Shown here: in pieces, positions 1 to 64,000 of the stretch
Layout of the letters: every line of letters starts with the position of its first letter
Numbering within the stretch: position 1 is the stretch's first letter
Source of the DNA: Stigmatella aurantiaca DW4/3-1
GTDB taxonomy: Bacteria > Myxococcota > Myxococcia > Myxococcales > Myxococcaceae
Reading direction: 5' to 3'
Length of the DNA stretch: 64,000 nucleotides
NCBI RefSeq assembly: GCF_000165485.1
Contig: NC_014623.1
Coordinates: 3,925,501 to 3,989,500, forward strand
Position numbers and translations under genes: made by a program
Notes under the pieces: model-generated
What the model was told of the DNA's origin: nothing
Seen by the model: only the letters and a program-made list of their open reading frames with translations
Databases searched by the model: none

Positions 1-36
1 GGCCCCGCGGGCTTTCTGGCCCGCATGGGGCTGTGA
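1..36 (+). CDS. C-terminal tail of an upstream gene (partial)
   Basis: Frame 1 is open from the left edge and reads GPAGFLARMGL followed by TGA at 34-36. The composition fits the end of a coding region, but eleven residues cannot identify a product. It would converge on the lipoprotein gene that ends at 55. It could also be chance, since any frame in GC-rich DNA stays open this long. Confidence 0.35.
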   Translation, partial: GPAGFLARMGL

Positions 37-54
37 GCGCGAGGAGGGGCGTCT

Positions 55-528
55 TCAGATGCCGGAGATGATCTTCCACTGGCCGTCGCGCTTCTCGAGC
101 ACCATCTGCTCCAGCTCCGAGTCGCTCTGGCTGCGGGACGTCAAGGTGGGCAGGCGCCAGCTCGCGTTCCAGTAGTAGATGGCCATGGCCCGGTTCTCCT
201 CCTCGAGCAACTGCACCCGGCGGACGTTGATGTCCACCTTCGGGTTGTCCAGCTTGGAGAAGAGGTTCTGCAGGTGGGTGGGCAGGTTGGCGTACGTGAG
301 ATCGTCCTCGAGCGTCTCCGTCCCCGCATCCTCGCGGAAGGACTCGGAGACGAGCGCCTGGATGGCCCTGGCATCCTTGGCCTCCAGGGCGGCCCGGTAG
401 CGCTCCATCACGGCGAGGATGGCGCGCGAATCTTCGGTGTCTTCGATATCGGTGCCCGGGATGCGCCGGGTGGCGCATGCCGCGGTCAGGAGCAGCAGGG
501 GCAGGACAAGGAGCGATCGGACGTTCAT
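55..528 (-). CDS. SnoaL/NTF2-like lipoprotein
   Basis: The 157-residue protein starts with a lipoprotein signal peptide whose lipobox LLTAAC puts the lipidated Cys at residue 18. The rest looks like one NTF2/SnoaL-like domain: an N-terminal helix (AILAVMERYRAALEAKDARA, about 36-55) that begins the cone, then beta strands ending in RDGQWKIISGI, a typical end of this fold. In these domains the pocket may bind a small ligand or have no catalytic role; no active site can be assigned here. It probably sits in the periplasm, attached to a membrane. The fold call is from pattern only. Confidence 0.7.
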   Translation of the reverse strand: MNVRSLLVLPLLLLTAACATRRIPGTDIEDTEDSRAILAVMERYRAALEAKDARAIQALVSESFREDAGTETLEDDLTYANLPTHLQNLFSKLDNPKVDINVRRVQLLEEENRAMAIYYWNASWRLPTLTSRSQSDSELEQMVLEKRDGQWKIISGI

Positions 529-594
529 GGTTCGGTGGCCTCTATGAGTCCAACCGCTCCGGTGTCAACTCATTCCCCGGCCGGCCGGGGAGGC

Positions 595-1119
595 TTACGG
601 CTTGCGCACGAACTCGGCGATGAAGCGATTGAGCACCGCGGGCTCGGCATCGAGGATCTTCAACCCCTCGGACTGGATGACCTTCTCGCCAATGAGCGCC
701 AGGGGCTTCAGCAGAAAGGGCAGCTTGAGGGAGATCTCCCCGTCCATGATGCGCTCGGTCTCGCCGTTGACGTCCCTCAAGCGCAGCACACCGGTGTTCA
801 CCATCATCTTGGAGATGGCGTTGGAGGTCGGCACGTTGGTGAACGTCAGCTCCTTGGTGCGCTTGTCATAGGTGGACGTCTCGATGAAGGCGAACCACTC
901 GGGAGGAACCTTCTTCGGACCGATGGCGCTGATGACGGGCTTGGGGCGGTAGCGTATCCGGCGCCGGACCTGGTTGCCCTCGTCCTTGACCTCCAGCGTC
1001 TGCACCTCCAAGAGCACGCCGTGGTGCTTGAGCAGAAAATCGGAGTACCGCTCGTCGAGCAACGCGCGCTCCACCTCGTCCACCGTCCCCTGAATCCGCT
1101 GCCGCGCTTCGAACCGCAT
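595..1119 (-). CDS. DUF2505-like protein (START-type fold)
   Basis: The 174-residue protein has no signal peptide and looks cytoplasmic. It resembles DUF2505 proteins, which are related to START/SRPBCC ligand-binding folds: an opening strand (MRFEARQRIQGTVDEVERAL), a middle beta sheet, and a closing helix (GLKILDAEPAVLNRFIAEFV). START-like folds usually bind a hydrophobic ligand in a central cavity, but no ligand is known here. The ATG at 1119 has a strong AGGAGGAG ribosome-binding site just upstream. It follows the metallopeptidase gene on the same strand after 29 bp, so the two may be co-transcribed. Confidence 0.7.
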   Translation of the reverse strand: MRFEARQRIQGTVDEVERALLDERYSDFLLKHHGVLLEVQTLEVKDEGNQVRRRIRYRPKPVISAIGPKKVPPEWFAFIETSTYDKRTKELTFTNVPTSNAISKMMVNTGVLRLRDVNGETERIMDGEISLKLPFLLKPLALIGEKVIQSEGLKILDAEPAVLNRFIAEFVRKP

Positions 1120-1148
1120 ATCTCCTCCTGTCGAGTAGGCGGATGCGT

Positions 1149-3515
1149 CTAGCGGAAAGCCCGCCGGGGCACCAGGGGGCCGCCGAAGGCACCATCCTCG
1201 AAATCACACCGGGCCACCCATTCGGTGGCCGCCATTTTGAAAGCGGGTCCAAAATCTGGCAGAGCCCCCACCTCGTGCCTCACCGCGCCGCAATCTCCGG
1301 CCAGATAGGAGGATTCCACCAGCAGCCGCAACGTCTCCCGGCGCAGGGCTTCGGACAGCGGGGGCGACGCCTCGAGCGTCCGGTGCAGTTGCTCCACCGC
1401 GAGCGAGGGCTCGCCCACCTGGTGCAGGCGCCGCCCGAGCAGGTAGTGGAGGATGGGATCCTTCGGCGCCGTCTCCAGCGCCCAGGCCAGCCGCAGCAGG
1501 CGCATGTCCTCGCGCGGGTCCCGGAAGAAGCGCTCGATGGTCTCCAGGCGCGAGGGGGAGTCGAGCGCGGAGAGTTTCACCTGGGCGGTCCGCTCCAACT
1601 CGGGGCTGGGCGCCAGGGCGAGCACTCGCTCCAGGTGCCGCCGGGCCTCGTCGAGCTGGGTCAGGCGCAGGGCCATGTCCGCCTGTTTCAGGGCCACCTC
1701 GGCCTCCAGCGCGGGTTGGGCCTGGGATTTCTCCGCCAGACGCGCGAGCACCTGGGCCGCCTCGGCCGTCTGGTCGAGCTGGTCCAGGGCGGTGGCTTGG
1801 CCGATGACGTAGTTGGGTTCCTCGGGCTGAAGCTCCGCGGCGCGCTGGTAGAGCTTCAGGGCGTCCTCGGGATCTCCCGGGAGCGAACTCCACGCCGCCT
1901 CGGAGAGGCGCGCCACCTCGCGGGCGCAGGTGCGGGTGAAGAGGCTGCCGGTGCGGAAGCGCAAGAAGGCGCGGCTCAGCGCGGCTTCATCCAAGGGGAG
2001 GGAGTCCAGGAAGCGTTCCCACTCGGTGGCGAGTTCGTCCAGGGAACGGCCGTAGGCGGCGGGGAAGTCCGCGTGGGCATAGAGGGTGCGCACCTTCTCC
2101 GAGCCGTACGTGTCCGCCAGATAACGAATGAAGGAGCCCGCGACCGTGTACGCCCGCGTGGGCGCGGCTTGGTAGAAGCTCTCGGTGCCCATCAGCCCGC
2201 GCATGTCCGGCGCCAGGCCCTGCCGGCGCATGCCCGCCGCCCACTGGTGCAGGGTGAGGTCCCCTTGGATGGGGTCATCCGCGGCGACCGCATAGCCTTC
2301 AATCACGCCCATCAGCGGCCAGAGCCCGAAGCGGGTGGTGACGCGGAAGGGGCCGCTGCCCGCGGGGGCCGCCATCACATGGGCCAGCTCATGGTGGAGG
2401 CTGGAGTGGGGGAAGGGACGCTCGTTGATGTGCAACTCGTAGCGCCAGGGTTTGGCGAACTGGGTGCGCCCGGCGCCCACGAGCTCCTGCTTCTCCTCGT
2501 CCGAGCGGTACAGATAGACGTGGAGGGTCTCCGTGGGGGCCTTGCCGAGGAAGCGGGAGAGCTGGGCATGGCGGAACTCCAGATCCCGCACCATCCGGTC
2601 CACGTCCTGCCGGGGCTTGCCGCGCGGATAGTGGAAGCGGAAGTGGGGCGTGTCCCGGACGCCCCCGAGGCGCTCGGAGAGGTAGGCCTCCGTCATCCGG
2701 AGCCCCAGCGCGGGGGCTTGGGCCTCCATGAGGGCGATGCTCCCCAGCAGCACCAGCATCAGCCCCCCCGAGCCCCATCCCACGCGTGGCCGGGTGAGGC
2801 GGCCCTCCCGGAGCTCCAGGCTCATCGCCGCCAGCAGCGCCAGCACCGCGGCCACCAGCAGCGTCTCCAGCCGGAACCAGGCCAGGCGGGGCGTCACCTT
2901 CAGCGCTTCGTCATAGAGGGGGCCCGGCAGATGTCCGAGAAAGTGGTTGAACGCATACACCTGAGGTCCGAAGACGATGGGCCAGGCGGTGAGGAGGCCC
3001 GAGGTGAGCACCAGGGCGGCATAGGCGAGCACCGCGCGCCCGGGCCGCTGCGCCCAGAAGCCACAGAGGACGCCGGCACAGGCCGCCATGGCCGCGGAGG
3101 GCAGGGTGAGCAGGGGATAGAAGCCCACGAGCTCGAAGGGATCGCACCGGGTGGTGATCAGCGCGAAGAGGGTGGCGCTGACGAAGGGGGGGCAGGAGCA
3201 CCGCCGTGTTGAGCAGCAGCGCGGTGCCCAGGGCCTGCGCCACCGGGAGGCCTGGGCGTTCCGGCCGGGGAAGATCCTTCCAGCGGGAGTCCTCCCCCCG
3301 GAGGATGCGGCGCTCCTGGGCGGCGGCGGCGATGCCCACGCCCCCCCCAGGGTGCCCACGGCGATGGCCAGGGCCAGCCCCAGTTCGAAACCGGGCACCC
3401 CAAACAGCGGAAGGAAGACGAGCGCGGAGCCGCCGAGCGCCAGCGCTCCCACCGCGATGAGCACCGCGCGACGGCGCAGCAGTGCGAGAACTCGGGAGGA
3501 TGGGACTTGCTGCAT
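1149..3515 (-). CDS. Membrane-anchored peptidase-MA metalloprotease with TPR tail; frame shifted twice
   Basis: As written, 788 residues from the ATG at 3515, which has GGGGAG upstream. The N-terminal third is hydrophobic with several membrane segments. A gluzincin site follows: HELAH at about 375-379 and a third ligand Glu at about 406 in EGYA, typical of peptidase MA proteins. The C-terminal third (from about 530) is helical TPR-like repeats. Between the C8 run at 3341-3348 and the G7 run at 3186-3192 the frame gives an Arg/Cys/Pro-rich stretch, while the neighbouring frame gives a sensible hydrophobic sequence (GTALLLNTAVLLPP). One extra base in the first run and one fewer in the second would restore it. 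This is either a double sequencing error or a compensated double frameshift. The substrate is unknown. Confidence 0.8.
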   Translation of the reverse strand: MQQVPSSRVLALLRRRAVLIAVGALALGGSALVFLPLFGVPGFELGLALAIAVGTLGGAWASPPPPRSAASSGGRTPAGRIFPGRNAQASRWRRPWAPRCCSTRRCSCPPFVSATLFALITTRCDPFELVGFYPLLTLPSAAMAACAGVLCGFWAQRPGRAVLAYAALVLTSGLLTAWPIVFGPQVYAFNHFLGHLPGPLYDEALKVTPRLAWFRLETLLVAAVLALLAAMSLELREGRLTRPRVGWGSGGLMLVLLGSIALMEAQAPALGLRMTEAYLSERLGGVRDTPHFRFHYPRGKPRQDVDRMVRDLEFRHAQLSRFLGKAPTETLHVYLYRSDEEKQELVGAGRTQFAKPWRYELHINERPFPHSSLHHELAHVMAAPAGSGPFRVTTRFGLWPLMGVIEGYAVAADDPIQGDLTLHQWAAGMRRQGLAPDMRGLMGTESFYQAAPTRAYTVAGSFIRYLADTYGSEKVRTLYAHADFPAAYGRSLDELATEWERFLDSLPLDEAALSRAFLRFRTGSLFTRTCAREVARLSEAAWSSLPGDPEDALKLYQRAAELQPEEPNYVIGQATALDQLDQTAEAAQVLARLAEKSQAQPALEAEVALKQADMALRLTQLDEARRHLERVLALAPSPELERTAQVKLSALDSPSRLETIERFFRDPREDMRLLRLAWALETAPKDPILHYLLGRRLHQVGEPSLAVEQLHRTLEASPPLSEALRRETLRLLVESSYLAGDCGAVRHEVGALPDFGPAFKMAATEWVARCDFEDGAFGGPLVPRRAFR

Positions 3516-3540
3516 GGGCTCCCCTATACTCCGTGGCCGC

Positions 3541-3929
3541 ATGCCCGAACAGAAGACCGGTCCAGAGCACCGCCAGCACACGCGCGCGCCCATCGAATTG
3601 AAAGTCGATTACAAGAAGCTCAACTCCTTCTTCGCCGACTACACGAAGAACATCTCCAAGGGTGGCACGTTCATCAAGACGAAGAAGCCGTTGCCCATCG
3701 GCACGCGCTTTCTCTTCAAGCTGACGGTTCCCCAGCGCGAGGCGCCCTTCGAGCTGCTGGGCGAGGTGGTCTGGTCCAAGGGGGATGGCGATGAGCCCGG
3801 CATGGGCATCCGGTTCATCTACAGCAATGATGCCCAGCGCACCGAGTTCGAGGCGGTCGTCGAGAAGCTCATGGCGGACAGCCTGGGGACCGACCTGACC
3901 GAGAAGCTCCTCAAGAAGCCCCTGCACTC

Positions 3930-3933
<4 letters not shown>
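3541..3933 (+). CDS. PilZ-domain protein, myxobacterial TIGR02266 type
   Basis: The 130-residue protein is one PilZ-like domain: an RxxxR-like entry (EHRQHTRAPIELKVDYKK), then DYTKNISKGGTFIKT, then a barrel ending in GMGIRFIYSND. It belongs to the family of short PilZ paralogs that is expanded in myxobacteria. PilZ domains usually bind cyclic di-GMP through an RxxxR and D/NxSxxG pair; here NISKGG matches the second motif, while the first is less regular, so binding is likely but not certain. There is no Shine-Dalgarno sequence, and TATACT lies 10 nt before the ATG. The start is only 25 bp from the divergent metallopeptidase start. Confidence 0.85.
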
Positions 3934-4472
<539 letters not shown>

Positions 4473-4505
4473 GCCACCCGTGTCCAGGTCATCCAGAGGG
4501 GGACC

Positions 4506-5522
4506 ATGAAGACCGCCGCTCTGCCTGAGACCATGCGCGCCCTGTGCCTCACGGACTACCACGGGGGGCCTGGGTCGCTGCGGCTCATGGAGCGCCCCGT
4601 GCCGAAGCCCTCGGCCGGACAGCTCCTGGTGCGTGTCACGGCCGCGCCCATCCACCCCGCGGACAGGACGTTCATGCAAGGCCGCTATGGGGTGAGAAAG
4701 CCCCTGCCGGTGGTGCCGGGGTTCGAGGGCAGCGGCACGGTGGTGGCCGCGGGGAGCCTGGCGGGGCGGCTGCTGGTGGGGCGCAGGGTGGGGGTGTCCA
4801 CCGCGGCGGGAGTGGATGGAACGTGGGCGGAGTACGTGGTGGTGCCCCTGGCCCATTGCCTACCGCTGCTGCCGCGCACCAGCGATGAGCAGGGGGCCTG
4901 CCTCTTCGTCAACCCCTTCTCGGCCTGGGCACTGATGGAGATGGCGCGCAAGGGCAAGCACCCGGCGTTGGTGCAGAGTGCCGCGGCGAGTGCGCTGGGG
5001 CGTATGGTGTTGAAGCGGGCCCTCAAGGAGAGGATTCCCCTGGTGAACATCGTCCGCCGGGCCGGGCAGGAGGAGTTGCTGCGAGGGCTGGGGGCTGAGC
5101 ACGTGGTGAACAGCAGCGAGCCGGAGTTCGAGGAGCGCTTGCGCCTGCTCTGCCACGAGTTGGGGGTGACGCTGGGCTTCGACGCGGTGGCGGGAGCGAT
5201 GACGGGCCAGATCCTCCAGGCGCTGCCGGAGGGGGGGACGGTGGTCGTCTACGGTGAACTCTCGGGAGAAGAGTGCCGCCTCTCCGCGGGCGAGCTCGTC
5301 TTCCGGAGGAAGAAGGTGGAGGGCTTCTGGTTGTCGACTTGGCTCAGCCAGGGGCTCGGCAAGGCCCAGCTCCGGGCGCTGGTGGATATTCCGTGGATGG
5401 CAGGCAAGGACTTCGAGACGCCCGTTCGCGCGGGTTTTCCCCTCGAGTCGGCGGAAGAGGCGTTGCGCCTGGCCGCCTCCGACATGACCGAGGGCAAGGT
5501 GTTCTTCAACCCGAAGCTCTGA
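4506..5522 (+). CDS. MDR-family NADPH:quinone/alcohol oxidoreductase
   Basis: The 338-residue protein is a medium-chain dehydrogenase/reductase. The GroES-like half (about 10-125) has APIHPADRTFMQGRYG and GFEGSGTV, the signature of zinc-independent quinone and enoyl reductases. The cysteine and histidine zinc ligands of classical alcohol dehydrogenases are missing. The Rossmann half has a changed nucleotide loop (QSAAASALGRMVLKRAL where GxxGxxG is usual), which resembles the trans-2-enoyl/quinone reductase branch. A GAGGGGG ribosome-binding site precedes the ATG. It stands alone, converging on ybaK, and its substrate cannot be read from the sequence. Confidence 0.8.
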   Translation: MKTAALPETMRALCLTDYHGGPGSLRLMERPVPKPSAGQLLVRVTAAPIHPADRTFMQGRYGVRKPLPVVPGFEGSGTVVAAGSLAGRLLVGRRVGVSTAAGVDGTWAEYVVVPLAHCLPLLPRTSDEQGACLFVNPFSAWALMEMARKGKHPALVQSAAASALGRMVLKRALKERIPLVNIVRRAGQEELLRGLGAEHVVNSSEPEFEERLRLLCHELGVTLGFDAVAGAMTGQILQALPEGGTVVVYGELSGEECRLSAGELVFRRKKVEGFWLSTWLSQGLGKAQLRALVDIPWMAGKDFETPVRAGFPLESAEEALRLAASDMTEGKVFFNPKL

Positions 5523-5534
5523 GCCAGGGGGGCT

Positions 5535-6011
5535 TCAGCCCTTCGGGCGGGAGATGGGGCCGACCTTGCACTTCGTGACCGCTTGGTAGGCCGTCGGCGT
5601 CAGGAGGAGCTGGGTCCCGCGCACGCCCGCGGACACGGAGATGACGTCGAACAGATCGATCGTCTCGTCCGCGAAGACGGGGTACTCCTTCTTGCCGCCG
5701 ATGGCCGTCACGCCGCCCCGGATGTAACCCGTCAGCGGCTGAAGCTCCTTCAGGGGGACGGTGTCGACCTTCCGGTCGCCGCTCAGCCGGGCCAGCGCTT
5801 TCAGGTCCAGCTCCGCGTCGCCCGGCACCACGGCGAGGAGGACGCCCGTCCGGTCGCCGCGGGCCACCAGCGTCTTGAACACCTGCTCCGCAGGCAGCCC
5901 CACCTTGGCGGCCACCGTCTCCGCGGACAGGTCCTCGGGGTCGACTTCGTACTCGCGAAGTTCGTAATCGACTCCGAGGGTGTCCAGCAGGCGGGCGGCA
6001 TTCGTCTTCAT
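5535..6011 (-). CDS. ybaK: YbaK/EbsC Cys-tRNA(Pro) deacylase
   Basis: The 158-residue cytoplasmic protein matches YbaK-type editing domains, which hydrolyse Cys wrongly attached to tRNA-Pro. Visible marks are MKTNAARLLDTLGV at the start, FKTLVARGD with the conserved Lys, VVPGDAELDLKALA, and GYIRGGVTAIGGKKEYPVF near the C-terminus. The start at 6011 lies 4 bp after the purK stop codon. An in-frame extension upstream would overlap purK and is less likely. It is the last gene of a purE-purK-ybaK unit, so it is probably expressed with purine synthesis although its job is translation quality control. Confidence 0.88.
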   Translation of the reverse strand: MKTNAARLLDTLGVDYELREYEVDPEDLSAETVAAKVGLPAEQVFKTLVARGDRTGVLLAVVPGDAELDLKALARLSGDRKVDTVPLKELQPLTGYIRGGVTAIGGKKEYPVFADETIDLFDVISVSAGVRGTQLLLTPTAYQAVTKCKVGPISRPKG

Positions 6012-6015
6012 GGCC

Positions 6016-7152
6016 TTACATTCCCAGGGCTTGGGCGGCGGCCTTGACCCGTGCCAGCGCCTCCTCGGGAGAGGTTCCCACGGCGGACAGGTGTCCCATC
6101 TTCCGCCCCTTGCGGGCATCGCGCTTGCCGTACAGGTGCAGGCGGACCCCTGGCATGGCGAGCACCTGTTCGAAGCGAGGACCTCCCTCGTTCAGCCACA
6201 AGTCTCCCAGCAGGTTCACGATGGCCGCTGGGCGCACCACCTCGACCGAGCCGAGGGGCAGGTTGCACACCGCCCGCACGGCCTGCTCGAACTGGCTGGT
6301 GAGGCAGGCCACCTCCGTGGCGTGGAAGCTGTTGTGCGGCCGGGGGGCCAACTCATTCACCAGCAGCGTGCCATCCTTCAGCAGGAACAGCTCCACCACC
6401 AGCAGGCCTTCGACCTGAAGCGCGTGGGCCATGGCGCGGGCGATGTCCGCGGCCTGCGCGGCCACGGGGGCAGACACCGGACCGGGCAGCAACGACCAGG
6501 CCAGGATGCGGTCCTCGTGGTGGTTGAAGGCGGGCGGATACACCGCCGTCTCCCCCTGAGGGCTGCGCGCCACGAGCACGGACAGCTCGGCCTCCAGATC
6601 GAGCGTGGCTTCCACCACCACCGCGCGTTCTCCCAGCTCGCGCCAGGCCTGGGGGGCCTCCGCGGGGGACTTCACCACCACTTGCCCCCGGCCGTCGTAT
6701 CCGCCCTCGCAGGACTTCACGAAGCAGCGCCCTCCCAGGGCGGTCACCTCCGTGGTCAGCTCTTCCGCACGGTTCACCTCGCGCCAGGGGCCCAGGGGAA
6801 AGCCATGCTTCGCCAGCCAGGCCTTCTGCCGCCCGCGGTGCTGGACGATCTCCAGCACCGCGGCGGAGGGACGCACCGGAGCGTGTTCGGCCGCCGCACG
6901 CAGGGACGACAGGGGGATCTTCTCGATCTCCAGCGTTACCACCTCGCAGGCCCGGGCCAGCTGGGCCGCCGCCCGCGCATCGCCGAAGTCGGCCGTGTAG
7001 CACTGGTCCACCACCCAGCGGGCAGGGCAGGCGGGATCTGGATCGAGCGCTTGCACCTGGAAACCGAGCGTGCGGGCCGACAGTGCCATCATCCGGCCCA
7101 GCTGGCCGCCCCCCAGAATGCCAAGGGTGCCTCCCGGAAGAACGGTCTTCAT
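6016..7152 (-). CDS. purK: 5-(carboxyamino)imidazole ribonucleotide synthase PurK
   Basis: The 378-residue ATP-grasp enzyme converts aminoimidazole ribonucleotide, bicarbonate and ATP to N5-CAIR in de novo purine synthesis. The N-terminal preATP-grasp fold opens with GTLGILGGGQLGRMMA. The ATP-grasp domain has FVKSCEGGYDGRGQ and the metal-binding NELAPRPHNSFH. Length and motifs are normal for PurK. Its start overlaps the purE stop (ATGA), so the two enzymes of consecutive steps are translationally coupled. Confidence 0.95.
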   Translation of the reverse strand: MKTVLPGGTLGILGGGQLGRMMALSARTLGFQVQALDPDPACPARWVVDQCYTADFGDARAAAQLARACEVVTLEIEKIPLSSLRAAAEHAPVRPSAAVLEIVQHRGRQKAWLAKHGFPLGPWREVNRAEELTTEVTALGGRCFVKSCEGGYDGRGQVVVKSPAEAPQAWRELGERAVVVEATLDLEAELSVLVARSPQGETAVYPPAFNHHEDRILAWSLLPGPVSAPVAAQAADIARAMAHALQVEGLLVVELFLLKDGTLLVNELAPRPHNSFHATEVACLTSQFEQAVRAVCNLPLGSVEVVRPAAIVNLLGDLWLNEGGPRFEQVLAMPGVRLHLYGKRDARKGRKMGHLSAVGTSPEEALARVKAAAQALGM

Positions 7153-7646
7153 GACAGCTCCCGTTCCCGGAGAACCTCGTCGGTGCGGGCCTTGCGCCAG
7201 CCGGCCAGCCGCGCGCGAAGCTCCGGACGCTGGAGGGCCAGGATGGAGGCGGCGTGGAGCGCGGCATTGGCCGCACCGGGCTTGCCAATGGCCTGCGTGC
7301 CCACCGGTACGCCCTTGGGCATCTGGACGATGGAGAGCAACGCGTCGAAGCCGTTGAGCACCGTGGTGGGCATGGGCACCCCCAGCACGGGCAACAGCGT
7401 CTTGCTGGCCACCATGCCTGGCAGGTGGGCTGCGCCTCCCGCCGCCGCGATGATGACCGACAGCCCCCGGGCCTCCGCCGTGGAGGCGTACTCGACCATC
7501 CAGTCCGGGGTGCGGTGGGCAGAGACGATGCGCACCTCGTGGGGGATTTCCAACTCGGTGAGGATGTCGATGGCAGGGCGCAAGAACTCGAGATCGCTCT
7601 TGCCTCCCATGATGACTCCCACCCAGGGGGTGTCCGAACTCGCCAT
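7149..7646 (-). CDS. purE: N5-CAIR mutase PurE (class I)
   Basis: The 165-residue enzyme converts N5-CAIR to CAIR, the step after PurK. Class I PurE marks are GVIMGGKSDLE near the start, SAHRTPD with the catalytic His, and the AAAGGAAHLPGM loop. The presence of PurK beside it confirms the two-step bacterial route. The start at 7646 (MASSDTPWVGV) is chosen because the extra 27 in-frame residues upstream are Pro/Arg-rich and do not fit the family. A GGGAGG-like sequence lies upstream of this ATG. Confidence 0.93.
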   Translation of the reverse strand: MASSDTPWVGVIMGGKSDLEFLRPAIDILTELEIPHEVRIVSAHRTPDWMVEYASTAEARGLSVIIAAAGGAAHLPGMVASKTLLPVLGVPMPTTVLNGFDALLSIVQMPKGVPVGTQAIGKPGAANAALHAASILALQRPELRARLAGWRKARTDEVLRERELS

Positions 7647-7806
7647 GCTGTCTCGCGCCTCCCGTGCGCTCTCCCGCCGTGGAGGCGGGAGAATGGGGAG
7701 ATAGGGCGGCGTGATTCCGCCGGTCAACCGAGAAGCGCGTGTCCTGGGAAGAAGGGGCTCCGTTCGCTCACCAAGCGTTTGCTGGAGGCGGGCGGGCCCC
7801 CTGGCC

Positions 7807-9237
7807 TCAGTACGTGGAGCCCAGGCGCCCGAAGCTCTTGAGCGCCTGGGTCTTCGACCGCTTGACCGCCGTGTTCACGTCGTCCGCGCTGGCGGCCTTC
7901 TCATACTCGGCGAAGGCCGCGTCCTGGTCGGCCATGTCGGCCGCCACCGCCGGGGCACCCGCCACCGAGGCGGCCTCTTGGAACATCTGCTGGTTCTGCT
8001 GGATGAACTGCTTGGCTTCCTCCCTGCGGCCCTTCTTGAGGGCCTCCGCGGCCTTCTGGAGGTTCTGCGCGCTGCGGGCCCGCGTCGCGTACACGGTGGC
8101 ATCCTTGTCCTGTCGCGCGAGCACCTCCTCACGCTGGTCCGTCACCATCGCGGACAACCGGGAGGCGGTTTCCACGGTCTTGTCCTTCAGGAGATCCGTG
8201 TACGCCAGCTTCAGCCCTGTCACATCCACCGCCTGGCCCACGCGCGAGCCCGTCACCACCACTCGGGCCACCACGCGCTCCGTCTGTCCAGCGGAGAAGT
8301 CCGTCAGGGCCACGCGCACCGTGCTTCCGGCCGTGTTGGCGCGGTACCCCAGCACCTCGCCCAGGGCGATGCCCTGGGGCAGCTCGAAGGAGAGTTCCAC
8401 GTTGCGCGCCACCTGGGTGCTGGCCTGCTGCAAGTCCTTCTGGAAGAGGGTGGCCAACTTCCCCGCATCCTCCAGGAAGCCGTAGGAGCCTGCCCCGTAC
8501 TCGGCGAAGGCTTGCATCAGGTCCTCGTTGAAGTCCGTCCCCACGCCGATGGAGCTCACCGTGATGCCCCGGGTGCGGATGTCCTTGACCACCTGCTTGA
8601 GGCTGCCCTCGTCCGTGCTGCCCTCGGTGGGCTGCCCGTCGCTGATGAGGATGAGGCGGTTGACCCGATAGTCCGAGCGCGCGGTCTCGACTTGGGCCTG
8701 GCCCGCCAGGAGGCCCGCGCTGATGTTGGTGCCCCCCTCGTCCCAGATGCCCTCGATGTACTGGATCATCCGCTCCCGGTTGGCGGGAGTGGCCTGGAGG
8801 CCGGGCAGGCTCTTCACATCCGAGCCGTAGTGGACGATGGCCAGCCGGTCGTCATCCTTGAGCAGCGTCACCAGGTGGCGCGCGGCCTGCTTGGCCTGCT
8901 CCAGCTTGTAGCCGCTCATGGAGCCGGAGCGGTCGATGATCAGCGCCAGGTTCACCGGGCTGCGCCGGGCGCCCGGGACTTCCTGACCCGTGATGTCCAC
9001 GGTGACGAAGACGTCCGAGCTGCCCGGGGTGATGTAGGGGTGGGACAACCGGCTCGTCATCGCCAGCGAACCCTGCGAAGTGCTGGGGGGCGGGGGCGGC
9101 GGAAGCGGGGGGGGCGGCTTGGACGGGGAGGGCGTGGCGCTGTGGACCGGTTGAGAGGTCACATGCGGCAGGCCCAGCACCAGGGCGGTGAGCGCGAGAC
9201 CCCCGGCCAAAGCCAACAGGGTGACGGTCTTGTTCAT
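7807..9237 (-). CDS. Exported VWA-domain protein
   Basis: The 476-residue protein has an N-terminal signal or anchor segment (about 5-25), a Pro-rich linker with runs of PPPP (about 40-52), and a von Willebrand A domain at about 95-265. The MIDAS metal site is intact: DRSGSMS (about 102-108), a conserved Thr in GGTNIS, and an Asp in ILISDGQPTEG. The later region is beta-rich, followed by a helical tail of Ala/Glu/Lys/Gln repeats. Such proteins bind ligands or partners through a metal ion in the periplasm or at the cell surface. AAGGAG precedes the ATG. The partner is unknown. Confidence 0.85.
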   Translation of the reverse strand: MNKTVTLLALAGGLALTALVLGLPHVTSQPVHSATPSPSKPPPPLPPPPPPSTSQGSLAMTSRLSHPYITPGSSDVFVTVDITGQEVPGARRSPVNLALIIDRSGSMSGYKLEQAKQAARHLVTLLKDDDRLAIVHYGSDVKSLPGLQATPANRERMIQYIEGIWDEGGTNISAGLLAGQAQVETARSDYRVNRLILISDGQPTEGSTDEGSLKQVVKDIRTRGITVSSIGVGTDFNEDLMQAFAEYGAGSYGFLEDAGKLATLFQKDLQQASTQVARNVELSFELPQGIALGEVLGYRANTAGSTVRVALTDFSAGQTERVVARVVVTGSRVGQAVDVTGLKLAYTDLLKDKTVETASRLSAMVTDQREEVLARQDKDATVYATRARSAQNLQKAAEALKKGRREEAKQFIQQNQQMFQEAASVAGAPAVAADMADQDAAFAEYEKAASADDVNTAVKRSKTQALKSFGRLGSTY

Positions 9238-9305
9238 GGCAGGGCTCCTTGGGACAACGGGCCCTGCTTTAGACGACCGAGGCGAAAAAAAGGTCTAAGG
9301 CTTCT

Positions 9306-9782
9306 TCAGGGGGTCAGCTCGACCGCGCAAAAGTAAGGAGAATTGTTCTCTCCGAACGTCCGCCGGTAGGCCACGGGGTCTTCCTGCCGCAGCCGCTCCA
9401 GCGAGGCCTGATCCAACAGCAGGGAGCGGCAGGTGATGCGGTTGCGGATGTTCTCGGCCACACTCGTGTCCGTCACCGAGCACCCCGACTTGCCCGAGCC
9501 CTCCACGCAGTCCTGGCTGCAGTAGCCCTTGGCCTGCGCATCCGGGTTCGGATCCGCCGCGAAGTTCGCGTCCCGGACGCAGACAAGGTCTTCACAGTCC
9601 GTGACGCCGAAGGAAATGAAGTCCTGGCCGGGGAGGATCTCTCGCTCCAGGATGGCCGTGGACTCGCCCGGGTTGTTGGGATCCTGCTTGATCAGCAGAC
9701 ACTCCTGGCCCAGCTGGGTGGTGATTTCGCACGCGCTGGAGAGCAGAGCGGCACTCAGAAGGACGGCCAGACGCGCAGACAT
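9306..9782 (-). CDS. gltK: Lipoprotein, probable gliding-motility protein GltK (CglC)
   Basis: The 158-residue lipoprotein has its lipobox at LLSSAC (Cys 18) and six or more further cysteines in the mature part (for example CEDLVC, CSQDC, CSVTD, CRSLL), which suggests disulfide bonds in the periplasm or at the surface. It is divergent from two barrel genes and a TPR gene. In Myxococcus xanthus the outer-membrane lipoprotein GltK (CglC) is encoded beside gltB, gltA and gltC, so the name rests mainly on this gene order, recalled and not aligned. The start at 9782 has GAGGTG upstream; an ATG at 9800 is possible. A plain Cys-rich lipoprotein is the alternative. Confidence 0.65.
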   Translation of the reverse strand: MSARLAVLLSAALLSSACEITTQLGQECLLIKQDPNNPGESTAILEREILPGQDFISFGVTDCEDLVCVRDANFAADPNPDAQAKGYCSQDCVEGSGKSGCSVTDTSVAENIRNRITCRSLLLDQASLERLRQEDPVAYRRTFGENNSPYFCAVELTP

Positions 9783-10037
9783 GATGGAGGTGCACCTCAT
9801 GGTAAAGGCGTGGGGGTGAGCCCTGGACCGTAGCATAGCGGCTTACGCTGCCAACCGTTCTCTGGTGGAAGTGGCGTAAACGGAATAGTTCAGGGAAGAG
9901 GAACGACTGAACGTGGGCGGGTTATGCTCGGATTGGTTGTAGGGGTGGAAGTGGACGGATAGGATGACCCCGCCGTTGACACTCCGACCGAACATTCGCG
10001 GGCGGCTGATCGCCCCTCCACCACGGAGCCCCCGGAA
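9783..10037. promoter_or_regulatory. Divergent control region between gltK and gltB
   Basis: These 255 bp are visibly lower in GC than their surroundings and must hold both promoters. An inverted repeat GTTCAG (9888-9893) / CTGAAC (9907-9912) lies near the middle, and two GTGGAAGTGG direct repeats lie at about 9866 and 9949. A TTGACA-like box is at 9976-9981, but no clear -10 box follows at normal spacing. For gltK, TATGCT lies on the minus strand at about 9832-9837. Short frames here look like chance. Confidence 0.45.
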
Positions 10038-10862
10038 GTGAATCGCCTTAAGGCCATCCTGCTCGCGCTGTGCTTCGGACCCGCGCTGGCGCTCGCTCAA
10101 TCCCAAGAGGGGATGGGGCTCGACCTCAGCGGCTCAGATGCCAATCAGCCCGAGGAATCGCAGCCCGAAGAGACCCCCCCTGCCGCCGAACCCCCACCCA
10201 CCTCGGTCGCTGCCCCAGCCGCCGAGCCCCCTCCAGAGCCCGTGGCCGTTGCCACGGACGTGACCCAGGAGGACCGGGTCAAGAGCGTTCAGCGCAAGGT
10301 GTACCTGAAGAAGGGCCGCTTCGAGCTGACGCCCCAGGTGAGCTTCTCGATCAATGATCCGTACTACTCGAAGCTGGGCGCTTCGCTGCGCGGGGCGTAC
10401 TACTTCGCGGACACGCTGGCGCTGGCCGCGCGTGGCTCGGTGATGCAAGTGATCCCCTCGGACGATGTGCGCACCGCCAAGCGCAGCTTCCAGGCCGCCA
10501 TCTACAACTCGGTGCCGAACTGGGCGGCCATGGGCGACGTGGAGTGGAGCCCTCTGTATGGCAAGGTGGCTTTCCTCAACTCCATCCTCCACTTCGACGG
10601 CTACCTCCTGGGCGGCCTGGGCGTGGTCCAGACCGAGACGTCCTCGCTGCCGGGCCGTGGTCTCAACTTCGCCACCGACCTGGGAATTGGCCTGCGCTTC
10701 GTGGCCAAGGACTTCCTCGCGGTGAACACTTCCTTGATCAACACCTCGTACGTGGATCAGCCCCTGGGTACCAGCAAGGGGGCGCTGCAGAACGTCATGA
10801 CGATCAACGCGGGCATCTCGCTGTTCTTCCCCCTGCAGTCCACTGGCCGGGAGGGCGAGTGA
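10038..10862 (+). CDS. gltB: Outer-membrane beta-barrel, probable gliding protein GltB
   Basis: The 274-residue protein starts at GTG with a signal peptide (cleavage likely after ALALAQ, about residue 21). A Pro/Glu-rich periplasmic linker runs to about residue 85. The barrel then begins with the myxobacterial outer-membrane motif YLKKGRFELTP (about 92-102) and ends in an aromatic strand (INAGISLFFPL). In M. xanthus, GltB and GltA are paired barrels of the outer-membrane part of the Agl-Glt gliding machine. Which of the two tandem barrels is GltB is inferred from the gltB-gltA-gltC order. The mature N-terminus carries EGMGLDLSGS, a motif also found in the GltC-like protein. Confidence 0.7.
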   Translation: MNRLKAILLALCFGPALALAQSQEGMGLDLSGSDANQPEESQPEETPPAAEPPPTSVAAPAAEPPPEPVAVATDVTQEDRVKSVQRKVYLKKGRFELTPQVSFSINDPYYSKLGASLRGAYYFADTLALAARGSVMQVIPSDDVRTAKRSFQAAIYNSVPNWAAMGDVEWSPLYGKVAFLNSILHFDGYLLGGLGVVQTETSSLPGRGLNFATDLGIGLRFVAKDFLAVNTSLINTSYVDQPLGTSKGALQNVMTINAGISLFFPLQSTGREGE

Positions 10863-11674
10863 TGCGCGCGCTCTCTCTGGTGTGGATCCTCTGCTGGGCT
10901 CCCGTGGCCGCCCTGGCCCAGACGGCGCCTCCTGCGGCTTCTGCGGAGCCCGCGCCCGCCGCGGCCTCCTCGGAGGCCGAGGCCGGGGACGTGTCCGAGG
11001 TGGACAAGGACGATCTGGGGCCGTTGCGCGAGCGCATCCGGCCTGTGTCCGGCCACCTGTTTCTCAAGAAGGGCCGCTTCGAGCTCAGCCCTTCGGCCAC
11101 CATCACCTTCCGGGATGCCTTCTTCTCCAAGTACATCCTGGGGGCGTCGCTGACCTATCACCCCATGGAGACGCTGGGCGTGGGGCTGCGCGCGGGCTAC
11201 GCGCTCGCGGCGGTGTCCGGTTCGGCACAGATCTGCACCTTCACCCAGGTCGAAGGAGGCGTCACCCGAGGCTGCCGCTCGCCGACCTTCGAGCAGCTGG
11301 ATGGTGAAGCCCCCGGCCTGCTCACCCTGATGGCGGGGGTGGACCTGCAGTGGGCGCCCATCTACGGGAAGATCTCCCTGCTGGCCGAGAAGTTCCTCCA
11401 CTTCGATATGTACGGCATCGCCGGGGCTTCGGCGGTTCAGTACAAGGGACGGCGCGCCAGGGAGGGGGAGGCCGGTCAATCCTTCACGACGGTGGGCGGA
11501 AATGTGGGCATTGGCTTCCGCTTCTTCATCAATCGGTACATGACGGTGCGCACCGAGGTCCGCGACCTCATCTACGTGGAGAAGGCGGTGCTTCCCGCCA
11601 ACACGTTGCGCAACCAGCTGATGTTCGAGCTGGGCTTCTCCTTCTTCTTCCCCACTGCCCTTCCCGAGTCATGA
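10862..11674 (+). CDS. gltA: Outer-membrane beta-barrel, probable gliding protein GltA
   Basis: The 270-residue protein has a signal peptide (cleavage near AALAQ, residue 20), an Ala/Pro-rich acidic linker, and a barrel that opens with FLKKGRFELSP, the same entry motif as its neighbour, so the two are paralogs. The last strand ends in GFSFFFPTALPES. Two cysteines (CTF and GCRS) sit in a loop absent from the first barrel and may form a disulfide. The start shares one base with the gltB stop (TGATG), and the stop overlaps the next start, so the three genes form one translationally coupled unit. Confidence 0.7.
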   Translation: MRALSLVWILCWAPVAALAQTAPPAASAEPAPAAASSEAEAGDVSEVDKDDLGPLRERIRPVSGHLFLKKGRFELSPSATITFRDAFFSKYILGASLTYHPMETLGVGLRAGYALAAVSGSAQICTFTQVEGGVTRGCRSPTFEQLDGEAPGLLTLMAGVDLQWAPIYGKISLLAEKFLHFDMYGIAGASAVQYKGRRAREGEAGQSFTTVGGNVGIGFRFFINRYMTVRTEVRDLIYVEKAVLPANTLRNQLMFELGFSFFFPTALPES

Positions 11675-13698
11675 TGCGCACCTCCCGACTCCTCCGTTTC
11701 GCCCTGCTCGGGCTTACGCTCGTGTGGGCCACCCCCGCCCCTGCCCAGAGCTTCGAGGGCCTCGACGTGCCCGGCGCCTCGAAGAAGAAGCGCAAGCCGG
11801 CCGCCAGCAAGAAGAAGAAGAAACCCGCCCGGGGCAAGAAGGCCGTTGAGGCCGAGGACACCTCGGAATCCGAGTCCACGCCGTCGGCCTCCGAGTCTCC
11901 GGTGGTGCCCGCGGATACGGCGGGTTCGCCGTCCGAGGCGCCGTCTCCTTCCCCGGGCGTCGCGCCGGGTCCCGTGTCCGCCCCCGCGGCCGAGCAGCCA
12001 ACGGAAGGGCTGGGGTTGGACCTCACCGGCAGCTCGTCCAAGGGCACCGCGCCCACGATGTCGTTCGATGCGGTGGACGTGTCTGGCAAGACCGCGGACC
12101 GCCAGCGCCTGGACGTGGCCGTCTCGCTCTTCAAGAACGACGAGTACGAGCAGGCCTCCATGTCGGCCTACGAGGTCCTTCAGGATCCGAAGATGTCGGG
12201 CCTCCACACGGAGGCGCGCTACGTGGTGGCCAAGTCCCTGTACCGCATGGGGCTGTACCACTCGGCGCTGGGCGAGTTCTCGAAGATCCTCTCGCTGGGG
12301 CCCCAGACGAAGTTCTTCAAGACCAGCCTGGAGTGGCTCTTCTTCATCAGCCGCAAGACGAAGAACGAGACGGTGGTCCTCGATGAGATCGCCCGGTACG
12401 CCAACTACGAGTTCCCCGAGAAGTTCCGCAGCGAGTTCCGCTACCTGCTGGCGCGCTACCACTTCGTCCGTGGCCGTGCGCTCGATCAGGTGGGGCAGAC
12501 GGCCGAGGCCGACAAGAGCTTCGAGGAAGTGAAGCGGCTGGCCCTGACGGTTCCGCGCACCGATGCGTTCTATCCACGCGTGAAGTTCCTGCAGGGCATC
12601 GCGCTCTTCCGGTTCGGCACCAAGCAGAAGAGCGCGGACGGGCGGCGGGGCGACACCAACATGATGCAGTCCATCGAGGCGATGAAGGAAGTCATCCGCC
12701 TCACGCGTCCCAACGCCGCCAAGGGCGGCGAGGAAGCGAAGCTGGACCAGTCCCTGCGCGAGCTGGCGTTCATGCAGTTGGCCCGTACCCACTACGGCAT
12801 GCAGCAGAACCGCTACGCCATCTTCTATTTCAACAAGATCGAGCGTGGCACCACGCAGTGGCTGGAGTCGATGTTCGAGTCGAGCTGGGCCAACTACCGC
12901 GTGGGCCAGTATGAGCAGGCGCTGGGCAACCTCATCACCCTGTCCTCGCCCTTCTTCCGGGAGGAGTACTTCCCGGAGGCGCTCATCCTCAAGGCGGTCA
13001 TCTATTACGAGAACTGCCGCTACCGCGAGTCCACCCTCATCCTCCAGGACTTCGAGCGCACCTACCTGCCGGTGCACGACCAGCTGGACCTGCTGGTGAA
13101 GAAGAACATGGACGCCAGCGAGTACTACAGCGTGCTCTCCGAGGTGCAGAAGAAGAACAAGGAGGGGCTGGAGAAGAACGGCACGGACGTCATCCTCGAG
13201 CGCATCCTCCGGTTGGCCCTCACGGACCAGGACCTGAAGAAGACCAACGACTCCATCCTCGAACTGGAAGGGGAGATGGACCTCTTCGGCGAGAAGAAGG
13301 ACACCTTCAAGTACTCCGAGCTGTCCAAGGCCCTGCTGGAGGGGCTCAAGGAGCAGCGCACCTCGCTCATCTCGCGCGCGGGCATCATGGCCAAGGGCAA
13401 GCTGGAGACGGAGCTGATGGCGCTCAAGCAGCTCTTGGCCAACGGCCTGCGCATCAAGTTCGAGACGACGACGAAGGAGAAGGAGTTCCTGGAGGAGCAG
13501 CTCAAGGCGGGTGGGCGCACGGCCATCGTCAAGAAGTACCGGTACTCGGTGGCGGTGCCGGACGATCAGCTCTACTGGCCGTACGAGGGCGAGTACTGGC
13601 GTGACGAGCTGGGCACCTACCAGTACACGATGACCAAGGGCTGCATCGAGCGGGATACGGCCAACCGCGACGTCCAGGCGTCGAGCCAGATGCGGTAA
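11671..13698 (+). CDS. gltC: Periplasmic TPR protein, probable gliding protein GltC
   Basis: The 675-residue protein has a signal peptide (cleavage likely after APAQ, residue 26), then a Lys-rich tract (about 38-57), an acidic Ser/Pro/Ala-rich linker to about 110, and a long helical region from about 140 built of TPR-like repeats. Its size, order and position after two paired barrels match GltC, the periplasmic TPR protein that works with GltA and GltB at gliding complexes in M. xanthus. Three short related motifs lie in the linker: SFEGLDVPG (27-35), TEGLGLDLTGS (111-121) and SFDAVDVSG (131-139). Two in-frame ATGs (11671 and 11674) are equally good starts. Confidence 0.78.
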   Translation: MMRTSRLLRFALLGLTLVWATPAPAQSFEGLDVPGASKKKRKPAASKKKKKPARGKKAVEAEDTSESESTPSASESPVVPADTAGSPSEAPSPSPGVAPGPVSAPAAEQPTEGLGLDLTGSSSKGTAPTMSFDAVDVSGKTADRQRLDVAVSLFKNDEYEQASMSAYEVLQDPKMSGLHTEARYVVAKSLYRMGLYHSALGEFSKILSLGPQTKFFKTSLEWLFFISRKTKNETVVLDEIARYANYEFPEKFRSEFRYLLARYHFVRGRALDQVGQTAEADKSFEEVKRLALTVPRTDAFYPRVKFLQGIALFRFGTKQKSADGRRGDTNMMQSIEAMKEVIRLTRPNAAKGGEEAKLDQSLRELAFMQLARTHYGMQQNRYAIFYFNKIERGTTQWLESMFESSWANYRVGQYEQALGNLITLSSPFFREEYFPEALILKAVIYYENCRYRESTLILQDFERTYLPVHDQLDLLVKKNMDASEYYSVLSEVQKKNKEGLEKNGTDVILERILRLALTDQDLKKTNDSILELEGEMDLFGEKKDTFKYSELSKALLEGLKEQRTSLISRAGIMAKGKLETELMALKQLLANGLRIKFETTTKEKEFLEEQLKAGGRTAIVKKYRYSVAVPDDQLYWPYEGEYWRDELGTYQYTMTKGCIERDTANRDVQASSQMR

Positions 13699-13706
13699 GC
13701 GGGAGC

Positions 13707-15014
13707 ATGGAGGAGCCTGCCCGGCGCGCATCGCTGCGCGTCGTCTTTGGGATTGTCGCGCTGGACCTGATCGGGTTCGGCATCCTCATCCCGCAGCTCG
13801 GCGTGTACGGGGTGAAATTCGGAGCCTCGGCCTTCACGGCGGGGCTCTTGGTCTCCGTGTATTCGCTGATGCAGCTGGTATTCGCCCCAGTGCTGGGACG
13901 GCTGTCGGACCGGTATGGCCGCCGTCCCGTGCTGCTGGTGAGCCTGGCCGGCTCCATGGCGGGCTACATGCTCTTCGCCTTCGCGCACTCCCTGCCGCTG
14001 CTGTTCCTGGCACGTGTCATCGACGGCATGAGCGGGGGCAACATCGCCACGGCCCAGGCCTATGTGGCGGATGTCACCCGCCCTGAAGAGCGCGCGCGGG
14101 GCATGGGGCTCATCGGGGCGGCGTTTGGCCTGGGCTTCGTGCTGGGCCCGGCATTGGGCGGCTTCCTGGGCGCCTGGGGGGGGAATCTGGCCATCGGCCT
14201 GTTCGCCGCGGGGCTGGCGGCGCTCAACCTGGCGCTCACCTTCCTTTTCCTGCCGGAGTCCTTTGAGCGGGGCCGCTCCCCGGCGGCCCCGGTGCGCACG
14301 GTGCGAGGGGCGTTCAGCTCGCTGCGGCTGCCGGTGGTGGGCCGGTGTCTGGCCCTCATTCTCTTGTTCACCACCGCCTTCGCGCAAATGGAGGGCACCT
14401 TCTCGGTGTTTCTTCTCTCCCGCTTCCTCTCGTCGGGGCCGGTGCCGCTGGAGGGGGGGCTTTTTTTCCTCGCCGCGAGCGCGGAACGTGAGGCCTTGGC
14501 CCAGGCAAGCCTCCGCACGGGCTGGCTCTTCGCCATGGTGGGCGTGCTGTCCGCCGCCTTGCAGGGCGGTCTGCTCCGGAAGCTCCTTCCGGATCGGCAC
14601 CCGCTGGGCGGTCCCGCCGTACCGGCCCGGCGCGAGGCGTGGCGGGTGGTGGTGGGATTCGCGGTGACGGCGCTCGGACTGGCTGTCCTACCGTTGGCGC
14701 CCACCTACGGGTGGCTCTTTCCGGCCATGGGGCTGTTGGCGGTGGGCTCGGCCTTCACGAACCCCTCCCTGTCCGCCGTGGTGTCCTTGCACGCTCCGGC
14801 GGAGCGGCTGGGCGCTGTGTTGGGTACCTATCAAGCCTTCAGCTCCCTGGGGCGTATTCTCGGCCCGGCGTTGGGCGGATGGCTTTTTACCCGCTTCGGC
14901 TCGGCCATGCCGTATGGCACGGCGGCGGGGATGTTGGTGGCCGGCGCGGCCGTGGCCCTGGGATTGGGGACTCGCATGCGAATGGCGGGCGCGGGCGCCG
15001 GGCAAAGCTCGTAA
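13707..15014 (+). CDS. MFS transporter, TetA-like
   Basis: The 435-residue protein has the 12 hydrophobic segments of the major facilitator superfamily and resembles the TCR/Tet drug:proton antiporter branch. Motif A is GRLSDRYGRRP in the loop between segments 2 and 3, and the motif C region is GAAFGLGFVLGPALGGFLG. A loop of about 45 residues between the halves (near 250-285) is longer than usual. It starts 8 bp after the gltC stop and so probably shares the gltBAC transcript, with no known functional link to gliding. The substrate is unknown. Confidence 0.85.
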   Translation: MEEPARRASLRVVFGIVALDLIGFGILIPQLGVYGVKFGASAFTAGLLVSVYSLMQLVFAPVLGRLSDRYGRRPVLLVSLAGSMAGYMLFAFAHSLPLLFLARVIDGMSGGNIATAQAYVADVTRPEERARGMGLIGAAFGLGFVLGPALGGFLGAWGGNLAIGLFAAGLAALNLALTFLFLPESFERGRSPAAPVRTVRGAFSSLRLPVVGRCLALILLFTTAFAQMEGTFSVFLLSRFLSSGPVPLEGGLFFLAASAEREALAQASLRTGWLFAMVGVLSAALQGGLLRKLLPDRHPLGGPAVPARREAWRVVVGFAVTALGLAVLPLAPTYGWLFPAMGLLAVGSAFTNPSLSAVVSLHAPAERLGAVLGTYQAFSSLGRILGPALGGWLFTRFGSAMPYGTAAGMLVAGAAVALGLGTRMRMAGAGAGQSS

Positions 15015-15023
15015 GATGGAGGC

Positions 15024-16067
15024 ATGGTGGGCACGCCGCAGGACATCAAGGAAATCACCATTGCCTTCGATGTGATGGGGAGCGACCACGGGCCCGAGGA
15101 AGTGGTGCGCGGTGCCGCGCAGCTCTCCCTGGAGGCCCCCCACATCCACGCGCTGCTGGTGGGGGACCGGGACGCCATCGACGGGGTGCTCGCGGAGACC
15201 AAGCACCGGGCCGAGCGCATCTCCGTGCAGCACGCGAGCGAATTCATCGCCATGGACGAGAAGCCGGGGGAGGCGCTGGCGCGCAAGAAGAACGCCTCGG
15301 TGGGGGTGGCCGCGCAGTTGGTGGCGGATGGCGAGGCGCATGCCCTGGTCTCCGCGGGCAACACGGGGGCGTGCGTGCTGGCGTGTGCACGCTCCTTCCA
15401 GCTCATCCCCGGCGTGCGCCGGGCGGCCCTGGCGGCGGTGTACCCCACCCGGGGGACCCGCGGGGAGAAGGAGGATCCGTTCTCCCTCATCCTGGACGTC
15501 GGGGCCACGGTGGAGGCCACGGCGGAGGATCTCGTCACCTTCGCGGTGATGGGCTCGGCGTATGCGCGCATCATCTCCCGGAACGAGCGCCCCAAGGTCG
15601 CGCTGCTGTCCAATGGGGTGGAGCCGCAGAAGGGGCCACCGCGGGTGGTGGAGGCGCACGCGCGGCTGTCCACCATGCCGGGAGTGAACTTCGTGGGCAA
15701 CGTGGAGGGGGTGGACATCCCCAAGGGCACCGTGGACGTCATCGTCACGGATGGCTTCATGGGCAACGTGTGCCTGAAGATGCTGGAGGGGGTGCACGAC
15801 ACCGTGGTGGAACTGGCCCAGTACGCCTACAAGGAGAAGCTGCGCTGGCGGGCGGGGTTGGCCATGCTCTCCAGCGGCATCCAGCGCATCAAGGACATCA
15901 CCGATTGGGAGCAGTACGGCGGGGCACCCGTGCTCGGGTTTGACCGCATCTTCATCAAGGCGCATGGCCGTTCGAAGGCGCGGGCCATCACCAACGCGGG
16001 GAAGGTGGCGGCGAAGGCCGTGGCCCACCAGCTGGGCACCGCCATTCAGGAAGGCCTGCCCCGGTGA
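15024..16067 (+). CDS. plsX: Phosphate acyltransferase PlsX
   Basis: The 347-residue protein matches PlsX, which makes acyl-phosphate from acyl-ACP for phospholipid synthesis at the inner face of the membrane. Marks include AFDVMGSDHGPEEVVRGA at the start, SAGNTGA in the active-site region, and GFMGNVCLKMLEG and GGAPVLGFD in the C-terminal half. The usual neighbours rpmF and fabH are absent. TAAGAT lies exactly 6 nt before the ATG, and GGAGG is too close to act as a normal ribosome site, which suggests a leaderless message. A HAD-type phosphatase gene overlaps its end. Confidence 0.93.
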   Translation: MVGTPQDIKEITIAFDVMGSDHGPEEVVRGAAQLSLEAPHIHALLVGDRDAIDGVLAETKHRAERISVQHASEFIAMDEKPGEALARKKNASVGVAAQLVADGEAHALVSAGNTGACVLACARSFQLIPGVRRAALAAVYPTRGTRGEKEDPFSLILDVGATVEATAEDLVTFAVMGSAYARIISRNERPKVALLSNGVEPQKGPPRVVEAHARLSTMPGVNFVGNVEGVDIPKGTVDVIVTDGFMGNVCLKMLEGVHDTVVELAQYAYKEKLRWRAGLAMLSSGIQRIKDITDWEQYGGAPVLGFDRIFIKAHGRSKARAITNAGKVAAKAVAHQLGTAIQEGLPR

Positions 16068-17098
16068 GCTTGCCGGACCGCATCGATCCCCCGCCGCCCA
16101 AGCGCATCTACCGGTGGGATCTCGACAAGACGTACCTGCGGACCGACTTCGACTCGTTCCGGGACCTGGTGCGCACCGCCATGCAGAAGGCCCACCAGAA
16201 GGTGGCCGTTCCGGGGGCCTCCGCGCTCATCAAGGAGCTGGCGGACAAGGGCGACTCGCGGCTGTGCATCGTCTCCGGCAGCCCCACGCAGATGCGGGCG
16301 GTGCTGGAGGAGAAGCTCAAGCTGGACGGAGTGAAGTGGGACGAGTTCGTCCTCAAGGACAACGTGGGCAACCTGTTGCGCGGGCGCTTCCGGGCGCTCC
16401 GGGGACAGGTCGGCTACAAGCTGCCCGCCATCCTGGAGAGCCGTGCCAGCGCGCCCGTCGAGGCCGAGGAGGTGCTCTTCGGGGATGACGCGGAGGCCGA
16501 CGCGTTCATCTACTCGCTCTATGCGGATCTGATCGCGGGCCGGGTGGACGAGCGCGTCCTCAACCAGGTGATGGAGGTGGGGGCGGTCTACCCGGACGAT
16601 GCCGAGCGTGTGCGCCAGGCGTGGAAGAAGATCCCCGTGGCAGACCCTGTGCGCCGCATCTTCATCCACCTGGACCGGCTGACGCCGCCGGCGCACTTCG
16701 CGCCCTATGGACCGCGGGTGGTGCCCATCTTCAACTACTTCCAGGCGGCGTTGGTGCTGCTGGCGGATGGGCACCTGACGGCCCCACAGGTCATCAAGAT
16801 CGCCGTGGAGATGGTGCAGACGGCGGGGCACAACATCATCACCCTGTCCAACTCGTTTCAGGACCTGCTGCGCCGAGGACTTCCCCTTCAGCATGCGGCG
16901 GCGGCGTTGTCGCAAGCACTGGATGGTCCCAACGGGCTCTTGCAAGCGATGCGGCCGGTGCCGGACATCATCGCGGCCTTCACCAAGCGGTTGGCCGCGC
17001 TCGGCACACCGCCACCGCCTCCGCGGGTGCAGGCGGTGGACTATCTCGCGCTGGTGTCCCACGCGTTGCCCCGCACCCACAAGGAGCGGAAGAAGTAG
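16064..17098 (+). CDS. HAD-superfamily phosphatase (App1/DUF2183-like)
   Basis: The 344-residue protein has a recognisable HAD phosphatase core: motif I is WDLDKTYL (about 18-25, catalytic Asp plus second Asp), motif II is IVSGSP, a Lys lies in VLKDN, and the acidic motif IV is GDDAEADAF. This resembles DUF2183/App1 phosphatidate phosphatases. The C-terminal half (from about 200) is helical and unassigned. The GTG start overlaps the plsX stop (GTGA). Coupling to plsX suggests a role in phospholipid or lysophospholipid phosphate turnover, but that is inferred from the neighbour. Confidence 0.7.
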   Translation: MSLPDRIDPPPPKRIYRWDLDKTYLRTDFDSFRDLVRTAMQKAHQKVAVPGASALIKELADKGDSRLCIVSGSPTQMRAVLEEKLKLDGVKWDEFVLKDNVGNLLRGRFRALRGQVGYKLPAILESRASAPVEAEEVLFGDDAEADAFIYSLYADLIAGRVDERVLNQVMEVGAVYPDDAERVRQAWKKIPVADPVRRIFIHLDRLTPPAHFAPYGPRVVPIFNYFQAALVLLADGHLTAPQVIKIAVEMVQTAGHNIITLSNSFQDLLRRGLPLQHAAAALSQALDGPNGLLQAMRPVPDIIAAFTKRLAALGTPPPPPRVQAVDYLALVSHALPRTHKERKK

Positions 17099-17105
17099 GG
17101 TCTGC

Positions 17106-18566
17106 TCACCGTGCGACGGTGTAGACGAGAAGGTTCGTGGCCCTGTCGACGGGCACTGGACCTTGAGGCTCTCGCAGCGTGCGGCCCCGGGCATCGAGGA
17201 CGCCCAGGATGTTGTAGTTGCCTACGTCCAGGTTGAGCAGGGCCTCCACCTTCATGTTCCGCTGGGACAGCAGCTCCTGGAGCTTCACCGCGGGCTCGTC
17301 CAGGCGGACGTTCTGGGTGATGTCGAACACCACATGGTGGGCGGCCCCGGTGCTCTTGTCGCTCACCAGGGCCAGCAGCCTTCGTTCGCGGAGCTGATGC
17401 TTCACCTTCTCGGGATCGATCAGCAGCTCGTCACCGTAGAGCAGCAACTGCGTTTGAAAGAGTGTCGCGCGGCGGGTGCGGCACCACTCCAGCAGGCGGG
17501 AGTAGGCGATGAGGCTGGCAAATGGGTTGCCGATCTCCTGGGTACTCCGGGTGCCCAGGGGCAGCTGGATAAGGTCTCGTTTGAGATTGATGACCCGGAT
17601 GCCTCCATTCTCCTCCACGATGACCAGTCCATGCCGGTCTGGCATCAGCACGGCATTGACGATGGTTCCGCGGTCGACGGTCAGCCCCTCGGGCTGGCGC
17701 TGCGCATTCGTGAAGCCGCCGGTCATGAACAAGGCCACGCTGCGTGTGCCCGTCATCTGGCGGAAGGTCGAGGCGACGTTGCCCGCGGCCAGGTAGTGCG
17801 CCCGGAACTGGGGGCGTGGCATCCAGATTGCGCTGCCCTGGCTGTCTCCTCCCCGGGCCGTCAGGGTGTAGACCGAGGCGTTCGCGGGAAGGTCCACCTT
17901 GGGTCTTGGCAGCAGCATCCAACGCGCGTTCTGAACGCGTGGAGCTTCGAAATACTCCGCGAAGAATTCCGGGCCGAGGGAGTCTTCAAAGCTGTCCGCG
18001 ACCGTGGTCAACAACTCCACCACCTTCTGCCATGCCCGCTTGCCGAGGTATTTCCAGTTGCCCTGGCGGAGGTTGGCGGCGGCTTTGTTTTCGCCCTTCA
18101 CGGCCACATGGACTCGCTGAGCCGCGAGGCGCTTGATGAGTTCCTCATGACGGGGGGCATTGCCCAGCTTCTCCAGCTTCTGGCCCACCCTTCCGAGGAT
18201 GAAGTAGCCGATGGTTTGATACACCGCCCCTCGGCCTTGAAGCCGCGCGCCGTAGGCCAGGAAGTCCTCGCCCAGTTGGACGGTCCGTGGGAGCCGCGCC
18301 TCCAGAAGGGGCTCCTGCTGCTGAAAATGGCGCTCGACGAGTTGGTAGAGCAGCTCCTCTCCGCAGCGCCCCCGCTTGTCATACTCCTCCCGGAGCCGTT
18401 GGAGGGCATCCAGGTCATCGAGCCCGCGGCTTTGCACCAGGGCTGAGAAGCCGGCTTGCTGGAGGCACTCCTCCTTGCCCTGCGCCATCACGGCGGTGGC
18501 TGGAATCAGCACCCAGAGCAGCAGGAGCCCGCGCAGGTGCGAGCACGCCACGGGGCCGCTCCTCAC
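17106..18566 (-). CDS. Exported protein with degenerate phosphodiester-glycosidase-like domain
   Basis: The 486-residue protein has a signal peptide (cleavage near AVMAQG, about residue 29) and a helical N-terminal half with no recognised family. The second half parallels the next gene upstream: FMTGGFTNAQRQPEGLTVD here against FATNAGMFTPARRPVGLYVE there. That is the signature area of phosphodiester glycosidase (NAGPA/DUF2233) proteins, but the conserved Asn is missing here, so activity is doubtful. The GTG start overlaps the previous stop (GTGA). It probably acts in the periplasm or outside the cell with its paralog. Confidence 0.6.
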   Translation of the reverse strand: MRSGPVACSHLRGLLLLWVLIPATAVMAQGKEECLQQAGFSALVQSRGLDDLDALQRLREEYDKRGRCGEELLYQLVERHFQQQEPLLEARLPRTVQLGEDFLAYGARLQGRGAVYQTIGYFILGRVGQKLEKLGNAPRHEELIKRLAAQRVHVAVKGENKAAANLRQGNWKYLGKRAWQKVVELLTTVADSFEDSLGPEFFAEYFEAPRVQNARWMLLPRPKVDLPANASVYTLTARGGDSQGSAIWMPRPQFRAHYLAAGNVASTFRQMTGTRSVALFMTGGFTNAQRQPEGLTVDRGTIVNAVLMPDRHGLVIVEENGGIRVINLKRDLIQLPLGTRSTQEIGNPFASLIAYSRLLEWCRTRRATLFQTQLLLYGDELLIDPEKVKHQLRERRLLALVSDKSTGAAHHVVFDITQNVRLDEPAVKLQELLSQRNMKVEALLNLDVGNYNILGVLDARGRTLREPQGPVPVDRATNLLVYTVAR

Positions 18567-19399
18567 TTCACGGACTCGCTGATGGCGATCATGGCACCAA
18601 AGTCGCCATCGAGTTCATCGCGGCCGAGTGCAGGCAAATACATGCGCGACACCACCCCATCCAGGTACAGCGCATCCTGGCAGCCAAACTGGTCGCGGAA
18701 GAAGCTCGCGAACTCATGAAGGTTCACTGCCTGTTGGGTCATGGCGAAGACCACCCTGGTCGGGGTGACGATTCCCACGCCGCTGCGGCGAGGCGAGAGG
18801 TTCCGGCTGCCTTCACGGAATGCGGGATGCATTTGGCCGTGCAGGAGCAGGGCGGGCCCCGACTGGGTGGCATACAGCACCTTCGCGGGGGGGTGAGCCG
18901 CATAGGCAGAGCTCTCCAAAATGCCCGCCCCCGTTTCCGTGACGAAGAAGACGGCGTTGGGCTTGAGGAAGAAGTTGCCGGCCTCCTCTTGGGTATTGAG
19001 GCCCACGAACTCGCGTCCGTCTTCCACGTACAGCCCCACGGGCCTCCGGGCCGGGGTGAACATCCCGGCATTGGTGGCGAACACGAGGCGTTTTCCCCTG
19101 CCTTGGAGCCAGCCTCGCAGGTTGCCCAGGCTGCTGAACGGCGTCCCATCAGGTTGCTGGAAGTAAAAGCGCAGCTTGGACTGGGTGAGGTCGACCTCGT
19201 ACGTGTCGTAGGTATTCCCCCGGTAGGCAATGCGGCGTGCCGCCACCCGGCCAGTGGGAGTCTGAAGGGAGCGGGTCGCCGCCGGCGTGTGGGGCGCGGC
19301 GAGCAGGTGGGTGGCGCCGGTGCCCAGCCCCGAGCCGATCAGCAGTGTGACCAGGTACTTCACAGGGACCGTCCATCCGGAGGCGCTGCGTGGGCTCAT
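18563..19399 (-). CDS. Phosphodiester glycosidase family protein (NAGPA/DUF2233-like)
   Basis: The 278-residue protein has an N-terminal membrane anchor or signal (about 13-35) and one domain of the NAGPA family: FATNAGMFTPARRPVGLYVE (about 107-126), then PNAVFFV, GPALLLHGQ and a late LYLDGVVSRMYLP, which matches the usual D-G strand. Members cleave phosphodiester-linked N-acetylglucosamine or related wall-polymer linkages in other bacteria; the substrate here is unknown. The start at 19399 is chosen because it overlaps the upstream stop as ATGA; the longer in-frame extension would lie inside that upstream gene. Confidence 0.78.
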   Translation of the reverse strand: MSPRSASGWTVPVKYLVTLLIGSGLGTGATHLLAAPHTPAATRSLQTPTGRVAARRIAYRGNTYDTYEVDLTQSKLRFYFQQPDGTPFSSLGNLRGWLQGRGKRLVFATNAGMFTPARRPVGLYVEDGREFVGLNTQEEAGNFFLKPNAVFFVTETGAGILESSAYAAHPPAKVLYATQSGPALLLHGQMHPAFREGSRNLSPRRSGVGIVTPTRVVFAMTQQAVNLHEFASFFRDQFGCQDALYLDGVVSRMYLPALGRDELDGDFGAMIAISESVK

Positions 19400-20082
19400 G
19401 GGCTCATGCCTTGGGGGCTCCTGGACGGAACGGAGAGGGTCCTCGGAATGACGGCGAAGGTGGGGGGCTTCGGGGTGCCCCACCGGAGCAACATGGCCAG
19501 GGACAGTCCCGAGAGGGCTCCTCCCAGGGCCCATCCCAGCAGGGGCTCCCAGCGCTGTCCCGCGGCGGCGGTGAGGAGCAATGCCAGGCTCCAGGTGAAG
19601 GTGCGTGCGGGAAGCCAGAGCAACCCGAGGCCGAGGGTGCGCAGCCCTCGGGCACGTTGCCAGAGCGCTGAGGTGAATTGCAGGACCGCCATGAGCAGCC
19701 CATAGAGGAGGATGCCCTGGCCTGGATCGAGCTGTTGCCACTGCCAGAGAATGACCGCCGCGACCGCCCCGGAGGTTCCACGCTTCACCCAGCGCCACCG
19801 CTGTCCCCGGGGGAGGGCCACGCTCTGGATGGCCTCCGCGGTGCAAGTGAGCGCTCCCTTCTGGACTGGGAGCAGCCATGCGGCGGGAATCTGTCCCAAG
19901 GGGGGAGGGAGGCTGGCCAATTTGAGCTGTGTGCCCAGCAGCCCATAGCCGCAGGCCCAGCCAATGGCGCCCGCCACCATCAAGGGCCCGTAGCCGCGTG
20001 CCAGCCCCACCGCGAGGGTGGCCGCTTCTTTCAGCCGCGAGCGCGGTGCCGTCGGCTCGGGAACATGGGTGAAGTCACTCAT
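19396..20082 (-). CDS. Multi-pass membrane protein of unknown function
   Basis: The 228-residue protein starts at MSDFTHVPEP and has about five hydrophobic segments (near 30-50, 65-80, 105-120, 150-185, 185-205) with basic loops, including RGQRWRWVKRGTSG. No family is recognised. It opens an operon with two phosphodiester-glycosidase-like genes and could be their membrane partner or a carrier for their substrate, though that rests on order alone. The 39 in-frame residues before this ATG are unlike a protein N-terminus and were left out. Confidence 0.65.
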   Translation of the reverse strand: MSDFTHVPEPTAPRSRLKEAATLAVGLARGYGPLMVAGAIGWACGYGLLGTQLKLASLPPPLGQIPAAWLLPVQKGALTCTAEAIQSVALPRGQRWRWVKRGTSGAVAAVILWQWQQLDPGQGILLYGLLMAVLQFTSALWQRARGLRTLGLGLLWLPARTFTWSLALLLTAAAGQRWEPLLGWALGGALSGLSLAMLLRWGTPKPPTFAVIPRTLSVPSRSPQGMSP

Positions 20083-20164
20083 GCAGCGCTCTGCGGGCAC
20101 GCTCCAGCAAGGGTGCCGCAGAGGATACCACTTCGTTGCGATGCCCATCGGCATGGGCGTTTCA

Positions 20165-20194
20165 GGGCACCGCACCTCGTGGCGTGCGGTGCCC
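20165..20194 (-). terminator. Hairpin after the subtilase gene
   Basis: GGGCACCGCAC (20165-20175) and GTGCGGTGCCC (20184-20194) form a perfect 11-bp stem with an 8-nt loop, 26 nt past the stop of the large subtilase gene. There is no clear T tract on the minus strand, so it may end transcription inefficiently or stabilise the 3' end. It sits before the membrane-protein operon and probably separates the two units. Confidence 0.6.
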
Positions 20195-20219
20195 TTCACT
20201 CCTGGGTGCCCTCAGCCGG

Positions 20220-23200
20220 TCAGCGAGAAGGGGCCCGGAGCGTTCGCGGCTGGCGGCGGGGCCGGAGGCCCATCCCGAGCGCCATGAGCAGCAGGGGCAG
20301 CATGCCCCCCAGCGAAGTCTCCCCCGCGCTGCATCCCGCATATCGCTCATCGCCAGGCTCGGAGGGGTCGGAGGGGTGGTGGGCCCTGGAGATCCTGAAG
20401 TGGGCCTCGGCCGTAGGGGGGCTCAACGCCCCGGCGGCGTCCTTCGCGTAGGCGGTCCAGAAGTACCGCTCTCCTCGGACGAGGGCGGAGGGGAGGGTGA
20501 ACGAGGTGTGCCCCCGGTCTCCCTCGGAGACGCCATTTCCCGTGGCCACCAGCGTCCCGTCGGCCAGCCGCACCTCGAAGAAGTAGGTGAGCACATCCCC
20601 ATCGGGGTCCACGGCATTCTGGACCCGCAGGGTGAGCCTCCGGGTGGAGAGGATGGCATCGAAGGGGTTGAGCGCGACTGGCGCGGAGGGGGCGTCGTTG
20701 CGCGTGTTGACCTTGAACGAGTGGAGTGACCACTCGCTCGCGGAGAAGCCGTCCAGGGCTCGGGCGCGCCAGAAGTAGCGCGTGTTCTCCGTCAAGGCAG
20801 GGGTCTGCCATCGCACCTTGCTGTCCGGGTCCGCTTCCAGCGCGGCGGACGCCATGCGGTTCGGGCTGTTGAAGGTGGGGCTGGTGTCCAGCTCGAAGAC
20901 ATAGGCGAGCGCGTCCCCATCGGGATCTCGGGCGGCATGCGCCACGAGCGTCGGGGTGAACAGGGAGACGGCGCTGTCCATGGAGGGCTCGGCGAGCACG
21001 GGAAGGCCCGGTTCACGGTTGGAAGGCCGGCCGAGATAGGTGGAGAAGGATGACACGTCGCTGTGGGACGTGGCCCCGTGCGGGTCCGTTGCGGTGACAC
21101 GCCAGTAATACGTGGTGAAGGGCATGAGGGAAGAGGGCACGATCCAGGCCGTGCTTCCGTGAGCGCCTGCCGCGGTGGCGCCGGAGGTGAGCACTGTCTG
21201 GGTCATCGCCTGATCCCTGGCCAGCTCGAACGTATAGGTGAGGGTCCCATCGTCGGCGTCGAGCGCATTGTCGGTGATGAGCGTGAGCTTGTCCGTGGGA
21301 ACCTGGGTCTCGGCCAACGGGTGCGCGGTGCGGGGCGCATTGGGCGCATCGTTGATGGGATTGAAGGTGATGGATTGCACCTCGCTCCAGGCACCGTGGA
21401 GCGAGCCATCCGTGGCACGCACACGCCAGGCATAGACGTGGTCGTCCTGAAGGTCCTCCAGCGTCTCGCTCTCCGTCCCATCCGTCAGCGTGGCCGAGGT
21501 GTCCGCTCCTGGAACCTGGTCCACCGTGACGTCGCGGATCGGCAGAGTGAGGGTCCGGTCCGCGAAGAGCTGGAACTGGTAGCGCACCGTGGCGAGGTTG
21601 CCGGCATCCTTCACGTTCTGGGCGGTGAGCACGAGTTCAGGCGTGTTCACCTGTTCGCCCGACAAGGGGTGTCCGGCCACCGCGGCCTCGGGAATGCGGG
21701 GTCCCCCGTGCTCGGAGAGGAATTCGGTGAGGTTGCTGACCCCATCGCCGTCCAGGTCCTCGTCCGCGTCGTGGCGCGTGGGATCCAGACCGTGCTCCCG
21801 TTCCCAGCTGTCCGCCATCCCATCGCCATCGGCGTCCTTCCACCAGACGGTCAGGGTGATGGGTTGTGAATCCGAGGCGCCGTCGTCATCGGTGACGGTG
21901 ACGGTGAAGAGGTGGGGGCGCCCCTCTCCGCTGCTCTGTTGGCGGTGGGGCGTCCACAACAGCAGGCCATCTGCCGTCACGCTCAGGCCCGCGGGGGCGC
22001 CGCTGACGCTGAAGGTCAATGTGTCCGCGCCCGGATCCGTGGCGGTCAGGCGCAGCGCGAGCAGGCTCCCCTCCACGGCATCCGTGCGGGGCGGAAGCGT
22101 CAGGGTGGGGGGCGCGTTGTCAATGGTGACGGGGATGGTCAGCTCGGTGAAGCTGTCTTCATCCATCACGCGCACGAGGGAGGTGAAGGTGTTGCCCCCA
22201 GCGGGGTTGTCGCGGAAGGAGTGCAGCGCTTGGGGCGTGGTGCTCAGGGCATCGAACGTTCCATCGCCATCGAAATCCCAGAGGAAGGCCTTGATGGGAT
22301 CGGTGCTGGCCTCCTGTGCCCCGCTCACGGCTGACAGCTCAAAGGTGACCGTGGAGGGCTCCGTGCCTTTGCCTGTCAGAAATTGCGCCTTCAGCCCTTT
22401 GGCGACTGGGTTCACCTCGGCGATGTCCAGCGTGAGGGCCTGTACATCGGAGACGCTGCCGTCGGCATCCACCACCCGCAGGGCGTACCGGAACTGGCCA
22501 GAGTCCGTGGCGAGGCCAGAGAGGGTGATGTCTCCATCGGTGAGCCGGGATTCCTCCGCGTCCACGGTGAAGGTGGTGCCGTCGTAGTCATGATCCCACT
22601 GGACCTTCCAGGGCTTGGCGTTGTCCCCCGGGTTGCTGAAGGCCGAGATGAGCTGGAAGGCTTCGCCCTCTTGCAGAGAGGTTGTTCCCCGAAGGGGGCT
22701 CAAGGCTGGAGCCAGATCCTCGACGGTGATCTCCAACACCTGGATGTTGCTCTGAACCCCATCCTTGTCGGTGACCCGGGCGGCGACGGTGAACGTGCCA
22801 TCCTGAGGAAAGCTGTGTTCGAGGGTGACGCGGCCTGCCTGGGTGACGATGGAGGTCCGGTCCGCGGAGAACGTCTGGCCGTCGTGGTCGAGGTCCCATT
22901 CCACTTTCCAGGGGGCATCCAGCCCTGGATCGGTGAAGGAGACGCTCAGGGCGGTGGGCTTGTTCTCCTGAGGGACGCCGGTGGCGCTGAGCGCGCCCAG
23001 CACGGGGGCCACATCGGCCACGGTGAGGGGGAACTTCTCCAGGGTGGAGCGGGTCCCACTGGCGTCCGTGACGCGCACCGCGACGAGCACCGTTCCGCTC
23101 TCAAGCGCGGGGGCCGAGAGGGAGATGGGCCCCTGCTGGGTGATTTCCTGGGTGGCCTCGGGGGTCAGCCAACCCGGGAAGTCCGTGTCGAGCTGGACCG

Positions 23201-25634
23201 TCCAGGGACTGTCCGTGGCGCCATCCGCATCATCGAAGGAGGTGGTGACGGTGATCGTGTCGCCCTCGGTGAGGGTGGCCGGAGAGACGGCGAGGGGTTG
23301 CACCACCGGCGCGGTGGTGGGCGTCTGGATTCTCCAGAGGATGGAGGAGTCGTTTTTCAGCGAGGGCACGTCGCTGCTGTACTGGACCGCCGCCAGATCG
23401 GCCGTCTGCACGCCCACGGTGGCACTGGCGCCTTTGTCCAAGGTGCTGTCGTTGACGAGGACGTCCCGGTAATTGAAGAGGATGTCTGGCTTGTCTTCGA
23501 AGAAGACCACCTGGAAGTTGAGTGTATCGGCGGGGGCTGCCGCGCGGGTATCGCGGTGGTGGACGTTGCGCCACTCGATCACGAGTTCTCGGTGGGGGGC
23601 CACGCCCAGCACATCCCAGTACACGTTGTCCTCACTGGCTGGGCCTGGGTAGAGATCGTCCCAGAACGGCGCCACGAACGTGGCATGGGGAGCGGCTGGC
23701 AGCGGGCCGTTGTGGAAACCGATGGTGTCGCTGGTGAACGACACGGCCCCGTTCATGCTGATGTTCAGCAAGGTCTGGCCCGGGCCCTGGGCGAACGGAA
23801 TGGGAAAGGGCGTGGCGAGCGAGGAGACGGTATCGTCGCCCTGTTGCAGGGAGGTGCCCGTGAAGGCGCGCCACTCCGCGGGGACTTCTTTCCGCGTGTA
23901 GCTCAGGGCGGTGTGGACGGTCAGGGGCTCACCCTCTGGAAAAGAGAGGGTATAGGTGCCCGCGGCGCCCGGCTCGAAGTAACCCGTGTACATGCCATCA
24001 CCGGCCACCTCGTCCCCATGCTGGCCGTTGTCTTGTAGCAAGAATGTCTCGTTGCCAGGCGTCACGTTGACGGCCAGAGCGCCCGCGGGCGCGTCGCAGC
24101 GGATGTGATAGGCGACAATCTGAAGCGGCTCCTGGACGGCCACGGAAGCGGTGGGCAGCAGGGGGCGCACCCGGCTCGAGAAGACCTGGTTGTTACACGT
24201 CAGCGAGCCCTTGCCGCCGCTGTCCGAAGCGCGCAGACGGCCGCCCGTCAGGGTTTTCCCCTGGGCGGCGGTGGAGCTCACCGCCCCCGCGAGCACCAGG
24301 TTCTTGATCTGCCGCCAATCGCGGCTCGGATCCTGTGCCTTGAGCAGTCCAACCACGCCGGTCACGTGCGGGGCGGCCATCGAGGTGCCATCGAAGGAGT
24401 CATACTTCCCGTTCGGCACGCTGCTGAGGATCTCGACCCCCGGCGCGGCGAGGTGCACCGTGCGCTGGCCGTAGTTGGAGAAGCTGGCCAAGGTGTCGTT
24501 GCGATCGTGCGCGGCCACGGAGATGACGTTGGAGAGGAAGTAGCTGCCTGGATAGGAGGCGAGGGCGTCGTTGTCGGTGTTGTTATTGCCCGCCGCGGCC
24601 ACGAAGAGGATGCCGTCGTCACGGTGTTGGATGATGGCGTCTTGAAGTTCCTGGGAAAAGGCACCGCCTCCCCAGGAGTTGTTGGTGGCGATGACGTTGA
24701 CCGGGTGAAGGGCCCGCGTCTTCATCAGGTGGACGTAATCGAGGCACGTCACCGCATCCGCCAGGGTGCCGCTGCCCCCGGAGTCCAGGAACTTGCAGCC
24801 CATCAGCTGGGCGGACCAGTTCACGCCCACCACGCCGGTGGCGTTGTTGCCACGGCCGGCGATGGTCCCCGCACAGTGCGTGCCGTGCTCGTTGTCATCC
24901 AGGGGATCGCCGCTGTGGGTGATCGCGTTGATGCCGTGGACGTCGTCGATGAACCCGTTGCCGTCGTCGTCCACGTGATTGCCCGGAATCTCGCCCGGGT
25001 TGGTCCACAGGTTGTCCTGGAGATCGGGATGGGTGTAGTCGAACCCCGTGTCGATCACCGCCACCACACCGGAGGTGCGGGTGCCCCGGGTCAGCTCCCA
25101 GGCCTCGGGGGCGTTGATGTCCACGTCGGCCGTCCCTCCCGACTGGCCGGTGTTGTGCATGCCCCACAGATCGCCGAAGCGCGCGTCGTCCGGGAGCGCG
25201 TGGATGCGATAGACGAAGTTGGGCTCCGCGTGCTCGATGCGGGGGTCTTTCAGATACGACGCCAGGACCTCCTTCAGGGAGGCCTCGGGCACCGTGACCA
25301 GTTGCAACTCGGGTTGTGAGCGGTAGGTGCGCAGCACCTGGGCGCCCCGTTGCGCATGGGCCGCCGTCGCCACGAGATGTCCGGCGCCCTTCTTGAAACG
25401 CACCAGCAATTGGCCCGCGACATACTCGGCGCCATTCGAATCTCGAAGAACCCGTGCCCCGGAGGCGAGGGGGCGTGCCAGTGTGGTCCCGCGCGGGGCG
25501 CGGGGCGTGGCCGCTCCGGATTCCTCCTTGTTCGTGCACCCCTGAAGCGCCAGGAGTGGCCCGAGGACCAGGGCGACCAGCGTCCTCTTGCCGGGCACGG
25601 CTTGTCGCGCCCCCGGCTTCATCCAACCCATCAT
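20220..25634 (-). CDS. Surface subtilisin-like protease with Ig/PKD-type repeats and MYXO-CTERM
   Basis: The 1804-residue protein has a lipobox (LALQGC, Cys 33), an inhibitor-like propeptide (about 70-140), and an S8 domain with intact triad Asp195 (VIDTGFDYTH), His250 (EHGTHCAG), Ser418 (GTSMAAPHV) and oxyanion Asn350. A long chain of PKD/cadherin/fibronectin-III-like modules follows, including FLWDFDGDGTFD and a calcium-binding thrombospondin-3-type segment (DADGDGMADSWE). The C-terminus is a MYXO-CTERM tail: a Cys in YAGCSAG, a hydrophobic helix, then RPRRQPR. It should be exported and held on the outer surface, where it could degrade prey or matrix proteins. Carrying both an N-terminal lipobox and a C-terminal anchor is unusual. 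Confidence 0.9.
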   Translation of the reverse strand: MMGWMKPGARQAVPGKRTLVALVLGPLLALQGCTNKEESGAATPRAPRGTTLARPLASGARVLRDSNGAEYVAGQLLVRFKKGAGHLVATAAHAQRGAQVLRTYRSQPELQLVTVPEASLKEVLASYLKDPRIEHAEPNFVYRIHALPDDARFGDLWGMHNTGQSGGTADVDINAPEAWELTRGTRTSGVVAVIDTGFDYTHPDLQDNLWTNPGEIPGNHVDDDGNGFIDDVHGINAITHSGDPLDDNEHGTHCAGTIAGRGNNATGVVGVNWSAQLMGCKFLDSGGSGTLADAVTCLDYVHLMKTRALHPVNVIATNNSWGGGAFSQELQDAIIQHRDDGILFVAAAGNNNTDNDALASYPGSYFLSNVISVAAHDRNDTLASFSNYGQRTVHLAAPGVEILSSVPNGKYDSFDGTSMAAPHVTGVVGLLKAQDPSRDWRQIKNLVLAGAVSSTAAQGKTLTGGRLRASDSGGKGSLTCNNQVFSSRVRPLLPTASVAVQEPLQIVAYHIRCDAPAGALAVNVTPGNETFLLQDNGQHGDEVAGDGMYTGYFEPGAAGTYTLSFPEGEPLTVHTALSYTRKEVPAEWRAFTGTSLQQGDDTVSSLATPFPIPFAQGPGQTLLNISMNGAVSFTSDTIGFHNGPLPAAPHATFVAPFWDDLYPGPASEDNVYWDVLGVAPHRELVIEWRNVHHRDTRAAAPADTLNFQVVFFEDKPDILFNYRDVLVNDSTLDKGASATVGVQTADLAAVQYSSDVPSLKNDSSILWRIQTPTTAPVVQPLAVSPATLTEGDTITVTTSFDDADGATDSPWTVQLDTDFPGWLTPEATQEITQQGPISLSAPALESGTVLVAVRVTDASGTRSTLEKFPLTVADVAPVLGALSATGVPQENKPTALSVSFTDPGLDAPWKVEWDLDHDGQTFSADRTSIVTQAGRVTLEHSFPQDGTFTVAARVTDKDGVQSNIQVLEITVEDLAPALSPLRGTTSLQEGEAFQLISAFSNPGDNAKPWKVQWDHDYDGTTFTVDAEESRLTDGDITLSGLATDSGQFRYALRVVDADGSVSDVQALTLDIAEVNPVAKGLKAQFLTGKGTEPSTVTFELSAVSGAQEASTDPIKAFLWDFDGDGTFDALSTTPQALHSFRDNPAGGNTFTSLVRVMDEDSFTELTIPVTIDNAPPTLTLPPRTDAVEGSLLALRLTATDPGADTLTFSVSGAPAGLSVTADGLLLWTPHRQQSSGEGRPHLFTVTVTDDDGASDSQPITLTVWWKDADGDGMADSWEREHGLDPTRHDADEDLDGDGVSNLTEFLSEHGGPRIPEAAVAGHPLSGEQVNTPELVLTAQNVKDAGNLATVRYQFQLFADRTLTLPIRDVTVDQVPGADTSATLTDGTESETLEDLQDDHVYAWRVRATDGSLHGAWSEVQSITFNPINDAPNAPRTAHPLAETQVPTDKLTLITDNALDADDGTLTYTFELARDQAMTQTVLTSGATAAGAHGSTAWIVPSSLMPFTTYYWRVTATDPHGATSHSDVSSFSTYLGRPSNREPGLPVLAEPSMDSAVSLFTPTLVAHAARDPDGDALAYVFELDTSPTFNSPNRMASAALEADPDSKVRWQTPALTENTRYFWRARALDGFSASEWSLHSFKVNTRNDAPSAPVALNPFDAILSTRRLTLRVQNAVDPDGDVLTYFFEVRLADGTLVATGNGVSEGDRGHTSFTLPSALVRGERYFWTAYAKDAAGALSPPTAEAHFRISRAHHPSDPSEPGDERYAGCSAGETSLGGMLPLLLMALGMGLRPRRQPRTLRAPSR

Positions 25635-26034
25635 GAGCAGTGCCTGCTTTCTCTTGATCGATGAGCGTTCGGACGTGCGTGTTCTGTCGGTGGCGGGTCC
25701 CCAGCCCGAACGGATTCCAGCTTCGGTAATCCGGGTGCCATTGGGGGCGGAGAGGGCAGGCCATTCAAGGGCCCAGGGGTTTTCCAGGACGGCGGGGTTC
25801 CTTCTTGAACAGGGCTGGAGGGGTGGCCCCAGCCGAGCCGCTCACTTCCGTGAAACTCAATGGTCCGCTTGGGTGGGGTGGGAGAGGGGCGCCCGGAGAC
25901 CCAGGGCCCCCCCTTGCGCCCAAGGCTGCTTTGCGCCCGGACGAGCAGCCGAGGCCTTTTCACCCCCCCCCTCCAGGTGAGGATGCGGTATAGACGGCTG
26001 CCCCCGAAAGCTCCAATGCTGGGGCAGCAACGCG
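25635..26034. other. 400-bp intergenic region between divergent subtilase and pcnB
   Basis: No credible gene is seen. The region must carry both promoters. On the plus strand TATAGA at 25989-25994 could be a -10 box for pcnB, giving a leader of about 35 nt; no good -35 box is at the matching place. The stretch 25900-25980 has several C and G runs (CCCCCCC at about 25909 and 25967) that could slip. Nothing resembling a repeat family, tRNA or riboswitch was noticed. Confidence 0.5.
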
Positions 26035-27765
26035 ATGACGCGAGATTCGACAGAAACACCGCCCGCCGATGGACCGTCCCTGCCTGCGCCCGATGACGCG
26101 CGCGAGGCCTCCTCTCCCGAGGTGCTGACGGTCTCCGAGCCCGCGACCGAGGCCCCCCCCATGTCCGATGCAGCACCGCAGGATGTCGCACCGCAGGTGG
26201 ATTCCCTGGATTTACCCCTTCCGACCGAGCCCCCGGAACCCCGGGCCGAACTCCTCGAACCCCCTCCCGAGGCGCTGGCCGCCGAGACCGCCAGCCCCGA
26301 ACCGGAACTCGTTGCGCCCACCACCACGCCCACCGGTGAGCCCCCCGCGATCGATCCCTCGGAGCTCGACCCGGATGCCCTCAAGGTGGTGCTCCGGCTG
26401 CACCAGCACGGCCACCAGGCCTATCTGGTGGGCGGGTGCGTGAGGGATCTGCTCCTGGGGCGCAGGCCCAAGGACTTCGACGTGGCCACCAGCGCCCACC
26501 CGGGCGAGGTGCGCGCCACCTTCCGCAACTGCCGCCTCATCGGGCGCCGGTTCCGGCTGGCCCATGTGTACTTCAAGGGGGGGAAGATCATCGAGGTCTC
26601 CACCTTCCGCGCCAACCCCTTGGAGATGGAGGCCCCCGAGGAGGAGGGGGCCGAGAACGGCAACGGCAATGGGGATGATCTGCTCATCACCCATGACAAC
26701 GTTTTCGGCACCGCCGAGCAGGATGCCCGCCGCCGCGATTTCACCATCAACGGTCTCTTCTATGACGTCACCGAGGGCCGGGTGATCGATTATGTGCGCG
26801 GCCGGAGGGATCTCGACGAGCGGTACATCCGCACCATTGGCGATCCGGAGATCCGCATGCGCGAGGATCCGGTCCGCATCCTCCGGGCCGTGCGCTTCGC
26901 GAGCAAGCTGGGCCTGGACATCGAGTCGCGCACCTACGCGGCCATGGAAGGGGCGGTGGAGGATCTGCCCCGCTGCGCCCCGGCCCGGCTGCTGGAGGAG
27001 ACCTTCCGCCTCATCCGGGGCGGGGTGGCGGCCCCCAGCCTCAAGCTCCTCTCCGCGCTGGATGCGCTGAAAATCCTTCTTCCGCCCGTGGACGCGTACC
27101 TGAGGCGGAGCCGTGAGAGCGAGCGGACCTTCTACGCCTTCGCCGAGGCGCTGGACCGGCGGGTGGCGACGGGGGAGCCGCTCGACGATGCCATCCTCCT
27201 GGCCACGTTGCTGGTGCCCATCAGCCGTGCGGCCCCGCCTCCGGAGGAAGCAGAGGACGTCCAGCCCTCGGTCGCCCAGTCCATCGAGGAGCTGCTCGCG
27301 GGGTTCGTGCAGAGTGCCCGTCTGCCGCGCCGGATCGCCGAGCGGTGCCGGCTGCTGCTGCTGGCCCAGCGCACGCTCTCGGGAGAGCGCCGCCGCCGGG
27401 GCGCGGCCTTCCGGAGGCATCCGCTCTTCGGTGAGGCACTGACGGTCTTCGAGCTCTCCGTCGAGGCCACCGGCGAGTTCCGTGAGGCCTTGGGGGCGTG
27501 GAGGAGCGGAGAGGTGCCGCCGGCGCGCGTCGAGGCACCGGCCGCGGAAGGGGAGGCGGGACGCAAGCGCCGCCGCCGCCGCCGCCGCCGGGGGGGGCGC
27601 AAAACGGGGCGTCCAGAGGCGGGAAGTGCCGAGGCTGGGAGTTCCGAAGCCGCCAGCGCCGAGGCTTCGGGGGATGCCCCCGAAGGCGACGAGGCGGACG
27701 GCTTCGACTCCGAGGACGCGGAGGGCGAGGCCGACGCGCCGGAGTCCGCGGACTCCGAATCGTGA
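26035..27765 (+). CDS. pcnB: Poly(A) polymerase PcnB with long tails
   Basis: The 576-residue nucleotidyltransferase has GGCVRDLLLGRRPKDFDVA (about 131-149) with the catalytic DxD, RRRDFTINGLFYD, and the RMREDPVRILRAVRFA helix. LIGRRFRLAHV fits the signature that separates bacterial poly(A) polymerases from CCA-adding enzymes. It would add 3' A tails that promote RNA decay. About 120 acidic, Pro-rich residues precede the core. The C-terminal tail has nine or more basic residues in a row (KRRRRRRRR), coded by a CGC repeat near 27567-27590, then an Ala/Ser/Glu tail. The basic run probably binds RNA. Confidence 0.9.
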   Translation: MTRDSTETPPADGPSLPAPDDAREASSPEVLTVSEPATEAPPMSDAAPQDVAPQVDSLDLPLPTEPPEPRAELLEPPPEALAAETASPEPELVAPTTTPTGEPPAIDPSELDPDALKVVLRLHQHGHQAYLVGGCVRDLLLGRRPKDFDVATSAHPGEVRATFRNCRLIGRRFRLAHVYFKGGKIIEVSTFRANPLEMEAPEEEGAENGNGNGDDLLITHDNVFGTAEQDARRRDFTINGLFYDVTEGRVIDYVRGRRDLDERYIRTIGDPEIRMREDPVRILRAVRFASKLGLDIESRTYAAMEGAVEDLPRCAPARLLEETFRLIRGGVAAPSLKLLSALDALKILLPPVDAYLRRSRESERTFYAFAEALDRRVATGEPLDDAILLATLLVPISRAAPPPEEAEDVQPSVAQSIEELLAGFVQSARLPRRIAERCRLLLLAQRTLSGERRRRGAAFRRHPLFGEALTVFELSVEATGEFREALGAWRSGEVPPARVEAPAAEGEAGRKRRRRRRRRGGRKTGRPEAGSAEAGSSEAASAEASGDAPEGDEADGFDSEDAEGEADAPESADSES

Positions 27766-27796
27766 GCCACGGCTGTTCCTGACTGTTTTTGGCGGG

Positions 27797-27817
27797 GCCG
27801 CCGGTGTTGCCGGAGGC
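27797..27817. terminator. Small hairpin between convergent pcnB and lanthipeptide gene
   Basis: GCCGCCGG (27797-27804) and CCGGAGGC (27810-27817) pair with one mismatch around a 5-nt loop. TCCTGTTT follows on the plus strand, and a run of five T precedes it on the plus strand at 27786-27790. It lies in the 59 bp between two convergent genes and could serve both, though the stem is short. Confidence 0.4.
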
Positions 27818-27824
27818 TCCTGTT

Positions 27825-28079
27825 TCAAATCGCCATATCCCGGGTGATGGGGCAGATGACGATGCCGCAGGTGGGGCGGACAGGACCGGTGCAGCCCGTT
27901 GACGGGCCGATTTCCCCTTTGGACACCTGCCCGCCCGTGATGCCGAGCAGCTCCTCTTCACTGAGTTCGGACAGCGGCTGACCGGAGGGACTCTCGGGCA
28001 GAGCCGCGCGCTCCTCGGGGGAAAGGCTTGCGCGGAAGGCAGGGTCTTTCCAGGCACGAATGATGTTCTTCGGGTTCAT
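27825..28079 (-). CDS. Mersacidin/lichenicidin-type lanthipeptide precursor
   Basis: The 84-residue peptide has the type 2 lantibiotic leader pattern: NIIRAWKDPAFRASLSPEE at the start, then ELSEEELLGITGG ending in the double glycine at 49-50, where a C39 peptidase would cut. The 34-residue core has three Cys (63, 71, 76) and six Ser/Thr (53, 60, 61, 64, 70, 79), including STGCTG and TCGIVIC, enough for up to three (methyl)lanthionine rings. The ATG at 28079 has GGAGAG upstream; longer starts read into the control region. No LanM synthetase gene is in the window, so modification must come from elsewhere, if it occurs. Confidence 0.85.
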   Translation of the reverse strand: MNPKNIIRAWKDPAFRASLSPEERAALPESPSGQPLSELSEEELLGITGGQVSKGEIGPSTGCTGPVRPTCGIVICPITRDMAI

Positions 28080-28156
28080 GGTGTTCTCTCCGGGAGTGCC
28101 TCGGTCCGCGAGGGGCGGCGGGGCCTCATGGGAAGAGAGTGCCCCGGAACAAAACC

Positions 28157-28232
28157 GTGACAGGGGGGCCGCTGCGAGGCGGCTGCCTTGTCCTCCAGCC
28201 AAGACACGCATGCCCTTGCCATCCCCTGTCAC
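28157..28232. promoter_or_regulatory. Inverted repeat pair in the divergent peptide control region
   Basis: GTGACAGGGG (28157-28166) and CCCCTGTCAC (28223-28232) are perfect 10-bp inverted copies, 56 bp apart, inside the 213-bp gap between the two divergent peptide genes. The spacing (about six helical turns centre to centre) would let one dimeric regulator bridge both sites by looping. No -10/-35 pair could be picked with confidence. Confidence 0.5.
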
Positions 28233-28259
28233 AAGGGCCATGCCCGCGCCCTCTGTCTG

Positions 28260-28278
28260 AATGCCCACTCAGGGCATT
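28260..28278 (+). promoter_or_regulatory. Hairpin directly before the ribosome-binding site of the 54-residue peptide
   Basis: AATGCCC (28260-28266), loop ACTCA, GGGCATT (28272-28278) form a perfect 7-bp stem. The strong ribosome-binding site GGAGGAG (28280-28286) starts 1 nt later and lies 6 nt before the ATG. The stem could control ribosome access or protect the 5' end of the message, or be a DNA operator. Confidence 0.5.
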
Positions 28279-28292
28279 TGGAGGAGACGTCC

Positions 28293-28457
28293 ATGAGCCA
28301 CAAGACGGAAGTGCAGGAGAAGCGGCTGGTGCATCAGGGGATCGAGATCGATGACAAGGATTTGATCACCGTCATCGGCGGTGCCGCGGCTGAGAAGCCC
28401 AAGCACCAGGTCACCGTGAAGCCGGATGGCACGATTGTCATCGTCGTTTACCGGTGA
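28293..28457 (+). CDS. Small double-glycine peptide, likely exported (no known family)
   Basis: The 54-residue peptide has a hydrophilic N-terminal part, then DDKDLITVIGG ending in Gly-Gly at 29-30, which resembles leaders cut by C39-peptidase exporters. The remaining 24 residues (AAAEKPKHQVTVKPDGTIVI and on) have no Cys or Ser and only two Thr, so lanthionine chemistry is not possible; the end is beta-prone and hydrophobic (TIVIVVYR). GGAGGAG is well placed before the ATG. It lies convergent to a C39 ABC exporter gene and divergent from a lanthipeptide precursor. It may be an unmodified bacteriocin-like or signalling peptide. No family is recognised. Confidence 0.7.
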   Translation: MSHKTEVQEKRLVHQGIEIDDKDLITVIGGAAAEKPKHQVTVKPDGTIVIVVYR

Positions 28458-28464
28458 CGGACGT

Positions 28465-28499
28465 CCGGTGGCGGGCAGCCCTGGGCTGCTCGCCGCCGG
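28465..28499. terminator. Strong bidirectional terminator hairpin
   Basis: CCGGTGGCGGGCAGCC (28465-28480) and GGCTGCTCGCCGCCGG (28484-28499) pair over 16 positions, two of them as wobble pairs, around a 3-nt loop. It lies in the 59 bp between the convergent small-peptide and ABC-exporter genes, followed by TCTTCTGTGTGTGT on the plus strand. It probably ends transcription from the peptide gene and may do so for both. Confidence 0.7.
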
Positions 28500-28516
28500 T
28501 CTTCTGTGTGTGTGGA

Positions 28517-30748
28517 TTACTCCAGTCGTCCTGTCTGCCGCACCTGGGCGCTCACCAGCCGCGAGTAGAATCCCCCGCGTGAGAGCAGTTCCTCGTGCGA
28601 GCCTGACTCCACCAGACGGCCCTCGTCCATGACCAGGATGAGGTCTGCCTCCACCACGGTGCTCAGCCGGTGGGCAATCACGATGCGCGTGCAGCTCAGA
28701 CCCGCCAGGGCCTGCTGCACCTTGCGCTCGGTGATGGCATCCAAGGCACTGGTGGCCTCGTCGAGCAGGAGCACGGCGGGCTTTTGCATCAGCGCCCGGG
28801 CCAGGGCCAGCCGCTGCCGCTGGCCACCAGAGAGGGAAGCCCCCTGATCCACCAAGGGCGTGTCATAGCCCATCGGCATGGCCATGATGTCCTCATGGAG
28901 CTGGGCCAGCCGCGCCGCCTCGGTGATGGACTCGAGCGGCTTCCCCGGATCCGAGAGCGCGATGTTGGCACGCAGCGAGGAGCTGAAGAAGGCGGGCTCC
29001 TGGGGCACGACGCCGAGCTGGCTGCGCACCGAGTGCAAGTCCAGCTCGGAGAGATCCTGCGCGTCGAAGAGCACGCGTCCAGAGGTAGGCAAGTACAGGC
29101 CGAGCAGCAGGCTGGCCAGGGTGGACTTGCCCGCCCCCGAGCGGCCGACGATGGCCACGAACTGTCCGGGCGCGATGCGCACCGACACGTCCTGCACCAC
29201 CAGCGGCGCCAGGGGAGAGTAGCGGAATGCCACGTTGTCCAGCTCGATGCCGCCGCGCAGCGTGATGGAGCGTCCCAGCTGGCCTGGGGCGCGCTCGGGA
29301 GGGGTATCCAGCACGTCGTCGATGCGCTCGATGTAGCTGCGCAGGAGCTGGAGCTGGGTGCCGGTGGTGACCAGGTTGGCCAACGGCACGAGCAGGGCGC
29401 CGGCCAAGGCGTTCAGGCCCATCATGGTGCCCAGCGACATTTTCCCCGCCAGCACTTGCAGCGCGCCGAAGGTGAGCAGGATGAGGGGAGAGGCCATGCG
29501 CAAGGTGCCCGTGAGCGCATCTACCCAGGCGGCGAGCTGGCCCCGCTTCAGCGAGACATTGAGCACGTTGACGAGGAGTTCCGAGAAGCGCTGCACCGCT
29601 TGGTGTTCCACACCGAAGGCCTTGAGCGTCTGGATGCCGGTGAGCATTTCAATCTGATAGCTCTGGCTCTTGGCCTCCACCTCCAGGTTCTCGGACAGCA
29701 AGGCGCGCTGCCGGTGGGTGGAGAGCAGCAGGATGAGGATTTGCAGCAGGCTGAGTCCCAGGACGAGCAGCGCCATGAAGGGGCTCACCGCCACCAGCAG
29801 CACGAGGTAGAGGACCACGAGCACACCATCCAGCACCCCGGAGATGGCACTGGAGGAGAGGATTTCTCGCACGGTGGAGTTGCTGTTGAGGCGGGCCAGG
29901 AGATCTCCCGCGGCACGGACCTGGAAGAAGGCGTAGGAGAGGCTGACGAGGTGCTCCAGGAAGCTGAGCGTCATGCTGGAGTCCATGCGCGTGCGCAGCT
30001 CCAGCAGCAGGTGGCCCCGGATGAGGGACGTCAGAAGCTGGAAGCCAGCCAGCGACAGGAGTCCCAGCCCCACCACGAGCAGCAGGTGCTGGTCCCCCCG
30101 GGGCACCACGCGGTCGATGATGATGCCGGTGAGCGCGGGCACCGCCAGCGCGAAGAGCTGAAGCACCAGGGAGACGGTGAGGATGCGGCCCAGTGAGTGG
30201 GATTGCTGGATGACCTGGAGGGCATAGCGGGAGGCATTGCGGGGCTGGGCCTTGCGCGTCTCGAAGTGCTCTCCAGGTTCGAGCAGCAAGGCCACGCCGG
30301 TGAAGGACTGGCGAAAGCGCTCCATGGGCACGCGGCGCCGGCCGTGCCCGGGGTCCACGACGTGAACGCAGTCCCGGCCGAGCCGCTCGAAGACGACGAA
30401 GTGTGAGAATTGCCAGTGGAGGATGGTGCCGGTGGGCAGGTAGCGCAGCGCCTCCGGGCCGATGGAGACGCCCCGTCCCCGCATGCCGAAAGACCGGGCT
30501 GCCCGGAGGATGTCCAGGGCCGAGACGCCATCACGCGCGGCCCCCATGGTCTGGCGTACCTGCTCCAGCCGTGTGGGGCGGCCGTGGAAACCCATCGTCA
30601 TCGCCAGGCAGGCGGCGCCGCACTCGGTCTCCGAGAGCTGGTGGACAATGGGGATGCGGCGCCCGCGTGCGCGGGCCTGGAGGTTCTGCAGGGCGGGAAA
30701 GCGGTGGGTGAGGGGCGAGGGCTGGGGACTGGCTTCATCGGTCTTCAT
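28517..30748 (-). CDS. Peptidase-containing ABC exporter (C39, bacteriocin/lantibiotic type)
   Basis: The 743-residue protein joins an N-terminal C39 peptidase (about 30-150; Gln37, Cys43 in TECGAACLA, His116 in SHFVVFE, Asp132 in VDPGHG), a six-helix ABC membrane domain (about 185-460), and a complete ATPase domain: Walker A GRSGAGKST, signature LSGGQRQRL, Walker B VLLLDEATSALD, H-loop IAHRLST. Such exporters remove a double-glycine leader while secreting the peptide. Two candidate substrates lie immediately downstream. Its start overlaps the adaptor gene by 14 bp, so the export genes form an operon. No TolC gene is near. Confidence 0.93.
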   Translation of the reverse strand: MKTDEASPQPSPLTHRFPALQNLQARARGRRIPIVHQLSETECGAACLAMTMGFHGRPTRLEQVRQTMGAARDGVSALDILRAARSFGMRGRGVSIGPEALRYLPTGTILHWQFSHFVVFERLGRDCVHVVDPGHGRRRVPMERFRQSFTGVALLLEPGEHFETRKAQPRNASRYALQVIQQSHSLGRILTVSLVLQLFALAVPALTGIIIDRVVPRGDQHLLLVVGLGLLSLAGFQLLTSLIRGHLLLELRTRMDSSMTLSFLEHLVSLSYAFFQVRAAGDLLARLNSNSTVREILSSSAISGVLDGVLVVLYLVLLVAVSPFMALLVLGLSLLQILILLLSTHRQRALLSENLEVEAKSQSYQIEMLTGIQTLKAFGVEHQAVQRFSELLVNVLNVSLKRGQLAAWVDALTGTLRMASPLILLTFGALQVLAGKMSLGTMMGLNALAGALLVPLANLVTTGTQLQLLRSYIERIDDVLDTPPERAPGQLGRSITLRGGIELDNVAFRYSPLAPLVVQDVSVRIAPGQFVAIVGRSGAGKSTLASLLLGLYLPTSGRVLFDAQDLSELDLHSVRSQLGVVPQEPAFFSSSLRANIALSDPGKPLESITEAARLAQLHEDIMAMPMGYDTPLVDQGASLSGGQRQRLALARALMQKPAVLLLDEATSALDAITERKVQQALAGLSCTRIVIAHRLSTVVEADLILVMDEGRLVESGSHEELLSRGGFYSRLVSAQVRQTGRLE

Positions 30749-31685
30749 ATCCCAGGGCTCCCTTCAAGCCGGGCACGAGGGCCACGAGGATGCGTTCGGA
30801 GCGAACGCGGGCATCGGCGCGTGCTTGCATGCCATCGAAGAAGTTGAAGGCGCGCCGCTTGCTGAGGAACGTGGGCGAGTCGATGCGTGCCCGCACCATC
30901 ACCAGGGGACCCGAGAGGGTGAGGGCGTCCGCGACGTCCGGGCCCAGGAACCGGCGGGCCTCATTGGGGCCGATGATCTGGTCTCCCACCGATTCGATGC
31001 GCATCTCATGATACTCGTGGGGAAAGCCGTTGAACTCGACGCGCAGCGCGCGGCCCGGCTCGAGCATGGGCCGGTAGCCTCCTGGCAGCAGGGCCAGCAG
31101 CGTCACGTGCACGTCATCGCCGATGAGGGTGACGACGCTGGCGCCGGGCGAGATGTACTGGCCGGGGCGGACGCGCAGGGAGCCCACCACCCCGGCATGG
31201 GGCGCGCGCAGGGTGCGGTCCTGTTGCCGGGCCTGGGCCAGTTCCCGCTCGGCACGCAGCGAGGTGAGCGTCTGCCGGGCCGACTCGTCCGTGGGCTCTC
31301 TCAGCACCCGCAAGAGCTGAAGCTCGAACTCACGCTGGATGCGGTCCAGGGAGGCGGTCTCTCCCTGAGCAAGGAAGGTCACCAGCGGTTGTCCCGCCTC
31401 CACGCGTTGACCCGTCTTCACCTTCACGGACGCCACGAGGCCTGGGGTGTCCACGGACAGGTTGCTGCGCCCCTCCACCTCCACCACAGCGGGGCCGGAG
31501 GCGTACTCGGGCAGGGTGCCCAGCGCGGAGTAGGCCAGCGTGGAGAGCAGGAGGGCGAGCAGGACCCAGTAGGTCCATCGCGTCCACTCCGGAGCGATGC
31601 GCAGCAGTTCGCCCTCTTGCTGGGCTCCCTCGTGGTGGCGCAGGGCTTCCTCGCGGAAGATGCGGGGACGGTCTTCAGCGCTCAT
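30735..31685 (-). CDS. HlyD-family adaptor for peptide export
   Basis: The 316-residue protein has a short cytoplasmic start, one membrane helix (about 36-56) and a periplasmic HlyD-type part: a lipoyl half (GLVASVKVKTGQRVEAGQPL), a fairly short helical hairpin (about 110-155), the second lipoyl half (APHAGVVGSLRVRPGQYISP) and a beta-barrel end. It matches adaptors that link peptidase-ABC exporters to an outer-membrane channel. It overlaps the ABC gene by 14 bp and the second adaptor gene as ATGA, so all three should be made together. Confidence 0.88.
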   Translation of the reverse strand: MSAEDRPRIFREEALRHHEGAQQEGELLRIAPEWTRWTYWVLLALLLSTLAYSALGTLPEYASGPAVVEVEGRSNLSVDTPGLVASVKVKTGQRVEAGQPLVTFLAQGETASLDRIQREFELQLLRVLREPTDESARQTLTSLRAERELAQARQQDRTLRAPHAGVVGSLRVRPGQYISPGASVVTLIGDDVHVTLLALLPGGYRPMLEPGRALRVEFNGFPHEYHEMRIESVGDQIIGPNEARRFLGPDVADALTLSGPLVMVRARIDSPTFLSKRRAFNFFDGMQARADARVRSERILVALVPGLKGALGYEDR

Positions 31686-32644
31686 GGTGCGGCCCCCCGG
31701 GCAGAAGCGGCCTGGGCCTTATCCTTCCCCAGTGGGAGCGGGGCCTCGGCGCGGACGTGCACCACCTGGCCCGTGGAGACATTGTCCGCAGGGGGTTGGT
31801 TGAAGGTCGCGATGGCGAAGACCAGGCGGGCCGCGGTGTCCACCTCGGGGGCGATGCTCTCCACGGTACCGGTGAGCGAAGCGCCCTGTTGAACCACCCA
31901 CAGCTGGACCGGAGCGCCCTCGTAAAGCTGGCGGGCCGCACCTTCCGGCAAGGCGAACCGGACCTTCCAGCCTCTCCTTCCGAGCAGCCGGAGAACCGGT
32001 TGTCCCGCGGCCACGCGTGAGCCGGGGCCGATGAGGCGGGCGGCGATGACGCCCTCGAAGGGGGCGGTCAGCGTGGCCTCCTGGAGGTTCTGTTCCAGTT
32101 CGGCCACTTGGGCCTTCCGCTCGCGTGCCTGCGCCTGCGCGGACTCCAGGCGGGCCAGGGCGGTGCTCTCCCGGTAGCGGAGGCCGTCCAACTCCTCCTG
32201 CGAGTAGACGCCCAGCGCGAGGGAACGCGGGGTGTTGTAGCGCTTCCTCTTGACGCGGGCCTCGGAGAGCGCGAGCGAAGCGGCTTGAACCTCGGCCTGG
32301 GCCGCCTGGAGCGTGGCGCGCGCGGCGCTGAGATTCTGCTGCAGGGAGCGGGTGTCGAGCCGCGCCAGCACCTGTCCCTTCTGGACGGTGTCACCCACCT
32401 CGACGTCCATCTCCTGGAGTTGGGACTCGAAGCGGGGGCTCAGATCGGCGGAATCCTGGGGAATGATGACTCCCAGGAAGGGGCCGGTGGCCCCCGCCCG
32501 GGAGACGCCGTCGTCCACCACCAGGGCGGGCGGCGTGTCACCCAGGCGGGGGACGGATCCGGAGCGCACGGGTACCGGGTTTGCCCATCCCCCTATGCCC
32601 ACGAGGCTCAGCCCGAGGGCCACCGTCCTTGCCCACCCGCTCAT
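31682..32644 (-). CDS. Second periplasmic adaptor (RND/HlyD type)
   Basis: The 320-residue protein has a signal peptide (about 1-21) and the membrane-fusion fold: lipoyl half MDVEVGDTVQKGQVLARL (about 78-95), a long coiled-coil hairpin (about 98-195) rich in Ala/Gln/Glu/Arg, then APFEGVIAARLIGPGSRV and a barrel domain. It looks more like adaptors of RND pumps than of type 1 secretion. An exporter operon with two different adaptors is uncommon; they may pair, or one may serve another pump. AGGGAG lies upstream of the ATG. Confidence 0.85.
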   Translation of the reverse strand: MSGWARTVALGLSLVGIGGWANPVPVRSGSVPRLGDTPPALVVDDGVSRAGATGPFLGVIIPQDSADLSPRFESQLQEMDVEVGDTVQKGQVLARLDTRSLQQNLSAARATLQAAQAEVQAASLALSEARVKRKRYNTPRSLALGVYSQEELDGLRYRESTALARLESAQAQARERKAQVAELEQNLQEATLTAPFEGVIAARLIGPGSRVAAGQPVLRLLGRRGWKVRFALPEGAARQLYEGAPVQLWVVQQGASLTGTVESIAPEVDTAARLVFAIATFNQPPADNVSTGQVVHVRAEAPLPLGKDKAQAASARGAAP

Positions 32645-32743
32645 CCTGCAGCTCCCTGAAAGGATCCATCCAGGAGGAGGGGGCCCAGCGGCGTTGTGAC
32701 GCCGGGCGGGGGTGCTTGCTGGGCAAGGAGGCTCCGTTCCTGC

Positions 32744-33562
32744 TCAGCCCGCCTTGGCGACGTTCCAGTTCGCTTGGAAGGGAGGAATGTATCCCACGGT
32801 GGTGAGAGACTCCTGGGTGACGCGGGTCATGCCGTTCATCACCGCGCCGGCGTTGCGAGGCGTACACCACGCTTGCACCGCGAGCACGGGCCCCTGCACG
32901 GTGAATTCGGCGATCTCGATGGAGATGGGCGGCTGCGGCAGCACCTCGGGGAGGGTGGCCACCTGGGCCTCCAGCAAGCCCTTGAACGCGGGGAGATCGA
33001 TTCCATGGACCAGGGGAATCTTGAGGGTGATCTGCCGCTGGGCATGGTGGGTGTAGTTGGTGATGTTGTCACCCAGCAGGTTGCTGTTGCCGACGACGAT
33101 GCGCAGGTTGTCGGGCGTGTCGATGGCGGTGACGAACAGGCCGATCTCCTGCACGAGGCCGGTGACCCCGCCCGCGTTGATCTCCTCGCCCACCCGGAAG
33201 GGCCGCAGCACGAGCAGGAAGACCCCCGCGGCGAAGTTGGAGAGCAGTCCCGCCCAAGCGGAGCCAATGGCGATGCCCGCCGCGGCCAGCAGGGCGGCGA
33301 ACGAGGTCGTCTCGATGCCGATCAGCCCCAGCAGCGAGAGCAGCAGGAGGATGGTGAGAGCGCTCGAGAAAAGTGACTCGATGTAGCGGATCAGCGTGGC
33401 GTCGACCTTGCGCCGCTGCATCGTGAGGTTCAGCACGCGCTGGAAGCCGCTGATGACGGTGCGGCCGATGAACCAGAGGGCGAGCGCCCCACAGAGCTTG
33501 AGCAGGAAGGGGACGGCCTCCGCGAGCGCGAGGCTCTGGAGTTGGGCAAGGAGAGCTTCCAA
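32744..33562 (-). CDS. Small-conductance mechanosensitive channel (MscS family)
   Basis: The protein (272 residues from a TTG at 33562) has three hydrophobic segments and the MscS core: the pore helix AGIAIGSAWAGLLSNFAAGV, then FLLVLRPFRVGEEI, the usual start of the beta domain, and VVGNSNLLGDNITNY. It should open on membrane tension to release solutes after osmotic shock. The TTG has AAGAAGG 8 nt upstream; a GTG at 33619 would add 19 residues that look unlike an N-terminus. It follows the adaptor genes on the same strand but its role is unlikely to be peptide export. Confidence 0.85.
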   Translation of the reverse strand: MEALLAQLQSLALAEAVPFLLKLCGALALWFIGRTVISGFQRVLNLTMQRRKVDATLIRYIESLFSSALTILLLLSLLGLIGIETTSFAALLAAAGIAIGSAWAGLLSNFAAGVFLLVLRPFRVGEEINAGGVTGLVQEIGLFVTAIDTPDNLRIVVGNSNLLGDNITNYTHHAQRQITLKIPLVHGIDLPAFKGLLEAQVATLPEVLPQPPISIEIAEFTVQGPVLAVQAWCTPRNAGAVMNGMTRVTQESLTTVGYIPPFQANWNVAKAG

Positions 33563-33667
33563 GATGAGAACCTTCTTTGTGCTGTCTGGCGGGTGCGTTG
33601 GCCAGACGGTGCCCTCCACCCTAGCAAGCCTGATACAGGGACGATAAGCACTGCCCCGAGGGGGCCC

Positions 33668-34858
33668 TCAATGCCTGCCGCCAGGGTTTCCGTCTTCTTC
33701 CTCGGATTCCTGTCCCGCGATGTCCGCGGTGGTGATGGCCTTGGTGCCGAAGCGTTCGGTGATGCGGTCCAGCACGGCGTTCAGCTTCGCGCTGCGGGGC
33801 GGGGGGGCGGAGAAAAGTCCCAGCTGTTGAGGCTCCTGGGTGTCGAGGGATTGCACCGACACCCCCGTGAGCCGGATGGGTCGCTCCGCGTGCGAGCGCT
33901 CCAGGAGTTCCAGGGCGGCGCGGTAGAGGGTCTGCCCATCGTCGGTGGAGGCGGGCAGGGTGGTGCGCCGGGTGATGAGGCTGAAGTCCGAGAACTTCAC
34001 CTTGAGCTGGAGGACGCGCCCCTGGACGCCCGCCTTGCGCAGGCGACGGCCCACGCGCAGTGCTTGCGCATGCACGTGCGGGCGCAGCAGGTCCATTCCC
34101 GTCAAGTCTTCCTCGAAGGTGTCCTCGGCGCCCACGCTCTTGGCCGCGCGGTCTGGCACCACCTCCCGGGGATCATTGCCCTGGGCCAGCTCCCAGAGGT
34201 GGCGTCCCTGGCTGCCCAAGCGGGACTCCAGCCACTCCACGTCGCGGGCCGCCACGTCGCCAATGGTCTTCAACCCCGCCCGCGTCAGTTCCTCCTCGGT
34301 CTTCGGGCCCACGCCCCAGAGGCGCGACAGGGGCAGTCCGGCCAGGAAGGCCACCGTCTCGTGGGGCTTCACCTCGCGCTGGCCGTTGGGCTTGGCGAGG
34401 TCCGAGGCGATCTTCGCCACGAACTTCACCCCCGCGATGCCCGCCGAGGCGGGGAGATTCAACTCGGAAGCGATCTCCTTGCGGATGCGGCGGGCGATGT
34501 CCGTGGGCGCGCCGAACAGCCCCACGGAGGAGGTGACATCCAGGAAGGCCTCATCGAGGGAGAGCGGCTCGATGAGGGGGGTGTAGCGCTCGAAGATGGC
34601 GAACACCTGCTCGCTGGCCTCGGCGTAGGCGGCGAAGCGGGGCCGGACGATCACTGCGTGCGGGGCGAGCTTCACGGCGCGTGCCATGGGCATCGCGCTG
34701 CGGACGCCAAAGGGGCGCACCTCGTACGAGGCGGCGACCACCACGCCGCGCTGAGGGTGGCCGCCGACAATCAGCGGTTTGCCCCGCAGGGATGGGTTGT
34801 CCCGCTGCTCCACGGACGCGTAGAAGGCGTCCATATCGACGTGGATGATGGCGCGCAT
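33668..34858 (-). CDS. dinB: DNA polymerase IV (Y family)
   Basis: The 396-residue enzyme copies past damaged bases. Y-family marks are IIHVDMDAFYASVEQRDNP with the first catalytic Asp, SYEVRPFGVRSAMP, and PLSLDEAFLDVT with the second catalytic acidic pair. A helix-hairpin-helix thumb (LWGVGPKTEEEL) and little-finger domain follow. QQLGLF near the C-terminus matches the beta-clamp-binding motif. TACAGT lies 9 nt before the ATG with no ribosome site. No LexA box was recognised. Confidence 0.94.
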   Translation of the reverse strand: MRAIIHVDMDAFYASVEQRDNPSLRGKPLIVGGHPQRGVVVAASYEVRPFGVRSAMPMARAVKLAPHAVIVRPRFAAYAEASEQVFAIFERYTPLIEPLSLDEAFLDVTSSVGLFGAPTDIARRIRKEIASELNLPASAGIAGVKFVAKIASDLAKPNGQREVKPHETVAFLAGLPLSRLWGVGPKTEEELTRAGLKTIGDVAARDVEWLESRLGSQGRHLWELAQGNDPREVVPDRAAKSVGAEDTFEEDLTGMDLLRPHVHAQALRVGRRLRKAGVQGRVLQLKVKFSDFSLITRRTTLPASTDDGQTLYRAALELLERSHAERPIRLTGVSVQSLDTQEPQQLGLFSAPPPRSAKLNAVLDRITERFGTKAITTADIAGQESEEEDGNPGGRH

Positions 34859-34899
34859 GCGGGCCGTACTGTAGCGGACCCTCCTGACGGAGCGTGGGA

Positions 34900-35313
34900 A
34901 TGAAGACCCTCACCGAATATCTCTGGTTCGAGACGAAGGCGCGGCGTGAGCTCGTCCGGCTCACGGACAACGTCGCGGCCCTGGTGCGCAAGAGTGGCAT
35001 CCAGGAGGGCATGGTGCTCGTCTCCGCCATGCACATCACCGCGGGCGTTTTCGTGAATGACGACGAGTCCGGGCTCCATGAGGACATCTGGGAGTGGCTC
35101 CAGGGGCTCGCCCCGCAGGGGCCGGACTACCGCCACCACCGCACCGGCGAGGACAACGGGGATGCCCACCTCAAGTCCCTGCTCGTTCACCACCAAGTCA
35201 TCATCCCCGTGACCGCCGGGAAGCTGGACCTGGGGCCCTGGCAGCAGGTGTTCTACGCCGAGTTCGATGGCCAGCGCCGCAAGCGCGTCATCCTCAAGGT
35301 GATGGGCGAGTGA
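34900..35313 (+). CDS. YjbQ/UPF0047 family protein
   Basis: The 137-residue protein matches the YjbQ family, whose trimeric members have weak thiamine-phosphate synthase activity with uncertain physiological meaning. Conserved marks are [30 protein letters not shown] with the metal-binding His residues, and [18 protein letters not shown]. Length is normal. The ATG at 34900 has GGAG 7 nt upstream; a GTG two codons earlier is less likely. It is divergent from dinB with a gap of only 41 bp. Confidence 0.9.
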
Positions 35314-35314
35314 G

Positions 35315-35953
35315 TCACGGCTGCTCGCACAGGCGCACCTTGCGGAAGAAGCCCGGCCCGGCATCGTTGGACAGCCCGACACCTCCTCCGGAGAATGCCG
35401 GATCCGTGTATGTGAGCGTGAGTTCCCCTTGGGCACCATTTCTCAAGCGGGCGGTCAAGGCCGGGCCCTGGATGTCCAGCCGAAGGGTGTAGAATTCCCC
35501 CGGGCTCGGGGTGAAGTCCGCATAAGCCGCCTGGGTGATCTCCGTCAGGCCATCGACGACTTTCTCGAAGCGCAACTCCCCGCCTGGGTAGCCCGGGAAG
35601 AAGTGGACCCGGTAGAAATTGCGCGCGTCTTGGATGCCGAACGCAAAGCCCACGGCATTCCATCCATAGACATGGTCGGAGCGAGGCGCTGTCCCCATCT
35701 CCGCTTCCAGAACGCAGTCCTTCCCGGACACGCCCTCCTTCTGAAGCACATGGGCAGGGGTCGCGTAGAAGCCATCCAGATGGAGGGGGTCTTCTTCCTG
35801 CTGAGAGATCACCCCCCCGGTGAGGGCCCAATGGCCGTCCATGGCGGACCAGCCCGGAACTTGGGCGCCAGCCGGGAAAGGGAGCGCCAGCGCGCCCCAT
35901 GCCGCCAGGGCCAGTGCCCCCGGTAGCCTGGAAATCGGATGTCGGAACGCCAT
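35315..35953 (-). CDS. Secreted concanavalin-A-like (DUF1080/LamG-type) protein
   Basis: The 212-residue protein has a signal peptide (cleavage near AGAQV, about residue 31) and one jelly-roll domain of about 175 residues: DGHWALTGGVISQQEE at the start, WNAVGFAFGIQDARNFYRVHF in the middle, and GGGVGLSNDAGPGFFRKVRL at the end. This resembles lectin/glucanase-like domains in DUF1080 proteins. A catalytic pair is not obvious, so it may bind carbohydrate rather than cut it. It converges on yjbQ with one base between them. Confidence 0.72.
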   Translation of the reverse strand: MAFRHPISRLPGALALAAWGALALPFPAGAQVPGWSAMDGHWALTGGVISQQEEDPLHLDGFYATPAHVLQKEGVSGKDCVLEAEMGTAPRSDHVYGWNAVGFAFGIQDARNFYRVHFFPGYPGGELRFEKVVDGLTEITQAAYADFTPSPGEFYTLRLDIQGPALTARLRNGAQGELTLTYTDPAFSGGGVGLSNDAGPGFFRKVRLCEQP

Positions 35954-36151
35954 GGAGCCCTCTTCCTCGGAGCGTGCCGCGCGGGACGCACGGCGTCATC
36001 CCCATGGAGCCGCCTCGCCGAGAATGTGACGGTTCCTGGCCCCCGCCAGCGGGCGCTTGGAGGGTGGGGGGCCGGCGGATGCAGAGCACGGGACACCTGG
36101 ACGGTGGGGCGCTACCATCACTGTGCACCTTCGAACGGCGAGGCGACGCGC

Positions 36152-37831
36152 ATGGACAAGCTCTGGCTCAAGCACTACCCCCCTGGAGTGCCTGCGGAAA
36201 TCGATGACCGTCAGTATCCGTCGCTGCCCCACTTGTTGGAGGAGTCCTTCGGCAAGTTCGCCGGGCGCCCCGCCTTCAAGTGCATGGGCCACGTCATCAC
36301 CTACCGGGAGCTCGATGTGCTGTCGCGCCAGGTGGGGGCGTGGTTGCAAGCGCGGGGGCTGCCGCGCGGCGCGGCCGTCGCCATCATGATGCCCAATGTG
36401 TTGCAGTATCCGGTGTGTATCGCCGCGATCCTGCGGGCGGGCTACGTGGTGGTGAACATCAACCCGCTCTACACCCCCCGCGAGCTGGAGCACCAGCTCA
36501 AGGACAGTGGGGCCGAGGCCCTGTTCATCCTGGAGAACTTCGCCATCACCTTTCAACAGGTGCTCGAGCGCACCCCCGTCAAGCACGTGGTGGTCGCCGC
36601 GATGGGCGACCTGCTGGGCTTTCTGAAGGGCACCCTCGTCAACACCGTGGTGCGAAAGATCAAGAAGCTGGTGCCCGCCTTCCACCTGCCCCAGGCCGTG
36701 CCGTTCAAGCGGGTGCTGGAGGAGGGGAAAGCCCTGACGCTCACCCCCGTGCAGATGTCACGGGATGATGTGGCGTTCCTTCAGTACACCGGCGGCACCA
36801 CGGGGGTGGTGAAGGGGGCCACGCTGTTGCACCGCAATGTGATTGCCAATCTGTTGCAGGTGGATGCCTGGATCCAGCCGACTTTGCAGCGCAAAAAGAT
36901 TGAGCAGGTCAACATCGTCTGTGCGCTGCCGATGTATCACATCTTCGCGCTCACCGTTTGTGGGCTGATGGGCATGCGCATGGGGGCGATGAACATTCTC
37001 ATCCCCAACCCTCGCGACATTCCGGGGTTCATCAAGACGTTGTCCCAGCAGCCGTTTCACATCCTGCCGGCGGTCAACACCCTCTACAACGCGTTGGTCA
37101 ACCACCCCAACTTCCGCCACCTCGACTTCTCTCATTTGTTGATCGCCAACGGCGGAGGCATGGCCGTGCAGAAGGCGGTCGCCGAGAAGTGGTTTGCCGT
37201 GACCCGCGTTCCCCTCATCGAGGGGTACGGTCTGTCCGAGACCTCGCCCGTGGCCACCAGCAACCTGTGTGACGCCACCGAGTACTCCGGAACCATCGGC
37301 CTGCCCGTGCCGTCCACCGAGATCGCCATCCGCGATGATGACGGCAAGGATGTGCCGCTGGGCCAGCCCGGTGAAATCTGCATCCGGGGCCCGCAGGTGA
37401 TGGCGGGCTACTGGAATCGTCCGGACGAGACCGCCAAGGTCATGATGCCCGATGGTTTCTTCAAGTCCGGGGACGTCGGCGTCATGGACGAGCGCGGCCA
37501 CACCCGCATCGTGGATCGCAAGAAGGACATGGTCCTGGTCTCGGGCTTCAACGTCTATCCCAATGAAGTCGAGGGCGTGGTCGCCATGCACCCGGGCGTC
37601 CTGGAGGTCGCCGCCGTGGGCGTGCCCGACGCGCACTCTGGCGAGGCCGTGAAACTCTTCGTGGTGAAGAAAGATCCCTCCCTCACCGAGGCCCAGGTGC
37701 TCGAGTTCTGCCGTGGGCAGCTCACCGGCTACAAGCGGCCCAAGTCCGTCGAGTTCCGCGCGGAGCTGCCCAAGAGCAACGTGGGAAAAATCCTGCGCCG
37801 CGAGCTACGGGGTCCGCCCGCCGTCGGCTGA
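36152..37831 (+). CDS. fadD: Long-chain fatty acid-CoA ligase
   Basis: The 559-residue enzyme activates fatty acids with ATP and CoA for degradation or lipid synthesis. ANL-family marks are the P-loop QYTGGTTGVVKGATL, GYGLSETSPV, FFKSGDVGVMDE, and the C-terminal catalytic Lys in [11 protein letters not shown]. Length equals that of FadD of enteric bacteria. The ATG at 36152 is chosen from alignment with the family start (MDKLWLKHYPPGVP). Its 3' end overlaps the convergent pseudouridine synthase gene by 27 bp. Confidence 0.9.
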   Translation: MDKLWLKHYPPGVPAEIDDRQYPSLPHLLEESFGKFAGRPAFKCMGHVITYRELDVLSRQVGAWLQARGLPRGAAVAIMMPNVLQYPVCIAAILRAGYVVVNINPLYTPRELEHQLKDSGAEALFILENFAITFQQVLERTPVKHVVVAAMGDLLGFLKGTLVNTVVRKIKKLVPAFHLPQAVPFKRVLEEGKALTLTPVQMSRDDVAFLQYTGGTTGVVKGATLLHRNVIANLLQVDAWIQPTLQRKKIEQVNIVCALPMYHIFALTVCGLMGMRMGAMNILIPNPRDIPGFIKTLSQQPFHILPAVNTLYNALVNHPNFRHLDFSHLLIANGGGMAVQKAVAEKWFAVTRVPLIEGYGLSETSPVATSNLCDATEYSGTIGLPVPSTEIAIRDDDGKDVPLGQPGEICIRGPQVMAGYWNRPDETAKVMMPDGFFKSGDVGVMDERGHTRIVDRKKDMVLVSGFNVYPNEVEGVVAMHPGVLEVAAVGVPDAHSGEAVKLFVVKKDPSLTEAQVLEFCRGQLTGYKRPKSVEFRAELPKSNVGKILRRELRGPPAVG

Positions 37832-38752
37832 GAGGCCGTGGTGGCGGAGCACCTCGGCGAGCTCCTGGGGCAAGGGGCTCTCCACCTGGAGCCGCTGGCC
37901 TGTCTCCGGGTGGGTGAACCCCAACGCCCGGGCATGCAGGAAGAACCGGGAGAGGCCCGGCTCCTCGCGCCCGCCGTAGAGGGAGTCCCCCACGAGGGGG
38001 GCGCCGATGCCGGCCAGGTGCGCGCGCACCTGATGCAGCACGCCCGTGAGGATGCGCACCTCCACGAGGCTGAAGTCCCCCGAGCGCGCCTGGACCTGGA
38101 ACAGGGAGTGGGCCTCGCGAGCCCCTTCCTCGCCCGGGAGCGCGGGCTCCACCCGGTCGGGATGCCGGGGGTGGTGGCGCAGCGGGATTTCGATCTCCCC
38201 CTCGTCCGCCAGCGGCCCGGTGACCAGGGCCACGTAGTGCTTGTCCACCTCGCGTCCGCTGAAGGCCGTGCGCAAGCGCTGCCACGCCTCGCGCGTGCGC
38301 GCCGCGAGCAGCACCCCGGAGGTTTCGATGTCCAGCCGGTGGCAGAGCCCGCCTTCGCGGGCGTCCTCCGAAGCCTGGGCGCACTCGGGGTAGCGGGCGA
38401 TGAGCGCGTTGGCCACCGTCCCCGTCTCCCCGGGCTTCAGCGGGTGGGAGGGGCGGCCCGCGGGCTTGTCCACCACCACCAGCGCCGCGTCCTCGTGCAG
38501 CACCACCAAGGGGAAGCCCGTGTCGGGCACCGCCTCACGGGTCTCTTCCTCCCACTCCACGAGGATGTGCTGTCCGGCCGAGACCAGCAGCCCTTTCTTC
38601 ACGGCGCGGCCATTGACGCGCACCGCGCCCTCCTCGAACAGGCGCTTGAGCTTCGCGCGCGACAGGCCCAAGGCCTCGCCCACGAAGAGGTCGACCCGCT
38701 GGCCCGCCTTCGTGGGCTCCACGGTGAGCGTATGCGTCTTTTCAGCGTTCAC
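37805..38752 (-). CDS. RluA-family pseudouridine synthase
   Basis: The 315-residue enzyme has an N-terminal S4 RNA-binding domain (about 15-65; [19 protein letters not shown]) and an RluA catalytic domain with [15 protein letters not shown] (catalytic Asp) and [21 protein letters not shown]. It isomerises uridines in rRNA or tRNA; the exact target (RluD, RluC or other) cannot be told. Its ATG overlaps the stop of the Ser/Thr kinase gene (ATGA), so both are translated together. Confidence 0.9.
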
Positions 38753-39882
38753 TCGGCAAGTGCCTCGTAGACTTCCTCGGCCGTCTGATAACGGTCGTCC
38801 AGCTCCTTGCGCAGGAGCCGGTGGGCCACGCGCGCCAGCTGGGGGTCGCCCTTCAGGTTGATGGCCAGAACCGGGGCGGGTTCCACTTCGAGCACCTGCT
38901 GCCAGAGCTGGCTGGGGGTCTTCGCGTCGAAAGGGGGGCGGCCGCTGAGCAGTTCGTACAGGATGACGCCCAGGCTGTAGAGGTCCGCCCGCGCATCCAG
39001 CGGCTCGCCGAGGATCTGCTCCGGGGACATATAGCGGAAGGTGCCCACGAAGCGTCCATCCCCCGTGAGGCCCGCGTCGTCCGCCAGGAACTTGGCGAGC
39101 CCGAAGTCCATCAGCCGCACCTGCCGGTCCTCGTCCACCATGATGTTGGAGGGCTTGAGGTCGCGGTGCACCAACCCATGGCCGTGGATGTACGCCAGCG
39201 CCTCGCAGACCTGGAGCATCGCGTCCTTGAGCCGGCCCATGCGCTCGGGCCGGTTGAGCTCGTCCGTGCGCGCTTCCTGGATGCGGCGCTCCACGAGCTG
39301 GACCTTGGGGTCCGCAAGCGCGGGGGAAGGCCGGGTGTCGTCCGAGCCCTCCGTGTCGGGCTCATCCGCGGCATCCGCCAGCGCCCGGACCGATTCGGCG
39401 CCCCCGTGGAGGTTCATGTCCTCGCTCGGCTCCTCTTCGCTGAACGCCGCCAGGTTGAACGGCGATTCGCTGTCGTCCGAGTCCTCGGCGTCGCCCCAGG
39501 AATCGGAGTCGTCGTCCGAGGGCAGGGCGCGCGAGCGCGGCAGGGAGAACGAGCCCGAGGGGGAGTGGAGGTCACTGCCTCGCAGGTCCAGGTAGTGACG
39601 GAGGGTGAGCCCCTCGATGAGTTCCATGACGAGGTAGGGATAGCCCTGAAAGACGCCCACGTCGAACACCTTCACGACGTTGGGGTGGGCCAGCTCCGCG
39701 AGCGTCTCGTACTCACGCGCCAGCCGGCGGGCCGCCCGGGCATCCAGCGCGGGGGCCGCCGACAGCAGCTTGAGGGCCACGGTATCGTTGGTGCGGCGGT
39801 CCAGGGCCCGGTACACGGTCCCCACCCCTCCGCTGCCAAGCGTGTCCATGACTCGGTAGGGACCAATCAGCTTGGGAGGCAT
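38749..39882 (-). CDS. Ser/Thr protein kinase with acidic insert
   Basis: The 377-residue kinase has all main motifs: glycine loop GSGGVGTVY (16-24), Lys38 in [14 protein letters not shown] with catalytic Asp241, DFG at 259-261, and MSPEQ in the activation segment. No membrane segment or sensor domain follows. Between strand 5 and the catalytic loop sits an insert of about 100 residues (about 103-205) rich in Asp, Glu and Ser. It may bind a partner or be a phosphorylation site cluster. A promoter, TTGACC-N18-TAGGAT, lies 10 nt before the ATG. Confidence 0.9.
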
Positions 39883-39892
39883 GAGCGGGGGG

Positions 39893-39922
39893 ATCCTACG
39901 GAGCTGGTTGCTCCAGGGTCAA
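39893..39922 (-). promoter_or_regulatory. Promoter of the Ser/Thr kinase gene
   Basis: On the minus strand TTGACC (39917-39922) and TAGGAT (39893-39898) are 18 bp apart, close to the housekeeping sigma-factor pattern. TAGGAT lies 10 nt before the ATG at 39882, so the message would have almost no leader, in line with the missing ribosome-binding site. Confidence 0.6.
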
Positions 39923-40003
39923 ACAAGCTGGGAGTGAAGCAATACCCACCCCTGGCCAGGCAGCCAAACAGGGGTCTGGGGTGACCGTTGGTTCACACGC
40001 CCG

Positions 40004-40032
40004 TGGACGGCGCCCGGCGGGGACTCTAAGGT
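40004..40032 (+). promoter_or_regulatory. Promoter of uppS
   Basis: TGGACG (40004-40009) and TAAGGT (40027-40032) are separated by 17 bp. TAAGGT ends 10 nt before the ATG at 40043 and overlaps the alternative GTG start at 40031, which argues for the ATG. Confidence 0.45.
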
Positions 40033-40042
40033 GCGTCGCTTC

Positions 40043-40831
40043 ATGGAACGCCCCTCGGTCGCCAGCGTGCTCGAACACCAGGTCAAGGCCCGGCCCGTGC
40101 CCCGCCATGTGGGTATCATCATGGACGGCAATGGCCGGTGGGCGGAGGTTCGCGGCCTGCCCCGGTTGGAGGGGCACCGGGAGGGCTCCTCCAGCGTGCG
40201 GGAGGTGACGCGCACCGCGCGCCGGGTGGGCATCTCCGCGCTGACGCTCTACGCCTTCTCCTCCCAGAACTGGGCCCGCCCCGCCGAGGAGGTGGCGGGG
40301 CTCATGGAGCTGCTGCGCGAGTTCCTCGAGAGCGAGTACTCGGAGATCCTCGACAATGGCATTCGCCTCAACGCCATTGGCGAGGTGGACAAGATGCCGC
40401 GCTACGTGAAGGAGCCGCTGGAGCGGCTGCGCAGGGACTCGGCCCACAATCAGGGCATGGTCCTCACGCTGGCGCTCTCCTACGGAGGCCGGGAGGAGAT
40501 CCTCCACGCCATGCAGCAGGTGGCCCGGGCGGTGGCCAACGGCGAGCTGTCCCCGGATCGGCTGGGGGAGAAGGAGCTGGAGGAGCACCTGTGGACCCAG
40601 GGGCTGCCGCCGCTGGATCTGGTGGTGCGCACCAGCGGCGAGTTCCGCGTCTCCAACTTCCTGCTTTGGCAGATGGCGTACGCGGAGCTGTGCTTCGCGG
40701 ACGTGCTGTGGCCGGACTTCCGCTCCGAAGCGTTCTTGCGCTGCCTGGCCCAGTACCAGCAGCGCGAGCGGCGCTTCGGACTGACGTCCGCGCAGATTCA
40801 ACGTGAGGACACCCAGCGGGCCAAGGCGTGA
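40043..40831 (+). CDS. uppS: Undecaprenyl diphosphate synthase (isoprenyl transferase)
   Basis: The 262-residue cis-prenyltransferase extends farnesyl diphosphate with isopentenyl diphosphate to the carrier lipid for peptidoglycan and polysaccharides. Marks are HVGIIMDGNGRWAEVRG with the catalytic Asp, GHREG, LTLYAFSSQNWARP, and RTSGEFRVSNFLLWQ. A GTG at 40031 would add four residues; the ATG is preferred because the -10 box overlaps that GTG. The stop overlaps the cdsA start (GTGA). Confidence 0.94.
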   Translation: MERPSVASVLEHQVKARPVPRHVGIIMDGNGRWAEVRGLPRLEGHREGSSSVREVTRTARRVGISALTLYAFSSQNWARPAEEVAGLMELLREFLESEYSEILDNGIRLNAIGEVDKMPRYVKEPLERLRRDSAHNQGMVLTLALSYGGREEILHAMQQVARAVANGELSPDRLGEKELEEHLWTQGLPPLDLVVRTSGEFRVSNFLLWQMAYAELCFADVLWPDFRSEAFLRCLAQYQQRERRFGLTSAQIQREDTQRAKA

Positions 40832-41652
40832 ACGAGAAGAACAAGAACCTCCTCATCCGGATCGTTTCCGCGGTGGTGTTGCTGCCCTGCGTTCTCTTCC
40901 TGTTGTGGAAGGGGGGCGTCTACAGCGCGATCCTGCTGGGACTGGCAGCCGCCGCCTGCGCCAGCGAGTACTACACCATCACCCTCAAGGAACTGTCGCC
41001 CGCTGCCTGGGTGGGCATCGTGCTGGCGGGCGTCGTGCCGTTCCTGCCCCTGCGAGGGGCGGAGAACGCGGGCCAGTTCGCCTATTGGGTGACGGCGGGC
41101 TTCTTCTTCTTCGCCTGGACATACCACCTCATCCGGGGACCGCTGCCCGAGGCGCCCACGCGCTCGGCCCACCTCATCACCGGCTTTCTCTATGCGGCGG
41201 TGGGGCTCATGGCCCTGTCGGCGCTCCGGATGCGTCCGGATGGCATGGCCTGGGTCATCTGTGCGCTGGTTATCACCTGGGCCAATGACACGGTCGCCTA
41301 CTTCGCGGGTCGCTTCTTGGGCCGCCACAAGTTGTACGTGGAAGTAAGCCCCAACAAGACGTGGGAGGGCTTCTTCGGTGGGCTGGTGGGCTCGGTGGGC
41401 GGCATGTTCATCGCCCGGGCGGGGTTCTTCCCGGAGTTCACGGTGGCGGACTGTGTGGTCACGGGGATCGCCGGCGGCATTCTGGGCCCCCTGGGCGATT
41501 TGTGCGAGTCCATGCTCAAGCGGGCCTATGGGGTGAAGGACTCGGGCAAGCTCATCCCGGGGCACGGGGGCATCCTGGATCGCATCGACGCGCTTCTGTT
41601 CAACGCGCCCCTGGTGTTCATCTATGTGCAGTTCATCCGCCACATGCTCTGA
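40828..41652 (+). CDS. cdsA: Phosphatidate cytidylyltransferase
   Basis: The 274-residue membrane enzyme makes CDP-diacylglycerol from phosphatidic acid and CTP. About eight hydrophobic segments are seen, with the family signature KDSGKLIPGHGGILDRIDAL near the C-terminus and SPNKTWEGFFGG before it. The GTG start overlaps the uppS stop, so the two are coupled. In many bacteria dxr lies between cdsA and rseP; here it is absent. Confidence 0.93.
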   Translation: MNEKNKNLLIRIVSAVVLLPCVLFLLWKGGVYSAILLGLAAAACASEYYTITLKELSPAAWVGIVLAGVVPFLPLRGAENAGQFAYWVTAGFFFFAWTYHLIRGPLPEAPTRSAHLITGFLYAAVGLMALSALRMRPDGMAWVICALVITWANDTVAYFAGRFLGRHKLYVEVSPNKTWEGFFGGLVGSVGGMFIARAGFFPEFTVADCVVTGIAGGILGPLGDLCESMLKRAYGVKDSGKLIPGHGGILDRIDALLFNAPLVFIYVQFIRHML

Positions 41653-41694
41653 GGGCGGGCCTGTGCGCGGCCGGTCAGTGTAACCGGATGTGCG

Positions 41695-41723
41695 TTGTCC
41701 TGGAGGGGGAGCGCGGTTAGTGT
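41695..41723 (+). promoter_or_regulatory. Promoter before rseP
   Basis: TTGTCC (41695-41700) and TAGTGT (41718-41723) are 17 bp apart. TAGTGT is exactly 6 nt before the ATG at 41730, so the predicted transcription start coincides with the start codon. No ribosome-binding site is close to this ATG, which supports a leaderless message independent of uppS-cdsA. Confidence 0.55.
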
Positions 41724-41729
41724 TGGCCC

Positions 41730-43343
41730 ATGTTTCAGAACATCGGGCTCTTCGCGCTGCTCCTCGGTGTGCTCGTCACCGTGCATGAGCTGGGTCACTT
41801 CCTCGTGGCGAAGGCCTGCGGGGTGAAGGTGCTCAAGTTCTCCTTCGGTTTCGGGCCCAAGCTGTTGGGGTTCGTCAAGGGAGAGACGGAGTACCAGATC
41901 GCGCTGTTGCCCCTGGGCGGCTACGTGAAGATGGCCGGCGACATTCCGGGCGAGGAACTGGCCCCCGAGGAGGCCCACCGGGGCTTTCTGGCTCAGCCAC
42001 CGTGGAAGCGCATGCTCATCGTGCTGGCCGGCCCGGTGTTCAACCTGGTCTTCCCCATCCTCATCTACTTCTTCGTCTTCTGGGGGGCCCACGAAGTTAC
42101 CTCCACGCGGGTGGGCAACGTGCTGCCCGAGTCGCCCGCGGCCGTGGCGGGGCTGCGCCCCGGAGACCGGGTGCTCGCGGTGGAGGGGGACAAGGTCCGC
42201 ACGTACCAGGAGATGGCGGATGCCTTCGTGGGCCGTTTCGAGCGGCCCATTCCCCTGACCATCGAGCGGGAGGGCAAGCAGCAGATCGTCGAGGTGACGC
42301 CGCTCAAGAAGGTGGAGTCCTCGCCCATCGAGACCATCGAGCGGGGCGTCATGGGGGTGGAGTCGAGTTCCCGGGTGCCCATCCTGGGCGTCCCTCCGGA
42401 TTCGGTGGCGGCGCGGGCAGGGCTGCGCACGTTTGATCGGGTTCTGGCCATCAACGGCACGCTCGTGCCGGACCAGGCGGCCCTCTACGACGCCTTGGCG
42501 AAGCACTCCGGCGTCTTGGAGCTGACGGTGCAGCGCTCGCGGCCCGTGGAGGCCGGTGCGGTGGTGGCCCATGTGCCCGAGGTGATGACGTTCCAGCTGG
42601 AGAAGCAGCCAGGCGAGGGGTTGGCGGCGCTGGGGGCGGAATCGTCGGAGTTCTATGTGTCCTCCGTGCTGCCCGGGAGCCCCGCGGCCAAGGCGGGCAT
42701 CCAGTGGGGAGACCGGCTGGTCAGCCTCAACGGCGAGCCCATCCGGTCCTTCAGCATGTTCCAGGTGCAGATCAGCGGGCTGGGAGAGAAGCCTTTCGGG
42801 CTGACGTGGCGGAGCGCGGAGGGCATGCGCACCGAGCAGATTGCCCGGGCCCCTGTTCAGGTGAAGGAAGAGTTTGGCCAGGTCAGCACCGGCCCCGTGC
42901 TCGGCGTGCAGTCCTGGGACTTCTCCGCCCCGGCGGAGCGGATCCAGCTGAACCTGGAGTGGCACGAGGCCCTCACGCAGTCGGCGCGCATCGTGCCGAC
43001 CATCATCAAGCAAACGGTGAAGGCCATCGCCGGGCTCTTCGACAACTCGGTCCCGCTCAGCTCCATCGGTGGACCGATCATGATGTACCAGATGGCGGCC
43101 AAGAGCTCCGAGCTGGGCTGGGACTACTTCCTCCAGCTCATGGCGGCCATCTCCATCAACCTCGGCGTGGTGAACCTGTTGCCCATCCCCATCCTGGACG
43201 GCTTCCACCTGGTGGCCGCGGGCTGGGAGAGTGTCCGCCGGCGCCCCATTCCGGTGCGCGTGCGCGAAGTGGCCAACGTGGTGGGGTTGGCGATGCTCGT
43301 CGCCTTGATGTTGGTGGCCTTCTTCAACGACATCACCCGGTAA
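41730..43343 (+). CDS. rseP: Site-2 intramembrane protease RseP with several PDZ domains
   Basis: The 537-residue protein has HELGH in the first membrane segment (about 19-23), a central periplasmic part, and the last two helices with NLLPIPILDGFHL, the third zinc ligand being Asp. Three PDZ-like modules can be traced (about 105-190, 205-280 and 300-375; for example PAAVAGLRPGDRV and PAAKAGIQWGDRL), one more than in E. coli RseP, which fits the greater length. Family members cut anti-sigma factors or other membrane proteins in stress signalling. The target here is unknown. Confidence 0.92.
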   Translation: MFQNIGLFALLLGVLVTVHELGHFLVAKACGVKVLKFSFGFGPKLLGFVKGETEYQIALLPLGGYVKMAGDIPGEELAPEEAHRGFLAQPPWKRMLIVLAGPVFNLVFPILIYFFVFWGAHEVTSTRVGNVLPESPAAVAGLRPGDRVLAVEGDKVRTYQEMADAFVGRFERPIPLTIEREGKQQIVEVTPLKKVESSPIETIERGVMGVESSSRVPILGVPPDSVAARAGLRTFDRVLAINGTLVPDQAALYDALAKHSGVLELTVQRSRPVEAGAVVAHVPEVMTFQLEKQPGEGLAALGAESSEFYVSSVLPGSPAAKAGIQWGDRLVSLNGEPIRSFSMFQVQISGLGEKPFGLTWRSAEGMRTEQIARAPVQVKEEFGQVSTGPVLGVQSWDFSAPAERIQLNLEWHEALTQSARIVPTIIKQTVKAIAGLFDNSVPLSSIGGPIMMYQMAAKSSELGWDYFLQLMAAISINLGVVNLLPIPILDGFHLVAAGWESVRRRPIPVRVREVANVVGLAMLVALMLVAFFNDITR

Positions 43344-43354
43344 GCGGGGGGCGC

Positions 43355-43813
43355 ATGGGGCGGGGCCTGCTTCTCCTGGGACTGGCGCTGGGGCTGATGA
43401 CGGGGTGTGCCTCGCGCTCCGCCCGGACCACGCCCGAGCCCCGGGATGCGCCCTCCGGCAAGGATTCGGGCACGTACCTGGGGGAGGGGTTGGCCTCGTT
43501 CTACGGCCCTGGGCTGCATGGCCGGAAGACGGCGAGCGGGGAGCGCTTCGATCAAGAGGCCCTGACCGCGGCGCACCGGACGGCGCGCTTCGGCACCTGC
43601 ATGCGGGTGGTGAACATGGAGAATGGGCGCTCGGTGAAGGTGCGTGTCAACGACCGCGGCCCCTTCAAGCAGGGGCGCATCATCGATGTGTCCCAGGGGG
43701 CTGCCCGCAAGCTGGGCATGCTGGAGAAAGGCCTGGCGCGGGTGCGGCTGTACCGCTGCGCCGATGCGGCCGTGTCCGTCTTTTCCATGCCGCTCGAGCC
43801 GCTCCCAGGGTAG
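43355..43813 (+). CDS. RlpA-family lipoprotein
   Basis: The 152-residue lipoprotein (lipobox LGLMTGC, Cys 18) has one double-psi barrel domain: GLASFYGPGLHGRKTASGE at about 47-65, AAHRTARFGT, and VRVNDRGPFKQGRIIDVSQG with the catalytic-type Asp. The barrel is as in RlpA lytic transglycosylases, which cut peptidoglycan strands without stem peptides. The SPOR domain of enteric RlpA is missing, so septal targeting is not expected from sequence. It starts 11 bp after rseP. Confidence 0.85.
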   Translation: MGRGLLLLGLALGLMTGCASRSARTTPEPRDAPSGKDSGTYLGEGLASFYGPGLHGRKTASGERFDQEALTAAHRTARFGTCMRVVNMENGRSVKVRVNDRGPFKQGRIIDVSQGAARKLGMLEKGLARVRLYRCADAAVSVFSMPLEPLPG

Positions 43814-43822
43814 AGGAGGGCC

Positions 43823-44557
43823 GTGTTCCTCTCTCTGGAGACCTCCACGCTGACGTTGTCCCTCGCGCTCGTGGAGCGGGTGGACGAGGACGTGCGCGTG
43901 CTCGAGCACGTGGTGGCGGGGCCTCCCTTGAAGCAGAGCGAGGCGCTGCCCGGGCTGATTGGCGAGCTGCTGGCGCGGCACGGGGTGACGCTGGCGGCGC
44001 TGGAGGGGCTGGCCGTGGGGCTCGGGCCCGGCTCCTTCACGGGCCTGCGCATTGGGCTGGCCTCGGTCAAGGCGCTGGCCTATGCGGCGCACCTCAAGGT
44101 GGCCGGGGCCTCCTCCCTGGCGGCCGTGGCGCTGGAGGGCCCCGAGGGGCCGCCGCTGTTCTGCCTCGCGGTGGCGCGCAAGGATGACCTGTACCTCGGC
44201 GCCTACCGGCGAAAAGGGCGGCAGGTGGAGGCGCTGGAGCCGGAGACGGCCATGTCGCCCGAGGAGGTGGCCGCGCGGATGGCCGCCGAGCCCGAGGCGC
44301 TCGCGCTGGGCCCGGCGCTCGTCGATTACCGGGCCGCGCTGGAGGCCGCGGGGGTGGCGCCCGCGAGGCTCCTGGCCGGGCCCGCGTTTCCCTCCGCGGT
44401 GGAGCTGGCGCGGCTCATTCGCTTCCCCGCGGAGCAACCGCTGGAGGCCCTCTTCGCCCTGGAGCCGCACTATGTCCGCGCCTCCGAGCCCGAGCGCAAC
44501 CCGAAGTTCCCTCCGCTGCCAGGCCCCGCGCCCAGCGCCCGGCTCAAGGAGGATTGA
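43823..44557 (+). CDS. tsaB: tRNA threonylcarbamoyladenosine protein TsaB
   Basis: The 244-residue protein has the actin-like ATPase fold of TsaB, partner of TsaD in making the t6A base of tRNAs that read ANN codons. Marks are FLSLETSTLTLSLALV at the start and GPGSFTGLRIGLASVKALAY (about 72-91). It lacks the metal site of TsaD, as expected. The GTG start is preceded by GAGGAGGG. It is 9 bp after the RlpA-like gene. Confidence 0.9.
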   Translation: MFLSLETSTLTLSLALVERVDEDVRVLEHVVAGPPLKQSEALPGLIGELLARHGVTLAALEGLAVGLGPGSFTGLRIGLASVKALAYAAHLKVAGASSLAAVALEGPEGPPLFCLAVARKDDLYLGAYRRKGRQVEALEPETAMSPEEVAARMAAEPEALALGPALVDYRAALEAAGVAPARLLAGPAFPSAVELARLIRFPAEQPLEALFALEPHYVRASEPERNPKFPPLPGPAPSARLKED

Positions 44558-44613
44558 GCCCCGGAGGGCCCCGGCCGCTTCCAGGGAAGGTTTTGGTGAT
44601 AAGGGGACGCGCC

Positions 44614-45642
44614 ATGAACGAGAACGTGAAGATCGCCGTGGTGGGGGCCACGGGCGCCGTGGGCCGCGAGGTGCTCTCCGCGCTGTTCGACGCGGGCATT
44701 GACTCCGAGCGGATCAGCGCGCTGGCCTCCGAGCGCTCCGAGGCGGTGGAGCTGGAGTACGGCGAGGACACGCTGGAGGTGGAGAAGACCACGCCGGAGT
44801 CGTTCCGGGGGATGGGGCTGGTGCTGCTGGCCACGCCGGCGAGCGCGTCCCGCACCCTGGGGCCCACGGCGCAGGCCGCGGGGGCGTGGGTGGTGGACGC
44901 CAGCTCCGCCTTCCGGGCGGATGGCTCCGTGCCGTTGGTGCTCCCGTCCTTCAACCCGGAGCTGCTGGGGGCTGGCTTCAAGGGAAAAATGGTTTGCGTC
45001 CCATCCGCGGTGACGAGTGCCCTGGTGTCCCTCCTGGCGCCGCTGCACAAGGCCTTTGGCGTTGTCCGGGTCCAGGTGACGGCGATGATGGGGGCTTCCT
45101 CCGCGGGGGTGACGGGGGTCGGCGAGCTGGAGCGGCAGACGGCGGGGTTGCTCTCGGGCCGGGAGCTGGAGGCACACGCCTTTCCCCACCGCATCGGCTT
45201 CAACCTGATCCCCCAGGTGGGAGACTTCCTGGCCCAATCCCCCTGGACGGAAGAGGAGGCGGGATGGACGCTGGAGGCAGCCCGGCTGTTTGGCGTCCGG
45301 GGAGACACCCCGGTCATCGCGGGCACGGCGGTCCAGGTTCCCACCTTCTATGGCCATGGCCTCAGCGTGCACGTGCAGCTCAAGGCGGCCGTCCCGGTGG
45401 AGCAGGCCCGGGGGGTGCTCAAGGCGTCCCCAGCCCTCAAGGTGCTGGATGCGCCTGCGGAGAAGGTCTACCCCATGCCGATGCTCGTCGCCGCGGACCC
45501 GACGGTGCACGTGGGCCGGCTGCGGTCCTTTCCCCAGGCGCCCGAATGGCTCACCCTCTTCGCGGCCATCGACAACGCGGGCAGGGGCGCCGCCCTCAAC
45601 CTCGTGGAAGCGGGAATGCGGCTGCTCCAGCGGCCCGCCTGA
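44614..45642 (+). CDS. USG-1-like aspartate-semialdehyde dehydrogenase paralog lacking the catalytic Cys
   Basis: The 342-residue protein has the ASADH fold: nucleotide loop GATGAVG (11-17), the dimer domain, and GHGLSV with the usual late His region. Where active enzymes have a Cys in a PNCST-like loop, this protein reads VPSAVT (129-134); the nearest Cys (128) is out of place. ELERQTAGLL and the general pattern resemble the USG-1 paralogs, which accompany asd in some bacteria. Threonine/lysine-pathway activity is therefore doubtful. The start at 44614 has AAGGGGA upstream. Confidence 0.8.
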   Translation: MNENVKIAVVGATGAVGREVLSALFDAGIDSERISALASERSEAVELEYGEDTLEVEKTTPESFRGMGLVLLATPASASRTLGPTAQAAGAWVVDASSAFRADGSVPLVLPSFNPELLGAGFKGKMVCVPSAVTSALVSLLAPLHKAFGVVRVQVTAMMGASSAGVTGVGELERQTAGLLSGRELEAHAFPHRIGFNLIPQVGDFLAQSPWTEEEAGWTLEAARLFGVRGDTPVIAGTAVQVPTFYGHGLSVHVQLKAAVPVEQARGVLKASPALKVLDAPAEKVYPMPMLVAADPTVHVGRLRSFPQAPEWLTLFAAIDNAGRGAALNLVEAGMRLLQRPA

Positions 45643-45768
45643 CAATTTGGCACAGCCCCCTGGCACGCCTTGCCCATTTGGCGCGTTTCCAGAGGGGCTT
45701 CCCCCGGGAATGGAGGGATTGCCGCCCCATTCCCGGTGGCCTCTCACTTGCTAGGTTCGCTTTCGCCC

Positions 45769-46656
45769 ATGCGCCTTCCGCTCATCGTCCTCACCACGCT
45801 CTGCGCGTCCACTGCCCTGGGGCAGACCGTTGCCAGCATCACGCTGACGCTCCCCAACAACGAGACCTCCGTCCGGGTCGGCCGGGAGCCTTGTGACCGG
45901 ACCCAGAGCGTCACCTACACCTATGCCTCGACGAGCCAGGTCGTCTGCTCGGATCTGAAGATCTGGCTGGTTCAGGGGTCTTCCTGCTCGGATGAGCCGA
46001 GCGGCACCTACAAACTGGTGAAGCAGATCTCCCAAGGCGACGTGCTGACCCAGCCCACGGGCTCGGTCAGCTTCACGGTGAGCCAGTTGCCGGGCTTCAC
46101 CGGAAGCGTGTCGTGCCCCGCGGATGACCGGGAGGATACCTACCGGATGTGTGCCTCCATCAAGCTGCCGGGAGGCTCTTTCGGGAGCGAGTGTGGCTCT
46201 GGCTCCTTCCAGCGGGATGATCTGGAGGTCGTCTACGACGCGAAGCCTCCCGTGGCGCCCACCCTGTCTCAGGTGATTGCGCTGGACAGTGCGCTCTCGG
46301 TCATCGTGTCGTCTCCGGACGACGCCGAATTTGTCAGGGTCTCCGTCAAGCGGGAAGGCAAAGAGGTCAAGAACGTCCAGAAGGCCGCCGAGCAGACGGC
46401 GATCCGCGTGGAGGGCCTGGAGAACGGCGTGACGTACCAGGTGACCGCCCGCGCCGTGGATGAGGCCTCCAACGAGAGCGCGCCTTCCGAGGAGAAGAAT
46501 GGCACGCCCGTGCCCACCCGCGGCTTCCTCGACAGATACGACGAAGCCGGGGGGCAGGAGATGGGAGGCTGTGGCGCGGCGGGTGGAGGGGTGGCGGGCA
46601 GTCTGGTGCTGGCCGTGCTGGGGTTCTGGCTGTCCTCAAGGAGAAATCGGTCATGA
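45769..46656 (+). CDS. MXYO-CTERM-anchored surface protein (MXAN_2561-like)
   Basis: The 295-residue protein has a signal peptide (cleavage near ALGQT, about residue 18), a Cys-containing N-terminal domain, a fibronectin-III-like domain (about 160-255; VRVEGLENGVTYQVTARAVD has the usual form), and a C-terminal sorting tail: GGCGAAGGG, a hydrophobic helix, then SSRRNRS. This combination matches the MXAN_2561 family of surface-anchored proteins. TAGGTT lies 11 nt before the ATG and no ribosome site is seen. Its stop overlaps the next start (ATGA). Confidence 0.78.
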   Translation: MRLPLIVLTTLCASTALGQTVASITLTLPNNETSVRVGREPCDRTQSVTYTYASTSQVVCSDLKIWLVQGSSCSDEPSGTYKLVKQISQGDVLTQPTGSVSFTVSQLPGFTGSVSCPADDREDTYRMCASIKLPGGSFGSECGSGSFQRDDLEVVYDAKPPVAPTLSQVIALDSALSVIVSSPDDAEFVRVSVKREGKEVKNVQKAAEQTAIRVEGLENGVTYQVTARAVDEASNESAPSEEKNGTPVPTRGFLDRYDEAGGQEMGGCGAAGGGVAGSLVLAVLGFWLSSRRNRS

Positions 46657-47378
46657 GTCGAGCAGTCGCCCTCGGCGTCGCGGCGTTCCTCGGCGCGTTG
46701 CCGAGCCAGGCGCTGGAGGTCTCCAACGCGCCGAGCAAGCCCATTCAGTCACCGCGCACGGGCGCGGTGGAGGTGAAGTTGGGGGGCTACAAGCCCCTCA
46801 TCGATACCGAGGAAGGTCTGACGGAAACGCCGTACGCGGACACGTTCGGCGACGCGTCCATGCTGCTGGTGGAGCTGGAGATCCAGCGCTACTTCTACCA
46901 AGGCATTGGCTCCGCGGGTGTGTCGATCTCGGCGGGCTACGCGGAGAAGTATGGGGATGCCGTCACCCTGGAGGGGGAGGTGTCTCCAGAGAAGACGTCG
47001 CTCAAGGTGGTCCCGCTCCGGTTGAACGCGCTCTACAAGTTCGACTACGCGGCGTTCCGCTGGCACGTTCCGTTGGTGCCCTATGCCAAGGCAGGGCTCA
47101 TCTATACGCCGTGGTGGACCTCCAAGGGCTCCAACACCCAGGAGGTGAACGGCCGCAAGGGCAAGGGCGGGCGCTGGGGCTACGGCTTCACCGCGGGCCT
47201 CTCCTTCTTGATGGATGTGTTGGAGCCCCGCCTGGCGCGTGACTTCGACTCGGACCTCGGCATCAACCACACCTACCTCTTCGCGGAGTACACGTACGCG
47301 GAAGTGAACAACTTCGGCGGCAAGGGGTTGGTTCTGTCCAGTCGGCACTGGATGTTCGGGTTGTCGCTGGATTACTAG
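46653..47378 (+). CDS. Outer-membrane beta-barrel protein (MXAN_2562-like)
   Basis: The 241-residue protein has a signal peptide (cleavage near SQALEV, about residue 21) and amphipathic strands alternating aromatic and small residues, ending in HWMFGLSLDY with an aromatic last residue, as in outer-membrane barrels. It matches the MXAN_2562 barrel family of myxobacteria in size and neighbourhood. Overlap with the anchored surface protein suggests the pair works together at the outer membrane. A possible role is to help export or hold that protein; this is inference. Confidence 0.75.
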   Translation: MSRAVALGVAAFLGALPSQALEVSNAPSKPIQSPRTGAVEVKLGGYKPLIDTEEGLTETPYADTFGDASMLLVELEIQRYFYQGIGSAGVSISAGYAEKYGDAVTLEGEVSPEKTSLKVVPLRLNALYKFDYAAFRWHVPLVPYAKAGLIYTPWWTSKGSNTQEVNGRKGKGGRWGYGFTAGLSFLMDVLEPRLARDFDSDLGINHTYLFAEYTYAEVNNFGGKGLVLSSRHWMFGLSLDY

Positions 47379-47388
47379 ACCGTCTTCT

Positions 47389-49173
47389 ATGCGGTCACCT
47401 CCACGCGCGGTCTCGTCCGTCCTGTCTGTCTTGTGTGTGACCGCCCTGAGCCTGGGGGCCTCCGGCTGCCACCGTTCGGTGAAGCCGGAACTGGGGCAGG
47501 ACCGCACGGTGGAGGCGGGGGTGCCGGTGGATTTCGGCTCGCCGCGGGAGGATGCGACCCCCGTGACCTGGGAGTTTGGAGACAACTCCCCCGAGGTGAC
47601 GCAGGCGCGCATCTCCCATCCCTTCGCGGTGGCGGGGAGCTACACGGTGCGGGCACGGGAGGGGACGCGGGAGGTGGGCCGCGTGCAGCTCACCGTCGTT
47701 CCGCGGCCAGTGCTCCGGGCGGTTCCCGCGGAGGCACGGGTGGCCATCTGGCTGCCCCAGCTGCGGGGCACGGTGGAGCCCCTGCTGACCTTCTACGAGC
47801 AACTCGTGGGGCCCGAGCTCGCCAGGCGCCAGCTCGGCGATGCCCCCTTTCTTCCCCTGCTGCTGCGCAGCGCGCGCGGGGACTCCCGGTGGGTGGACGC
47901 CGAGGAGGGCTTCGGGCTCTTTCGGCTGTCCTCGTTCGAGGGCACGGTGGCGTTGCTGGGCGTGACGGATGGACCGGCGGCCATGGATGCGGTGCTCCAG
48001 GAGTTCGAGGCGGGGGGCGCCCAGGTGCGGCGGCAGGAGGATGGCAGCGCGTCCGTTCAGCGGGGGCAGGGGGCTCCCATCACGCTGTTCCTCGATCGCG
48101 GTTATCTGTATCTGGCCATCCCCCAGGTGGAGACATCGGAGCCGGGGCAGACCGTGCGGGTCCAGGCGAGCGTCGCTCCGGACGCGGAGGCGCTGCGGAG
48201 GCTCATCGCGGGGTTTGCCGGCCCCGGGCTCGCCGAGGTGCCCCTGCTGGAGCAGCTGCGCGGCAAGGTGGCCGAGGGCAACGCGTATCTCTTCACCACG
48301 CTGGGGGAGCAGGGCTCGGGGTTCCCGGGCCTGCTGGCCTCGTTGAAGGTGCGAGAAGGGCGCGCGGAGCTGGATGGCTTCATGGCCTCCGAGAAGCCCT
48401 TGATGGAGGGCAAGCAAGGGCCTGTTCCCGCGTTGCTGGACAATGCCCCCGGGGGCCCCGTGGCCGCGGCGGCGTTGTCCGTGCCCCCAGAGCAGCTGGC
48501 CTCCTGGATCTTCGGCGCGCCCGGTTCGCCGCAGCGGCTGGGGGTAACGGAGGCCTGGAAGCAGGAGGGCATCGACGCCGAGGCGCTCACCCAGGCCGTG
48601 CGGGGCGATGTGAGCTTGCTGGCGTACTTCGATGCGCCGGCCTTCTACCGGAACTTCCTGGCCAACAAGCGGCCCGAGCCTCGGGGGGCGCTGATCCTGG
48701 AGGCGGGGCTGACGCGCGCGGAGCCCGTGGTGGCCATGCTGACGAAGGTGTTCGAGCAAGGCACCTGGAATGTGGAGCGGGTGCAGGAGCCCGGCATCAC
48801 GCGCTTCCGGATGCGCCTGATGGAACAGCCCCTGGTGCTCTCGGTGAGCCCGGACCGGCTGTGGCTCCAGGCAGGTGAGCCCCTGGAGGCGCGGCCCAAG
48901 AAGAATGTGGGGAGTCTGCTCAAGGAGCGCTTTGGCCCCAACGCCTTTGGGCCCGGCCACCTGTCGATGATGGTGGATCTGGGCCAGCTGCGCGCCGATC
49001 TGCAGGCCCCCCGCGAGGTGCCCGGGGTGCCGCAGGTGCAGCTCGGCGCGGCGAAGGCGCTCGGTGGGGCCTTCCTGGATCAGCTCACCCCCTTCGAGCA
49101 CGCCTTCATGGACTTCTCCCCTGAAGAGGGAGGCGCCCGGCTGCGAGGCCGGGTGGTGCTGCGCACGCGATAA
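47389..49173 (+). CDS. PKD-domain lipoprotein, otherwise unknown
   Basis: The 594-residue protein has a lipobox (SLGASGC, Cys 27) and a PKD domain (about 45-105; VTWEFGDNSPEV and the strand VAGSYTVRAREG). The remaining 480 residues are alpha/beta, with no family recognised; they contain repeated GxxxLRGKVAEGNAYLF-like patterns resembling proteins with DUF3352-type folds, but this is weak. It starts 10 bp after the barrel gene, so it may belong to the same surface unit. Probably periplasmic or surface exposed. Confidence 0.65.
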   Translation: MRSPPRAVSSVLSVLCVTALSLGASGCHRSVKPELGQDRTVEAGVPVDFGSPREDATPVTWEFGDNSPEVTQARISHPFAVAGSYTVRAREGTREVGRVQLTVVPRPVLRAVPAEARVAIWLPQLRGTVEPLLTFYEQLVGPELARRQLGDAPFLPLLLRSARGDSRWVDAEEGFGLFRLSSFEGTVALLGVTDGPAAMDAVLQEFEAGGAQVRRQEDGSASVQRGQGAPITLFLDRGYLYLAIPQVETSEPGQTVRVQASVAPDAEALRRLIAGFAGPGLAEVPLLEQLRGKVAEGNAYLFTTLGEQGSGFPGLLASLKVREGRAELDGFMASEKPLMEGKQGPVPALLDNAPGGPVAAAALSVPPEQLASWIFGAPGSPQRLGVTEAWKQEGIDAEALTQAVRGDVSLLAYFDAPAFYRNFLANKRPEPRGALILEAGLTRAEPVVAMLTKVFEQGTWNVERVQEPGITRFRMRLMEQPLVLSVSPDRLWLQAGEPLEARPKKNVGSLLKERFGPNAFGPGHLSMMVDLGQLRADLQAPREVPGVPQVQLGAAKALGGAFLDQLTPFEHAFMDFSPEEGGARLRGRVVLRTR

Positions 49174-49174
49174 C

Positions 49175-49837
49175 ATGGGCACCGTCACCGTCCTTTATTT
49201 CGCCGCGGCCCGGGAGCGCGCGGGCCTGTCCCGCGAGGTGCTGGAGGTGCCCGAAGGGCTCCCGGTCAAGGAGGTGCTGCGGCTGCTGGCCGAGCGCCAT
49301 CCCGCGCTCGGGCCGCTGTTGCCGCACCTGCGGGTCGCGGTGGACCAGGAGTTCGTGCGGGAGGAGGCCGTGGTGCCTGGGGGCGCGGAGCTCGCGCTCA
49401 TTCCGCCCGTGGCGGGAGGCTCGGGGTTGTTCGCCGTGGTGGACCGGGCGCTGCGGCTGGAGGAGGTGGTGGCGGCCGTGTCGGGCGAGGCCTACGGGGG
49501 GCTGGTGACGTTCTCGGGCTCGGTGCGCAACCAGACGCGCGGCCGGCGGGTGCTGCGGCTCGAGTACGAGGCCTATCCTCCCATGGCCGAGAAGCGGCTG
49601 GCGGCCATCGGCGCGGAGGCCGCGGAGCGCTTCGGGGGCACACGGCTGGCCATCATGCACCGCGTGGGGACGCTGGAGCCCGGTGAGTTGGCGGTGGTCA
49701 TTGCCGCCGCCGCCCCGCACCGGAAGGAGGCGTTCCTGGCCTGTGAGCACGCCATCGAGCGCCTCAAACAGGATGTCCCCATCTGGAAGAAGGAATTCTT
49801 CGAGGATGGAGAAGTCTGGGTGGGATTGGGGCCCTGA
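49175..49837 (+). CDS. MoaD-MoaE fusion (molybdopterin synthase)
   Basis: The 220-residue protein joins a MoaD-like sulfur carrier (1-82, ending PPVAGG at 77-82) directly to a MoaE-like domain (about 86-220; GLVTFSGSVRNQTRGRRV, MHRVGTLEPGE, and KKEFFEDGEVWVG with the catalytic Lys area). Together they insert sulfur into precursor Z to make molybdopterin. MoaD needs a free C-terminal Gly-Gly, so the fusion must be cut after Gly82, as known for mycobacterial MoaX, or work differently. No other molybdenum-cofactor genes are near. Confidence 0.9.
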   Translation: MGTVTVLYFAAARERAGLSREVLEVPEGLPVKEVLRLLAERHPALGPLLPHLRVAVDQEFVREEAVVPGGAELALIPPVAGGSGLFAVVDRALRLEEVVAAVSGEAYGGLVTFSGSVRNQTRGRRVLRLEYEAYPPMAEKRLAAIGAEAAERFGGTRLAIMHRVGTLEPGELAVVIAAAAPHRKEAFLACEHAIERLKQDVPIWKKEFFEDGEVWVGLGP

Positions 49838-49844
49838 GCGGGCC

Positions 49845-50495
49845 CTATTGGACGCTGAAGCTCGCGGGGACCTTGAGCTGTGTGCCGCCATCGCCCGGGG
49901 CAGGCGTCTCGGTGATGGGGCGCAAGGGGGTGTCGACTCCCAGGCTCTTGCGCCGCTCGGCCTCCTTCTCCCGGGCGGCGGCGATGGCCCTCGCGTTGCT
50001 CTCCGCGATGCGCTCGGGGCTTGGCCCCGCGATGATGAAGCTCAGCGGCGCGCTCACGAACAGCAGGATGACCAGGGCCAGCCACGCCATGTCCCGGGGC
50101 CGGAGCCCCTGCACCCGGTCCTTGGCGACCGAGTGCTGGAGGTAGAGGTGGAGCTGCCCCTGGGTGAGCCTCAGCGTCGTGCCCTCGGGGAGGTCCACGC
50201 TGGCACGGTCTTGTTGCCGCGTGAGCTGGGCTTCGGGGACGGGCTCGAAGTCTCCGCCCGGGAGGCTGCGCTCCAGCATTGCGCCCGGGGGGACGAAGAT
50301 CCGGTAGCTGGGACCGGTGCGCTCGGCCAGCAGGAACGGCTCTTCGGGAAGGGAGAACCCATAGAGTTGCAGCGGCGCCTTCTGGTCCTGGGCGGCGTGA
50401 ACCTGCGGCTGGCCGGGACCGAAGCTCCAGGCTTCCGACAGGTACGTGCCCCAGTAGAGTTCACAGAAGAGGCCGGCGCTCGCGGTGGGTTTCAT
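49845..50495 (-). CDS. Single-pass membrane protein with AgmX-like N-terminal module
   Basis: The 216-residue protein has a beta-rich N-terminal part (CELYWGTYLSEAWSFGPGQP, FVPPGAMLERSLPG, VDLPEGTTLRLTQGQLHLYL), one membrane helix (about 136-157) and a basic, Pro-containing tail. The pattern recalls the N-terminal module of AgmX/GltG/GltJ-type gliding proteins, but the C-terminal TonB-like domain of those is missing; this similarity is from memory and weak. The start at 50495 avoids the 62 in-frame residues upstream that lie within the protease gene. It follows a site-2 protease by 22 bp. Confidence 0.55.
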   Translation of the reverse strand: MKPTASAGLFCELYWGTYLSEAWSFGPGQPQVHAAQDQKAPLQLYGFSLPEEPFLLAERTGPSYRIFVPPGAMLERSLPGGDFEPVPEAQLTRQQDRASVDLPEGTTLRLTQGQLHLYLQHSVAKDRVQGLRPRDMAWLALVILLFVSAPLSFIIAGPSPERIAESNARAIAAAREKEAERRKSLGVDTPLRPITETPAPGDGGTQLKVPASFSVQ

Positions 50496-50517
50496 GGGCC
50501 GCCGGAGGATAAAGCGT

Positions 50518-51762
50518 TCACCCCGCGTTCGCAGCGCCTCCATCCACCGGAAGCGGCCCTCCGTCAGGTATTGGTCCCGGCCCGGCTGCTGTCCCAGCGT
50601 CCGGGGCGGGTGGCACCGGGGCGGGCGGCTCCAGCAGCCCCCCATCCTCGGCAGGCTCCCGCCTGGCTGCCTGCCCTGCATCCGGAGCGGGGGCGGGTGG
50701 GGTGAGGACCTCGGGGACCGGGGGAGGCGTCTGCGAGGAGGGAAGGGCCCGGCGGATCTCGGCCACCGCCACGGCCAGGATGGCGCCGGTGATGGCCAGG
50801 AACCCGATGGTGTGAATCAGCGTTTCCAGGCGTGGCGAGACCGGTTTGCCCCGGGCCGATTCGATGGCGAGGAACACGAGGCGCCCACCGTCCAGGCCAG
50901 GGATGGGGAGCAGGTGTACCAGCGCGAGCGCCACCGAGATGGTGACCAGCACGCGCAGGAACGAGTCCCAGCCACTCGACGCGGCGTCCGAGGACTGCCG
51001 CATCACGGCCACGGAGCTCGCGGGTTCCTCCAGTGGGTCGGGCCCGCGCACCGTGCGCAGGAGGAGGTTGACGCCCTCGATGGCCACCCGCCGGGTGTGC
51101 AGCAGGGCCTGCGCGAGGGCTTCGAGCCCCGTGTGTTCGCGGAAGACGTATTGCTGGCTTACCCCGATGCGGCCCGTCCCCCGCTCGTCGGCGCGCGGGC
51201 GCACCTGCACCACGCGCGTCTGCGCTTCGCGCGCCACGACGAGGGTGCGCTCCTGCCCTGGGCTCCGGGCGATGATCGCCACGAAGTCCGACCAGTTCTT
51301 CGTGGGCTGGCCGTCCACGCTGAGGATGCGATCCCCAGGCAGCAACTGGGCGCGGGCGGCCTCCGAGCCCGGCACCACGGTGCCCACCGTGAGCGGCACC
51401 ACCACGTGGGTGCCCGAGGTGTAGAGCGCGAAGAGGATGCCCAGGGCGAGCAGGTAGTTGGCCAGCGAGCCCGCCAGGGTGACGAGCACCCGCCGCCACG
51501 GGCGTTGGGCGCTGTAGCTCTTCGCATCGGCCTCCCGCCCCATCGCATGGGGGTTCATCCCGTGGATGGTGGCCGAGGCCCCCAAGGGGATGGCGGCGAT
51601 GATGTACTCGGTGCCGAAGAGCCGGAAGGAGAGCAGCGGGGGGCCAAAGCCCAGCGAGAAGCGCGGCACCCGCAGGCCGAGCAGCCGGGCGGCCACGAGG
51701 TGTCCCAGTTCATGCACGGCCAGCAGCAGGCCGAGGGCGAGGAGGGCCAGGAGGGCGTACAT
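50518..51762 (-). CDS. Second M50 site-2 protease with one PDZ domain
   Basis: The 414-residue membrane protease has HELGH at 17-21, one PDZ domain (about 120-195; SEAARAQLLPGDRILSVDG), and the third zinc ligand in LLPIPGLDGGRL. It is shorter than the rseP product 7 kb away and ends in a Pro/Ala/Asp/Gly-rich tail of about 65 residues (from about 350) that is probably unfolded. It may cut another membrane-bound regulator. It starts 12 bp after the Nudix gene, so they are co-transcribed. Confidence 0.88.
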   Translation of the reverse strand: MYALLALLALGLLLAVHELGHLVAARLLGLRVPRFSLGFGPPLLSFRLFGTEYIIAAIPLGASATIHGMNPHAMGREADAKSYSAQRPWRRVLVTLAGSLANYLLALGILFALYTSGTHVVVPLTVGTVVPGSEAARAQLLPGDRILSVDGQPTKNWSDFVAIIARSPGQERTLVVAREAQTRVVQVRPRADERGTGRIGVSQQYVFREHTGLEALAQALLHTRRVAIEGVNLLLRTVRGPDPLEEPASSVAVMRQSSDAASSGWDSFLRVLVTISVALALVHLLPIPGLDGGRLVFLAIESARGKPVSPRLETLIHTIGFLAITGAILAVAVAEIRRALPSSQTPPPVPEVLTPPAPAPDAGQAARREPAEDGGLLEPPAPVPPAPDAGTAAGPGPIPDGGPLPVDGGAANAG

Positions 51763-51774
51763 CTGCGCGGTGCG

Positions 51775-52203
51775 TCAGAGCTTCCGGCGCTGGCCGGTCC
51801 GCTTGTAGGTCAGGTAGTCCGCGAGGATGGTGCCGTGATCGAAGCAGAGCTCCTGCGGCAAGGCGTCGAGGGGGAAGGCCCGGGCCTCGGCGGCGTCGTC
51901 CGCGCCCTGGGGCTCGCCCTGGGCCCGGCCAATGTAGACGGTGGAGAGGGTGTGCTTGCGGGGGTCCCGCTTCGGATCCGAGTAGGTGAAGAACTGCTCG
52001 ATGAGCTCTACCACGAGGCCGGTCTCCTCCTGGGCCTCGCGCACGGCGGCCGCGTGGAGGGGCTCGCCCTCATCCACGAAACCGCCGGGCAGCGCCCAGC
52101 CTACGGGCGGGTTGGCACGGCGGATGAGGACGATGCGCCCTCCGGTCAGCTCGATGATGCAGTCCACGGTGGGGGTCGGGTTCTTGAACGGGGGCTCGGC
52201 CAT
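51775..52203 (-). CDS. Nudix hydrolase
   Basis: The 142-residue enzyme has a complete Nudix box at 40-63 ([10 protein letters not shown], then REAQEETGL), which binds the metal that cleaves nucleoside diphosphate compounds. Loops resemble ADP-ribose or NADH pyrophosphatases, but the substrate cannot be fixed. TAGAGT is 9 nt before the ATG with no ribosome site. It is divergent from a lipoprotein gene with 70 bp between them. Confidence 0.88.
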
Positions 52204-52273
52204 GGGAGGGGCACTCTAACCCGGGCGGCGCTCTGTCACTGCACTTGGGCGCTCCATTGGTTATGGTGGGCCC

Positions 52274-52744
52274 GTGTCTACCCACCGCGTCCTCTTGCCC
52301 GCCTTGCTGGCCAGCCTGGGCTGTAACAGCTTCATCCAGAACCAGGGCCCCTACGAGCTGGAGCCCGTCGAAGTGCTGCGCGACGACTGCAACCTGCTGA
52401 CGCCGGGCACGGATTTCTGGGATGGCTCCCTGCTCATCTCCGGGCAGGTGATCCGCATGGACTTCGACCTGCTGGACATGCAGCTCGTCGGCCGTTTTCT
52501 CGCTGGCGGAGAGAAGTTCACGGTGGATGGCAGCGTGGCCAATGCCAAGGTCACCGCCAACGGACAGGAGTGCCTGCTGGACCAGGTGAGCGTCCACATC
52601 GATGCCGCCACGGTGTGTGAGAGCGAGTTCACGGGCACGCTGCGCGTGCGCTACGAGGCGCGCCGGCCGGACAGCTGCGTCTGCGAGCTGTGGGCGAAGT
52701 TCAATGCGGTGCAGGATTCGCTGACCTGTGCTGCGAATCCTTGA
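52274..52744 (+). CDS. Lipoprotein, unknown function
   Basis: The 156-residue protein has a short lipoprotein signal (LLASLGC, Cys 17) and a mature part with conserved-looking cysteines (DDCNLL, QECLL, TVCES, SCVCEL) that probably pair in the periplasm. No family is recognised. The start is GTG at 52274, exactly 6 nt after TATGGT, so the message is probably leaderless. It lies just before acs, 59 bp away, without clear functional link. Confidence 0.65.
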   Translation: MSTHRVLLPALLASLGCNSFIQNQGPYELEPVEVLRDDCNLLTPGTDFWDGSLLISGQVIRMDFDLLDMQLVGRFLAGGEKFTVDGSVANAKVTANGQECLLDQVSVHIDAATVCESEFTGTLRVRYEARRPDSCVCELWAKFNAVQDSLTCAANP

Positions 52745-52803
52745 GCCCGCCGCGCGGCCGACTTACAGAATAGGGCTCTGTCCGTCACGCTTGGAGGAAG
52801 CCC

Positions 52804-54765
52804 ATGGCCGAACCGCAGCGTCCGCAGCAGGAAATCCAGTCGGTTCTCTCTGAAAACCGGATCTTCGCCCCCCCCGAGGAGTTCTCTCGGCGGGCCCACC
52901 TGCGCAGCATGGAGGACTACCGCCGGCTCCGGGATGAAGCGGCGAAGGATCCCGAGGCTTACTGGGGCACCCGGGCGCGCGAGGAGTTGTACTGGAAGGA
53001 GCCATTCAAGACGGTACTGGAGTGGAAGGCTCCCCACGCGCGCTGGTTCATCGAGGGGCGCACCAACCTGGCCTACAACTGTCTGGACCGGCACCTGCCC
53101 AAGCTGAAGGACAAGCCGGCCATTCTCTTCGAGGGCGAGCCCGGGGATCGGCGCAGCATCACCTACGGCGAGCTGGCCACGCAGGTGAACCGGCTGGCCA
53201 ACGGGCTGAAGTCCCTGGGGGTGCGCAAGGGGGACCGGGTGGGCATCTACCTGCCCATGGTGCCCGAGGCGGCGGTGGCGATGCTGGCCTGCGTGCGGAT
53301 TGGCGCCGTGCACTCGGTGGTATTTGGAGGGTTCTCCGCGGAGGCGCTGCAAGACCGCATGAACGACGCGGGCGCCAAGGTGCTGCTCACGGCGGATGGC
53401 GGCTGGCGCAAGGGCGCGGTGGTGCCGCTGAAGAAGAACGTGGATGCGGCCTTGCCGAACATGCGCACCATCGAGAAGGTGGTGGTGGCGAAGCGGGCAG
53501 GGGACGCCGTGGCGCTGGGCCCCAAGGACATCTCCTGGGACGAGCTGGTCAAGGGCCAGAGCGACACCTGCGAGCCGGAGTGGGTGGAGAGCGAGCACCC
53601 GCTGTTCATCCTCTACACCTCGGGTTCCACCGGCAAGCCCAAGGGGGTGCTGCACTCGACGGGTGGCTATTCGGTCTACGCGTCGCTGACCACGCGGTGG
53701 GTGTTCGATCTCAAGGAGGACGACGTCTACTGGTGCACCGCGGACGTGGGCTGGGTGACGGGGCACAGCTATGTCGTCTATGGCCCGATGCTGAATGGCG
53801 TGACGACCGTCCTCTACGAGGGCGCGCCCACGCAGCCGGGGCCGGACCGGTTCTGGGAAATCATCGCCCACTACAAGGTCTCCATCCTCTATACGGCGCC
53901 CACCGCCATCCGGGCCTTCATGCGGCTGGGCGAGGAGTACCCGCGCAAGCACGATCTGAGCTCGTTGCGGCTTTTGGGCTCGGTGGGTGAGCCCATCAAC
54001 CCCGAGGCCTGGATGTGGTACCGTGACGTCATCGGCGGGGGCCGGTGCCCCGTGGTGGACACGTGGTGGCAGACGGAGACGGGGGGGATCATGATCTCGC
54101 CGTTGCCGGGCGCCACGCCCACCAAGCCGGGCTCGGCCACGTTTCCGTTGCCGGGCATCCACGCGGAGATCCTGGACCGCGAAGGCAATCCGGTGCCGAA
54201 GGGGCAGGGCGGCCTGCTGTTCGTCACCCAGCCTTGGCCGTCCATGTTGCGCACGGTGTACGGAGACCCGGAGCGCTACGTGAAGACGTACTTCAGCGAG
54301 CTGCCGGGCAAGTACTTCACCGGCGATGGCGCCCGCACGGACACCGACGGGTACATCTGGCTCATGGGCCGCGTGGACGACGTGGTGAACGTCGCGGGCC
54401 ACCGTCTGGGAACGGCGGAAGTGGAGAGCGCGCTGGTGGCGCACCCCCGCGTCGCCGAGGCGGCCGTGGTGGGGCGTCCGGACGATCTGAAGGGCACGGC
54501 GCTGGTGGCCTTCATCACGCTCAAGAAGGGCACGGCGCCCTCGGCCGAGCTGAAGAAGGAGCTGGCCACCCACGTGGCCAAGGAGATCGGCGCCATCGCC
54601 CGGCCGGATGAGCTCCGGTTCGCCGAGGCCTTGCCGAAGACGCGCTCGGGGAAGATCATGCGCCGGCTCCTGCGCGATGTGGCCTCGGGCAAGCAGACCA
54701 CCGGGGACACCACCACCCTGGAGGATCTCAACGTCCTGGCGACGCTGCGCCAGGACGACGAGTAA
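52804..54765 (+). CDS. acs: Acetyl-CoA synthetase
   Basis: The 653-residue enzyme makes acetyl-CoA from acetate, ATP and CoA via acetyl-AMP. The P-loop is [12 protein letters not shown], with WWQTETGG further on, and the C-terminal catalytic Lys lies in [13 protein letters not shown], the usual site of acetylation control. Length is typical of Acs. GGAGG lies upstream of the ATG. Myxobacteria live largely on amino acids and lipids, which fits a need for acetate activation. Confidence 0.95.
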
Positions 54766-55086
54766 GCCCACGCGGCTCGGCATTGCCTTTGAAGCGGCCA
54801 CGGTCAGGCGGTGGGCTCCGGCCCACGCCTGCCAAGAGGGCGAGCTTCTCACTGGGGGGAAGGGGAACGAGGGAGCTGGCTGACCCCTTGACTTCGGGGT
54901 CAACCTTAGGGGAATGAGCCTCCGGAAATGCTCAAGCCCGGGTTGATGGGATAGCAGTCAGTCGGGCATCCCCTTGGGAATGCCCCCTCTCGGCTGCGGT
55001 CCCCCGAATGGTAGGACAGCACGGGATCAGCACCTCTCACCTCTGGCGTTCGCGAGCCGGGGGTTTGCAATCGACAGGAAAAGGAA
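54766..55086. promoter_or_regulatory. 321-bp gap between acs and the large glycosyltransferase, with three hairpins
   Basis: No gene is seen. Hairpin 1 (54805-54831: CAGGCGGTGGGC / GCCCACGCCTG with one bulge) follows acs and may end its transcript, although no T run follows. Hairpin 2 pairs TGACCCC (54881-54887) with GGGGTCA (54896-54902). Hairpin 3 pairs GGGCATCCC with GGGAATGCCC (54964-54985, one bulge). The glycosyltransferase has a good site AGGAAAAGGAA before its ATG. The long structured leader could regulate it. Confidence 0.45.
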
Positions 55087-58000
55087 ATGACCAAGCACAA
55101 GCGCAACAGGGGCTCACCGGCGGGCGAGGCTCCTCCTTCCGAGGAGACCCATCCGTCGGCAGCGGAGCGGGAACGCCTCGTGCGTGAGCGGCGGTCGTAC
55201 CTCGAGATGCTCCGGCAGAGTGAGCTGGAGAATCAGACGCTGCGCCAGCATGCCTCCGCCCTGGAGCGTGAGCGCGAGCACCTGTCGCGTCTGCTGGCGC
55301 GGGCCGAAGGGATGCCACACCGGCCCGGCCAGCGCGCCCTGTCGAGTGCCCGGGACTTCGCGGGCCGCTTCCGCGAGAAGCTCCTGAGCCGCTCGAAGAC
55401 CATGGTGCGGCCCCTGTTTGGCACCCTCATGCGCACCACGCACAAGGTGCGGGGGCCGCTGGATGGTGCCCTGGATCATCCTGCCCGGGATCAGCAGGTG
55501 GGCAGCAACCTCCACGTGGAGGGCTGGTGCACGTCCGGAACCACCCGGCTGGAGTCCGTGGAGGTGTGGTTGGATCAGCATCGTCTCGGACGGGCACGCT
55601 TGGGGCTCATGCGTCCGGACGTGCTCGCCGCCCGGCCGTGGGCAACCAAGACCGCGCAGTGTGGTTTTGCCGCGACGTTCCTCATCAACCCGGAGCATCT
55701 CCCCAACGGCAAATACACCCTCCGGGTCCGCATGCAGGACGACAGCGGTCATGAAAAAGAGCTGACGCGCCCCATCGAGCTGGCGGTGGGCGCGGTCCAG
55801 CCGGCCACGTTCCACCCGGACTATTACCGGGCGTGGATTGCCCGCAACGAGCCAGATGCCCTGGGGCTGGCCACCCAGCGGGAGGAGCAGGCGGAGTTTT
55901 CGTACCGTCCGCGAATCAGCATCCTCACGCCCGTGTACAACACCCCCCCGGAGGTGCTCCGGGAGACGATCCGCTCCGTGCAGGCGCAAACCTATCCAAA
56001 CTGGGAGCTGTGCCTGGTGGATGGAAACTCGCCCATGCCTCACGTGCGGGAGATCCTCCAGAACTTCGCCGTTCAGGACGAGCGCGTCTGCGTGCGGCGG
56101 CTGGATCTGAACCTCGGCATCTCGGGAAACACCAACGAGGCGCTGGCCATGGCCAGCGGCGAGTTCATCGCGCTGCTGGACCACGACGATACCCTGGCCC
56201 CCTTTGCCCTGTACGAGATCGTCAAGCACCTCAACGCGGCGCCTCGCACGGACATGATCTACAGCGATGAGGATCGCGTGGACATGGATGGGACCCGGCA
56301 TACGTTCTTCTTCAAGCCGGACTGGAGTCCGGACTTGTTGCAGAGCTTCATGTACACCGGCCACCTGTCGGTCTACCGCCGCGCGCTGGTGGAGGAGCTG
56401 GGGGGCTTCCGGCCCGCGTATGATTTGTCTCAGGACTATGATCTGGCGCTCCGGGTGACCGAGCGCACTCAGTCCATCGCGCACATTCCCAAGGTGCTGT
56501 ATCACTGGCGGACGATGGCGGGTTCGGCGGCGGTCGGCGACAAGCCCCACGCCCGTATCACCAACATCGGGGCCCTGGAGGATGCCATGAAGCGCCGCGG
56601 CTATGATGCCGAGGTGATCATGGACCCCATGGCCAACCGCGTGAAGTTCAAGGCTCCACGGGGTGCATTCGCGTCGATCATCATTCCCAGTGACAACCTC
56701 CAACACATCCACGCGTGCGTCGGCGATGTGCTCAAGACGACAGCCTATCCTCACTACGAGGTGCTCGTGGTCACCCACAGCCGGCTGATTCCTGACGTGC
56801 AGAGCCGGTATGCCCATGAGCCCCGGGTCCGGACGGTCCTCTACGACGAGCCGTTCAATTTCTCGCTGAAGTGCAACCGGGGCGTGGAGCAGGCGAAGGG
56901 CGATTTTGTCTTGTTTCTCAACGATGATGCCCGCCCGCTGGACCCCGAGTGGCTGGAGTGCATGCTGGGCTACTTCCAGCAGGAGGGGGTGGGGGCGGTA
57001 TCGCCCAAGCTGGTGTACAGCAATAACACCCTTCAGCACGCGGGGATGATCAGCGGCGTGCGCAACCTGGTGGGCACCGCCTTCCATACGCTGCCGCGCA
57101 ACACACCGCTGTATTTCAACATGGCGCAGAGCACCCGGACGACCTCGCTTCTTTCGGCCGCCTGCATTGTCATGCGCAAGAAGATCTTCGAGGCCGTGGG
57201 TGGCTTCGACGCCGTGAATACGCCCATCATGCACTCCGACGTGGATCTCTGTTTCAAGATCCGTGAAGCGGGCCTCCGTCTGGTTTACACCCCCTTCACC
57301 ACCCTGGAGCACGTGGGGCACGTGTCCCTGGGGGAGGAAGAGCGCAAGGGAAACCGCCACCACTCGCAGAAGTCAGACATCTACGTCCTCAAGCGATGGA
57401 GCGAGTTCTGTGCGTATGATCCGTACTTTCCGGACAACATGCGCGAGTTCCTGTTCTTCGACTCGCCCACGTATTACAAGATGCAGGCCGGCGCGCGGTG
57501 CGAGCGCAAGGCCACCCGGTACGACATTCTGCTGGCCTCGCATGACTTGTCTCAGTCCGGCGCGCCCCTGCTGCTCCAGGTGCTGTCGAGCTACCTGCAA
57601 CAGGACCATTTCGTCACCGTCATCTCGCCCTCGGGCGGCAAGTTGCTCAAGAGTTACGCCGAGCAGAACACCCCCGTCATCGTGGATCCGCTGATCATGA
57701 GCGCGCCGGATGCGCTGGAGAAGTTCATCTCGGATTTCGACGTGGTGGTCGCCAATACCATTCTCCATTGGCCGCTGGTGCTCACGGCCAAGCGGCTGGG
57801 AAAGCCTGTCGTGTGGTATATCCACGAGGCGGAGGTCGGGCTCAAGCAGGCTGCCTCCAATCCCAGCGTGGCGCGCGCCCTGGCCGAGGCCGATCAGGTG
57901 ATCTTCCCCGGGCAGATGATCGTGAAGATGTACCGGCACTTCGCCAATGGGAACCACCGGGCGGTCCTGCATGGTCTGCCGGAGCGCAAGGCCGAGCGCA

Positions 58001-58599
58001 AGGTGCTGTCGCGGGCCTCGGATCGCATCCGCGTGGTTCACATTGGCAGCATCGAGCTGCGCAAGGGCCAGGATGTTCTCATCAAGGCCATCAAGGCCCT
58101 GGGGGCCGAGCGGAACCACTTCGAGTTCTACTTCCTGGGCCGGATCCTGGAGCGCAAGTACTACCTCGACCAGCTCGATGCCTCCGTGGACATGGACAAC
58201 GTGCACTGGCTGGGAGAAATCCCTTCCCAAGAGGTGATCGATTACCTGGCGTCAGCCGATGTGCTCGCGTGCACCTCCCGAGACGAGTGCCTGCCGCTGG
58301 TGGTGGTGGATGCGCTCGCGCAGGGCCGGCCGGTCATCGCGACGTCGGTGGGCATGCTCCCGGAGGTCATCGAGAACGGGCGCAACGGCTTCCTGGTCAA
58401 GAGCGAGGACGCGGCAGGGGTGGCTCAGGCCTTGTTGAGTTTGAAGGATGAAGCCTTGCGTGAGCAGATCGCTCAGGCAGGGCGTGCCACCTATGAGAAG
58501 CGCCTGAGCTATGAGCGCTATGGCCGCGAGTTCAGCACGTTGATTGAGAGCCTCTTCCAGAAGAAGGCGCACTCCCCGGCCCGCGCCGCGCGGGGGTAA
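55087..58599 (+). CDS. Large glycosyltransferase with two GT2-like and one GT4 domain
   Basis: The 1170-residue cytoplasmic protein has an N-terminal coiled coil (about 25-80), a beta domain (about 130-235), a GT2 domain (about 278-500; ISILTPVYNTPPEVLRETIR, then a DxD-like IYSDEDRVD), a second GT2-like domain (about 540-780; SIIIPSDN, FLNDDARPLDPEW) and a GT4 domain (about 815-1160; VHIGSIELRKGQD, then DECLPLVVVDALAQGRPVI with the E-x7-E type motif). It could add several sugars to one polysaccharide, O-antigen or glycan chain. No other polysaccharide gene is next to it. Multi-domain synthases of this kind often make surface glycans. Confidence 0.85.
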   Translation: MTKHKRNRGSPAGEAPPSEETHPSAAERERLVRERRSYLEMLRQSELENQTLRQHASALEREREHLSRLLARAEGMPHRPGQRALSSARDFAGRFREKLLSRSKTMVRPLFGTLMRTTHKVRGPLDGALDHPARDQQVGSNLHVEGWCTSGTTRLESVEVWLDQHRLGRARLGLMRPDVLAARPWATKTAQCGFAATFLINPEHLPNGKYTLRVRMQDDSGHEKELTRPIELAVGAVQPATFHPDYYRAWIARNEPDALGLATQREEQAEFSYRPRISILTPVYNTPPEVLRETIRSVQAQTYPNWELCLVDGNSPMPHVREILQNFAVQDERVCVRRLDLNLGISGNTNEALAMASGEFIALLDHDDTLAPFALYEIVKHLNAAPRTDMIYSDEDRVDMDGTRHTFFFKPDWSPDLLQSFMYTGHLSVYRRALVEELGGFRPAYDLSQDYDLALRVTERTQSIAHIPKVLYHWRTMAGSAAVGDKPHARITNIGALEDAMKRRGYDAEVIMDPMANRVKFKAPRGAFASIIIPSDNLQHIHACVGDVLKTTAYPHYEVLVVTHSRLIPDVQSRYAHEPRVRTVLYDEPFNFSLKCNRGVEQAKGDFVLFLNDDARPLDPEWLECMLGYFQQEGVGAVSPKLVYSNNTLQHAGMISGVRNLVGTAFHTLPRNTPLYFNMAQSTRTTSLLSAACIVMRKKIFEAVGGFDAVNTPIMHSDVDLCFKIREAGLRLVYTPFTTLEHVGHVSLGEEERKGNRHHSQKSDIYVLKRWSEFCAYDPYFPDNMREFLFFDSPTYYKMQAGARCERKATRYDILLASHDLSQSGAPLLLQVLSSYLQQDHFVTVISPSGGKLLKSYAEQNTPVIVDPLIMSAPDALEKFISDFDVVVANTILHWPLVLTAKRLGKPVVWYIHEAEVGLKQAASNPSVARALAEADQVIFPGQMIVKMYRHFANGNHRAVLHGLPERKAERKVLSRASDRIRVVHIGSIELRKGQDVLIKAIKALGAERNHFEFYFLGRILERKYYLDQLDASVDMDNVHWLGEIPSQEVIDYLASADVLACTSRDECLPLVVVDALAQGRPVIATSVGMLPEVIENGRNGFLVKSEDAAGVAQALLSLKDEALREQIAQAGRATYEKRLSYERYGREFSTLIESLFQKKAHSPARAARG

Positions 58600-58609
58600 A
58601 GCGCCCCGC

Positions 58610-59239
58610 TCAACGCTTCAAGTGGGTGATGGCCTCGGCGAGCAGTGAGGCCACGCCCCGGCGGACCACGTGCACCACCTTGCGGTTCAAGGGGGGCGGC
58701 ATCCCGGTGTAGTGCTCGCTGACCTTGTGGTGAAGCTCCGTGGCCCCCCAGACGAGCACCAGATCGGCCCAGTCCAGATCGTGCCGGGCTTTGTCCGCCG
58801 TGCGCCGCTCGGTGCCGTCCACCATGCGCAGCGCCAGGTGGGCGCCGAGTTGGGACTCCAACTCCTCCCGCACGGCGGGGGAGCCGCCCACCACCACCAA
58901 CCGGCGAATGCTTTTGCGCTGGCAGGCTTCCAGGAAGTCCACCACCGCGCGCCGGTTGTCCGAGCCTCCACACCGTTCACAGTGCGTGCGCGGCTCGACC
59001 GTCACCGGTTCCCGGCCGCTCGCGCGGGCAACCTGCATGCAGGCCGGGGCGCCGCAGACCAGGTAGAAGCGCTCGGCCAGCAGCGCCGTGGCGCGCTCCA
59101 GCTTCTGTTCGCTCATGCGCGCCTTCTTGGGGTTGATGATCTTCTCTTCCGCCAAGCACGCGCGCGCCCGGTTCCGCGAGGCTGGGAGGGTGAGCCCCTG
59201 GGCGGCCAGCCACTCATCGATGTCCCGGTCTGCGCTCAC
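58610..59239 (-). CDS. DUF2325-like protein
   Basis: The 209-residue protein has an N-terminal helical part, a Cys pair region ([14 protein letters not shown]) that may bind a metal, and a C-terminal alpha/beta domain (about 110-205) beginning [21 protein letters not shown], then [20 protein letters not shown], which fits DUF2325. The role is unknown. The GTG start overlaps the rnhB stop (GTGA), so the two are co-translated. A nucleotide-linked role is possible but only by analogy. Confidence 0.65.
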
Positions 59240-60084
59240 GGGCGTGGAACCGGGACGGGGGCGAAGAGGTCCGTTTGCATGGGCACGCTGCCCAGGGCCT
59301 CTCGGACAGGCCCAAAGCTCCGGCGGTGGATGGGCAGCACGCCCTTCTCCCGGAGGGCCTGCACGTGCTGGGGGGTGGGGTACCCCTTGTGCACCGCCAG
59401 CCCATAGCCTGGATAGCGTGCGTCCAGCTCGCCCATCATCCGATCCCGCGACGTCTTCGCGAGGACGGAGGCCGCCGCGATGCTCATGGAGAGCGCGTCG
59501 CCTCGAATGATGCCGCGCTGGGGGCAGGGGCACTCGGGGATCTTGCGTGCATCCACCAGGGCGTAGTCCGGCGTGAGGCCCAGGCCCAGCACCGCCCGCC
59601 GCATGGCCAGAAGCCCCGCGTGGTAGATGTTGAGGCGGTCGATCTCCTCGACCTCCGCGATGCCGACCGCCCAGGCCACCGCATCGCGCTTGAGGGCAGC
59701 GGCCAGTTCCTCACGCCGTTCGGCGTCCAGGATCTTCTTCGAGTCGTCCAATCCCTTGAGGCGGTAGTTTCGCGGCAGGATGGCCGCGGCGGCGACCACC
59801 GGGCCCGCCAGGGGGGCCATGCCGGCCTCGTCCACGCCGGCCACGCGCTCCAGGCCTTGCTCCCACAACTCCGTTTCGTAGCGCAGCAGGTGGCGCAGCC
59901 GCTGGCCCTCGGCGCGGTTCTTCTCCTGGCGGTTCCGGATGCGCCGGGCAAGTGTGCGAGCCCCTTGGCGGCCGTCTGCCTCCAAGGCGTCCAACAGTCC
60001 CGAGGGGACCGGTTGTGCGCGCACGAGGTAGCGGTCGGTCAACTCGGCGAGAGGGGTCCGAAGGAGTTGTTCCACACTGGACAT
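59236..60084 (-). CDS. rnhB: Ribonuclease HII with altered GRG loop
   Basis: The 282-residue enzyme removes single ribonucleotides and RNA primers from DNA. Core marks are GVDEAG with Asp85 and Glu86, [29 protein letters not shown], and [10 protein letters not shown]. The usual DEAGRGPLAGP reads [11 protein letters not shown] here, so the Arg and second Gly of the GRG loop, which recognises the RNA-DNA junction, are changed to Met and Ala. An N-terminal extension of about 75 residues precedes the core, as in Bacillus RnhB. TAGCCT lies 9 nt before the ATG. Confidence 0.92.
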
Positions 60085-60093
60085 AACCCTGGG

Positions 60094-60122
60094 AGGCTAG
60101 CGGTCTGTTCGGCGCGGAACAA
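60094..60122 (-). promoter_or_regulatory. Possible promoter of rnhB
   Basis: On the minus strand TTGTTC (60117-60122) and TAGCCT (60094-60099) are 17 bp apart; TAGCCT is 9 nt before the ATG, giving a leader of a few bases at most. The -35 match is only three of six. Confidence 0.4.
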
Positions 60123-60173
60123 CCCGTTCATATAGGTTGCCCGGTTCGGGGCCTACCGTCCAGGTCACGGACC

Positions 60174-60557
60174 CTATGGGTTGAGCTGAAGTTGGACCGC
60201 CCCGGGCAGAGGGGTGCAGTGGCAACCATCGCAGGTCCACTCCACCTCGGAGGAGGAGGACACCTTGGGCCCCGCGATCGCGCTCAGGAGCGTCTTGCCT
60301 GGGGCAAGGGATTCATTCACCGCCCGGCTGGTGCCGGTCTCGTCCGTGACGCCGGTGATGCTCTGCTCCGTTTCCACGCTCGTCGCGGTCACCGTGGCAC
60401 CCTTGACGGGCACCCCCTCGGCGGTCACCACCTGAACACTCAACGTGACCAGCCCCTCTTCGCAGGGGTCGTCGCCTGCGTCCACGACAGGCCTGTTGTC
60501 ACAGGCCGTCAGGCACAGGAGGCTCAAGACCACTGGAAGGACCCGCAACCGGCTCAT
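60174..60557 (-). CDS. Lipoprotein with carboxypeptidase-regulatory-like domain
   Basis: The 127-residue lipoprotein (LCLTAC, Cys 19) has an Ig-like fold resembling carboxypeptidase regulatory domains (about 38-95; VTAEGVPVKGATVTATSVET, TDETGTSR) and ends in a CDGCHC cluster that may bind a metal or form disulfides. The start is the ATG at 60557; an in-frame extension upstream lacks a signal peptide. It stands alone between rnhB and the deacetylase operon. Confidence 0.7.
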   Translation of the reverse strand: MSRLRVLPVVLSLLCLTACDNRPVVDAGDDPCEEGLVTLSVQVVTAEGVPVKGATVTATSVETEQSITGVTDETGTSRAVNESLAPGKTLLSAIAGPKVSSSSEVEWTCDGCHCTPLPGAVQLQLNP

Positions 60558-60640
60558 GGCCCACAAGGTGGTACTGGGGCTTTCGGGTGGCAATGCGGAT
60601 CGTCCGGAAGTCACCGGAAGCGGTCTCGGAACGGAGGGGC

Positions 60641-61423
60641 TCAGAGCAGCCCTCGCCATTCGGGCTCGAACGTGCTCCCCGCGAGGAACACCTCCGCATG
60701 GCCGGATTGGCCATGGTCCGCCGCTTCCTGCTGGTGGAAAGACTCCAGGATGGGGGCCACGGCCTCTTCTCCTCCAAACTGGAAAGGAAGCTGGCTCCGG
60801 TAGCAGACACACCCTGCGATCTTGTGGGGCAACTCGGCCGTGACGTTCACGGCCAGAGGCCGCAAGCCCTCGGGCAGGGACAGATCTGGCTTCGCGTAGG
60901 GCTGCCGCACGGCGTAGGGGGTGTCGCGGTACCAGAGGATCTGGGACACCTGAACGTTCAGGGCGGGCAGCACCCGGACGAGCTGCACGTGGTCCACATG
61001 GCTGCCCAGGGCCTGAGGGGCGAGCACCAGGTCTGGGCGCACTTCATCCACCAACAAGGAGAGCTTCTCCTCCAGCGTGGGGATGATGTCGTCGTCCCTG
61101 TGCGGCGGGGCGAAGAGGGCGCCGGGACTGTGGTAGCCCCGGTGAGGGGCTTCCGGCAGGTCCATCCAGATGAGCTGGTCCACGCCCATCCGTGCCGCGA
61201 AGGACCGGTCTTCCGCGCGGCGCAGGGCCATGTAATCCACATCCGGGCCCAGCCCCTTGTCCGTCTGACAGGCCAGGGCGAAACCCGTGGGGTGGGTCAC
61301 CGAGCGGGTGAACACGGTGGCCAGGACGATCCTCCACCGCCGCGCCTTCAAGCGGGCCAGCATCCCGCCGCACGAGAAGGCGACGTCATCCAGGTGAGGG
61401 GACAGGAAGAGGGCGGTGTTCAT
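60641..61423 (-). CDS. PIG-L family deacetylase
   Basis: The 260-residue protein has the zinc-site motifs of LmbE/PIG-L enzymes: SPHLDD at 8-13 (His, Asp) and SHVDH at 141-145 (third ligand). Members remove acetyl from N-acetylglucosamine on small molecules, as MshB in mycothiol and BshB in bacillithiol synthesis, or from glycan lipids and antibiotics. The ATG overlaps the GT4 stop (ATGA). Pairing of a GT4 with this deacetylase is the main clue that the operon makes a glucosamine-bearing metabolite. Confidence 0.88.
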   Translation of the reverse strand: MNTALFLSPHLDDVAFSCGGMLARLKARRWRIVLATVFTRSVTHPTGFALACQTDKGLGPDVDYMALRRAEDRSFAARMGVDQLIWMDLPEAPHRGYHSPGALFAPPHRDDDIIPTLEEKLSLLVDEVRPDLVLAPQALGSHVDHVQLVRVLPALNVQVSQILWYRDTPYAVRQPYAKPDLSLPEGLRPLAVNVTAELPHKIAGCVCYRSQLPFQFGGEEAVAPILESFHQQEAADHGQSGHAEVFLAGSTFEPEWRGLL

Positions 61424-62706
61424 AGCAGGTGGGGCGAACTCCGGAAGCGGCAGGAGAGGTCCGCCGTGGCCTCGGTGGTGGCGGGGTCATAGACGTTCGT
61501 CCAGCGGGTGTCCGGCCGGGTTCCCAGGAGGTCCGCGTAGACTTGTTGGATCTGTCGGCCCACGGCCTGCCACGAGTACAGCGCTCGTGCTTCTTCCAGG
61601 GCGGTGCGTGCCAGGCGGCGCCGCAGCGCCGCATCGTCCAGCACGCGGGCGATGGCTTCGGCCAGGGCGTTGGCGTCCCGAGGTGGCACGAGCAGGCCGT
61701 TGCGCCCATCCTCCAGGCAGTCCAGCACCCCCACCGCCCGGGTGGAGACGATGGGCAGCCCGGTTGCCATGGCCTCGAGGATGGTGTTGGAGAAGCCTTC
61801 CGCGTAGGTCGGCGAGACGAAGAGGTCGCCTCGCCGGTACAGCTCAGGCGCATCCTCGTAGGCGGAGTACCCGGTGAGTTCCACGCTGTCCTGAAGGCCC
61901 TCGTCCGCCACCCGGGCCTTCACGGCGTTCACATCCGGGCCGATGCCGGAGACGAGAAGCTTCAGCCGGCGCCTGTCCCGCAGCACCAACTGCTTCACCG
62001 CGTCCAGCAGCTCCATCACGCCTTTCCGCGCGTCCACGCGGCCGTGGTAGAGCAGGACGGGCGGGTCCTTCAGCGCCCCGGGCGCCGAGTCCTTCCGAGG
62101 GTGGAAGCGGCGGGTGTCCGTGGCGCCAGGCACGAAGGTGAAGCGCTCCAGCGGGGTGCCATGGTGGCCCTGGACTTCCTCGGCGAAGGTCCGGCTGCCG
62201 ATCAGCAGCGCCCCGGAGTGGCCCAGCACCGCCAGCATGGCCTGCTTGTGGGTGCCGCAGCAGGTGCCCACCCAGTGTCCGTCTCCTCCCTGGATCGACA
62301 CGACATTGGGCAGGCCCAGCCGCCGGCTCGCCTCCAGGGCCGCCAGGCCGCACGGGTAGCCGTACTGCGCGTGGATGAGATCAAACGGGCGCTCGCGGTG
62401 TTCCCGCTCCACGGTGGCGACCATGTCCTCGACATCCTGCTCGAAGCTGGCCGGCAGACCGGCGTTGATCCGCTGCTCTCCCTGGGACTCACGTCCCAGC
62501 ACCCGGGCGCCTGGGATGCCGGGAGGCGGTCCTCCGCCGTAGACCGAGGCGCCCGCGGCGTCGTTCCGGTACTGGCTGACCATCGTCACGTCGTGGCCGC
62601 ACGCCACCAGCTCTTTGACCAGGTTGAGGGCGTAGACGCTCATGCCCGAGATGGCCGGGAAGAAGCGCCGGGAGATGAAGCAGATGCGCAGGGCGTTCTG
62701 GCTCAT
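61420..62706 (-). CDS. GT4 glycosyltransferase
   Basis: The 428-residue enzyme has two Rossmann halves: N-terminal RICFISRRFFPAISGMSVYA, and C-terminal YHGRVDARKGVMELLDAV with AEGFSNTILEAMATG, the E-x7-E nucleotide-sugar motif. MshA and BshA, which start the thiol pathways, are also GT4 enzymes. A CCGTH pair of cysteines (about 165) is unusual for the family. The start overlaps the stop of the TIM-barrel gene (ATGA). Acceptor and donor are unknown. Confidence 0.85.
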   Translation of the reverse strand: MSQNALRICFISRRFFPAISGMSVYALNLVKELVACGHDVTMVSQYRNDAAGASVYGGGPPPGIPGARVLGRESQGEQRINAGLPASFEQDVEDMVATVEREHRERPFDLIHAQYGYPCGLAALEASRRLGLPNVVSIQGGDGHWVGTCCGTHKQAMLAVLGHSGALLIGSRTFAEEVQGHHGTPLERFTFVPGATDTRRFHPRKDSAPGALKDPPVLLYHGRVDARKGVMELLDAVKQLVLRDRRRLKLLVSGIGPDVNAVKARVADEGLQDSVELTGYSAYEDAPELYRRGDLFVSPTYAEGFSNTILEAMATGLPIVSTRAVGVLDCLEDGRNGLLVPPRDANALAEAIARVLDDAALRRRLARTALEEARALYSWQAVGRQIQQVYADLLGTRPDTRWTNVYDPATTEATADLSCRFRSSPHLL

Positions 62707-63572
62707 GCCGCTACCCCCGCATCCGAGGGAAGCCGCGCCCGGAGCCACTCGAGCGCTTCGGGAATCATGGTGTGCGCGCGGTGCGCGTCCCGGGAGAGTT
62801 CGATGCAGACGAGCTTGTCGTAGCGCGCCTGGATGAGTTCCCGGAGCACCGGGATGACGTCCAGGTCTCCCTCGCCGAAGGGCAGGTGTTCGTGCACCCC
62901 TCGCTTCATGTCCTCCAGGGCCACCGTGCCGAGCACGGGGGCGAACTCACGCACGGCGTCCACGGGCTCGCGCTCCTGGGTCACCAGGAGGTGTCCCACG
63001 TCCAGGGCCAGCTTGAAGGGCGCCGCCCCCAGGAGCTTCACCTCTTCCTGGAGCTGACGCCAGGCGTCCACCGTCTCCACCAGCATGCCGGGTTCGGGCT
63101 CCATCGCGAGCACCACGCCCCGGGAGGCGGCATGGTCCGACAGGCGGGCCACGCCATCCACCAGCCAGCGCCAGGTGTCCTTCAGCACCACCTCGCCTCG
63201 CCGGGGGACCCCCGCCCAGAAGGAGACCGCCTCGCCCCGGCAGGTGGCACAGACGTCCACCGCCCGGCGCAGGAAGTCGAGCCTGCGCGCCCGCCCCTCT
63301 GCCTCGGGGCTGATCAGCGTGGGCTCATGTTTGGCCCGGGGGTTGAGCAGGAACCGGGCGCCCGTTTCCACCACCAGGCCGAGCCCAAGCTGCTCCAGCA
63401 ACCCCGCCAGCATTTCCGCGCGGCAGAGCAGGTTGGGAGCCAATGGATCGAAGTGGTGGTGATCCAGCGTGAGGGCCACGCCGTCGTAGCCGCTGTCGGC
63501 GATGAGCCGCAAGGCGTCTCCGAGACGATGGTTGGCGGCTCCGTTCGTGTTGTACGCAAAGCGCAATGTCAT
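62703..63572 (-). CDS. Sugar phosphate isomerase/epimerase-type TIM barrel
   Basis: The 289-residue protein fits the xylose-isomerase-like TIM barrel family: FAYNTNGAANHRLGDALRLI at the start, metal-type residues in LAMEPEPGM, LALDVGHLL and ALEDMKRGVHEHLPFGEGD. Members isomerise or epimerise sugars or act as metal-dependent lyases or hydrolases, so the reaction is open. The start overlaps the YcaO-like stop (ATGA), which ties it firmly to this operon. Confidence 0.82.
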   Translation of the reverse strand: MTLRFAYNTNGAANHRLGDALRLIADSGYDGVALTLDHHHFDPLAPNLLCRAEMLAGLLEQLGLGLVVETGARFLLNPRAKHEPTLISPEAEGRARRLDFLRRAVDVCATCRGEAVSFWAGVPRRGEVVLKDTWRWLVDGVARLSDHAASRGVVLAMEPEPGMLVETVDAWRQLQEEVKLLGAAPFKLALDVGHLLVTQEREPVDAVREFAPVLGTVALEDMKRGVHEHLPFGEGDLDVIPVLRELIQARYDKLVCIELSRDAHRAHTMIPEALEWLRARLPSDAGVAA

Positions 63573-64000
63573 GACCGGCCTCCTCCAAAACGGCGGGTAC
63601 GAAGCACTGTTTGCACGCTGTGACGCCCCGGTTCCCGGTAGAGCGGGTAGAGCGAACCCAGCCGTTGCTCGGCCAGCCGCACGTTGAACCAGGCGGGGCC
63701 CCCCAGGCGCTCCTCGGCCGATGCCGTCAGCCGCACGCGCTGGGCCCCCTCGGGGGGAGGCCCCAGGCCGGCCAGGGGATCCTGGCGCGCCAGCAGACGG
63801 GACAGGTTCCGTTCTCCCAGCCGGGAGTAGGTCATCGTCTCCACCTCGAGCCCTGGGACGAGGGTCTTCACCACGTGGATGGAGTGGTCCGGAGGGGACA
63901 GGTCGATGATCAGGACGTCGAAGCCGGTCAGGAGGAGCCCATCCACCACCTGGGCACAGCGCTCCGAGGGGGCCTCGGCGGTGACGGCCTCGGGCAGGTT
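63569..64000 (-). CDS. YcaO-like protein, C-terminal part (gene continues beyond window)
   Basis: Only the last 143 codons are present; the frame is open to the right edge. GFDVLIIDLSPPDHSIHVVK followed by TLVPGLEVET matches the C-terminal YcaO pattern (a D-L/T-x-x-D strand, then VV-x-x-x-VPGL). YcaO enzymes use ATP to activate peptide amides, giving azolines, thioamides or amidines. A tail follows with AWFNVRLAEQRLGSLYPLY, which is not typical; the Pro-rich end of azoline-forming members is absent. It heads the operon with the TIM-barrel, GT4 and PIG-L genes. Its identity rests on one motif block. Confidence 0.6.
   Translation of the reverse strand, partial: NLPEAVTAEAPSERCAQVVDGLLLTGFDVLIIDLSPPDHSIHVVKTLVPGLEVETMTYSRLGERNLSRLLARQDPLAGLGPPPEGAQRVRLTASAEERLGGPAWFNVRLAEQRLGSLYPLYREPGRHSVQTVLRTRRFGGGRS

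Follow-up and report, generated by a model that had tools for sequence, protein, structure and literature searches.

LanA1 of Stigmatella aurantiaca DW4/3-1 (genome G000) is very probably a functional precursor of a class II lanthipeptide; its rings would be formed in trans by a LanM enzyme encoded elsewhere in the genome, and the C39 exporter encoded beside it would trim and export the peptide. The gene lies in the window, the 64-kb stretch of DNA analysed here (G000:C1:3925501-3989500), within a genome assembled as a single contig of 10,260,756 bases. Judged from sequence, the pathway appears split and not broken, and would represent a variation on class II lanthipeptide systems already described. 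We call the arrangement split because LanA1 no longer stands beside LanM and now sits with an exporter trio and a second small peptide gene, pepB, between pcnB and mscS. Sequence evidence for this reading comes from the genes, their genome-wide counts, orthology, an empty site in congeners, and a match between leader type and LanM clade.

The LanA1 precursor and its exporter cassette

LanA1 matches TIGR03898, the mersacidin/lichenicidin type 2 lantibiotic leader family, over residues 5-50, with a profile score of 75.7 bits (cut-off 23.5; Table 1). The leader comprises residues 1-50 and ends in Gly-Gly at positions 49-50. It is followed by a core of 34 amino acids, QVSKGEIGPSTGCTGPVRPTCGIVICPITRDMAI, containing three Cys and six Ser/Thr residues. 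Its calculated monoisotopic mass is 3455.74 Da when unmodified and would fall by 18.01 Da per dehydration, to 3419.72 Da for two and 3401.71 Da for three. The original prediction had described a precursor with a type 2 leader, a Gly-Gly end and a core of this composition, and both the profile match and the residue count bear it out. A good ribosome-binding site (GGAGAG) precedes the ATG, while the pattern scan found no sigma-70-type promoter pattern in the region. The strength of the TIGR03898 match, together with a conserved orthologue in the nearest relative, G036, rules out a chance open reading frame.

The orthologue in G036 is 81% identical. Between the two species the core has evolved faster (dN 0.24, dS 0.49) than the leader (dN 0.027, dS 0.53), and the G000 core differs from its nearest orthologue at 12 aligned positions and by one gap. 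Among 15 LanA1-type peptides, T61, G62, C63, T70, C71, G72 and I73 are invariant, and the third Cys, C76, is in register in 14. Invariance is thus found at four of nine Cys/Ser/Thr positions of the core and at three of its 25 other positions, a suggestive excess (one-sided p 0.06).

Table 1 Features of the LanA1 cassette, with positions in the window.
Feature	Position	Strand	Evidence and remarks
LanA1, type 2 lanthipeptide precursor, 84 aa	27825..28079	-	TIGR03898, E 2e-21
pepB, 54-aa peptide with GG-type leader	28293..28457	+	conserved in G036; GGAGGAG upstream
Terminator-like hairpin after pepB, 16-bp stem	28465..28499	+	pattern scan; in the convergent pepB/exporter gap
C39 peptidase - ABC permease - ATPase exporter (LanT/PCAT type), 743 aa	28517..30748	-	PF03412 (E 2.5e-30), PF00664, PF00005
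HlyD-type periplasmic adaptor 2	30735..31685	-	PF16576 and PF13437 over cut-off, TIGR01843 below cut-off; overlaps exporter start
HlyD/RND-type periplasmic adaptor 1	31682..32644	-	TIGR01730 (134 bits, cut-off 94.9), PF13437; overlaps adaptor 2 start
Whole LanA1-pepB-exporter-adaptors cassette	27766..32743	.	found in G000 and G036; site empty in G037 and G038; limits approximate

Along the minus strand, adaptor 1 comes first, its end overlapping the start of adaptor 2, which in turn overlaps the C39 exporter; a gap of 437 bases separates the exporter from LanA1. The exporter is homologous to PCAT1 (4ry2; E 1.6e-110, residues 30-731) and carries the only C39 match in the genome, which therefore holds the C39-containing exporter (LanT) of a class II lanthipeptide pathway. 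An exporter and two adaptors had been placed directly upstream of the precursor; the C39 and ABC domains and the HlyD-type matches agree with this, although the pepB reading frame in between had been omitted. The neighbouring genes had been described as housekeeping on both sides, and pcnB and an mscS-type channel gene indeed border the cassette, which spans roughly 5 kb. The names of genes farther out, dinP among them, were read from translations.

In the peptide encoded by pepB, a leader of the GG type, IEIDDKDLITVIGG, precedes a core without Cys, AAAEKPKHQVTVKPDGTIVIVVYR, with a calculated mass of 2618.49 Da. The peptide shows 81-85% identity in G036 and weak conservation in G039, G040 and G041, and we regard it as a candidate second cargo of the exporter. 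Profile searches gave no family match over cut-off for pepB, and Pfam gave none for either pepB or LanA1. The hairpin behind pepB is weak evidence, since the region contains two such sites against 1.7 expected by shuffling. Peptides of the pepB type, with a GG-type leader, a Cys-free core and a KPDGTIVI motif, form a small family (window 28293-28457(+); G036, L181; G041, L183:1492-1659(-); G039, L184:1492-1686(-)). By reading, the gene adjoins a Ku-like gene in G039 and G041.

LanM, LanA2 and their orthologues in relatives

Four LANC-like proteins are encoded in the genome, at 0.29, 5.02, 8.36 and 8.78 Mb. None of these matches falls in the window, which spans 3.93-3.99 Mb; a LanM hidden there is thus rejected, and the earlier statement that the 64 kb contain none stands. 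PF13575 is matched by two of the four. The proteins at 8.36 and 8.78 Mb have no such match and, by reading, class III/IV-like N-termini, and were set aside. The genome search for LanM that had been proposed as a check yielded a full-length enzyme of 1098 amino acids at genome positions 286683-289979 (0.287 Mb), about 3.66 Mb from LanA1 and the exporter. Its single open reading frame covers PF13575 (positions 1-377) and PF05147 (LANC, 2-349), so that a bifunctional LanM with dehydratase and LanC domains is present in this genome. The enzyme is homologous to LicM2 (6st5; E 1e-130, residues 112-1097), and its GFSHG, WCHG and LCHG motifs are in register with that structure.

No more than about 120 bases separate the start of this LanM from the stop codon of LanA2, which together with LanA1 makes up the two TIGR03898 precursors of the genome. 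The two peptides have 39 of 87 aligned residues in common, mostly in the leader. No exporter was found among the open reading frames of a 19-kb stretch around LanM. Precursor, LanM and LanT therefore do not form one cluster, an organization that is usual but not universal; instead the LanM/LanA2 locus has the enzyme and the window locus has the exporter, and the two loci thus complement each other. Within this genome LanM is physically linked to LanA2 only. The original prediction took a LanM clearly linked only to another precursor as speaking against modification of LanA1. Because LanM adjoins LanA2, the finding would fall by that wording, but the wording is too strict given the arrangement in relatives.

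In four relatives (G039, G040, G041 and G042), a LanA1-type peptide with the core pattern TGC...TCGI..C is encoded between LanA2 and the orthologous LanM. The LanMs of these four, of G036 and of this genome form one clade with 100/100 support in the tree. The core of the G040 peptide, STGCTGPVRKTCGIVICPI, may be compared with STGCTGPVRPTCGIVICPI in G000. Only in G000 and G036 does LanA1 lie at the exporter. G036 carries the same cassette in the same place, with an exporter 96% identical, and its LanA2 lies beside LanM elsewhere (loci L100, L110). In two congeners, G037 and G038, pcnB, mscS and dinP are consecutive and the cassette is absent, which leaves an empty site. The exporter of G039-G042 is 76-78% identical, and its orthologous trio stands alone among other neighbours, so exporter and LanM are separate there too; G040 has six precursors and one C39 match. 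Since close relatives keep the LanA1-type gene beside LanM, the apparent gap in the window most likely reflects a rearranged, working pathway. From the gene order, we infer that LanA1 was moved or copied to the exporter site and lost beside LanM.

Two further observations concern these loci. The HlyD-HlyD-C39 trio (L103-L106; G040, G041, G039 and G042) has different neighbours in each genome, as if moving as a unit. A third, divergent TIGR03898-like peptide with a Cys-free core (IGPDQDL...TPYIRV) accompanies the LanA2-LanA1-LanM group (L153:6697-6963(+), L160:6066-6338(+)).

The pairing of LanA1 with this LanM was assessed through both parts of the peptide. Against 120 family precursors, 96 peptide reading frames were found in 82 sources, and 94 of these were used for core comparison; core starts followed a simple GG/GA rule, by which some cores are trimmed. 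Compared with 94 other cores, the window core gave z values of 7.7 or more for 14 and of 2.8 or less for the rest, and ten of these 14 lie beside LanM. The nearest leader predicted the LanM clade correctly for all 54 linked precursors with the whole genome of the query held out, in a set where several genomes carry both LanM clades. The LanA1 leader scores 184 against clade 1, to which the LanM of its own genome belongs, and 109 against clade 2. Together, the linkage of LanA1-type genes to LanM in relatives and the agreement between leader type and LanM clade make the distant LanM the most likely enzyme to modify LanA1, acting in trans.

Precursors over the cut-off, 120 in number, are carried by 36 of the 96 family genomes; two rows below the cut-off were dropped. 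Clade-I LanM, defined by a PF13575 score of at least 379 bits (57 rows, a threshold set after seeing the list), occurs at full size in 35 of the 36 precursor-bearing genomes and in none of the 60 others, a count over 96 genomes that ignores kinship. The exception, G021, is an assembly of 1240 contigs with a partial LANC match of 178 bits. A second group of 41 PF13575 rows scores 203-363 bits, weaker rows being left out, and 14 of the 60 precursor-less genomes have only PF13575 proteins other than clade-I LanM. Within 20 kb of a clade-I LanM lie 79 of the 120 precursors; 41 do not, a figure inflated by contig breaks. Restricting the count to the 15 precursor-bearing genomes in one or two contigs leaves 53 precursors, 22 of which lack a clade-I LanM at that distance. 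The distance table for C39 used 125 rows, those under about 85 bits being left out. Archangium-type genomes carry scattered TIGR03898 precursors without clade-I LanM within 20 kb: nine of 13 are unlinked in G003 and six of nine in G007, and G004 has 14 precursors.

Proposed pathway and alternative readings

These comparisons suggest how leader binding, ring formation, cleavage and exporter sharing may proceed. The LanM at 286683-289979 would bind the leader IIRAWKDP...GG that LanA1 and LanA2 have in common, dehydrate Ser/Thr residues of the core and close thioether rings on the TGC and TCGI..C motifs. The adjacent C39 exporter would then cut after Gly-Gly and export the core through the two adaptors. 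It would probably also handle LanA2, whose locus has no exporter, and the Cys-free pepB.

The original prediction left two possibilities, modification by an enzyme encoded elsewhere or export without rings. The first is strongly supported by the LanM of matching clade and by the relatives. The second, in which LanA1 has become an unmodified cargo of an exporter that works on ordinary GG-leader peptides like pepB, seems improbable to us. It accords with the conserved, Cys-free pepB next door and its GG-type leader, with exporter homologues kept in G037 and G038 without a TIGR03898 precursor or PF13575 protein, and with the existence of Cys-free precursor cores (four of 40 unlinked, two of 54 linked). 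Yet the Thr and Cys of the TGC and TCG motifs are invariant in all 15 LanA1-type peptides, and the third Cys is in register in 14, though the core otherwise drifts. Moreover, most relatives of the LanA1 core lie beside LanM, and the leader groups with those of LanM clade 1.

Very little probability falls to modification of LanA1 by the 5.02-Mb LanM, even though this is the second full-length PF13575 and LANC protein of the genome. It is remote (branch 1.6) from the clades found with TIGR03898 precursors, scoring 414 bits where the other 34 score 592-2129; its locus encodes a small peptide whose leader differs and holds additional genes that read as oxygenase-like; and in 14 genomes other-type PF13575 proteins occur alone, with the TIGR03898 precursor absent. 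At that second locus, the small peptide ends in SCTWGANCGK (L008:573-734(+); LanM at L008:7205-10390(+)), and radical-enzyme-like as well as oxygenase-like neighbours were noted by reading. That LanA1 is a decaying relic of cluster break-up is equally hard to credit: the lost physical linkage to LanM and the divergent core would fit, but two species have an intact frame, strong purifying selection acts on the leader, the Thr/Cys motif is kept, and the gene has a good ribosome-binding site.

Modification in trans followed by export through the adjacent C39 protein thus remains the preferred reading, and a broader one may be built on it by analogy. Myxococcaceae LanMs of one clade may act as genome-wide hubs for scattered precursors, with C39 exporters as shared hubs too, and LanA1 and LanA2 may form one secreted lanthipeptide pair; this is a tentative proposal, somewhat short of an even chance. 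The question of a two-component lantibiotic was considered in view of the adjacency of LanA1 and LanA2 types in the four relatives.

To cluster-based mining, the window locus would look like a precursor and exporter lacking their enzyme, and the LanM locus like an enzyme lacking its exporter. With 22 of 53 precursors unlinked in genomes of one or two contigs, much myxobacterial lanthipeptide content may be missed. The agreement of leader type with LanM clade offers a simple way to pair such split parts. With exporter, enzyme and precursors naturally encoded apart, genetics could also test cleanly which part decides cargo.

Comparison with known systems

Among the papers available, a search on split lanthipeptide clusters returned no match, and for Stigmatella, Archangium and other myxobacterial lanthipeptides the relevant finds were a LanT entry in a table and a single characterised peptide. 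The table entry concerns STIAU_4626, listed in the available passages of PMC3951391 as a C39 LanT homologue of S. aurantiaca DW4/3-1 with HlyD as its only associated protein and no LanM; the same passages suggest that orphan LanTs may serve peptides encoded elsewhere. Since the genome has one C39 protein, STIAU_4626 is very likely the window exporter. The precursor, the LanM partner and the comparison with relatives are additions to what those passages contain.

The characterised peptide is LanII-2B of Archangium violaceum. According to the available part of PMC9576775, two of its four Ser/Thr are dehydrated and two of its three Cys are in rings, giving one DL-lanthionine, one DL-methyllanthionine and one free Cys; it is cleaved by LahT150 and weakly active, with a MIC of 130 uM against two Gram-negative species. 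A single TIGR03898 precursor was found in A. violaceum Cb vi76 (L167); this LanA1-type peptide has four Ser/Thr and three Cys and lies beside a sister-clade LanM. Because species and Ser/Thr/Cys counts agree, LanII-2B is probably the product of this LanA1-like precursor, although nine of 93 cores fit the same counts (three further peptides had no core by the core rule). Ser60, present in only nine of the 15 LanA1-type peptides, would in the Archangium peptide be the likely source of the reported lanthionine. If LanII-2B is indeed this product, the chemistry of the LanA1 peptide type has already been seen. The LanII-2B precursor and its LanM are adjacent, whereas LanA1 and LanM lie about 3.66 Mb apart here.

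Prochlorosin and synechococsin systems (ProcM, SyncM), as described in the available part of PMC10783134, likewise combine one class II LanM with genome-scattered precursors that have GG leaders, a conserved leader and a variable core. One LanM with a precursor elsewhere in the genome is also what we found, a likeness of arrangement only. Prochlorosin leaders belong to the Nif11 family in that source, whereas the leader here is TIGR03898, and no Nif11 family was among the profile matches. This genome also differs from prochlorosin systems in having two precursors, one next to the enzyme and the other next to the exporter. Were the hub proposal true, the LanM would fill a ProcM-like role with an unrelated leader family.

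In lichenicidin biosynthesis, the parts of the pathway are clustered. Over nearly the whole length, the distant LanM is homologous to LicM2 (6st5) and the exporter to PCAT1 (4ry2); the two adaptors found here, a point of difference from the LicM2 and PCAT1 systems, reflect a Gram-negative envelope.

Follow-up and report, generated by a model that had tools for sequence, protein, structure and literature searches.

The peptide gene and its surroundings

In the analysed window, a stretch of 64,000 nucleotides of the Stigmatella aurantiaca genome (G000), a short gene diverges from a class II lanthipeptide precursor gene and converges with the operon of a C39 peptidase-containing exporter, an arrangement that agrees with the original prediction (Table 1). 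The reading frame 28293–28457(+) is a genuine and previously undescribed gene of 54 residues. Its coding score of 0.59 bits per codon exceeds that of all 163 open reading frames of 45–80 amino acids in the window and falls within the upper half of real gene segments. Upstream extension of the frame to a TTG at 28188 scores ~0.05, which makes the ATG at 28293 the likely start. The strong ribosome site that had been predicted is present and is kept in the related genome G005. The predicted terminator likewise consists of a 16-bp stem followed by a T-rich tail (MFE z = −5.7), and its hairpin is still strong in G005. The stop codons of the peptide and exporter genes lie 59 bp apart, and both strands could use the same hairpin. 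The Gly-Gly at positions 29–30 and the 24-residue core free of Cys and Ser were also confirmed. The remaining genes in the vicinity encode nucleotidyltransferase-like and MscS-like products besides lanthipeptide B, the peptidase-containing exporter (PCAT) and two membrane fusion proteins.

Searches of the 54-residue peptide against Pfam and NCBIfam gave no match above cut-off, the leader reaching a sub-threshold 13.0 bits with TIGR01847 (cut-off 15.7). This, together with the shortness of the frame, is what would be expected of a spurious or non-coding ORF above a regulatory or terminator region. The coding score is reinforced by in-frame indels, a low core dN/dS and five homologues in two genomic contexts (see below), and a spurious frame is thus exceedingly improbable.

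The neighbouring exporter retains the catalytic Cys, His and Asp of its C39 domain and accounts for the only C39 peptidase match in the whole 10.26-Mb genome (10,260,756 bases). It is apparently the orphan LanT STIAU_4626, which the available part of a published account lists with HlyD and without LanM (PMC3951391). The hairpin peptide, a remote LanM partner and a promoter class find no mention in that part of the account.

Table 1 Features of the peptide locus, in window coordinates
Feature	Position	Strand	Details
Class II lanthipeptide precursor B, mersacidin/lichenicidin-type leader	27825..28079	-	84 aa; TIGR03898 E 2e-21
Promoter-like module, lanthipeptide B	28127..28162	-	TGTCACG-N16-CTCTCTTCCCATG; score 14.3, shuffle p 0.0025
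Promoter-like module, peptide gene	28227..28263	+	TGTCACA-N17-CTCTGTCTGAATG; 66 bp before ATG
Inverted repeat, 5' region of peptide gene	28260..28278	+	AATGCCC-N5-GGGCATT; resembles 5' regions of lanthipeptide A genes
Ribosome-binding site	28280..28286	+	GGAGGAG; kept in G005
Double-glycine precursor gene	28293..28457	+	54 aa; leader MSHKTEVQEKRLVHQGIEIDDKDLITVIGG, core AAAEKPKHQVTVKPDGTIVIVVYR
Leader, residues 1-30, canonical double-glycine type	28293..28382	+	I19(-12), D23(-8), L24(-7), V27(-4), G29-G30; five-sequence alignment
Core, predicted beta-hairpin	28383..28454	+	24 aa, about 2620 Da; strands 37-42 and 48-53, turn KPDGT
Terminator hairpin between convergent peptide and exporter genes	28465..28499	.	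possibly bidirectional
LanT-type peptidase-containing ABC exporter	28517..30748	-	C39 domain PF03412 E 2.5e-30; C43, H115, Asp of DPG motif
HlyD-type membrane fusion protein, exporter operon	30735..31685	-	profile match
Second membrane fusion / RND_mfp-type adaptor, first gene of exporter operon	31682..32644	-	profile match
Promoter-like module, exporter operon	32667..32701	-	CGTCACA-N15-CTCCTCCTGGATG; 57 bp before first ATG

Homologues, predicted fold and constraint

Homologues are found in five of the seven genomes of the genus (G000, G005, G003, G002 and G006), with one gene each, while G001 and G004 of the same genus carry no hairpin gene. The frame and its Gly-Gly, on whose conservation the original prediction hung, are kept in all five. 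The leaders retain the hydrophobic residues at −12, −7 and −4 and the Gly-Gly, with position −8 varying (D, Q, Q, A, E). The leaders drift and the cores, of 20–24 residues and a net charge of +1.5 to +2.9, have the motif K-P-x(3)-V/I-x-V/I-x-PDGTI-x-V/I in common. Residues Leu-24, Val-27, Gly-29–Gly-30, Lys-35–Pro-36 and the segment Pro-44-Asp-Gly-Thr-Ile-48 are invariant in the five sequences, together with alternating β residues. The AlphaFold2 model of the peptide is a hairpin, with a pLDDT of 86 for residues 41–50. Modelling of the G002 homologue likewise gave a hairpin, although with five sequences the evidence is modest and the two models are not independent. A Foldseek search against the PDB gave no match at E ≤ 0.001. 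The core showed some likeness to a loop of chymotrypsin inhibitor 2 with the five-sequence profile (E 0.49) and none with the single sequence, and this was treated as chance.

The G005 orthologue is syntenic and 85% identical, with two in-frame indels, whereas the G003, G002 and G006 homologues combine diverged leaders with the same core motif. A core-only profile run on 195 Myxococcota genomes recovered the same five genes and nothing else above noise, and no convincing homologue outside the genus was found in those genomes, in GTDB contigs or in plasmids. The single matching GTDB contig has its match at the same place as in G003 and is presumably the G003 genome itself. Two gene copies (G000, G005) adjoin the exporter and the other three follow a Ku gene by about 70–150 bp. 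The Ku-linked copies have each retained a promoter-like site of their own and a terminator-like hairpin downstream, and a Ku search gave no match in G000 and G005; the linkage is therefore read as positional, and a functional association with Ku was rejected.

Across the genus, exactly one hairpin gene is present in each of the five genomes that combine LanM and TIGR03898 precursors with a LanT of 78–100% identity, while the two members that do not carry this set (G001, G004) have none. No hairpin peptide was found around the LanT orthologues of other genera. Other genera have the same LanT and lanthipeptides and do not have the peptide, which is therefore not needed for them in general.

Comparison of G000 with G005 gave a dN/dS of 0.51 for the peptide leader and 0.10 for its core, where 1 of 23 codons is replaced. 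The lanthipeptide B gene displays the opposite pattern, with 0.05 for the leader and 0.49 for the core. The two genes differ significantly in where constraint falls (interaction z = 3.2; Fisher p 0.009 for the comparison of the cores), although this contrast rests on few substitutions and the peptide leader against its core is by itself borderline (p = 0.06).

A promoter class in common with the lanthipeptide system

Upstream comparison of the five hairpin genes revealed the module [T/C/A]GTCACA-N15-17-CTC[T/C]nTCT at 62–66 bp before the ATG. A fixed pattern derived from it matched 21 sites across the complete sequences of the seven genomes, while the reversed control matched 0, and 9 of the 21 precede hairpin (4) or lanthipeptide precursor (5) genes. 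A weight matrix trained only on the five hairpin promoters gave scores of at least 13.7 before 28 of 32 class II lanthipeptide precursors of the genus and other genera, at 67–92 bp before the start used. In comparison, 95% of 622 control genes scored below 10 (Mann–Whitney p 9e-18), and about 1% of random 150-mers reached a score of 12. The exporter operon is preceded by [C/T]GTCACA and an N15 spacer at 57–61 bp in 12 of 12 orthologous loci scored; a thirteenth locus (L139), where the start of the first gene could not be placed with certainty, lies outside this count. The link of the peptide with the lanthipeptide system, originally drawn from position, now rests on this promoter type in common and not on position alone. 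The regulon bearing the motif is not universal: the motif is absent before four lanthipeptide precursors (L024, L149, L151, L153), before class I precursors and paralogous exporters, and before LanM genes, which appear to be operon-internal.

The module resembles the ECF41 promoter signature TGTCACA-N16-CGTC, with a spacer of 16 ± 1 bp (PMC3426412), in its −35 element and spacer, but its −10 element is CTC[C/T] and not CGTC. The genomes compared are related and hence not independent, and a gene may be copied together with its promoter; the comparison therefore shows a shared promoter class and not yet a shared regulator.

A stricter pattern gave six matches in the whole of G000, against two for the control, and two of the six fall before the window's own hairpin gene and exporter operon. 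The third is a microviridin-like (graspetide) precursor with two copies of [T]xK[FY]PSDSDE (8921421–8921615 of G000; L213, L214), also present in G005 (L215); the GTCACA-type promoter lies upstream of it in G000 and G005, and not clearly in the other three genomes. The fourth is a receiver-domain protein (MSTILLVDDEQ...; about 5.206 Mb, L211), a candidate regulator because in G020 and G003 homologous genes precede the LanT operon (L142:5552-5920; L083:4143-4625). In G005 and G000 (L186, L188), a GTCACA-N-CTCTGTCTG site lies some 58 bp ahead of the ATG of a possible peroxidase gene (MPAIHGFLPRNGEG...), which possibly belongs to the same regulon.

The lanthipeptide system itself is dispersed. 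No LanM lies in the region around precursor B, and the LanM genes of G000 are at 287 kb and 5.02 Mb. The A/B pair is split in this genome, with B beside LanT and A together with LanM 3.67 Mb away (286–288 kb, L053). Orthologous B cores (..STGC.GP..TCGIV.CPI..) adjoin precursor A and LanM in G002, G003 and G006, while in G000 and G005 precursor A remains with LanM and B is located at LanT. Orthologues of the window's LanT in relatives from another genus adjoin B or A precursors, in some of these relatives with LanM. This arrangement identifies the exporter as the LanT of a dispersed lanthipeptide system, in which the partner of B is A and not the hairpin peptide. The second LanM locus (5012000-5031900, L054) has cupin-like, cyclase-like and B12-radical-SAM-like neighbours and no TIGR03898 precursor.

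The original prediction had also offered the peptide as a helper of the lanthipeptide, and this part was not supported. A second peptide of a two-component class II lantibiotic of the lichenicidin/haloduracin type is called to mind by the neighbouring precursor B and LanT, which look like parts of such a system, and by the divergent position and common promoter type of the two genes in G000 and G005. However, the hairpin precursor lacks a TIGR03898 match, a LanM-type leader, Cys and Ser, its adjacency to a lanthipeptide gene is confined to these two sister genomes, and in the other three of the five it is distant from B. With the real A/B pair elsewhere, such a partnership is highly unlikely and was rejected.

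Export and candidate roles of the peptide

With the leader pattern kept in five of five homologues, a core devoid of Cys and a sole C39 exporter in the genome, the predicted unmodified double-glycine substrate of a C39 exporter is supported. The peptide is probably cut after Gly-Gly and exported unmodified by this exporter. Since the promoter is also common with the exporter and the lanthipeptides, the peptide seems to be a member of the lanthipeptide regulon that LanT takes as an unmodified substrate. With moderate confidence, the gene product is regarded as a small unmodified secreted β-hairpin peptide of that regulon. In the proposed mechanism, one promoter class that precedes the hairpin gene, the LanT operon and the lanthipeptide precursors would be read by an ECF-type alternative sigma factor. 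LanT would bind the double-glycine leader through its C39 domain and cut after Gly-30. The 24-residue cationic hairpin would then leave the cell through the ABC/HlyD pump, to which a TolC-type channel presumably belongs. Once outside, it would most likely serve the lanthipeptide system as a companion or an inducing signal, in the manner of class II bacteriocin induction peptides.

In class II bacteriocin regulons, unmodified double-glycine induction peptides of the BlpC and PlnA types share promoter and exporter with the bacteriocins. The hairpin peptide is similar in its short, cationic and apparently unmodified core, its double-glycine leader, its C39 exporter and the single promoter class of peptide, precursors and exporter. 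It differs in that its gene has no adjoining histidine kinase or other receptor kinase, its promoter is ECF-like instead of a direct-repeat regulator box, its host is Gram-negative and its core is modelled as a β-hairpin. By this analogy, a role as extracellular signal or companion is plausible, though tentative. A pheromone-like regulator of myxobacterial lanthipeptide production, feeding back on a regulon of scattered RiPP precursors and a single LanT, would be the first of its kind and is a doubtful, more speculative extension.

The original prediction had left open an unmodified bacteriocin or a signal; the unmodified state stood, and an ordinary bacteriocin fared less well. A narrow-spectrum, class II microcin-like bacteriocin, co-expressed and co-exported with the lanthipeptides as a toxic cocktail, its cationic and hydrophobic hairpin inserting into membranes or binding a target, would fit the double-glycine leader, the exporter with its fusion proteins, the promoter in common with the lanthipeptides and the positive charge of the cores. 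Class II microcins indeed combine a double-glycine leader, a PCAT with a membrane fusion protein and an unmodified core, but those cores are highly variable (PMC9746304), whereas here the core, of 20–24 residues, is the most conserved part of the peptide. In addition, no membrane protein of 51–216 residues that could confer immunity is encoded within three genes. A bacteriocin is thus unlikely, though it retains an appreciable share of the probability. A signal or companion is favoured over a toxin by the constraint on the core, which is the reverse of that on the lanthipeptide core, and by the lack of an immunity gene nearby. Taken with the promoter class, the co-occurrence (5/5 vs 0/2) and the likely export by LanT of a product that cannot be a lanthipeptide, these features make the peptide resemble induction peptides more than a microcin.

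The third candidate is a secreted, β-rich surface or matrix peptide that self-assembles like the C39-exported EbfG1–3 of Synechococcus. In Synechococcus elongatus, the EbfG1–4 small proteins and the transporter PteB provide a precedent for unmodified double-glycine small proteins with a C39 transporter and a non-antibiotic role (PMC4997328, PMC9981879), to which the pairing predicted here in a Gram-negative host is similar, although EbfG1–4 form a four-gene operon with no known lanthipeptide link. The strand TIVIVVY is very aggregation-prone, its level being reached by 0.6% of 24-residue segments of the window's proteins on the scale used. However, the G002, G003 and G006 cores score much lower for aggregation and the common promoter ties the peptide to lanthipeptides and not to matrix genes, making a matrix role improbable.

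For the signal or companion reading, the hairpin peptide is a defined and easily synthesised candidate for a lanthipeptide-inducing signal. G000 has its two LanM loci, one C39 exporter and several RiPP precursors spread across megabases, yet these precursors and the exporter operon have their promoter class in common with the hairpin peptide. An anonymous ORF thereby becomes a regulon component that can be tested. The promoter motif also offers a handle for finding distant RiPP precursors and for asking what turns on myxobacterial lanthipeptides.

Further double-glycine families were observed. Near other C39 exporters (L086:14412-14856 (-); L087:8551-8742 (+)) lie precursors with class I-like leaders and Cys-free, alternating-β cores (GTITVTIKVSAE, GTVRVTIEISISADAQ, VEVSVGVGVGPVEVSVGVG), a LanB-like gene adjoining the L086 pair. 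Another family (L101:1462-1653 and L105:1309-1671; ..SLVELDDETLETVVGGYSSDD.. and ..TLVELDDEQLDAVVGGYARD..) is followed in each case by a conserved gene of ~460 residues.

What the first reader, a model, noticed from the sequence alone, without database searches (positions are those of the whole stretch)
60641..64000. Four-gene operon: YcaO-like enzyme, TIM-barrel isomerase, GT4 glycosyltransferase, PIG-L deacetylase
All three junctions overlap as ATGA, so the proteins are made together. GT4 plus PIG-L is the pair used by mycothiol (MshA/MshB) and bacillithiol (BshA/BshB) synthesis. Adding a YcaO-like enzyme and a TIM-barrel enzyme fits neither pathway, because both use dedicated Cys ligases (MshC, BshC). 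The set could build a glucosamine-bearing small molecule or a glycosylated modified peptide. I know of no described pathway with these four genes.
Basis: partly seen in the sequence, partly recalled or inferred. Interest (0 to 1): 0.8.

Follow-up and report, generated by a model that had tools for sequence, protein, structure and literature searches.

The report
Conserved nine-gene YcaO–inositol–glucosamine pathway
The four genes are the tail of a previously undescribed nine-gene pathway, kept in the same order in at least five bacterial phyla, that probably builds a small inositol–glucosamine compound using an enzyme type (YcaO) normally known for modifying peptides, and that may protect cells from sunlight damage.

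Summary
PIG-L, GT4, TIM-barrel and YcaO genes lie at 60641-64000 on the minus strand with ATGA junctions. The unit is larger than four genes. Beyond the window the operon continues with a metallo-beta-lactamase-fold (MBL) protein, a Gfo/Idh oxidoreductase and an inositol-phosphate synthase (MIPS). An HD protein and a methyltransferase complete the set; in this genus they sit elsewhere beside a second YcaO. In other genera all nine are one cluster in one order: MIPS-HD-MTase-Gfo/Idh-MBL-YcaO-TIM-GT4-PIG-L. I found it in Myxococcota, Planctomycetota, Alphaproteobacteria, Actinomycetota and Bacteroidota, including Methylobacterium and Roseomonas plasmids. In about 1,370 sampled genomes of four phyla, every HD hit carried this cluster. 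No protein reaches the curated cut-offs for mycothiol, bacillithiol or azole-peptide families. There is no precursor-peptide, E1-like, TfuA or Cys-ligase gene. The best reading is a non-ribosomal cyclitol-glucosamine metabolite whose YcaO acts on a small molecule. DNA-repair genes flank several clusters and many named hosts come from exposed habitats, which suggests photoprotection. The product is unknown. I found no description in the open-access papers searched; subscription papers were not searchable.

The parts
63569..64000 (-). C-terminal part of the YcaO gene; full gene of 495 aa = L003:5070-6557, continues beyond the window
   Evidence: PF02624 E 1e-54 on the full protein; ATGA overlaps with the genes on both sides
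62703..63572 (-). xylose-isomerase-like TIM-barrel protein, 289 aa (IolE/UlaE/IolO-like superfamily)
   Evidence: PF01261 122.7 bits; weak NCBIfam hits to UlaE, IolE and IolO, all far below cut-off
61420..62706 (-). GT4 glycosyltransferase, 428 aa
   Evidence: PF13692/PF00534; among solved structures sucrose-phosphate-synthase-like 6kih scores best, then MshA and BshA
60641..61423 (-). PIG-L/LmbE deacetylase, 260 aa, with SPHLDD and HVDH motifs; last gene of the operon
   Evidence: PF02585 62.8 bits; nearest solved relatives are teicoplanin/A40926-type N-acyl-glucosamine deacetylases

Best explanation
The four genes are the 3' part of a conserved nine-gene pathway, MIPS - HD - SAM methyltransferase - Gfo/Idh - MBL - YcaO - TIM barrel - GT4 - PIG-L, that makes a non-ribosomal cyclitol/amino-sugar metabolite. 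Proposed route, each step inferred from enzyme family: MIPS makes inositol phosphate from glucose 6-phosphate; the HD phosphohydrolase removes phosphate; Gfo/Idh oxidises a ring or sugar hydroxyl to a ketone; the TIM-barrel protein isomerises or dehydrates the keto-cyclitol; GT4 adds an N-acetylhexosamine and PIG-L deacetylates it to a free amine; YcaO uses ATP to activate a carbonyl oxygen of this small molecule for attack by an amine (or sulfur); the methyltransferase decorates it; MBL is an accessory hydrolase. In myxobacteria an adjacent MATE transporter may export it. The likely biological role is protection in light-exposed, dry habitats (moderate support). Shown: gene content, order, joint inheritance, absence of peptide-pathway partners, folds of HD and MBL. 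Inferred: every chemical step and the role.
For: Same order and strand in five phyla with all proteins co-homologous. Surveys with the HD profile: 1/294 Planctomycetota, 3/385 Alphaproteobacteria, 2/296 Bacteroidota, 7/396 Actinomycetota genomes; every hit, including nine newly fetched loci, sits in this cluster. Pairwise distances of the nine proteins correlate at r 0.76-0.96. MIPS matches Bacteroides MIPS 7nwr at 284 bits with catalytic-region motifs kept. The HD model (pLDDT 90) has the HDDC2/YfbR-type HD phosphohydrolase fold, Z 12-13. The MBL model has the MBL fold. Genes overlap or abut, leaving no room for a precursor peptide. TfuA genes exist in this genome but pair with other YcaO genes. 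Spore-photoproduct-lyase-family genes lie within 3 kb of the cluster in three phyla (chance about 3e-4 to 5e-4, post hoc). Uracil-DNA-glycosylase-family genes adjoin it in Skermanella, G803 and three Methylobacterium loci; Fpg/Nei genes adjoin it in two actinobacterial genomes.
Against: No product, substrate or activity was tested. No known YcaO acts on a cyclitol or amino sugar (my knowledge). The order of steps is guesswork. The HD signature reads HH, so its activity may not be phosphatase. MBL lacks the D and last H of HxHxDH. MTase is missing in several myxobacteria, MBL in Methylobacterium. The repair-gene link was noticed after the fact and is absent in myxobacteria and in most Bacteroidota loci.
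Confidence: 0.62

Rival explanations
1. Mycothiol- or kasugamycin-like pseudodisaccharide: GT4 couples GlcNAc to inositol (phosphate), PIG-L deacetylates it, and YcaO installs an amidine, thioamide or similar group, giving a redox cofactor or aminoglycoside-like antibiotic, with no sunscreen role.
For: GT4 scores close to MshA and BshA among solved structures; MIPS heads the operon as Ino1 supplies mycothiol; MATE exporter next to the myxobacterial copies; patchy, mobile distribution including plasmids.
Against: All mycothiol/bacillithiol equivalog scores are far below cut-off; no Cys ligase, aminotransferase or sulfur-transfer gene in the cluster; gives no clear job to Gfo/Idh plus TIM barrel.
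Confidence: 0.25
2. RiPP pathway: YcaO modifies a peptide encoded elsewhere in the genome, which is then glycosylated.
For: YcaO domain with best partial match to SagD-type maturases; distant precursor genes occur in some RiPP systems (PMC4603692).
Against: Below the SagD cut-off (115.6 against 219.25); no precursor, C protein or TfuA in any cluster inspected; MIPS, PIG-L, TIM and Gfo/Idh are unexplained.
Confidence: 0.06
3. Catabolic pathway that takes apart an inositol/amino-sugar compound instead of building it.
For: Gfo/Idh and IolE-like TIM proteins are typical of inositol catabolism; YcaO relatives at 42-44% identity in Sphingomonas and Rubrobacteraceae sit beside sugar ABC transporters and polysaccharide-deacetylase genes.
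Against: MIPS and an NDP-sugar GT4 are biosynthetic; the cluster carries no importer; in myxobacteria the neighbour is a MATE exporter.
Confidence: 0.07

Closest known systems
Mycothiol biosynthesis (Ino1, MshA, MshB, MshC)
   Same: Inositol-phosphate synthase, GT4 and PIG-L deacetylase: the logic of a glucosamine-inositol core
   Different: Equivalog scores far below cut-off for Ino1 (37 of 638) and MshA (89 of 462), no MshB equivalog hit; no MshC; adds HD, MTase, Gfo/Idh, MBL, YcaO, TIM
Bacillithiol biosynthesis (BshA, BshB, BshC)
   Same: GT4 plus PIG-L
   Different: BshA 84 of 274, BshB1 28 of 182 bits; no BshC; cyclitol synthase present
Azole/azoline and thioamide RiPPs with YcaO (TOMM; YcaO-TfuA)
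   Same: A full YcaO domain with the E-x-x-E and E-x-x-x-R type motifs kept
   Different: No precursor, E1-like or TfuA partner; QRD instead of ERD; neighbours are sugar/cyclitol enzymes. It falls in the 'non-TOMM YcaO' group whose substrates are unknown (PMC4603692)
Mycosporine-like amino acid pathway (from my knowledge)
   Same: Cyclitol-derived core, methyltransferase, ATP-dependent activation of a ring oxygen for amine attack would be analogous
   Different: Here MIPS + Gfo/Idh + TIM in place of a DHQS-type cyclase, YcaO in place of the ATP-grasp ligase; analogy only
Methylobamine, UVA absorber of Methylobacterium (Yoshida 2017, Kamo 2018, cited in PMC9664959)
   Same: Methylobacterium aquaticum and M. 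bullatum carry the cluster
   Different: I could not read its structure or any gene assignment; a link is untested

Membership tests
Mycothiol pathway | MIPS of the mycothiol INO1 equivalog (TIGR03450) | tested here: not met
   37.1 bits against cut-off 638
Mycothiol pathway | GT4 of the MshA equivalog (TIGR03449) | tested here: not met
   89.3 bits against 462.5
Mycothiol pathway | Cys ligase MshC in the gene set | tested here: not met
   None of the nine cluster genes is a Cys ligase; the rest of the genome was not searched for MshC
Bacillithiol pathway | BshA and BshB1 equivalogs | tested here: not met
   83.6 of 273.7 and 27.6 of 182.5 bits
Bacillithiol pathway | BshC ligase | tested here: not met
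   Absent from the cluster in every member inspected
TOMM / YcaO-dependent RiPP | YcaO domain | tested here: met
   PF02624 186 bits, cut-off 25.7
TOMM / YcaO-dependent RiPP | SagD-type YcaO above curated cut-off | tested here: not met
   115.6 of 219.25 bits
TOMM / YcaO-dependent RiPP | Precursor peptide gene in the cluster | tested here: not met
   Gaps of -11 to +35 bases inside L061, -10 to +29 in L079, -10 to +3 in L003; one gap of 104 in L068
TOMM / YcaO-dependent RiPP | E1-like C protein or TfuA beside YcaO | tested here: not met
   None in clusters; the genome's three TfuA genes lie elsewhere, two beside other YcaO genes
McrA-glycine thioamidation YcaO | TIGR03266 above cut-off | tested here: not met
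   100.7 of 365 bits
HD phosphohydrolase (HDDC2/YfbR type) | HD fold | tested here: met
   Z 12-13 to 1xx7, 4dmb over 132-152 residues; PF13023 28.5 bits for the Skermanella protein
HD phosphohydrolase (HDDC2/YfbR type) | Signature HD doublet | tested here: not met
   HH (H194-H195) invariant in 17 sequences
Mycosporine-like amino acid pathway | DHQS-type cyclase and ATP-grasp/NRPS-like ligase | tested here: not met
   Absent from the nine-gene cluster; one planctomycete contig has a DHQS-like gene in the MIPS slot
Methylobamine biosynthesis | Loss of the UVA absorber on cluster deletion | not testable with these tools
   Needs a bench experiment in Methylobacterium

The most novel reading that the evidence does not exclude
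The cluster makes an inositol-derived, mycosporine-like sunscreen: Gfo/Idh and the TIM barrel turn inositol into an enolised cyclohexanedione/enone, the methyltransferase caps it, and YcaO phosphorylates the vinylogous carbonyl oxygen so that a glucosamine amine can replace it, giving a UV-absorbing vinylogous amide or amidine. This would be the first YcaO with a sugar-like substrate and a new biosynthetic route to UVA absorbers, possibly including methylobamine.
Probability: 0.22. Interest if true: 0.9.

Novelty: categorically new. Interest (0 to 1): 0.76.

Why it matters
YcaO enzymes are known for modifying peptide backbones, and the substrates of the 'non-TOMM' YcaO group are listed as unknown (PMC4603692). 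A nine-gene, order-conserved cluster that surrounds such a YcaO with cyclitol and amino-sugar enzymes gives that question a concrete, testable setting. It would extend YcaO chemistry to small molecules, reveal a metabolite shared by leaf, desert, airborne, marine and predatory soil bacteria, and may explain part of their tolerance to sunlight.

Tried and rejected
1) Four-gene operon: rejected, the window edge cuts it. 2) Mycothiol and bacillithiol membership: rejected by curated cut-offs. 3) RiPP with adjacent precursor: rejected by gene spacing and lack of partners. 4) HD protein as a MIOX/PhnZ-like oxygenase: not supported; the fold search ranks HDDC2/YfbR-type hydrolases first, PhnZ only weakly, but this does not exclude oxygenase chemistry. 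5) MIPS replaced by a DHQS-like cyclase in the Isosphaeraceae MAG: weakened, because a distant MIPS (38% identity) lies on another contig. 6) Testing inositol-phosphate-binding residues of GT4 against MshA: the acceptor domains did not align, so no conclusion. 7) Literature: no paper joins YcaO with inositol/PIG-L, nor with MIPS, mycothiol or PIG-L among the 40 best-ranked of 258 papers; papers that mention methylobamine only cite it, without structure or genes. 9) In the distance-correlation test the window genome's YcaO row was the paralogue of locus L004, which slightly lowers YcaO correlations.

Full report
What is in the window. On the minus strand, genes at 63569-64000 (YcaO, cut by the window edge), 62703-63572 (TIM barrel), 61420-62706 (GT4) and 60641-61423 (PIG-L) follow one another with ATGA junctions. 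Domain assignments are secure.

Extending the locus. The window lies in a single-contig 10.26 Mb genome. Related genomes match named Corallococcus and Pyxidicoccus/Myxococcus contigs by coordinates, so the host is a myxobacterium of that family; its genus is not named by the tools. Upstream of YcaO (L003 numbering) lie an MBL-fold protein with an N-terminal zinc ribbon (6554-7387), a Gfo/Idh/MocA oxidoreductase (7378-8403), an inositol-phosphate synthase (8407-9630) and a MATE transporter (9846-11291). MBL/YcaO is again an ATGA junction. A second YcaO (72% identity) sits 1.7 Mb away directly after a methyltransferase gene and an HD-type gene.

The complete unit. In four genomes of the same genus the two loci recur. 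In two other myxobacterial genera the HD gene lies between MIPS and Gfo/Idh. Across phyla the full order is MIPS-HD-MTase-Gfo/Idh-MBL-YcaO-TIM-GT4-PIG-L. It occurs in Skermanella and Parvularcula (Alphaproteobacteria), Modestobacter and other Geodermatophilaceae (Actinomycetota), Saprospiraceae, Lewinella and Leeuwenhoekiella (Bacteroidota) and, on plasmids, Roseomonas. Variants: Quadrisphaera lacks MTase and has MBL after TIM; Hymenobacter lacks an MTase match; Methylobacterium lacks MBL. An Isosphaeraceae contig has the set minus MIPS and TIM, with a DHQ-synthase-like gene in the MIPS slot. The MTase is missing in several myxobacteria, and YcaO is duplicated or triplicated in some Corallococcus-type loci.

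How tight the association is. A profile of the HD protein found 1 of 294 Planctomycetota, 3 of 385 Alphaproteobacteria, 2 of 296 Bacteroidota and 7 of 396 Actinomycetota genomes. Four of these thirteen are the genomes used as centres. All carry the cluster; nine newly fetched loci show the same order (one runs off its contig end after TIM). Pairwise protein distances correlate between genes at r 0.76-0.96, so the genes travel together.

What the proteins are. MIPS is related to Bacteroides and Archaeoglobus MIPS (284 and 201 bits) and keeps the long conserved motifs of the active-site region. The HD protein, unnamed in NCBIfam, has a confident model (pLDDT 90) whose closest solved folds are HDDC2/YfbR-type HD phosphohydrolases (Z 12-13), but its signature doublet is HH in all 17 sequences. 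MBL has the metallo-beta-lactamase fold (pLDDT 93; best match 2p97), four invariant zinc-ribbon cysteines and an incomplete HxHxDH motif. GT4 stands near sucrose-phosphate synthase, MshA and BshA, and PIG-L near glycopeptide N-acyl-glucosamine deacetylases. YcaO keeps E-x-x-E and E-x-x-Q-R-D segments; the second is invariant in 22 sequences.

What it is not. No member reaches the curated cut-offs for mycothiol, bacillithiol, SagD-type or McrA-thioamidation families. No precursor peptide fits between the genes, and no E1-like or TfuA gene is present; the genome's TfuA genes serve other YcaO loci. The gene-neighbourhood survey of YcaO proteins in PMC4603692 describes a 'non-TOMM' group with unknown substrates; this cluster belongs to that open question.

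How it most likely works (inferred). MIPS supplies a cyclitol phosphate; HD removes phosphate; Gfo/Idh makes a ketone; TIM isomerises or dehydrates it; GT4 and PIG-L supply a free hexosamine amine; YcaO spends ATP to activate a carbonyl oxygen of this non-peptide substrate for attack by an amine or sulfur; MTase decorates. YcaO amide activation and amidine formation are established for peptides; their use on a sugar-like substrate is my proposal.

Possible role. Many named hosts are leaf, air, desert or surface organisms (Methylobacterium, Roseomonas, Skermanella, Geodermatophilaceae, Hymenobacter, Lewinella). The Roseomonas plasmid carries two spore-photoproduct-lyase-family genes beside the cluster. 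An actinobacterial genome and the Isosphaeraceae contig (there as fragments) have such genes within 3 kb, although these genomes hold only one to three copies. The expected number of such coincidences is 0.12-0.15 (P about 3e-4 to 5e-4), with the caveat that the family was chosen after seeing the first case. UDG-family genes adjoin the cluster in Skermanella, in G803 and in three Methylobacterium loci on differing sides; Fpg/Nei genes adjoin it in two actinobacterial genomes. Methylobacterium is reported to contain UVA-absorbing compounds, including methylobamine (PMC9664959, PMC12573535). Whether the cluster makes it is unknown.

Confidence. Gene content, order and joint inheritance: very high. 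Non-ribosomal cyclitol/amino-sugar metabolite: good. Small-molecule YcaO substrate: fairly good. Photoprotection: moderate. Mycosporine-like chromophore: speculative.

Noticed in passing
L063 5181-11494, L070 732-8794, L076 6843-12532: YcaO relatives (42-44% identity) in Sphingomonadaceae and Rubrobacteraceae without the HD gene sit beside sugar ABC-transporter genes and, in L063 and L076, a polysaccharide-deacetylase gene; possibly an uptake/breakdown locus for a related compound.
   Followed up: partly
L079 18511-20632; L110 14866-15912; L060 10176-10695: Spore-photoproduct-lyase-family genes next to the cluster in three phyla; in L060 they appear as fragments.
   Followed up: partly
L061 4040-4696; L108 6270-6935; L107 15731-16414; L081 17259-17882; L082 16960-17637; L112 967-1773; L113 1487-2284: Uracil-DNA-glycosylase-family or Fpg/Nei DNA-repair genes directly flank the cluster, upstream in some genera and downstream in others.
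   Followed up: partly
L060 490-1809: A 3-dehydroquinate-synthase-like cyclase (NCBIfam NF004852, 483 bits) occupies the MIPS slot of an Isosphaeraceae cluster that also lacks the TIM gene; a distant MIPS is on another contig.
   Followed up: partly
L054 263-4842; L052 5196-8190; L023 8047-11060: Tandem duplication and triplication of the cluster's YcaO gene in myxobacteria, at about 60-70% identity.
   Followed up: no
G000:C1:1668357-1669879, 3578262-3579781, 2044461-2045420: Three further YcaO genes in the window's genome, two of them paired with TfuA: separate candidate thioamide-type loci.
   Followed up: no
L080 10732-11780: The Gfo/Idh gene of the Hymenobacter volaticus plasmid cluster is annotated as two pieces, so that copy may be frameshifted.
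   Followed up: no
L003 9846-11291: A MATE efflux gene precedes MIPS in the myxobacterial clusters (69-91% identity) but not in the other phyla looked at.
   Followed up: partly
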